This document shows positions 1 to 8,359 of a DNA stretch of 8,359 nt, piece after piece. Position 1 is the first letter of the stretch. Every line of letters starts with the position of its first letter. Under the pieces are notes generated by a model. That model ran no database searches. It had not been told where the DNA came from and saw nothing but the letters and a program-made list of their open reading frames with translations. This stretch comes from a bacterium (GTDB lineage: Bacteria > Thermosulfidibacterota > Thermosulfidibacteria > Thermosulfidibacterales > Thermosulfidibacteraceae): assembly GCA_027022065.1 (NCBI GenBank), contig JALVZS010000110.1, positions 723-9,081 of the forward strand, written 5' to 3'. Both the position numbers and the translations under genes were made by a program.

Positions 1-279
1 TTTGAGAAGAGGGTCTGCAGAAGCTATCGGCTGAACTTGGGGGCATCAGTTGGAGCTTTGTACTACCAGACAAGGGATGCGCCTAAGTATCCGCTTCATC
101 ATGTTGAGGGTGCGGGAGATTACAGGGGAGAAAGGTTCTTAGGCTTAGGATACGATCTTAAGCTGGTAGCTGAGCGCTTTTTCGCGAAGAACCTTTTGCT
201 AGGATGCCTCCTTGAGTACTCCAAAACCACCAACTATAAGAAATTCAATATGGGTCTCTCTTTAAGGTATCTTTTCTAA
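1..279 (+). CDS. C-terminal part of a probable outer-membrane beta-barrel protein (5' end outside window)
   Basis: The reading frame is open from base 1 to the TAA at 277-279, giving 92 visible residues. A TTG at 37 could be mistaken for a start, but the frame continues upstream without a stop, so this is the tail of a longer gene. The visible part has alternating polar and hydrophobic stretches rich in Gly, Tyr and aromatic residues, including GLGYDLKLVAERFF, LLLGCLLEYSK and a last strand GLSLRYLF. A final amphipathic strand ending in Phe is the usual sorting signal of BAM-assembled outer-membrane barrels. Some TPR-barrel exopolysaccharide export proteins end in a comparable way, but too little is visible to assign a family. 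The gene converges on dut, and the two stop codons overlap at 276-279, leaving no room for an intergenic terminator. The barrel assignment is inference from strand pattern and C-terminal Phe; the substrate is unknown. Confidence 0.55.
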   Translation, partial: FEKRVCRSYRLNLGASVGALYYQTRDAPKYPLHHVEGAGDYRGERFLGLGYDLKLVAERFFAKNLLLGCLLEYSKTTNYKKFNMGLSLRYLF

Positions 280-707
280 CAACCTGTGGAGCCAAAGCCT
301 CCCTCTCCTCTTTTTGTGGGGGATAGAGGGGCCTCTATAAAGTCTGCTTTGTAAACTCTGCAGAGCACTCCTTGGGCTATGCGCTGTTTGGGCTTTACAG
401 TTAAGGGTCTGGGCGAGAGGTTTATGAGGATGACCTTAACCTCCCCTCTGTAGTCTGCATCCACGGTGCCTGGGGCGTTTAGAACAGTTACACCCTGGTT
501 TGCAAGGCCGCTTCTCGGTCTTATCTGTATCTCAAAGCCTTCTGGAATCTCAAAGGCAACACCTGTCGGTATTAAGGCCCAGCTACCTGGCTCTATGATT
601 AGGGGCTTTTCAATGGCTGCCTTCAAGTCAAAGCCAGATGCCCCCTCGCTCATGTACTCCGGGAGCAGCTCCTTGTCCTTTGTTACTAGCTTAACCTTTA
701 CCCTCAA
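276..707 (-). CDS. dut: dUTP diphosphatase (dUTPase), trimeric type
   Basis: This enzyme hydrolyses dUTP to dUMP and pyrophosphate in the cytoplasm, keeping uracil out of DNA and feeding thymidylate synthesis. All five motifs of the trimeric family are present in the 143 residues: motif 1 ASGFDL (23-28), motif 2 PRSGLA (64-69), motif 3 GTVDADYRGE (80-89, with catalytic Asp83 and base-stacking Tyr86), motif 4 RIAQ (109-112) and the flexible P-loop-like motif 5 RGEGGFGSTG (133-142). Length is normal for bacteria. The start is TTG at 705-707: an in-frame TGA lies two codons further upstream, and the next ATG (codon 19) would remove the conserved N-terminal strand. The start overlaps the end of the RecO-like gene by 17 bases, with only a weak purine run (GAGAGAAA) before it, so translation is probably coupled. 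It is the last gene of the minus-strand operon. Confidence 0.96.
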   Translation of the reverse strand: MRVKVKLVTKDKELLPEYMSEGASGFDLKAAIEKPLIIEPGSWALIPTGVAFEIPEGFEIQIRPRSGLANQGVTVLNAPGTVDADYRGEVKVILINLSPRPLTVKPKQRIAQGVLCRVYKADFIEAPLSPTKRGEGGFGSTGC

Positions 708-1200
708 TTTCTCTCAAACCCCTTTTTACGAGCTTCCACATCTCTTTGAGATTATGGCACTTCTTTGAGAAGATAAAGCCCATTACTGATTCACCTTTGG
801 GCATTAGACCTTCCTTGAAGAGTACCCCTGCCAAGAACCAGGTTAAATAAAACTTCGCAATTTCCAGACTAGTGCACTTCCTTAGTGAGTGCAGGTATCT
901 GCCAAAAACAAATCTTGATGGCTCTGCGAGGGGGAAGTAGCGGAATACGGGAAGTGCGTAGAGGTGAAGAAACAGGGCCTCCTGAGGAAAGGTTTCAACT
1001 AGCTCGTACTCATTACAGGTTGCTATCCCTAAGCTTTTGAAGTTCAGAACAAAAGAGTAGAGGGCAGGCTCCGGCAGCGGCCTTTTGGAGTTCAAGTGGA
1101 TGAGGAGCTTTCCTTCCTCAAGGCTGAAGGCGTATATCCTCTGGGAGCCGTCAAAGAGTGTTTCCTTTTCAAGGACTATGGCGTGGACTATCCTCTCCAT
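691..1200 (-). CDS. Small RecO-like protein (divergent, no zinc module)
   Basis: This is a 169-residue soluble protein without an obvious standard annotation. Its layout resembles RecO, the RecFOR mediator that anneals single strands and loads RecA. An N-terminal stretch (about 1-40) has AIVL at 7-10 and EEGK at 28-31, where RecO's OB-fold has its AIVL and HGK positions. GIATCNEYELVETFP (58-72) matches the RecO pattern of a Gly-led turn followed by E-L-x-E-x-F. The helices at 74-133, with a Leu/Phe/Tyr-rich core and ending in GLMP, correspond to RecO's helical domain and its 'LLGxxP' end. Canonical RecO then carries a four-Cys zinc site and more helices (about 240 residues in all); here only a short basic tail (134-169) with one Cys follows. 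The ATG at 1198-1200 is chosen because further upstream the frame is a shadow of the kinase ATPase domain. It has no good Shine-Dalgarno and overlaps the kinase by 32 bases, so coupling is likely. The homology is a remembered-pattern inference. Confidence 0.5.
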   Translation of the reverse strand: MERIVHAIVLEKETLFDGSQRIYAFSLEEGKLLIHLNSKRPLPEPALYSFVLNFKSLGIATCNEYELVETFPQEALFLHLYALPVFRYFPLAEPSRFVFGRYLHSLRKCTSLEIAKFYLTWFLAGVLFKEGLMPKGESVMGFIFSKKCHNLKEMWKLVKRGLREIEGKG

Positions 1201-2287
1201 CCTTGGGCAGGTATATGGTGAAGGTTGTTCGCCCCGGAACGCTAGAGAGCGTGATTCTGCCATGGTGGGCCTCAACGATTCTGTGAACGATGGCAAGGCC
1301 CAATCCTGTTCCTCTTTTCTTTGTGCTGAAAAAGGGATCAAACACCTTCTTTTGCACCTCCTTGGGTATGCCACAGCCCGTGTCCGTTACGGATATAAAG
1401 GCCTCATTTTCCCTCTCCCCTACCTCCACAGTGATGCTTCCTCTATCCTCTATGGCCTGAATGGCATTTATGAGAAGATTTAAGATGGCTTGCTTCAGCA
1501 GCTCTCTATCTGCCCAGGCCCTTATCGCTTTTCCTTTTATCTCAAGCTCTATGCCCTTTTCCCTCAAGGCATGGGTTGCCGCCTCGGCACACTCTTCTAC
1601 TACCTCCTTCAGCTCCAAAAGCTCCTTCTCAACATGGAGGGGCCTTGTGAAGATGAGCATGTTGGATATGAGGTTGTTTATGCTTTTGACCACCTTGGTT
1701 ATGCTCTCCGCCCACCTTTTTACCTCGGGGTCTCCCTCTTTCCTTATTAGCCCTGCGAAAAGCTCAATGGATCCTAAGGGATTCCTTATCTCGTGGGCTA
1801 TGGTTACCGCCATCTCTCCCATGGCCGACAGCCTCTCCTTTCTTTTGTTCTCCTCTTCCAGCTCCCTTTCCCTGGTTATGTCCCTTAAAACCACGACCTT
1901 GCCTATCTCCTTTCCGTCCTGCTTTAGGGGGAAGTTGCTTACCTTCACCACCTTTCTCTCTCCGTCTATGGTGTAGAACTCCAGCTCTCCTTCCAGATTG
2001 GGCAGAAAGGTGTGGATCTTTTTGCCGTCCTCAATCCCGAAAAGCTCCTTTGCCTTCTGGTTGGAGGCTATAACCGTTTCTTCCCTGTTTATGGCGATAA
2101 CTCCGTCGTTTATGCTTTCTATAATGGCTTTAAGGAGGTTCTTCTGCTGGCTCAGCTCCTCGCTTAACCTTTTCACCTCCTCTTTAAGCGCCGTATAGGA
2201 GCGGTTGAGCTCCTCCGTTGCCTCAATGAAGTGCTTCAGCGCTTCCTTGAGCGCTAGAGTTTCCCGAAACTGCTCTTGCAACTTCAT
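1169..2287 (-). CDS. Soluble PAS-domain sensor histidine kinase (FlrB/FlgS/NtrB-like)
   Basis: This is a 372-residue kinase that autophosphorylates on His and passes the phosphate to a response regulator. Domains in order: an N-terminal coiled coil (about 1-50, Glu/Lys/Leu heptads), a PAS domain (about 50-140, IIESINDGVIAINREE to VVVLRDITRE), a HisKA dimerisation domain with the H-box AHEIRNPLGSI (phospho-acceptor His165), and a HATPase_c domain with N-box NLLINAIQAI (270-279), G1 DTGCGIP (302-308), F-box FDPFF (316-320) and G2 GTGLGLAI (326-333). There is no signal peptide or membrane segment, so it senses a cytoplasmic cue. A cytosolic coiled coil plus PAS plus this H-box style is typical of kinases paired with sigma-54 activators, such as flagellar FlrB/FleS/FlgS and NtrB; which applies here is not shown. 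No response regulator is visible. ATG 2287 is supported by AGGGAG 7 bases upstream, inside the TPR gene, which it overlaps by 65 bases. Confidence 0.92.
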   Translation of the reverse strand: MKLQEQFRETLALKEALKHFIEATEELNRSYTALKEEVKRLSEELSQQKNLLKAIIESINDGVIAINREETVIASNQKAKELFGIEDGKKIHTFLPNLEGELEFYTIDGERKVVKVSNFPLKQDGKEIGKVVVLRDITRERELEEENKRKERLSAMGEMAVTIAHEIRNPLGSIELFAGLIRKEGDPEVKRWAESITKVVKSINNLISNMLIFTRPLHVEKELLELKEVVEECAEAATHALREKGIELEIKGKAIRAWADRELLKQAILNLLINAIQAIEDRGSITVEVGERENEAFISVTDTGCGIPKEVQKKVFDPFFSTKKRGTGLGLAIVHRIVEAHHGRITLSSVPGRTTFTIYLPKDGEDSPRHSP

Positions 2288-4640
2288 CCTTTATCTCCCT
2301 AACCAGGTATATTGCTGTAATTTCCTTGGTCCAACGGCTTTTTGGAAACTCGCTAATACACCTATTCCAGAAGTACCTCCCTACAGGATTTGGCTTCAGG
2401 TATCCCGCCATAAATAGGGCCTCGCCAAGGTACTTTCCGTGCACAAAGGTGTTTATGTACCTGAGGTAAAGCCTGTATGCCTCGTCCTTTTCCCCTCTGT
2501 TTAAAAGTATCCTAGCCAGGAGTATCTGGGCGTACTGGTACTTGTCTGGGTAGAGGCTGAGGGATAGGGGAGATTTTAGAAAGAGTCTTAAGTACTTGAC
2601 CGCTGCCCAGGTGTTCTTCTGCTCAAGAAAGTATATGACCCTGTAGAGGTAGCCCATGAGTAGGAACTTCTCTGGTGCGTTTTCCCTTTTCATCTTTTCA
2701 ATCAAGTGGTTCATCATCCTGTAGTTTCCCTGGGCGAAAAAGAGCCTCATGGCCTTAAAATGTATCACGGGGGTTTCTTCTGCCGTAGAGTTGCCTATGA
2801 TATCCATGGCTATGGGCAGGGCCTTTTTGTAGTTTTCTGTGTCAAAGTAGTAGTTGGCAAGAAACTTCAAAAGCTTCATCCACTCAGGGAATTGGGGTCC
2901 TATGTTTTTTCTGATCCACTCCATAAGGGATACCGCTTGAGGAAGCTGATTCTGCTTCACCATGCACAAAGCCACATGGTACAGGGGCATACCCTTCTTT
3001 ACCTTTCTGGGGAAGAAGTTTTTGTAGTTGTTCCAGAAGAACAACAGACCGAAGCAGTCGTTTCTTGAGTACTTTCCCTCAACGATGTTAACCAGAGCTT
3101 CTCCTGCAAGCTTTATAGCTTTGGGCGTGAAGGGATTCTGGGGGTACTTCATGGCAAACTGAGCCAGAAGCTTTAAAGCCTCTTCCCAGCGCTTTTTCTT
3201 GAAGTTCCTCTCCGCTATGCGGAACTCGCACTCCTCAATGTACTTCGCCGCCTGCTGTATGTACTTGCTCCTTGGCGCCTTGAGCATGAAGTCCTTAAAG
3301 GTCTGGATCGCCTCCTCATACCTTCCAAGCCTCAAAAGCATAAGCCCCTTTTTGTAAAGGGCATACTCAACGATGTCCTTCATGTTGGGGTAGAGTATCT
3401 CCGCCTCCGTGAAGAGGTTTAGGGCGTCCCTGTACCTTCCGATGCGTTCCATGTAATCCGCCATCTTTATTTTGGAAACAGCCGCCGCCTTGGTTTGAGG
3501 AAAGAGCCTTGTGCACTCCTTGTAGAACCAGAGGGCCACCTTCCAGTTGTTCTTTTTCGCGTATATCTCTCCCAAAAGCGCGAGGCACTTGGCTGCCTCT
3601 TCCGATGTGGGATAGAGGTTGAAGCACCTCAAAAGGATTTTTTTTGCTTCTCCTAGGTTCCCAATGCGGTAGGCGGAGCTTCCGTAGTCGTAAAGGGCCT
3701 CTGGATCCTCCTCAAGCACCTTTCTGGCCTGCTGGTATATGATCTTCAGGGGCAGGTAGGCCCCTAGGAAGTTCCTCTTTCTGTAGTAGGCCTTGGCCAG
3801 TTGTCTGTAGAGGTAGTATCTATAGGGAGAGTTGGGCCTTGCCTTTATGGCCCTCTTCAGAAGGAGGATGGCATCGTCAACCCTGTCAAGCTTCAATAAA
3901 GCTTCGGACATGTAGGCTGCGGCTAAATCACTTAAAGGATCGCTGTACTTTCCTATGAAGAGCTTGCCCTCTGCCAGTGCCTCGTCGTAGTTTTTTACTT
4001 TGAGAAGTAGCTCTATCTTCTTTAACCAGAGCCTCTCTTTTTCCTCATCGCTTATATTGAGCTTCCTTAGTAGCTCTATATCCGCCAATGCCAGGGTCCA
4101 CTGCTTCTCCTCCAGGGAGCAGTTGAGGTGCATCTTGGTAAAATCCACAAGCTCCTTCATGGTGAGCCTGGAGGTGAGAAGTCTGTTGTAGTTGTAGATG
4201 AAGCTGTCACACTTTCCCTCTCTGTAGAGCTTTTTCAGCATATTTTTGATAAGGTCCTGGGGCTTCACCTTCTCCGGAACGAGCACCAGCTTGAAGGGCG
4301 GATAGCTCTCCTCGGGCCTGAGTATGTAGCCTGGCACGAGATATATCTTTACCACGGTTCTTCCCCTTTGGGGGATCAGAACGATCTTGCGGAAGTAGGG
4401 ATCCTGGATCTGGGCTATCTTTCTCGCCCTTAGTCTAACGCCGTGCAGGTAGAGGGTGCACCTTCCGGGGACTTCCTGCTTTATCACGTAGGGTATCTTT
4501 CTTGTGGCGGTGAAAACGATCCTGCTTTTGCCCTTGGGAGGCTTTACCAGAAATATCTCGGCGGATCTTGCACCTGTGGTGATAAGAAGAACTAAAAGCC
4601 AAGGTAGAGCCTCGCGAGCTCTTTTCCAAAGAATGTGCAT
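2223..4640 (-). CDS. Exported AMIN-like/tetratricopeptide-repeat protein
   Basis: This is an 805-residue periplasmic or outer-membrane-associated scaffold of unknown function. Residues 1-27 form a signal peptide: basic MHILWKRAR, hydrophobic [11 protein letters not shown], and a small-residue cleavage region ending near GARSA. Residues 28-122 form a beta-rich domain (IFLVKPPKGKSRIVF, RCTLYLHGVRL, TVVKIYLVPG, FKLVLVPEK) whose strand pattern resembles AMIN domains, the peptidoglycan-targeting module of PilQ, FimV-like and amidase proteins. From about 170 to 790 there is a long array of TPR helix pairs, for example YYLYRQLAKAYYRKRNFLGA, ALYKKGLMLLRLGRYEEAIQ and ILLARILLNRGEKDEAYRLY. Such arrays mediate protein-protein contacts. 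ATG 4640 is supported by GGAG 7 bases upstream. The gene overlaps the prepilin peptidase gene by 49 bases and the kinase gene by 65. Its place after a prepilin peptidase makes a role in type IV pilus or secretion-machine assembly plausible, but that is inference. The last ~21 residues, in the overlap, look low-complexity and unlike TPR. Confidence 0.85.
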   Translation of the reverse strand: MHILWKRAREALPWLLVLLITTGARSAEIFLVKPPKGKSRIVFTATRKIPYVIKQEVPGRCTLYLHGVRLRARKIAQIQDPYFRKIVLIPQRGRTVVKIYLVPGYILRPEESYPPFKLVLVPEKVKPQDLIKNMLKKLYREGKCDSFIYNYNRLLTSRLTMKELVDFTKMHLNCSLEEKQWTLALADIELLRKLNISDEEKERLWLKKIELLLKVKNYDEALAEGKLFIGKYSDPLSDLAAAYMSEALLKLDRVDDAILLLKRAIKARPNSPYRYYLYRQLAKAYYRKRNFLGAYLPLKIIYQQARKVLEEDPEALYDYGSSAYRIGNLGEAKKILLRCFNLYPTSEEAAKCLALLGEIYAKKNNWKVALWFYKECTRLFPQTKAAAVSKIKMADYMERIGRYRDALNLFTEAEILYPNMKDIVEYALYKKGLMLLRLGRYEEAIQTFKDFMLKAPRSKYIQQAAKYIEECEFRIAERNFKKKRWEEALKLLAQFAMKYPQNPFTPKAIKLAGEALVNIVEGKYSRNDCFGLLFFWNNYKNFFPRKVKKGMPLYHVALCMVKQNQLPQAVSLMEWIRKNIGPQFPEWMKLLKFLANYYFDTENYKKALPIAMDIIGNSTAEETPVIHFKAMRLFFAQGNYRMMNHLIEKMKRENAPEKFLLMGYLYRVIYFLEQKNTWAAVKYLRLFLKSPLSLSLYPDKYQYAQILLARILLNRGEKDEAYRLYLRYINTFVHGKYLGEALFMAGYLKPNPVGRYFWNRCISEFPKSRWTKEITAIYLVREIKDEVARAVSGNSSAQGSAEALH
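2295..2300 (-). promoter_or_regulatory. Internal Shine-Dalgarno (AGGGAG) for the histidine kinase
   Basis: The minus-strand AGGGAG ends 7 bases before the kinase ATG at 2287 and lies inside the coding sequence of the TPR protein. It supports a real 65-base overlap between the two genes rather than a mis-called start. Confidence 0.75.
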
Positions 4641-5344
4641 GCATACGCTCCAAGCACCATAAAGGGGCCAAAGGGTATTCTATCCTTCCTTCCCTTCTTT
4701 CTCAACAGCATCAAGGCTATACCCACCAAGGCCCCTAAAAGCACAGAGACGAACAGCGAGGTTACTCCCACCTTCAATCCGAAGTTCGCCCCGAAGGATG
4801 CGGCGAGCTTAACATCGCCAAGGCCCATACCACCTTTGCTAAGGAAGGCCACAGCCAGAAAGGCACCGCCGCATACAAGTGCCCCTATGACGGACGCCTT
4901 AATGCTCACTGGTGAAATATGCCCAACGCTTGAGATAAGTCCCCAGACAAGGGTTCCTATGGTTGCAGAATCCGGCAGTATGTAGTGCTCTAGATCTATG
5001 AAAGCAGCAGGGATAAGTGGAAGCAGGAACAGGCTTGCCCAGAGCATTTTTTCTGTAAGCCCGAACTTTGCGTATAGAAGCACGAGGGTTAGTGCAGTTA
5101 TAATCTCCACTAAGAGATACCTCACCCCTATGGGGCTTTTGCAGTAATAACATTTTCCTCCTAGCAGCAGGTACGAAACTATGGGTATGTTGTGCCACCA
5201 CTTAAGTTGCTTCCCGCAGTGGGGGCAGAAGGATCTGGGGGCAACGATAGAGATGTTCCTTGGGAGCCTGTATATGAGCATGTTGAAGAAGCTACCCAGT
5301 ATGGCTCCTAAAGCGAAAAAAGCCATATAGTATCCAGCCTTCAT
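4592..5344 (-). CDS. pilD: Type IV prepilin peptidase / N-methyltransferase
   Basis: This inner-membrane aspartic peptidase (250 residues) cleaves the leader of type IV pilins or type II secretion pseudopilins at the cytoplasmic face and methylates the new N-terminus. Visible features: the N-terminal GSFFN (17-21) with flanking RLPR, the cytoplasmic zinc-binding pair CPHC (40-43) and CYYC (65-68), the first catalytic motif [11 protein letters not shown] with Asp117, and the second GMGLGDVK with Asp177. Several hydrophobic segments (about 7-27, 77-92, 102-116, 129-141, 151-169, 185-214 and 228-240) fit the multi-pass topology. Keeping the CxxC domain suggests it both cleaves and methylates, unlike the short single-function archaeal forms. 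The ATG at 5342-5344 overlaps the uvrB stop as ATGA, and TCCTTT on the + strand gives an AAAGGA site 7 bases upstream. No pilin or pilus ATPase gene lies in this window, so its substrates are encoded elsewhere. The symbol could equally be gspO. Confidence 0.95.
4648..4651 (-). promoter_or_regulatory. Internal Shine-Dalgarno (GGAG) for the TPR protein
   Basis: The minus-strand GGAG ends 7 bases before the ATG at 4640 and lies within the 3' end of the prepilin peptidase gene. Together with the signal peptide that begins at this ATG, it supports the start and the 49-base overlap. Confidence 0.7.
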
Positions 5345-7347
5345 GTAGGGGTCCTTTCCGAGAGCATCTGCTCCAGCCTCCTTTTAAGTGCCTTTATCTC
5401 GTCCCTTATCATGGCCGCCTTCTCAAAGGCCAGCTCTTCTGCCGCCTTCTTCATCTCCCTCTCCAGCTTTTTGATCTTCTCCTCTATCTCCCAGGGGGAT
5501 GCCTCCTTCACCTCCTCCTCAATAGGCACCGTGTAGTAGTCCTTCTCATAGACGGAGTCTAGGATGTCTTTTATGGCCTTCTTTATGCTCTGTGGGGTTA
5601 TTCCGTGCTTTTTGTTGTACTCCTCCTGTATCCTGCGCCTTCTTCTCATCTCCCTAATGGCCCTTTCCATTGAGCCTGTGATGGTGTCCGCATAGAGAAT
5701 CACCGTTCCATTCACATTCCTTGCAGCCCTTCCCGCAGTCTGTATGAGAGACCTCTCAGAGCGCAAAAAACCTTCCTTGTCCGCATCCAGTATGGCAACT
5801 AGGGACACCTCCGGAATGTCCAGTCCTTCCCTCAGAAGGTTGACTCCCACGAGGACATCGTAAACGCCCTTTCTTAAGTCCCTTATGATCCTGGTCCTCT
5901 CAATGGTCTCTATCTCTGAGTGGAGGTAGGCCACCTTTATGCCGAGATCCATGAGGTAGTCCGTCAGCTCCTCCGCCATCCTCTTAGTGAGGGTAGTTAC
6001 AAGCACCCTTTCTCCCCTCTCAATGCGCTTCCGGATCTCCAAGTAAAGATCCTCCACCTGGTTCTTGGCGGGCTTCACGATCACCTCGGGGTCCATGAGC
6101 CCCGTGGGCCTTATTATCTGCTCCACCACATAGGGACCTGACTTCTCCAGCTCGTAGTCTCCCGGAGTGGCGGACACGAATATTACCTGGTTGATTTTGC
6201 TCTCAAACTCCTCAAAGGTTAAGGGCCTGTTGTCAAGGGCGGATGGGAGCCTGAATCCGTACTCTATGAGGTTGAGCTTTCTTGATCTGTCTCCCTCGTA
6301 CATCCCTCTGAGCTGCGGTATGGTGACGTGGGACTCATCTATGATTATGAGGGCGTCCTTGGGCAGATAGTCTATGAGGGTGGGAGGAGGCTCTCCGGGC
6401 CTTCTTCCCGTGAAGTGGCGGGAGTAGTTCTCTATGCCCTTGCAGTAGCCTATTTCCTGTATCATCTCCAGGTCAAACATGGTTCTCTGCCAGAGGCGCT
6501 GTGCCTCCAAGTGCTTTCCCATCTTCTTGAGCTCCTTCACCCTCTCCTCAAGCTCCATCCTGATGGATACCAGGGCCTTTTTCATCCTCTCCTCAGTGGA
6601 GATGTAGTGGGTGGCGGGATACACAGTGAATCTCTCCACATTCTCTATTACTGCACCTGTTAGGGGGTCTATGAGGCTTAATGCCTCTATTTCATCCCCC
6701 CAGAACTCTATCCTCAGGGCCTGATCCTCAAGGTGGCTGGGATAAACCTCAACCACATCCCCCTTGACCCTGAAGGTGCCCCTGGTGAAGTCGTAGTCGT
6801 TCCTCTTGTAGAGTATCTTCGTGAGCCTCTTTATAACCTCTTCCCTGCTTATCTCGTCTCCCACATCCAGGGTAAGCACCATCCCGTAGTAGGCTTCAGG
6901 TGATCCCAGCCCGTATATACAGGATACCGTGGCCACGATGATGACATCCCTTCTCTCTAAAAGGGCACTTGTTGCCGCATGGCGCATCCTGTCAATCTCG
7001 TCGTTTATGGAGCAGTCCTTCTCTATGTAAAGGTCCTTCTGTGGGATGTAGGCCTCGGGCTGGTAGTAGTCGTAGTAGGACACAAAGTACTCAACGGCGT
7101 TCTCCGGGAAGAACTCCTTGAACTCCGAGTAGAGCTGTGCCGCCAGGGTTTTGTTGTGGGAGATGACGAGGGTAGGTCTGTTGAGCTGCGCTATTACGTT
7201 TGCCATGGTAAAGGTCTTGCCAGAGCCCGTTACCCCAACTAGAGTCATATATTTTACGCCCTTCTTTGCCCACTCCACCAGCTTCTCTATGGCCTTAGGC
7301 TGGTCCCCTGCGGGCTTGTAGCTTGAAACGAGCTTAAATCTTCCCAT
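5341..7347 (-). CDS. uvrB: Excinuclease ABC subunit B (UvrB)
   Basis: UvrB is the damage-verifying helicase-like subunit of nucleotide excision repair. UvrA delivers it to DNA, and it then recruits UvrC. At 668 residues it is full length. In order: the N-terminal [17 protein letters not shown] typical of the family, Walker A GVTGSGKT (38-45), the tyrosine-rich beta-hairpin [14 protein letters not shown] (89-102) that clamps one DNA strand, the UvrA-interacting domain 2 (roughly 150-250), Walker B DESH (337-340), motif IV/V elements [15 protein letters not shown] (500-514), motif [10 protein letters not shown] (536-543) and a C-terminal UVR coiled coil (about 625-658, [19 protein letters not shown]) that binds UvrC. 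No disruption is seen. The ATG at 7345-7347 fits the family N-terminus but has no Shine-Dalgarno within 20 bases; the upstream sequence is AT-rich and promoter-like, so a very short or leaderless 5' end is possible. It is first in the six-gene minus-strand operon. Confidence 0.99.
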
Positions 7348-7387
7348 GGCTTATAAAAAGTTATATGTTCTTGTGGGAGGTGGCAAG
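7348..7387. promoter_or_regulatory. Divergent intergenic region with putative promoter(s)
   Basis: This 40-base gap separates uvrB (minus) from the polyprenol-kinase-like gene (plus) and is the only true non-coding interval in the window. Its left half is AT-rich (TTATAAAAAGTTATATG, 7351-7367). On the minus strand, TATAAC (7365-7360) could be a -10 box; TTGCCA (7386-7381) resembles a -35 box, though the 15-base spacer is short. A transcript from it would begin within a few bases of the uvrB ATG. On the plus strand, TATAAA (7352-7357) or TTATAT (7361-7366) are -10 candidates without a convincing -35 box. The assignment rests on sequence resemblance only. Confidence 0.4.
7375..7380 (+). promoter_or_regulatory. 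Strong Shine-Dalgarno (GGGAGG) fixing a TTG start at 7388
   Basis: GGGAGG lies 7 bases before the TTG at 7388-7390, the same spacing seen for the TPR, kinase and prepilin peptidase genes. It decides the start of the polyprenol-kinase-like gene in favour of the TTG over the in-frame ATG at 7346. That ATG has no ribosome site and sits back-to-back on the uvrB start codon. Confidence 0.8.
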
Positions 7388-7954
7388 TTGAATACCCTGG
7401 AAGTGAGAAGGCAGATATTCCACATCGTCAACGGCACCCTTATACTTCTCGCCTACTCCCACTGGGGAAGGCCTGTGGGATGGGTACTACTTGTGCTCTC
7501 CCTTGCAGGTGCCGGGCTTTCCCTTTACCATGTGAAGGTAAGCCCTATAAAGTGGGCCACGCCCTTTTTGAATGCCCTTGAGAGGGAGGAGAACATCCTC
7601 TCCTTTCCTGGAAAAGGAGCGGTGCTCTACGGGCTTTCGGTGGGTCTGGCTATAATCCTCTTTCCTCCCTTTGCCGCAAAGGGTGCCATTTGTGCCCTTG
7701 CCTATGGAGATGCTTTTTCCACCATAGTGGGAAAGTTTCTGGGCAGGATAGCCATTCCATGGAACAGATCCTTAAGCCTTGAGGGAAGCCTCGCCTTTAT
7801 CATCACAACTTTCATGGGGGGCTCCTTCTTTGTGTCCTACTGGCACGCGCTGCTTTCCGGTGTTGTGGGAGCCTTGGTGGAGACCGTTCCCTTTGTTGAC
7901 GACAACCTGAGCATACCGCTGGCGGTGGGGCTTGTTCTAACCGTGGTTGGCTGA
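7388..7954 (+). CDS. Dolichol/polyprenol kinase-like membrane protein (SEC59/DGK1/VTE5 superfamily)
   Basis: This polytopic membrane protein, 188 residues from the TTG start, belongs to the CTP-dependent lipid kinase / cytidylyltransferase-like superfamily. That superfamily includes dolichol kinase, yeast DGK1, phytol kinase VTE5 and many uncharacterised bacterial members. Family signatures: the N-terminal EVRRQIFHIVNG (5-16), the core YGDAFSTIVGKFLGR (106-120) with the GDA motif, the SLEGSLAF stretch (130-137), a membrane-embedded VE pair (164-165) and the DNLSIPLAVGL motif (172-182). Hydrophobic segments lie at about 17-25, 30-48, 78-105, 134-165 and 174-187. Such proteins phosphorylate a membrane alcohol (polyprenol, diacylglycerol or phytol) using a nucleoside triphosphate; the actual substrate cannot be read from sequence. 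The stop is followed two bases later by the DedA ATG, so both are in one operon. The TTG start is preferred over ATG 7346 because of a perfectly spaced GGGAGG and the family-like N-terminus. Confidence 0.85.
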   Translation: MNTLEVRRQIFHIVNGTLILLAYSHWGRPVGWVLLVLSLAGAGLSLYHVKVSPIKWATPFLNALEREENILSFPGKGAVLYGLSVGLAIILFPPFAAKGAICALAYGDAFSTIVGKFLGRIAIPWNRSLSLEGSLAFIITTFMGGSFFVSYWHALLSGVVGALVETVPFVDDNLSIPLAVGLVLTVVG

Positions 7955-7956
7955 GG

Positions 7957-8359
7957 ATGAAGGGACTTGAAGAGATAATATCCAAGTGGGGCTATATCGG
8001 GGTTTTTCTTGGCACCTTCCTTGAGGGCGAGGTGACCATGGTTGTAAGCGGCTTTTTGGCCTCCCAGGATGTGATGGACATAAGGATGGTGCTTCTCGTG
8101 GGGGGCATGGGGGGATTTCTGGGGGATCAGTTCTTCTTCCTTTTGGGAAGGCTCAGCAACACCTTGAACCTGCTTCAGAGACTCAACAGAAGTGTGAGAT
8201 ACAGGAAGGCCAGAAGGATAGTGAGAAGATACGGTTCCTACATTGCCCTTTTCTCTAGGTATCTTGTGGGGATGAGGATGGCCCTGTCCTTTACCCTGGG
8301 TGTTATGCGTATGCCTTTCAGGCAGTTTACCCTGCTCAACTTCATAAGCGCAGTTTTAT
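7957..8359 (+). CDS. DedA-family (VTT domain) membrane protein, 3' end outside window
   Basis: From ATG 7957 the frame is open to the window edge (134 codons). DedA signatures are visible: FLGTFLEGE with the conserved acidic residue near position 24, the re-entrant-loop region VTMVVSGFLAS, GGFLGDQFFFLLGR (Gly-Asp then aromatic, then LGR), a basic cytosolic loop RYRKARRIVRRYG, then FSRYLVGMRM with the conserved Arg pair, VMRMPFRQFTLLN and ISA. DedA proteins are inner-membrane transport-like proteins needed for membrane homeostasis, and some bacterial members have been identified as undecaprenyl-phosphate translocases. The sequence at the first motif lacks the Pro-rich stretch of YqjA-type members and resembles the shorter FLEGE/T subgroup. 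It begins two bases after the stop of the polyprenol-kinase-like gene; the GAGG abutting the ATG is poorly spaced, so translational coupling is likely. About one third of the C-terminus is probably missing. Confidence 0.92.
   Translation, partial: MKGLEEIISKWGYIGVFLGTFLEGEVTMVVSGFLASQDVMDIRMVLLVGGMGGFLGDQFFFLLGRLSNTLNLLQRLNRSVRYRKARRIVRRYGSYIALFSRYLVGMRMALSFTLGVMRMPFRQFTLLNFISAVL

What the first reader, a model, noticed from the sequence alone, without database searches (positions are those of the whole stretch)
691..1200. Possible cryptic RecO: a short, zinc-less version between a kinase and dUTPase
The sequence shows an AIVL/EEGK N-terminal pattern, then GIATCNEYELVETFP and a Leu-rich helical block ending in GLMP, in the same order as RecO's OB-fold and helical domain. 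The four-Cys zinc module and C-terminal helices are absent (169 versus about 240 residues). RecO is easily missed in deep-branching thermophiles because it diverges fast. Co-transcription with uvrB and dut supports a DNA-maintenance role. If true, this is a minimal RecO, useful for seeing which parts are essential for RecR/SSB/RecA loading.
Basis: partly seen in the sequence, partly recalled or inferred. Interest (0 to 1): 0.6.

Follow-up and report, generated by a model that had tools for sequence, protein, structure and literature searches.

The report
Compact RecO lacking the zinc domain
An unannotated 169-residue gene next to dut is very probably the bacterial DNA-repair protein RecO in a stripped-down form without its zinc-binding domain, and it is kept at the same place in every related genome in which that place could be read.

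Summary
Window 691-1200 (-) encodes a real 169-aa protein with no Pfam or NCBIfam hit of its own. Counterparts lie beside dut in all five relatives of the same order in which dut was found. Four of these five match the RecO profiles, in the order RecO_N then RecO_C where both are hit (best TIGR00613 E 8.4e-10). The window protein plus its nearest ortholog aligns along 140 positions to 30 RecO sequences from other lineages (score 44.9; 200 shuffles reach at most 20.8). A model from the family's own alignment has an OB barrel followed by helices, and its five best PDB matches are all RecO. A deeper model matches all RecO structures at Z 12-15 over 156-167 of 169 residues, against Z 7.1 for the next fold. 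RecR is present, RecF was not found, and no canonical RecO was found in the order. One correction: the zinc domain is missing, but the C-terminal helices appear kept. Function is inferred and untested. Other lineages also hold zinc-domain-less RecO, so this is a compact variant of a known family.

The parts
691..1200 (-). Compact RecO-like coding sequence, 169 aa (ATG at 1200, TAA at 691-693)
991..1200 (-). Residues 1-70: predicted five-stranded OB-fold domain (strands 2-14, 20-26, 30-36, 47-56, 59-69)
   Evidence: AlphaFold2 models; matches RecO NTD in Foldseek and VIA-align
814..978 (-). Residues 75-129: predicted helices 1-3 of the RecO helical domain
   Evidence: RecO_C profile matches this part in orthologs P0003 and P0005
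808..810 (-). Gly131, invariant in all 30 aligned RecO and RecO-like proteins, at the end of helix 3, where the zinc domain would follow
   Evidence: invariant glycine described in PMC2475510
703..786 (-). Residues 139-166: predicted C-terminal helices, placed on RecO's C-terminal helices after a very short linker in place of the zinc domain
   Evidence: model to 169 aligned with E. coli RecO to 220; no sequence-level match of the tail alone
276..707 (-). dut (dUTPase), starting inside the 3' end of the RecO-like gene (17-base overlap); neighbour conserved in all six genomes of the order where it was found
1169..2287 (-). PAS/HisKA/HATPase sensor kinase upstream, overlapping the RecO-like start by 32 bases; same neighbour in L002

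Best explanation
The gene is this lineage's recO. The protein keeps RecO's OB-fold domain and helical domain, but lacks the zinc-binding domain that in other RecO proteins is inserted between helix 3 and the C-terminal helices. It most likely works as RecO does in bacteria without RecF (as in Campylobacterota). Its OB fold would dock on the RecR ring and on SSB-coated single-stranded DNA, and the RecOR complex would then help RecA replace SSB. Shown here by computation: homology to RecO, domain order, absence of the zinc domain, conserved place beside dut, presence of RecR and of SSB with an acidic FPF tail, and no detected RecF or canonical RecO. Inferred from the family: RecR binding, SSB binding, ssDNA binding and RecA loading.
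For: Syntenic orthologs beside dut in 5 of 5 relatives of the order with a detected dut. Ortholog hits to RecO_N and RecO_C at E 3e-3 to 5e-5 and to TIGR00613 down to 8e-10. Profile-profile score far above shuffles for every subset, including the window branch alone. The family profile's best three PDB hits are the E. coli RecO chain and two Deinococcus-type RecO chains. The family-only AF2 model (pLDDT 77) has five best Foldseek hits, all RecO. The deeper model (pLDDT 89, pTM 0.82) gives all seven RecO entries Z 12.1-14.9 over 156-167 residues, next fold 7.1. Gly131 is invariant in 30 of 30. recR in 10 of 10 genomes, recF not found in the order, no canonical recO in the order. SSB tail EEDDEFPF.
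Against: P0001 and P0002 alone match no Pfam or NCBIfam model even at E 10, and no ortholog reaches a curated cut-off. Identity to RecO is only about 15%. The deeper model's alignment contains canonical RecO sequences, which may favour that arrangement. The tail after Gly131 shows no sequence similarity to RecO tails. No functional evidence. The genome is 88% complete, so a second recO could lie in the missing part.
Confidence: 0.9

Rival explanations
1. A RecO descendant that has lost RecA-loading and been turned to another use, for example an SSB- or DNA-binding accessory coupled to dUTP control.
For: Very fast divergence (34% identity between genera of one family); loss of the zinc domain; linkage to dut rather than to recombination genes.
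Against: It is the only RecO found in the order, RecR is kept in all ten genomes searched and would otherwise lack both partners, and the RecO-invariant glycine and whole fold are kept.
Confidence: 0.06
2. An unrelated OB-fold protein of the SSB/RPA/PriB kind with a helical tail, resembling RecO by chance.
For: Many OB-fold proteins match residues 1-73, and residues 1-70 are the best-predicted part of the family-only model.
Against: Both RecO_N and RecO_C profiles hit orthologs in the right order. The profile alignment runs through OB and helical domains alike. In the deeper model every RecO stands at Z 12-15 with nearly all residues and other OB folds at 7.1 or less.
Confidence: 0.02
3. A decaying recO pseudogene, truncated at its 3' end.
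For: It is 70-80 residues shorter than typical RecO and has no zinc module.
Against: Intact, uninterrupted reading frames with similar tails of 38-51 residues after the glycine in six genomes across three families of the order, with the same place beside dut kept.
Confidence: 0.01

Closest known systems
Canonical RecO (TIGR00613; PF11967 + PF02565), e.g. Deinococcus radiodurans (1W3S), E. coli (3Q8D), Thermus (8AB0)
   Same: OB-fold domain, three-helix part with the invariant glycine, and C-terminal helices; Z 12.7-14.9 over 157-167 residues
   Different: 169 versus about 230-270 aa. Tail after the invariant glycine is 38-51 residues in this order against 85-122 in the canonical sample; no zinc domain. 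E. coli and Thermus RecO lack the zinc motif too (PMC12192639, PMC9456098), but their chains are longer (242 and 230 aa)
Short cryptic RecO of Campylobacterota (H. pylori RecO; C. jejuni RecO, 7YMO, 204 aa)
   Same: Short, highly diverged, overlooked by annotation, found where recR is present and recF absent (PMC2475510, PMC10454854); Z 12.1 over 156 residues
   Different: C. jejuni RecO keeps a 38-residue zinc domain (residues 135-172) inserted in the helical domain (PMC9456098); 204 minus 38 is 166, close to the 169 residues seen here
Zinc-domain-less RecO relatives found here in other lineages (L038, 198 aa; L067, 188 aa; perhaps L071)
   Same: No CxxC, short tail (50-66 residues) after the conserved glycine
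   Different: L038 still scores over the TIGR00613 cut-off (80 bits); these lineages share only the domain with this genome

Membership tests
RecO | N-terminal OB-fold barrel of about 70 residues | tested here: met
   Five strands in residues 2-70 in both AF2 models; RecO_N profile hits four orthologs, E 5e-5 to 7e-4
RecO | All-helical domain directly after the OB fold | tested here: met
   Helices 75-88, 96-108, 112-129; RecO_C hits two orthologs; whole-length VIA alignments
RecO | Invariant glycine at the end of helix 3 | tested here: met
   G131; 30 of 30 sequences; described in PMC2475510
RecO | C-terminal helices that complete the helical domain | tested here: inconclusive
   Predicted at 139-166 and superposed on RecO up to E. 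coli residue 220; no sequence support for the tail alone
RecO | Zinc-binding motif CxxC...C/HxxC/H/D (common in the family but not defining: E. coli and Thermus RecO lack it) | tested here: not met
   No CxxC in the tail of any of the six family members, tail too short for the domain. Not obligatory for membership (PMC12192639; PMC9456098)
RecO | Score over the curated cut-off of TIGR00613 / PF11967 / PF02565 (a detection threshold, not a biological feature) | tested here: not met
   P0001 and P0002: no hit; best ortholog 38.5 bits against a cut-off of 48.7
RecO | Partner RecR encoded in the genome | tested here: met
   recR in G000 and 9 relatives; in G000 next to a YbaB-like gene
RecO | Only RecO of the genome (no canonical copy) | tested here: met
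   No PF11967, PF02565 or TIGR00613 hit in G000, and in the order only the dut-linked genes hit; genome 88% complete
RecO | Binds RecR, SSB and ssDNA and promotes RecA loading | not testable with these tools
   Needs biochemistry or genetics

The most novel reading that the evidence does not exclude
A whole bacterial order has a minimal RecOR mediator system: RecR plus a RecO reduced to OB fold and helical domain, with no zinc domain and no RecF. That would show that the zinc domain is dispensable for RecA loading in nature, with the gene tied to dut instead.
Probability: 0.7. Interest if true: 0.45.

Novelty: new variant of a known kind. Interest (0 to 1): 0.38.

Why it matters
RecO diverges fast and is easily overlooked, as it was in Helicobacter until 2008 (PMC2475510). 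This case shows one that profile libraries miss entirely in the window genome, yet synteny and structure recover it. It gives a natural minimal RecO for asking which parts are needed for RecR and SSB binding and RecA loading; published work suggests the zinc site serves stability rather than mediation (PMC9456098), and a RecO without the domain would test that directly. For this order it fills an apparent gap: RecR present without RecF or RecO.

Tried and rejected
Direct family searches of the window protein gave nothing, so I turned to synteny with dut. A plasmid tblastn search found nothing. A genome-collection scan returned only one near relative, an unnamed MAG, so the organism could not be named. 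Searching relatives with P0001 alone finds only one ortholog, and the rest came from looking beside dut. I tried to match the tail after Gly131 to RecO tails by profile and failed, so the claim that the C-terminal helices are kept rests on predicted structure only. recF: in the order all hits were short fragments far below the cut-off, of the kind general ABC ATPases give. A promoter/terminator scan of 250-1400 gave nothing above chance. Unrelated OB-fold proteins were considered and rejected.

Full report
Observation. The reading frame at 691-1200 on the minus strand is real and open: ATG at 1200, TAA at 691-693, 169 residues. The gene overlaps the kinase upstream by 32 bases and dut downstream by 17 bases. 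The run uvrB, prepilin peptidase, TPR protein, sensor kinase, this gene and dut lies on one strand with overlapping genes, which fits an operon; no promoter or terminator signal above chance was seen in 250-1400.

Relatives. The window protein itself hits nothing in Pfam or NCBIfam. A search of 60 genomes with it found one relative, 35% identical, in the same family of organisms, again between a sensor kinase and dut. I therefore looked beside dut in the whole order. In all five relatives where dut was detected, a protein of 176-241 aa sits just upstream of dut (in G005 and G006 one methyltransferase-like frame lies between): P0002 (G002), P0003 (G003), P0004 (G006), P0005 (G005), P0006 (G004). 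The three genomes of the order without a hit to the family (G001, G007, G008) are exactly those in which dut was also not found, so the locus is probably missing from those assemblies.

Identity. Four of the five orthologs match RecO_N (E 5e-5 to 7e-4); two also match RecO_C, downstream of RecO_N as in RecO; all four match TIGR00613 reco, best E 8.4e-10 and weakest 0.12, although none reaches the curated cut-off. I extracted 30 RecO proteins from other lineages and compared profiles. The whole family scores 102.5, the window branch of two sequences 44.9, and the window protein alone 31.4. The best of 200 column shuffles in each case was 16.0, 20.8 and 23.0; reversed alignments gave 10-15. The alignment of the window branch covers positions 1-140 of its profile against RecO 3-155, that is, both the OB fold and the helices up to the point where the zinc domain begins. 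A profile of the six family members against all PDB sequences gives the E. coli RecO and two Deinococcus-type RecO sequences as its three best hits (E 0.002-0.1).

Structure. A first AlphaFold2 model used only the six family members (mean pLDDT 77): five strands in residues 2-70, then helices. Its five best Foldseek matches in the PDB are all RecO (E 6e-5 to 4e-4). Since the relative placement of domains was loose (rmsd 6-7 A), I made a second model with RecO homologs added (pLDDT 89.3, pTM 0.82). All eleven chains with Foldseek E under 0.001 are RecO. VIA-align gives seven RecO entries Z 12.1-14.9, rmsd 2.8-3.5 A, 156-167 of 169 residues aligned; the next fold is at Z 7.1 and covers only the OB part. 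This second model is not independent of the RecO hypothesis; the first is.

What is missing. In C. jejuni RecO the zinc domain (residues 135-172) is an insert in the helical domain, whose last two helices follow it (PMC9456098). Here the chain after the invariant glycine is 38 residues long (38-51 in the family), against 85-122 in canonical RecO, with no CxxC. The model places residues 139-166 on RecO's C-terminal helices. The sequence of this tail alone does not match RecO tails, so this point rests on prediction.

Genome context. RecR is present in this genome and nine relatives, next to a YbaB-like gene here. No RecF was detected in the order; all hits are short and far below the cut-off. 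SSB carries a canonical acidic tail, EEDDEFPF. No other RecO was found in this genome or order. This is the RecOR-without-RecF situation known from Campylobacterota (PMC10454854; PMC2475510), where a diverged short RecO was likewise overlooked until 2008. The genome is only 88% complete, so absences are weaker than presences; the better genomes of the order give the same picture.

Mechanism. Inferred from the family (PMC12192639): the OB fold binds RecR and the SSB linker, the helical domain contributes DNA binding, and the RecOR complex lets RecA replace SSB on gaps and resected ends. Nothing here tests these steps.

Novelty. Zinc binding is already known to be dispensable in the family (E. 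coli, Thermus). RecO relatives without the zinc domain also turned up here in other lineages (L038, L067, perhaps L071). I found no paper describing a RecO with the domain removed, but only two searches aimed at that were made, in an open-access library. I therefore call it a new variant of a known kind, of moderate interest.

Noticed in passing
window 7345-7348: The ATG starts of uvrB (- strand, ATG at 7347) and of the divergent membrane-protein gene (+ strand, ATG at 7346) overlap in one CATG, leaving no intergenic space; one of the two probably starts further in.
   Followed up: no
window 7346-7954 (+): Membrane protein without a convincing Pfam hit; the motifs RRQIFHIVNG and GDAFSTIVGKFLGR look like the dolichol/phytol kinase kind (from memory, untested).
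   Followed up: no
L038:1483-2076, L067:484-1047, L071:658-1314: RecO relatives without CxxC and with short tails in lineages sharing only the domain with this genome; zinc-domain loss may have occurred several times.
   Followed up: partly
L047, L048, L049 (recR of G001, G000 and G003): RecR of the window genome and of G001 and G003 scores under the curated TIGR00615 cut-off (145-161 against 162.55 bits), while family f3 of the order scores about 192-203; RecR may be diverging together with this RecO.
   Followed up: no
L006 and L007, between the RecO-like gene and dut: A methyltransferase-like frame of about 220-233 aa lies between the RecO-like gene and dut in genus g5 only.
   Followed up: no
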